Below, piece by piece: positions 1 through 8,261 of a stretch of 8,261 nt of DNA (position 1 is its first letter; the number at the start of each line of letters is the position of its first letter). The DNA is taken from NCBI GenBank assembly GCA_947259865.1, contig CAMYNZ010000305.1, positions 3,329-11,589 on the forward strand, read 5' to 3'. Position numbers and translations under genes: made by a program. This DNA is from an uncultured Desulfobacterales bacterium (GTDB lineage: Bacteria > Desulfobacterota > Desulfobacteria > Desulfobacterales > G020354645). The notes under the pieces were generated by a model that did no database searches, was not told the DNA's origin, and worked only from the letters and a program-made list of their open reading frames with translations.

Positions 1-524
1 TCGTCCAAAAAACCCATAAGATTTTCACCCTCTGTATTTATCAGGGCTTTTTGGATAGAATTTTTTATAATTTTTGTCTCTTCTTTGTATTCTGAATCAA
101 TACCGTCAAATAGATTTTTATAAACACTTAGATCATACGTAAGATCGGCAGTATAATCTCTAAATACTTTTTTAATTTTACCTTTATGCGCTAAAACCAG
201 CGGCAGGTTGTGAAAAGCAGATTGCAATTTAACAATTTCGTTTTTTAACAATAAATTTTCGAGATCATAAATATCGTTTACACAAATAAGACGCCCGGCA
301 TATCCATCGATGTTTGGTTCGGCGATTAGTTTGCAGGGGCCCAACTCAAATGGATCCTTATTAACCTGGCAGACAAGTTTTGAAAATTCTTCTCCGTCCC
401 TGAAGCGATTGCTATTTAAAAATCGGACCAACAGGGAATATTTAGAAGAATATTTTACATCGATGGGAATTTGTTTCCCGTCTATTTCCAAATGGGCACG
501 TATATCGGCAGCTTCTTGCGGCAT
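1..524 (-). CDS. N-terminal part of a PilZ-like/methyltransferase-family protein (3' end beyond the window)
   Basis: An open minus-strand frame of 174 codons runs off the left edge, so only the N-terminus is visible. ATG at 522-524 is chosen because it follows the stop of the upstream gene by 2 bases and has AAGGA about 11 bases before it. Residues 1 to about 90 are beta-rich and look like a divergent PilZ-type domain. About residues 90-174 read as a helical linker (LPLVLAHKGKIKKVF, then DYTADLTYDLSVYKNLFDGI and a NTEGENLMGFLD end). From memory, this resembles the middle of long proteins annotated as SAM-dependent methyltransferases or 'extracellular factor 3-hydroxypalmitic acid methyl ester biosynthesis' proteins. 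The catalytic domain would lie outside the window, so the function is tentative. As third gene of the kinase/antagonist operon, it may be an output of that switch (inference). Confidence 0.6.
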   Translation of the reverse strand, partial: MPQEAADIRAHLEIDGKQIPIDVKYSSKYSLLVRFLNSNRFRDGEEFSKLVCQVNKDPFELGPCKLIAEPNIDGYAGRLICVNDIYDLENLLLKNEIVKLQSAFHNLPLVLAHKGKIKKVFRDYTADLTYDLSVYKNLFDGIDSEYKEETKIIKNSIQKALINTEGENLMGFLD

Positions 525-526
525 TT

Positions 527-901
527 TTACTTGATTCCTTTTATCTCTATTCTTTGATCCTGGGTCTGAAAGATAGCCAGCGCTGAAAAGTTAAGATCCT
601 GCCATTTTAAAGATCTGTCATAGTGAATGGAAATTTTGGCAGTTCCTCTTTTTGCCCGTTCAAGGATTTTAATAATCGGTGTAATTGTGGATGAATTCAT
701 GTAATCCAGTTTTCGAAAATCAAACACGATTCTTTTGTCATCAGTACTGCACATTTTAAAAACATTCACCAGAATCGGAGAGATAAATTTATCCGGCTTG
801 CGATCAATACTTTTACCGGTCCAATTTACATTGATTGTGTCACGGTTGACCTTGACCTCGATTGTTAAAGCACCATTAACAAAAATCTCTTTGGTTCCCA
901 T
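527..901 (-). CDS. SiaC/DUF1987-like or STAS-like antagonist protein
   Basis: A 124-residue protein. ATG at 899-901 is preferred over an in-frame TTG twelve bases upstream because TGGAG sits 6 bases before the ATG and the TTG lies inside that ribosome binding site. The middle reads RIVFDFRKLDYMNSSTITPI, a beta strand followed by Asn-Ser-Ser-Thr at the start of a helix. This is the layout around the phosphorylatable Ser/Thr in SiaC (DUF1987) and anti-sigma-antagonist STAS proteins. Known SiaC is phosphorylated by its partner kinase SiaB, and the unphosphorylated form acts downstream. The gene directly upstream encodes a GHKL kinase, so a partner-switching pair is a strong inference. The likely phosphosite is one of Ser/Ser/Thr in that motif. 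SiaC versus generic STAS family is not settled by eye. Confidence 0.7.
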   Translation of the reverse strand: MGTKEIFVNGALTIEVKVNRDTINVNWTGKSIDRKPDKFISPILVNVFKMCSTDDKRIVFDFRKLDYMNSSTITPIIKILERAKRGTAKISIHYDRSLKWQDLNFSALAIFQTQDQRIEIKGIK

Positions 902-922
902 AGTATTCTCCAAAATGTATTA

Positions 923-1408
923 TCAAAGCATCGAAATGGTTGAAATGTTCACCATACCGTTTTCATTAACAAAAAAATCAAGAATTGCGCCGCCCTCATA
1001 GGCGATCCTGACAAGACCCAAACCACTTTCTTCATCCGTCAACGGTTTCCTTGAAACCTCTTTCATCCGCTCAATATAAGCTTCGAATGGATCCTGATAT
1101 CCGCGGATCCATTGAATAGTTTTATCCAGTCTCTTCAAATGCCGATGCGCTGTTTCATTAAAGGGATTAATAACTTCAACAATAATTTTGTCTTCGGCAA
1201 GGGATACATTTACTTCGACTTTGTGCTCTGGATCTGCAAAGCTTCCGTATTTTATACTGTTTTCAGCCAGTTCACTTATTATCATGGTAACCGCATCCAC
1301 GATATCTTTTGAAAATCTGTGCGATGTCAAAAACCGGCTGCTTTCAGCTCTTATGGTTTCAATATCTTCCCAGTTTGCATCGATCATTAATTTTATGGAT
1401 CGCTTCAT
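923..1408 (-). CDS. GHKL (HATPase) serine kinase, RsbW/SiaB-like
   Basis: A 161-residue single-domain protein. Residues 46-50 (ELAEN, followed by SIKYG) form the N-box that holds Mg-ATP in GHKL ATPases, and residues 128-132 (SGLGL) form a G2 glycine box near the C-terminus. There is no histidine-phosphoacceptor domain, transmembrane segment or sensor domain, so this is not a classical histidine kinase. The size and fold match anti-sigma/partner-switch kinases (RsbW) and SiaB. It is likely to phosphorylate the SiaC/STAS-like protein encoded 21 bases downstream. ATG at 1406-1408 has GGGAG about 11 bases upstream. It is the first gene of an operon behind a sigma-54-type promoter, so expression probably depends on an enhancer-binding activator. 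Whether it targets a sigma factor or a c-di-GMP pathway as in Pseudomonas is unknown. Confidence 0.75.
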   Translation of the reverse strand: MKRSIKLMIDANWEDIETIRAESSRFLTSHRFSKDIVDAVTMIISELAENSIKYGSFADPEHKVEVNVSLAEDKIIVEVINPFNETAHRHLKRLDKTIQWIRGYQDPFEAYIERMKEVSRKPLTDEESGLGLVRIAYEGGAILDFFVNENGMVNISTISML

Positions 1409-1451
1409 GAATCTCTATTCTCCCTCAAGGAAAAGTATTTAGGGGTGCATA

Positions 1452-1471
1452 TTTTTTACCTGGGTAAAAAA
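1452..1471. promoter_or_regulatory. AT-rich palindrome in the leader of the kinase operon
   Basis: TTTTTTACC and GGTAAAAAA form 9-bp inverted arms around a 2-base centre. The element lies 44-63 bases before the kinase start codon and downstream of the predicted sigma-54 transcription start, so it would be in the transcribed leader. It could be an operator or a weak hairpin. It has A/T runs on both sides but only a few G-C pairs, so an efficient terminator is less likely. Confidence 0.35.
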
Positions 1472-1538
1472 ATATTTCGGTTGATAGGTAAACTTTGTCA
1501 GCTAAACTTGCAAAATTTGACTCAGCCTGAGAGAAAAA

Positions 1539-1555
1539 AGCAAGTATTATGCCAA
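1539..1555 (-). promoter_or_regulatory. Sigma-54 (-24/-12) promoter of the kinase operon
   Basis: On the minus strand the sequence is TTGGCATAATACTTGCT. The sigma-54 consensus is YTGGCACGRNNNTTGCW. The invariant GG (-24) and GC (-12) are both present with exactly 10 bases between them, and the TTGC(T) half is perfect. The only departures are at the weakly conserved C and G after TGGCA. The predicted start is near 1528, giving a leader of about 120 bases to the ATG at 1408. Sigma-54 promoters need an AAA+ activator bound upstream; phased repeats at 1631-1690 fit that role. Confidence 0.7.
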
Positions 1556-1630
1556 GCCCTAACTTATATGATATATTGAGTTAATCTCTTTGTTTACAAG
1601 AAAACCCGGGCACAGTGCATCGGAATATTA

Positions 1631-1690
1631 TGACAATAATTGTCAGAATATCGGCCCAAAATTGTCGGAATTTAGGCAAAAAGTGTCAGA
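1631..1690 (-). promoter_or_regulatory. Putative upstream activator binding array (palindrome plus phased repeats)
   Basis: A 15-base palindrome, TGACAATAATTGTCA (1631-1645), overlaps the first of three copies of TGTC(A/G)GA at 1641, 1663 and 1684. The copies are 22 and 21 bases apart, about two helical turns, so they face the same side of the helix. The first two share a longer unit (AATTGTC, A/G, GAAT, then a GGC about 5 bases on). The array lies about 100-160 bp upstream of the predicted sigma-54 start, the usual position of enhancer sites. A related half-copy, TGACAATAATTAGAAT, occurs at 1751-1766. The cognate activator is not in the window. Confidence 0.5.
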
Positions 1691-1808
1691 TGGTAAGAAG
1701 AAACCGGATAGCCGGATGGAAATATTAGGTTTTGTGGGGATTTTAGGGCATGACAATAATTAGAATTTAGAAGCAAAATGTGAAGCCAACTTGCAATCTA
1801 GCTCAAAC

Positions 1809-2042
1809 TTACGCAAAGGGATTATACCCCGGCTTCTTGTACAATTTGTGCGCATTGTCAAGAATGTCCGGTTTGTAGACTCTCTCGGCCCAATTTTGCG
1901 GGTCAACTTCTTCAATTGCTACCGAAACAGATTTTTCTTCACATTTTGCAATAGTGACCACATCCTTTACGATTTCCTCAACAAGCATTTTTTTTTGTTC
2001 TTCGGATCTGCCGGTATAAAGTTTAACGATGATATGCGGCAT
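1809..2042 (-). CDS. pptA: Small tautomerase, PptA/4-oxalocrotonate tautomerase family
   Basis: A 77-residue protein, the usual size for this family. It begins Met-Pro-His-Ile; after Met removal the N-terminal proline is the catalytic base of the tautomerase superfamily. The pattern of a beta strand, a helix with EEQKKMLVEEIVKDV, a second strand (VSVAIEEV) and the end KKPGYNPFA matches E. coli PptA (YdcE), also 77 residues. Family members convert enol and keto forms of small 2-oxo acids; the physiological substrate of PptA is unknown. The start has AGGAGG 6 bases before the ATG, overlapping the tandem stops of the upstream selenoprotein-type gene 12 bases away, so the two are cotranscribed. 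It is the last gene of the cluster. The symbol is by family resemblance only. Confidence 0.85.
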   Translation of the reverse strand: MPHIIVKLYTGRSEEQKKMLVEEIVKDVVTIAKCEEKSVSVAIEEVDPQNWAERVYKPDILDNAHKLYKKPGYNPFA

Positions 2043-2054
2043 TTTTTCCTCCTA

Positions 2055-2339
2055 TCAACAAGTTTTTTGCTTTTTCTTCCGGAGCCTAACCTCACGGAAT
2101 TGAGCCCGGATGCGCCCGGCCGAAACTGCCATTACGATTGACTGCAGTGCGCCGATTTCATCATCGGTAAGACCTTCTTCCTCGGCTACGCCGAGGTAAT
2201 ATTCCATTCAAGGATAACAGGCCACCGCCATTGCGGCGGCCATATGAATCATAAGCGTGGTCTTGGGCTCCAGTATTTCGTTATAACGGGCAGCATCGTA
2301 AAATTCGTTAAAACTGTTTTTCTGTTTGTCGGGTAGCAT
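2055..2339 (-). CDS. Carboxymuconolactone decarboxylase/AhpD-like selenoprotein with in-frame UGA
   Basis: Reading from ATG at 2337-2339, the frame stays open to TGA at 2055-2057 except for one TGA at 2208-2210, giving 94 residues. The N-terminal half ends MAVACYP and the next part begins MEYYLGVAEEEGLTDDEI, then VMAVSAGRIRAQF. This reads as one continuous CMD/AhpD-like protein in which the UGA takes the place of the second Cys of a CxxC motif (Cys41, position 44). AhpD-type proteins use this pair for thiol redox or peroxidase chemistry, and selenocysteine versions of AhpD-like proteins are known. A hairpin of SECIS form follows the UGA. The gene has AAAGGA upstream of its start, lies 4 bases after the HgcAB-like gene and 12 before the tautomerase. 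The alternative is a pseudogene or sequence error turning TGC/TGT into TGA, but the perfectly placed hairpin and intact frame on both sides argue against it. Confidence 0.82.
2180..2196 (-). promoter_or_regulatory. Bacterial SECIS-like hairpin for selenocysteine insertion
   Basis: On the minus strand CCTCGGC-GTA-GCCGAGG forms a perfect 7-bp stem with a 3-base loop. It starts 11 bases after the UGA at 2208-2210, so the apical loop is 18 bases downstream. Bacterial SECIS elements need a short stem-loop inside the coding sequence, about 16-37 bases from UGA to loop, with a G among the first two loop bases. All three hold here. A second short pairing, CCUU (2210-2213, overlapping the UGA) with AAGG (2173-2176), could close the base of the structure. 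Confidence 0.75.
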
Positions 2340-2343
2340 AGTT

Positions 2344-3489
2344 TTATCCTTTCGATAATGGGGATCCTGGCGAAATAACAGCAGTTAAATATAAGACATC
2401 AAGCAACCGGACCGGTTGTGCGTTAATCGCACCGCCCTGACATTGAACCAGACAGGCCCGGCAGGCGGTGCAGCTTTCCATGTGAGCAAAAACCGCCCGG
2501 TTGTCCGCATCAATTTTCCACACGGCCTGGGGGCAAATCTTTGCACAGCTGCGGCATCCGATACAGCAATCTCGGTCATAGATAAGCTGTCGGGTTCCAT
2601 TCAACAGTTCGGTACGAACACTTCCGGCAAAGGAGAGATTACCAATGGATCCTATTCCCAGACGCGCAAGCAAAGGATCCAGATCACTTCGCATGGTAGC
2701 GGCGATACCTCCGAGTTCTGTACCAAAAATGAGCAGCATTGTCATTGCTACAACTATATTCACCCGTAATATAGAAGAACCGGCCGGATCAAGTATTAGC
2801 GAACCGACCCAAAAAGAACCCAGTGCTATTTCCGGCAGGATTAGCTTCGCTAGACCGCGTTTGCCCGGCAGCCAGGGACAGGTAAGAAAGAAGAACAAAA
2901 AAGATGCCATACTGACCAGCAAAAAATTTAAAAGGAGATGGGGACTGAAAAACAGGAAACCCACAGCGCCGATGAAAATGATGGGAAAAAGGGTGCCCAG
3001 GGCCGGATCCAGTCTCTCTCGCCAATTAAAAAAGCTCGCCCGTCTAATTTCGTCGTCCCGGCGGTGACCGTCCCGGAGGTATTGGGGAATATCCCTTGCA
3101 CGCAGCGGTCCCCAGTATACGGACCAGCCGGTTTGCTGCTCCAGGGCCCTGGCTTTGATGCCGGGAGCACCCAGGGGCGGTAAAATCAATCTGCGATGGT
3201 CAACCCTCTCGGCAATGCCGCTGGTTTTAACGGCTGACACCACAGACCGGGTGTTAAACTCCTCACTCCCCGCTGCGCACCAGACATTGATTCCTTTGGA
3301 ATCGGCCACAAGCAGCCAGGCATCCAGGCCGCGCAATTTTTTTATCAAACGTCTGACCGTAAGATAGAAATTACAGGTCACCAGAACCGGGCTATTTGGC
3401 CCAGGGCTTCCAATGCGCTGCAGCCCTACAGTTATGGGGCAAGGAAATAGCCTGAAGAACATTGCCCATATATATTTTAGGGGATTCAT
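2344..3489 (-). CDS. HgcAB-like fusion protein: membrane corrinoid domain fused to 2x[4Fe-4S] ferredoxin
   Basis: A 381-residue protein. Residues about 20-150 match the corrinoid-binding domain of HgcA (mercury methylation), with GINVWCAAG at 66-74; Cys71 corresponds to the cap-helix cysteine that ligates cobalt in HgcA. Further HgcA-like blocks are HRRLILPPLGAPG (98-110) and GPLRARDIPQYL (127-138). About four membrane helices follow (roughly 162-182, 184-205, 213-233, 243-263). The C-terminus is HgcB-like: CxxCxxCxxxCP at Cys309/312/315/319 and CxxCxxCxxxC at Cys340/343/346/350. Canonical HgcA and HgcB are separate proteins. The Lys usual after the cap motif (WCAAGK) is Ser75 here, and HgcB's C-terminal cysteine pair is absent. 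It likely transfers a methyl group via a corrinoid reduced by the ferredoxin; mercury methylation should not be assumed. The start overlaps the upstream methyltransferase stop (ATGA). Confidence 0.85.
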   Translation of the reverse strand: MNPLKYIWAMFFRLFPCPITVGLQRIGSPGPNSPVLVTCNFYLTVRRLIKKLRGLDAWLLVADSKGINVWCAAGSEEFNTRSVVSAVKTSGIAERVDHRRLILPPLGAPGIKARALEQQTGWSVYWGPLRARDIPQYLRDGHRRDDEIRRASFFNWRERLDPALGTLFPIIFIGAVGFLFFSPHLLLNFLLVSMASFLFFFLTCPWLPGKRGLAKLILPEIALGSFWVGSLILDPAGSSILRVNIVVAMTMLLIFGTELGGIAATMRSDLDPLLARLGIGSIGNLSFAGSVRTELLNGTRQLIYDRDCCIGCRSCAKICPQAVWKIDADNRAVFAHMESCTACRACLVQCQGGAINAQPVRLLDVLYLTAVISPGSPLSKG

Positions 3490-4103
3490 GTCTTATTGAC
3501 TTGCGGCACGCCGCCCACCACCATGGCAAAGGTTCCGCCCTTGCTGCGGATTTCTTTTTTAACCTTAAAACCGGCATTATTCAGATCTGCCGGCAAATTA
3601 TCCAACGGACGGTTGGATGACAAGAGCTTTCGAACCGCCTTATGGGCAATGACTTCATCCGCAATTATAAGGATGCCGCCGGGTTTTAGCACCCGCTTTG
3701 AGTGCATCAGGGCAAAGTGTCTTTCATCGGCAGAAAGTTCGCTAAAAACAAGTGTAGAAACCACGGCATCGTAGGATGCAGACGGCAGGTTGTCCATCCC
3801 TTCAATCCCCATCTCTTTGATGGTGAGTTTGTTTTTGAGCCCTCCGTTTTTTACTCTTTCACGGGCCACTGCAACCATCGCCGGGTTGACATCAAAGGCT
3901 GTAATAGCTGCCCCCCTGGACAACAGCATTGTTGCCATTTCGCCGGTACCGCAACCAATTTCAAGGACCTGTGCATTTTCGGGAATTTCTCGGATCACGT
4001 TTTCCCTGACCGACTTTAGGTGTCCCTGACTTATTTTATTCATGCACCGATCATAGGACCGCGGTCTGTTTTCCAGCACCCTCATAAAAAGGTAACTGAA
4101 CAT
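3486..4103 (-). CDS. cpaM: Class I SAM-dependent methyltransferase, corrinoid-protein-associated type
   Basis: A 205-residue Rossmann methyltransferase. Motif I is VLEIGCGTG (47-55), the SAM-ribose acidic residue follows at Asp71 in ITAFDVNP, motif II/III includes YDAVVSTLVFSEL (111-123), and VLKPGGILIIADE (138-150) is the post-I strand region. The opening (MFSYLFMRVLENRPRSYD) and the EMGIEGMDNLP stretch are, from memory, characteristic of the family annotated as corrinoid protein-associated methyltransferase CpaM, found beside HgcAB-like fusions; the symbol rests on that recollection. Its stop overlaps the start of the HgcAB-like gene by 4 bases, so they are translationally coupled and presumably act together, perhaps supplying a methyl group to the corrinoid or modifying the product (inference). 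AAGGGA lies before the ATG. It has no membrane segment and is probably cytoplasmic. Confidence 0.82.
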   Translation of the reverse strand: MFSYLFMRVLENRPRSYDRCMNKISQGHLKSVRENVIREIPENAQVLEIGCGTGEMATMLLSRGAAITAFDVNPAMVAVARERVKNGGLKNKLTIKEMGIEGMDNLPSASYDAVVSTLVFSELSADERHFALMHSKRVLKPGGILIIADEVIAHKAVRKLLSSNRPLDNLPADLNNAGFKVKKEIRSKGGTFAMVVGGVPQVNKT

Positions 4104-4127
4104 AGGGGATCCCTTCCATTTTTATCG

Positions 4128-4910
4128 TCAGTGCTTGCGTCCCATAATGATGATATGGCGGCCGACAAAAACGGCCTGGGGTGTTCCGAACTCATGCGGT
4201 TGCAGCCATTCAGTGACGGTTTGCGGTGCTTTCTTGACCAAACTCACTAAATGTTCAATGGTTTCCGGCGAACATTCCTGTCGCTCGGCCCACGATAAAA
4301 ATCCATGTCTTTTGATGATCTGTTCCGTGTGCGCTACTTTCAGCCCGGCGGTCTGGAACATGTTGACCCACTGTGCCTGGCTATAGGCCTGGTGGTGACT
4401 GGGATCTCGCAGCTTTTCGAAATTTTCCAGATAACGACCGGCTTTTTCATCTTCCGGCAATACATGATCCTGAACCAACAGTGTTCCGCCTGTCCTGAGT
4501 ACGCGGACGCTTTGCTTTACAAAACTAAAACAATCGGGGAAATGATGGGGCGCGATCCGGCAGGTGACCAGATCGAAAGTTTCGTCTTTAAAGGGCAGGT
4601 TCTCGGCATCAGCAAAATAGAAAGTTACATTTTTTATACCCTTATCGAGGATAAATGTCTGCGCCGCCTGCAGCATTTTCGGTGCAATGTCGGTTGCGAT
4701 CACCCGGGCAACATGGGGAGCAAATCTCAAGGCTGCATGCCCGCCGCCGCAGGCAACGTCCAGCACGATCCAGTGGGCCTGCGGTAATACAATATCAACC
4801 AGGCGAGTTAACTCCTCGCCTTTGGCAAGGGCCGCACCGGTAACATAACGTTGAGCGAATCGGTTAAAGCGGGTTTGGGACAAATCTTTTGAGCGGCTAT
4901 GAAGTGACAT
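4128..4910 (-). CDS. Class I SAM-dependent methyltransferase, UbiE/YcgJ-like
   Basis: A 260-residue protein with a complete SAM-binding fold: motif I VLDVACGGGHAA (49-60), acidic residue Asp74 in VIATDIAP, DAENLPF (101-107) at motif II, and VRVLRTGGTLLVQDH in the post-I region. This pattern is typical of Methyltransf_11/UbiE-like enzymes acting on small molecules. It lacks an obvious cysteine set of the ArsM arsenite methyltransferase type. AGGGGA stands 6 bases before the ATG at 4910. The gene is 24 bases upstream of the second methyltransferase and 16 bases downstream of the YdjM-like gene. Two different SAM methyltransferases in front of a corrinoid protein suggest sequential or alternative methylation steps (inference). 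The substrate is not evident. Confidence 0.8.
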   Translation of the reverse strand: MSLHSRSKDLSQTRFNRFAQRYVTGAALAKGEELTRLVDIVLPQAHWIVLDVACGGGHAALRFAPHVARVIATDIAPKMLQAAQTFILDKGIKNVTFYFADAENLPFKDETFDLVTCRIAPHHFPDCFSFVKQSVRVLRTGGTLLVQDHVLPEDEKAGRYLENFEKLRDPSHHQAYSQAQWVNMFQTAGLKVAHTEQIIKRHGFLSWAERQECSPETIEHLVSLVKKAPQTVTEWLQPHEFGTPQAVFVGRHIIIMGRKH

Positions 4911-4926
4911 AGGTTGTCCCCTTTTT

Positions 4927-5472
4927 TTAATGCCTTGACGCCACGCTGCGAATAACTGTTGAAATAACAGCGGTCAAGAATGCGGGCAAGCATATCCATA
5001 AAAGCTCACTTTTCATAACCGCATATCCCCATTTGCTAAAGAACGCTTTAATGCCGATGGGCGAAACCACAATCGGGGTCCATGGGAAAAAATATCTCGT
5101 ATTGCTGAAAGGTGCTAACAAAGCAATTCCTAAGCCGCCGTTGGTGAACGCATCCAGGATGCCGTGGCTGGCAGTCACCATGAAAAAGAAGAAGAAATAG
5201 AATAACCCTCTTCCAGAATAAAACGCTGCATTGCGAAAGAACACGGAAGTTACCAGGAGGCTCAAAATTAAAGCAAAAAAGGGCGAGTGGAAAAATCCTC
5301 TATGTCCTAAAAAATGGTGGTAGGGTATCCCAAAGGCAAAAGCGATTACATCCGCGTCGGCGATAATTGAACATCCAATGGAAAGTGCCCAAAAATGGTT
5401 TGGCACATCGCGGGGTGCGAATGCTATGCCGCCGGCAACGGCAACAGCTGCATGTGAAATTGCTGAAGGCAC
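4927..5472 (-). CDS. YdjM-like (DUF457) membrane-bound metal-dependent hydrolase
   Basis: A 181-residue membrane protein. The open frame extends upstream to 5655, but that part lies inside the preceding gene. GTG at 5470-5472 is the probable start: it has AGGGAG 6 bases upstream, follows the preceding stop by 31 bases, and gives the family N-terminus PSAISHAAVA. Histidine/aspartate clusters in order are SHAAVA (His7), DADVIAF (39-45), HHFLGHRGFFHS (52-63), SHGILDAFTNGG (102-113) and NTRYFFPWTP (124-133). These match the YdjM/DUF457 family, predicted membrane-embedded metal-dependent hydrolases, several of which are LexA-regulated in enterobacteria. Hydrophobic helices run between the motifs. 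The substrate is unknown. It sits between a DUF2238 membrane protein and the methyltransferases; its role there is not clear from sequence. Confidence 0.8.
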   Translation of the reverse strand: MPSAISHAAVAVAGGIAFAPRDVPNHFWALSIGCSIIADADVIAFAFGIPYHHFLGHRGFFHSPFFALILSLLVTSVFFRNAAFYSGRGLFYFFFFFMVTASHGILDAFTNGGLGIALLAPFSNTRYFFPWTPIVVSPIGIKAFFSKWGYAVMKSELLWICLPAFLTAVISTVIRSVASRH

Positions 5473-5503
5473 ACCTTGCTCCCTTTTCTTTATCCAATAT
5501 TGA

Positions 5504-6145
5504 TTACGAAATTCCCTTCCCAAGCTTCGCCATGGACCGGTCGTGGAAACCTGATAAGAGAGGCAACACAACTCCGGCGCCAACAAGGGCCAGGAGCATA
5601 TCCCATTGCGCATCCCAAATATCACCCTGGGAACCCAGAAAGGCTGTGCCAACATCAGATGCTACAAGTAAAGCCACCCACCACTCAAGGAGTTCCCAGA
5701 ACGCGGCAACCGCTAAAACGATACTAATGACAATAAAATAAAGCCAGCCTCCCCGGTGCAACGGTGTCTTTCGCAGCAGCACCTCCCGGATAATGAATGC
5801 CGGGAATACCCCAAGTGCTATATGCCCAACTCTATCATAGTGGTTACGGCCAAGTTCGAACACCTCTTTGGCCCAGTTCCCCAGTGGCGTTTGGGCGTAA
5901 GTGTAGTAACCGCCGTAAATCAAGATGAACATATGAAGAAAAACACAAAAATAAACCATGTGTGACATCGGAAATCGACGGTGGATTACGGTCAAAATTA
6001 AAATGCCTGCAAGACCAGGCCCGACCTCCAATAACCAACTTACCCGTCCGGCTGGCGGATCGACTACAGTAGCGAGGCACACTATCACTACAATGCCTAA
6101 AAGCACCAGTGGCAAGCGATAATATGAAAGTGGCACAGACGTCAT
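5504..6145 (-). CDS. DUF2238 (YjdF-like) integral membrane protein
   Basis: A 213-residue polytopic membrane protein. Family hallmarks are LGRNHYDRVGHIALGVFPAF (98-117) with a following RE-LLR, AFWELLEWW (148-156) and GSQGDIWDAQWDM (171-183), separated by hydrophobic helices (about six). The frame can be extended to a TTG at 6199, but no ribosome binding site precedes it and it overlaps a possible -35 box. ATG at 6143-6145 has AGG 8 bases upstream and gives a normal first helix. DUF2238 proteins (E. coli YjdF) are inner-membrane proteins of unknown function; the conserved His, Asp and Glu residues at membrane edges suggest metal or ion handling, but that is inference. It is the first gene of the run ending at the tautomerase. 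Confidence 0.8.
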   Translation of the reverse strand: MTSVPLSYYRLPLVLLGIVVIVCLATVVDPPAGRVSWLLEVGPGLAGILILTVIHRRFPMSHMVYFCVFLHMFILIYGGYYTYAQTPLGNWAKEVFELGRNHYDRVGHIALGVFPAFIIREVLLRKTPLHRGGWLYFIVISIVLAVAAFWELLEWWVALLVASDVGTAFLGSQGDIWDAQWDMLLALVGAGVVLPLLSGFHDRSMAKLGKGIS

Positions 6146-6170
6146 AGCACAACCTGAATTACATTTCGGT

Positions 6171-6199
6171 TTTCTATTTTTTTCGAACTTTAAACTCAA
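6171..6199 (-). promoter_or_regulatory. Possible sigma-70 promoter of the methyltransferase cluster
   Basis: On the minus strand TTGAGT (6194-6199) and TAGAAA (6171-6176) are separated by 17 bases. Each matches 4 of 6 consensus positions. The predicted start near 6164 would leave a leader of about 20 bases, enough for the AGG before the ATG at 6145. The match is weak, but it is the best candidate upstream of the seven-gene run. Confidence 0.3.
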
Positions 6200-6218
6200 G
6201 CCGCTAAAAAATAACTAA

Positions 6219-6239
6219 CGGTCAGCTTAATCGGTCAGC
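6219..6239. repeat. Tandem direct repeat CGGTCAGC x2
   Basis: CGGTCAGC occurs at 6219-6226 and 6232-6239, 13 bases apart, just upstream of the possible promoter of the methyltransferase cluster. It may be a regulator site or chance; no third copy was seen nearby. Confidence 0.3.
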
Positions 6240-6262
6240 CGAAGGTGCGTCCCGATAGCGGC

Positions 6263-6284
6263 CAGTTCGCCGTGAGGCCAACTG
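6263..6284 (-). terminator. Hairpin directly after the HIT gene
   Basis: Starting at the base after the HIT stop codon, the minus strand reads CAGTT-G-GCC-TCAC-GGC-G-AACTG: 5 bp, a G-G mismatch, 3 bp and a 4-base loop. The position suits transcription termination or 3'-end protection, but no U-run follows, so it would not be a classical intrinsic terminator. Confidence 0.3.
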
Positions 6285-6698
6285 TCAGGCAAATCCTTGT
6301 TTTACTTTTTCGGCCAGCCGATCAAGTTCGCCTGTGGGCGGATGCTTGGCAGGCCAGGTGAGCGCAACGCCGTCTTCAGGGTGGCGGGGCAAGACGTGAA
6401 TGTGAAAATGCTCAACGGTCTGCCATCCTTCTTTTTCATTGGCCTGTAACAAGGTCATACCGGTCGGCTGCATAGACGTTTTGACAGCTTTGGCAATCCT
6501 GGCCGCAGTCTGAAATACTGCGGCCGCCAAATCGATATGGAGGCCATAGATATTCTGCACGTGGGTTTTAACCGCCACAATCACATGGCCCGGGTTAACC
6601 TGACCGGCATCCATAAATGCAATGGTTCTTTCATCTTCATATACTTTGCTCGCTGGGAGTTCGCCGGAGACGATTTTACAGAAAACGCAATCAGTCAT
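6285..6698 (-). CDS. HIT-family nucleotide-binding protein/hydrolase
   Basis: A 137-residue protein, normal length for a single-domain HIT protein. The N-terminus has CVFCKI (Cys4, Cys7), the zinc-binding CxxC found in many bacterial HIT proteins. NPGHVIVAVKTHVQNI (35-50) is the conserved central strand-loop. The histidine triad is HFHIHVLP at 97-104 (His97, His99, His101), the last or middle histidine acting as nucleophile on AMP- or ADP-linked substrates. The C-terminus (from about 110) is a short helix. TAGGAGG precedes the ATG at 6698 at good spacing. It is separated from the downstream membrane-protein gene by about 140 bases with a hairpin, so it is probably its own unit. HIT proteins of this type hydrolyse nucleoside phosphoramidates or dinucleoside polyphosphates; the exact substrate cannot be told. 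Confidence 0.92.
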   Translation of the reverse strand: MTDCVFCKIVSGELPASKVYEDERTIAFMDAGQVNPGHVIVAVKTHVQNIYGLHIDLAAAVFQTAARIAKAVKTSMQPTGMTLLQANEKEGWQTVEHFHIHVLPRHPEDGVALTWPAKHPPTGELDRLAEKVKQGFA

Positions 6699-6738
6699 CC
6701 TATCCTCCTAATTTCCCTTCTCCCTTTAACCTGGATCA

Positions 6739-6762
6739 AAAAGAGGTTTTAAAACCACTTCT
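6739..6762 (-). terminator. Possible intrinsic terminator after the acetyltransferase gene
   Basis: On the minus strand AGAAGTGGTTTT is followed directly by AAAACCTCTTTT. With TTAA as the loop this gives about 10 pairs with one T-T mismatch, ending in a run of five T. It lies about 100 bases after the acetyltransferase stop and 40 bases before the HIT start. The stem has few G-C pairs, so an operator is an alternative. Confidence 0.35.
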
Positions 6763-6860
6763 AGACTGCCAACCAAATGCTTTTAAAGCAAATAGGGCTG
6801 TGCCGGCAGAACCCTCAACTTCATCACAGCGGTCTAGCTAAATGATAAAAGTGATACCTT

Positions 6861-7340
6861 CTATAACTTTTTTTCTAAAAATATTGCATGACCTTGACCC
6901 GGGTCTAATTCATAAGGGGCAAAACCAAATGATTTATAGAGCCCCTTCCCAACGACATTATTTTCGAGGACTTCCAGGGTTAACTTGCAACAGCCTATTC
7001 GCAAAGCGATCTCTTCTACTTTTTTAAGCATCATTTTTGCAATGCCTCTCCCCCGAAAAACAGGGGAGACAAATACATCATGGATATTTAATAAAGGCTT
7101 ACAGGCGAATGTAGAAAATCCCTCGATGCTGATTACCAGACCAGCCGGCAAACTGTCGGCAAAGGCGATTACCGTATGTATCCCGTTTCGTTTTTCGAGT
7201 TCCTTGACCAAATTAGCCTTAACGCTATCTGAAAGTGAAACGCCACCTCCCATTATGTCGGTTGCATAACCATCAAGCAGTTCGATGATGATCTTCTCAT
7301 GGTCATCAATTGTGTAGTTACTTTTGACTATTTCTATCAT
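6861..7340 (-). CDS. GNAT-family N-acetyltransferase
   Basis: A 159-residue single-domain GNAT protein. Motif A, the acetyl-CoA pyrophosphate-binding loop, is DVFVSPVFRGRGIAKMML (88-105), with the R/Q-x-x-G-x-G/A signature as RGRGIA. Motif B follows as LTLEVLENNVVGKGLYKSFGF (120-140), including the Asn and the LYKSFGF ending typical of the family. The substrate is not predictable; small molecules, amines and protein N-termini are all possible. The ribosome binding site before ATG at 7340 is weak (GAG about 11 bases upstream). It is transcribed leftward, divergent from the kinase-like gene at 7661, with a 320-base gap between them. Confidence 0.88.
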   Translation of the reverse strand: MIEIVKSNYTIDDHEKIIIELLDGYATDIMGGGVSLSDSVKANLVKELEKRNGIHTVIAFADSLPAGLVISIEGFSTFACKPLLNIHDVFVSPVFRGRGIAKMMLKKVEEIALRIGCCKLTLEVLENNVVGKGLYKSFGFAPYELDPGQGHAIFLEKKL

Positions 7341-7660
7341 ATTTTAAGTAGCTCTAAAGAAGAGGTTAAAACGCAATTAGATCGACACGATTTTTCCATG
7401 CTTCCAATCATAAACGCCTATTTTGAATCCCATGACAAACTTATTCATATTTTCCCGATATGCAACTTACGTTAAATATTACCGGGTTTCAAATTAAAAA
7501 ATCAATTGTTTGTAACATCTGCCCGGTTTAACTCTAAACTTGATTAAAAGGGTCAAAAAATGGTATAAATAACCGTTAATTATAAAAATTTTAGCGGCAA
7601 ATTCGAAAAATATCGAGTTACGATATAAAGATTACGGTTTAAGCGCACGAGGCCGCAACA
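7341..7660. other. 320-base AT-rich divergent intergenic region
   Basis: It separates the leftward acetyltransferase gene from the rightward kinase-like gene and must hold both promoters. Short open frames exist (for example 25 codons from 7399) but without a ribosome binding site. Apart from the plus-strand promoter candidate at 7540-7569, nothing distinct was found. No promoter with good boxes was found for the acetyltransferase. Confidence 0.6.
7540..7569 (+). promoter_or_regulatory. Candidate sigma-70 promoter for the kinase-like gene
   Basis: TTGATT (7540-7545) and TATAAA (7564-7569) are separated by 18 bases. The -10 box matches 5 of 6 and the -35 box 4 of 6. The start would fall near 7576, leaving an untranslated leader of about 85 bases before the GTG at 7661. 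Confidence 0.45.
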
Positions 7661-8261
7661 GTGTCTAAAATCCTAACCTATCTTAATCAAATTCCAATTA
7701 TCGGCGACTATCCCTGGTTGATCGTCATTGTTATTCTGGGGTTGGTTGCCGGTTGGATTGTTTTTCGGGCACGCAAACGGCGAAGTCGGAAATCGGTTGC
7801 GGACCACGAAGAGCCAATTGATTTGGATGAGACGATCCTTGAAGCGGTAGAGGAAATTGTAGACGAAGAAAGACAGGCACCCATTTCCAGTGAAGCTATC
7901 GCCAAATTTTTTCTGAAAGTTTACAAAGCTCAACTGGGAGAATCGCCGCACGTAAGCTCTGAATCAAAACCGCTGGAATCTGAGTCCATTGCACCTAAAA
8001 TTACATACGACCTGCGTGTGGCCCATAAAGGGGGATGGGAAACAAGACGTATGACCGTTGGACCGCTTGGGAGCGGAGGGGCCAGCCGCAGTCAGTGCTT
8101 TACTGTGATTTATGATGACCATCTGGTATTGAAAATACCTCAAAAACCGATCCGGGACTTCAGGTCCTATATCGATAATATTCTGTCGGATCAGGAAATC
8201 GTAAGAAAACTCGCCCCGCGAGAATGCATTGTTCCCAGTTTATCTGCCATTTTGAAAAAAA
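7661..8261 (+). CDS. Membrane-anchored protein with a possible kinase-like N-lobe (C-terminus beyond the window)
   Basis: The frame is open from GTG at 7661 to the right edge (200 codons visible). An in-frame stop at 7640-7642 and GAGG 8 bases upstream support the GTG. Residues about 18-36 form one transmembrane helix, followed by a basic stop-transfer patch (RARKRRSRK), implying a cytoplasmic C-terminal part. An acidic linker follows (about 48-70), then a short helical segment (78-92). From about 130 the sequence reads VGPLGSGGASRSQCF, then a strand ending VLKIP (156-160). This resembles a glycine-rich ATP loop and the lysine strand of a protein-kinase N-lobe, and Glu179 in a following helix could be the alpha-C glutamate. 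The catalytic loop would be outside the window, so kinase activity is unproven. The exact family was not recognised. Confidence 0.65.
   Translation, partial: MSKILTYLNQIPIIGDYPWLIVIVILGLVAGWIVFRARKRRSRKSVADHEEPIDLDETILEAVEEIVDEERQAPISSEAIAKFFLKVYKAQLGESPHVSSESKPLESESIAPKITYDLRVAHKGGWETRRMTVGPLGSGGASRSQCFTVIYDDHLVLKIPQKPIRDFRSYIDNILSDQEIVRKLAPRECIVPSLSAILKK

Follow-up and report, generated by a model that had tools for sequence, protein, structure and literature searches.

The CMD-domain gene and its surroundings

The window, by which we mean the whole stretch of 8,261 nucleotides analysed here, carries a small CMD-domain gene whose frame on the minus strand, from 2339 to 2055, contains a single internal TGA (2210-2208) and ends at a second TGA (2057-2055). 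The gene resides in a tight block extending from 4910 to 1809, in the order methyltransferase, CpaM, HgcAB-like fusion, CMD selenoprotein and tautomerase. Here 24 nt separate the methyltransferase gene from cpaM, cpaM overlaps the gene of the fusion by 4 nt, and the two remaining junctions are gaps of 4 and 12 nt. The following features were assigned:

1809..2042, minus strand: tautomerase (PF01361, profile match), 12 nt downstream of the CMD gene and its probable operon partner
2055..2339, minus strand: CMD-domain selenoprotein gene, 94 codons and a TGA stop, with the motif C41-x-x-U44
2055..2057, minus strand: terminal TGA, most likely the true stop
2180..2196, minus strand: bacterial SECIS-like hairpin, 7-bp stem and GUA loop (from fold, relatives, covariation and codon-draw test)
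2208..2210, minus strand: in-frame TGA, codon 44, read as selenocysteine (recurs in related loci; Cys in homologues)
2344..3489, minus strand: HgcAB-like fusion protein (NF043039, 377 bits, cut-off 285), ending 4 nt before the CMD start
2347..2352, minus strand: AAAGGA, probably the ribosome binding site of the CMD gene, read from the sequence, 7 nt before the ATG
3486..4103, minus strand: CpaM, corrinoid protein-associated methyltransferase (NF043040, 221 bits, cut-off 180)
4128..4910, minus strand: SAM-dependent methyltransferase, no class assigned (profile matches), 24 nt upstream of cpaM

The frame and the position of its internal TGA agree with the sequence-only reading, which had also regarded both halves as one protein preceded by a ribosome binding site of its own. 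Read through the TGA, the product matches the CMD domain PF02627 with 36.1 bits (Pfam gathering score 23) and thus belongs to this family, and AAAGGA, the probable binding site, ends 7 nt before the ATG. The same reading had anticipated that ordinary gene calling would miss or split the gene; indeed, 18 of the 120 database matches listed comprise only the 3' half after the TGA, starting at Met45. The fold after the terminal TGA is not notable (z 0.43), and the C-terminal tails of the CMD relatives differ from one another. At 2052-2057, a TAG directly follows the stop TGA; in P0003, the closest relative, this position is occupied by Cys.

Recurrence of the TGA and the hairpin behind it

Besides the window, TGA occupies the codon-44 column in 29 related loci from 28 genomes (L001-L005 and 24 further loci, including the fusion gene L036 and the partial loci L030 and L038). 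Where the site is covered and is not TGA, all loci have Cys except L034, which has CGA. The in-frame UGA is thus aligned with a conserved Cys of homologues, as expected for a bacterial selenoprotein. Among the near-full-length database proteins listed (P0003-P0101, n=99), counted from protein entries, column 44 is Cys in 45, which bears out the earlier proposal that the TGA replaces the second Cys of a CxxC pair; 53 have W and one lacks the motif. The W most likely represents TGA translated under code 4, the window itself having a database entry of this kind (P0002). In L034 (G232, 1591-1644) the CGA stands in place of the Sec TGA while the hairpin is retained with 7 pairs, possibly a decaying Sec gene or an assembly error. 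Two genomes, G100 and G212, each harbour the gene in both a Cys and a Sec form (L026/L039 and L027/L040), and G594 has two TGA copies. A tree of 133 rows, 82 with Sec and 51 with Cys (the CGA row and rows of short length excluded, W at column 44 scored as Sec by inference from P0002), requires at least six Sec/Cys changes, two of them forced by starred branches; it is built on few columns, is weakly supported and has long branches that meet.

The machinery for selenocysteine is widespread in the relatives' genomes. Both selA and selD score over the cut-off in 22 of 23 genomes other than the host's, 22 of these 23 carrying the TGA; the exceptions are G255 for selA and G206 for selD, and the selD match itself includes an in-frame TGA in 21 of the 23. 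Matches to selB exceed the cut-off in four of six relatives' genomes and reach E 1e-50 in 20 of the 21 TGA genomes of a 291-genome sample; G212, which bears a TGA copy, has no selB match at this level. For tRNA-Sec, 15 of 20 genomes have a candidate over the cut-off, while in G004, G005, G126, G255 and G269, all TGA-bearing, none of the up to 127 candidates scored per genome reached it.

In the window, 11 unpaired nucleotides separate the TGA from the hairpin CCUCGGC-GUA-GCCGAGG, whose arms (2196-2190 and 2186-2180) enclose the loop 2189-2187 (GTA), so that the perfect 7-bp stem with a G-first three-base loop is found as previously described. Each of the three stretches folded has the hairpin in its minimum-energy structure, with z values against shuffles of -2.01, -1.68 and -3.08, and therefore the fold energy by itself is only moderately unusual. 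Stems of 7 bp or more occur in 30/30 distinct TGA rows and in 0/9 distinct Cys rows (33 and 11 before removal of duplicates). In the TGA rows the stem starts 11 to 14 positions (0-based) after the T of the TGA, and the loop comprises 3-5 bases and opens with G in every one of the 30; a stem-loop at a short distance from the UGA and a G in its apical loop, both typical of bacterial selenoproteins, are thus constant features of these loci. Across the 30 rows, 96.2% of the 210 cells of the seven-pair, three-base-loop structure pair, and the covariation score of 0.361 (0.247 shuffled) was not attained in any of 500 shuffles. Double changes occur at four of the seven stem pairs, a level reached by 18 of the 500.

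As the stem also encodes protein, synonymous codons were drawn 20,000 times per row from local usage with the protein held constant. The complete set of seven pairs is found in 25 of the 30 TGA rows against 2.64 expected, the rows being related by descent and not independent trials; L018, L022, L033, L036 and L079 have shifted stems or larger loops instead of the seven-pair form. For the window, P is 0.027. Together with the recurrence, the loop G and the covariation, this excess agrees with the SECIS-like hairpin that the sequence-only reading had suggested.

Three other explanations of the TGA were considered. It is very improbable that the hairpin is a by-product of Gly-Val-Ala coding, the UGA being suppressed at a low level or terminating at residue 43. 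The protein alone does make the stem fairly likely in several rows (P up to 0.40): nine of ten FGVAKE-type rows have P 0.16-0.40, so that the support from those rows alone is weak, and a further point against the selenocysteine reading is that the Cys proteins P0068, P0070, P0073 and P0099, known from protein entries, retain the GVA peptide. However, the LSDAKE/LSDARE rows L025, L028 and L032 keep all seven pairs at P 0.0016-0.0047, and the stem is missing from the nine distinct Cys rows, among them L027, where the GVA peptide is kept. A pseudogene or a sequencing error, by which a Cys or Trp codon was mutated or misread to TGA and the gene broken, would likewise surprise us greatly. One in-frame stop does look like gene breakage, and the CGA of L034 would fit this picture, but the TGA recurs in 29 loci with a co-varying hairpin, and in four pairs pN is 0.12-0.17 against a pS of 0.66-0.93 in both halves of the frame, with synonymous change near saturation.

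Virtually no likelihood is left for a reassignment of UGA to Trp or Gly (codes 4 or 25), which would make residue 44 one of these. The 53 W entries speak in its favour at face value; against it, TGA terminates the HATPase, CpaM, MT2 and HIT frames in the window (frames that by construction contain no inner TGA), and genome-wide reassignment is therefore unsupported. Moreover, TGG or GGN appears at the column in none of the loci whose DNA was read, and the other relatives have Cys there. The best explanation, very probably the correct one and in line with the functional CxxU redox protein inferred in the sequence-only reading, is a CMD-fold CxxU selenoprotein that receives Sec via the SelB route and the hairpin and would serve as a thiol/selenol redox partner. 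Judged from the comparison of the relatives, the UGA would be decoded through SelB and tRNA-Sec, directed by the hairpin that follows after 11 nt.

The predicted protein and its known relatives

The gene is predicted to encode a 94-residue, all-helical protein of the CMD fold whose redox pair would consist of Cys41 and selenocysteine 44. A structure model calculated with Cys at position 44 has a pLDDT of 92.3, and a profile search of the PDB matched 3bey (E 2e-8). The CxxU pair is likely to be located at the start of a helix, as suggested by the model with Cys in place of Sec.

In the AhpD peroxidase, a proton-relay His is located four residues after the second Cys; we take this residue to be His137, the H137F mutant being named in the title of 1lw1. 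The corresponding position is His in 3bey, 5dik and 7y4r and Tyr48 in the window protein, and this Tyr is nearly invariant in A1. The protein is therefore unlikely to be a peroxidase that uses the AhpD proton relay, and a role in thiol/selenol redox chemistry or metal(loid) binding appears to be the better guess; most likely, the protein acts as a thiol/selenol-disulfide redox partner. AhpD itself (PDB 1gu9, 1knc) has the CMD fold and the spacing of the redox pair in common with the window protein, to which it is 13% identical. Thus, of the earlier designation 'CMD/AhpD-like', the CMD part stands, whereas 'AhpD-like' is a loose term.

CMD-domain CxxU selenoproteins are already known, and the window gene is a further member. 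As far as the consulted parts of the sources go, they have been described since 2005 from a Sargasso Sea set (PMC1088965), as 'AhpD-like 2' of pfam02627 (PMC2398784), as 'CMD-like protein' in a review (PMC13188914) and as a 'distant AhpD homolog' listed for Geobacter (PMC1794560). The first three share PF02627, the CxxU motif and a single Sec with the window protein, a likeness by description and not by sequence; the HgcAB-like neighbourhood is not described for them in those parts. The 'distant AhpD homolog' family of GSU3128 (NF041047), from what is given there, is likewise a small CMD-type CxxU selenoprotein, but the window protein, scoring 34.4 bits where 110 are required, lies outside it. 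The C-terminal CMD parts of two fusion selenoproteins also align with most of the window protein: that of MduS (NF045649, profile 236-315 of 338) at 53.3 bits against a cut-off of 380, and that of ArsM_AhpD_UU (NF041537, profile 265-336 of 345) at 42.5 bits against 510. The window protein belongs to neither family; it is stand-alone and has no methyltransferase domain. One of the TGA loci, L036 (721-1752), is a known ArsM_AhpD_UU fusion (520 bits, over the cut-off of 510) with CxxU; in-frame TGAs occur in both of its domains, and a hairpin lies after the CxxU codon.

Gene neighbourhood and possible role

The HgcAB-like/CpaM neighbourhood of the CMD gene was absent from the sequence-only reading. 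Against the HgcA model, the HgcAB-like gene scores 169.6, below the cut-off of 275. The HgcA-like stretch of the fusion reads NVWCAAGS; the HgcA motif is NVWCAAGK. The closest HgcAB-like relative found (L047/L102) is 69.5% identical, and its cpaM, HgcAB-like and tautomerase genes, the last 80% identical to that of the window, follow in the same order, the last two without a CMD gene in between. In nine HgcAB-like regions of other genomes (L102-L109 and L116, some of them short on one side), no CMD gene was matched (best E 1.8), and therefore the CMD/HgcAB-like linkage rests on one locus. Judged by the HgcAB-like set compared, the CMD selenoprotein gene seems to have been added in the lineage of the window. 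Elsewhere in the window, at 4927-5655 and 5504-6199, a YdjM-like ORF overlaps a DUF2238 ORF by 152 nt; the mechanical start of the YdjM-like ORF is probably too early.

A second type of neighbour is the arsenite methyltransferase ArsM, which is near (four) or fused to (one) the CMD gene in five of the 29 TGA loci, the flanks being of differing length. In L004, L097 and L098, an ArsR-type regulator is followed by ArsM (NF008823, over the cut-off) and then by the TGA gene, at a distance of roughly 100-140 nt in L097 and L098 and of about 1 kb in L004, where a further methyltransferase intervenes. In L099, some 75 nt lie between the last matched CMD base and the start of ArsM. The ArsM proteins of L004, L097 and L098 are close (77-83% identical, measured against L098), and that of L099 is separate (52%). 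In addition, ArsM is found about 1 kb downstream of the Cys copy L027. By tblastn, the remaining TGA loci have no ArsM above 30% identity within their flanks, often 1.5 kb or less; L083 has a methyltransferase match at 26%. No description of a CMD gene adjacent to arsM or hgcA was found in the portions of the literature consulted, and PMC12013261 and PMC9879109, both cited in the review PMC13188914, may contain one.

Judging by the spacing, the five genes of the block, with two methyltransferases (one of them CpaM), the HgcAB-like fusion and the tautomerase, are probably co-expressed with the CMD gene as one of them, and the protein might contribute redox chemistry, of thiols or of metal(loid)s, that accompanies methylation. 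A role of the CMD selenoprotein in metal(loid) methylation is plausible, the ArsM neighbourhood being a lead and not proof. At even odds, however, the selenoprotein is a disulfide reductase of general use or a stress protein, whose neighbours are accidental and which has no tie to metal(loid) methylation. This would be in line with ArsM occurring at so few of the TGA loci, with the HgcAB-like regions elsewhere that lack a CMD gene, and with the operon L102, where the tautomerase follows directly; it is at odds with the short distances to ArsM in L097, L098 and L099 (roughly 75-140 nt), with ArsM upstream in L004 and downstream of the Cys copy of L027, and with the fusion in L036. More tentatively, and with a rather low probability, it might be speculated that the CxxU CMD protein serves metal(loid) methyltransferases as a portable, selenium-dependent partner. 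It would be fused to ArsM in certain bacteria, encoded beside ArsM in the ArsR-ArsM cassettes of others, and inserted into an HgcAB-like/CpaM operon in the window, where it would reduce the thiol-bound metal(loid) or pass it on to corrinoid-dependent methylation.

That the gene very probably encodes a small selenocysteine redox protein of a familiar kind is the more ordinary aspect of this locus; the less ordinary one is that such genes are sometimes located beside arsenic-methylating genes or, in the window, mercury-methylation-like genes. If the ArsM/HgcAB-like link is functional, it would point to a testable component of arsenic or mercury chemistry that depends on selenium. In the arsenic cassettes, a second, related CMD gene lies near the Sec-type one (L004:6361-6621, L097:4267-4527, L098:8437-8691 and L099:3880-4185), with a CIPC motif in L004 and L097.
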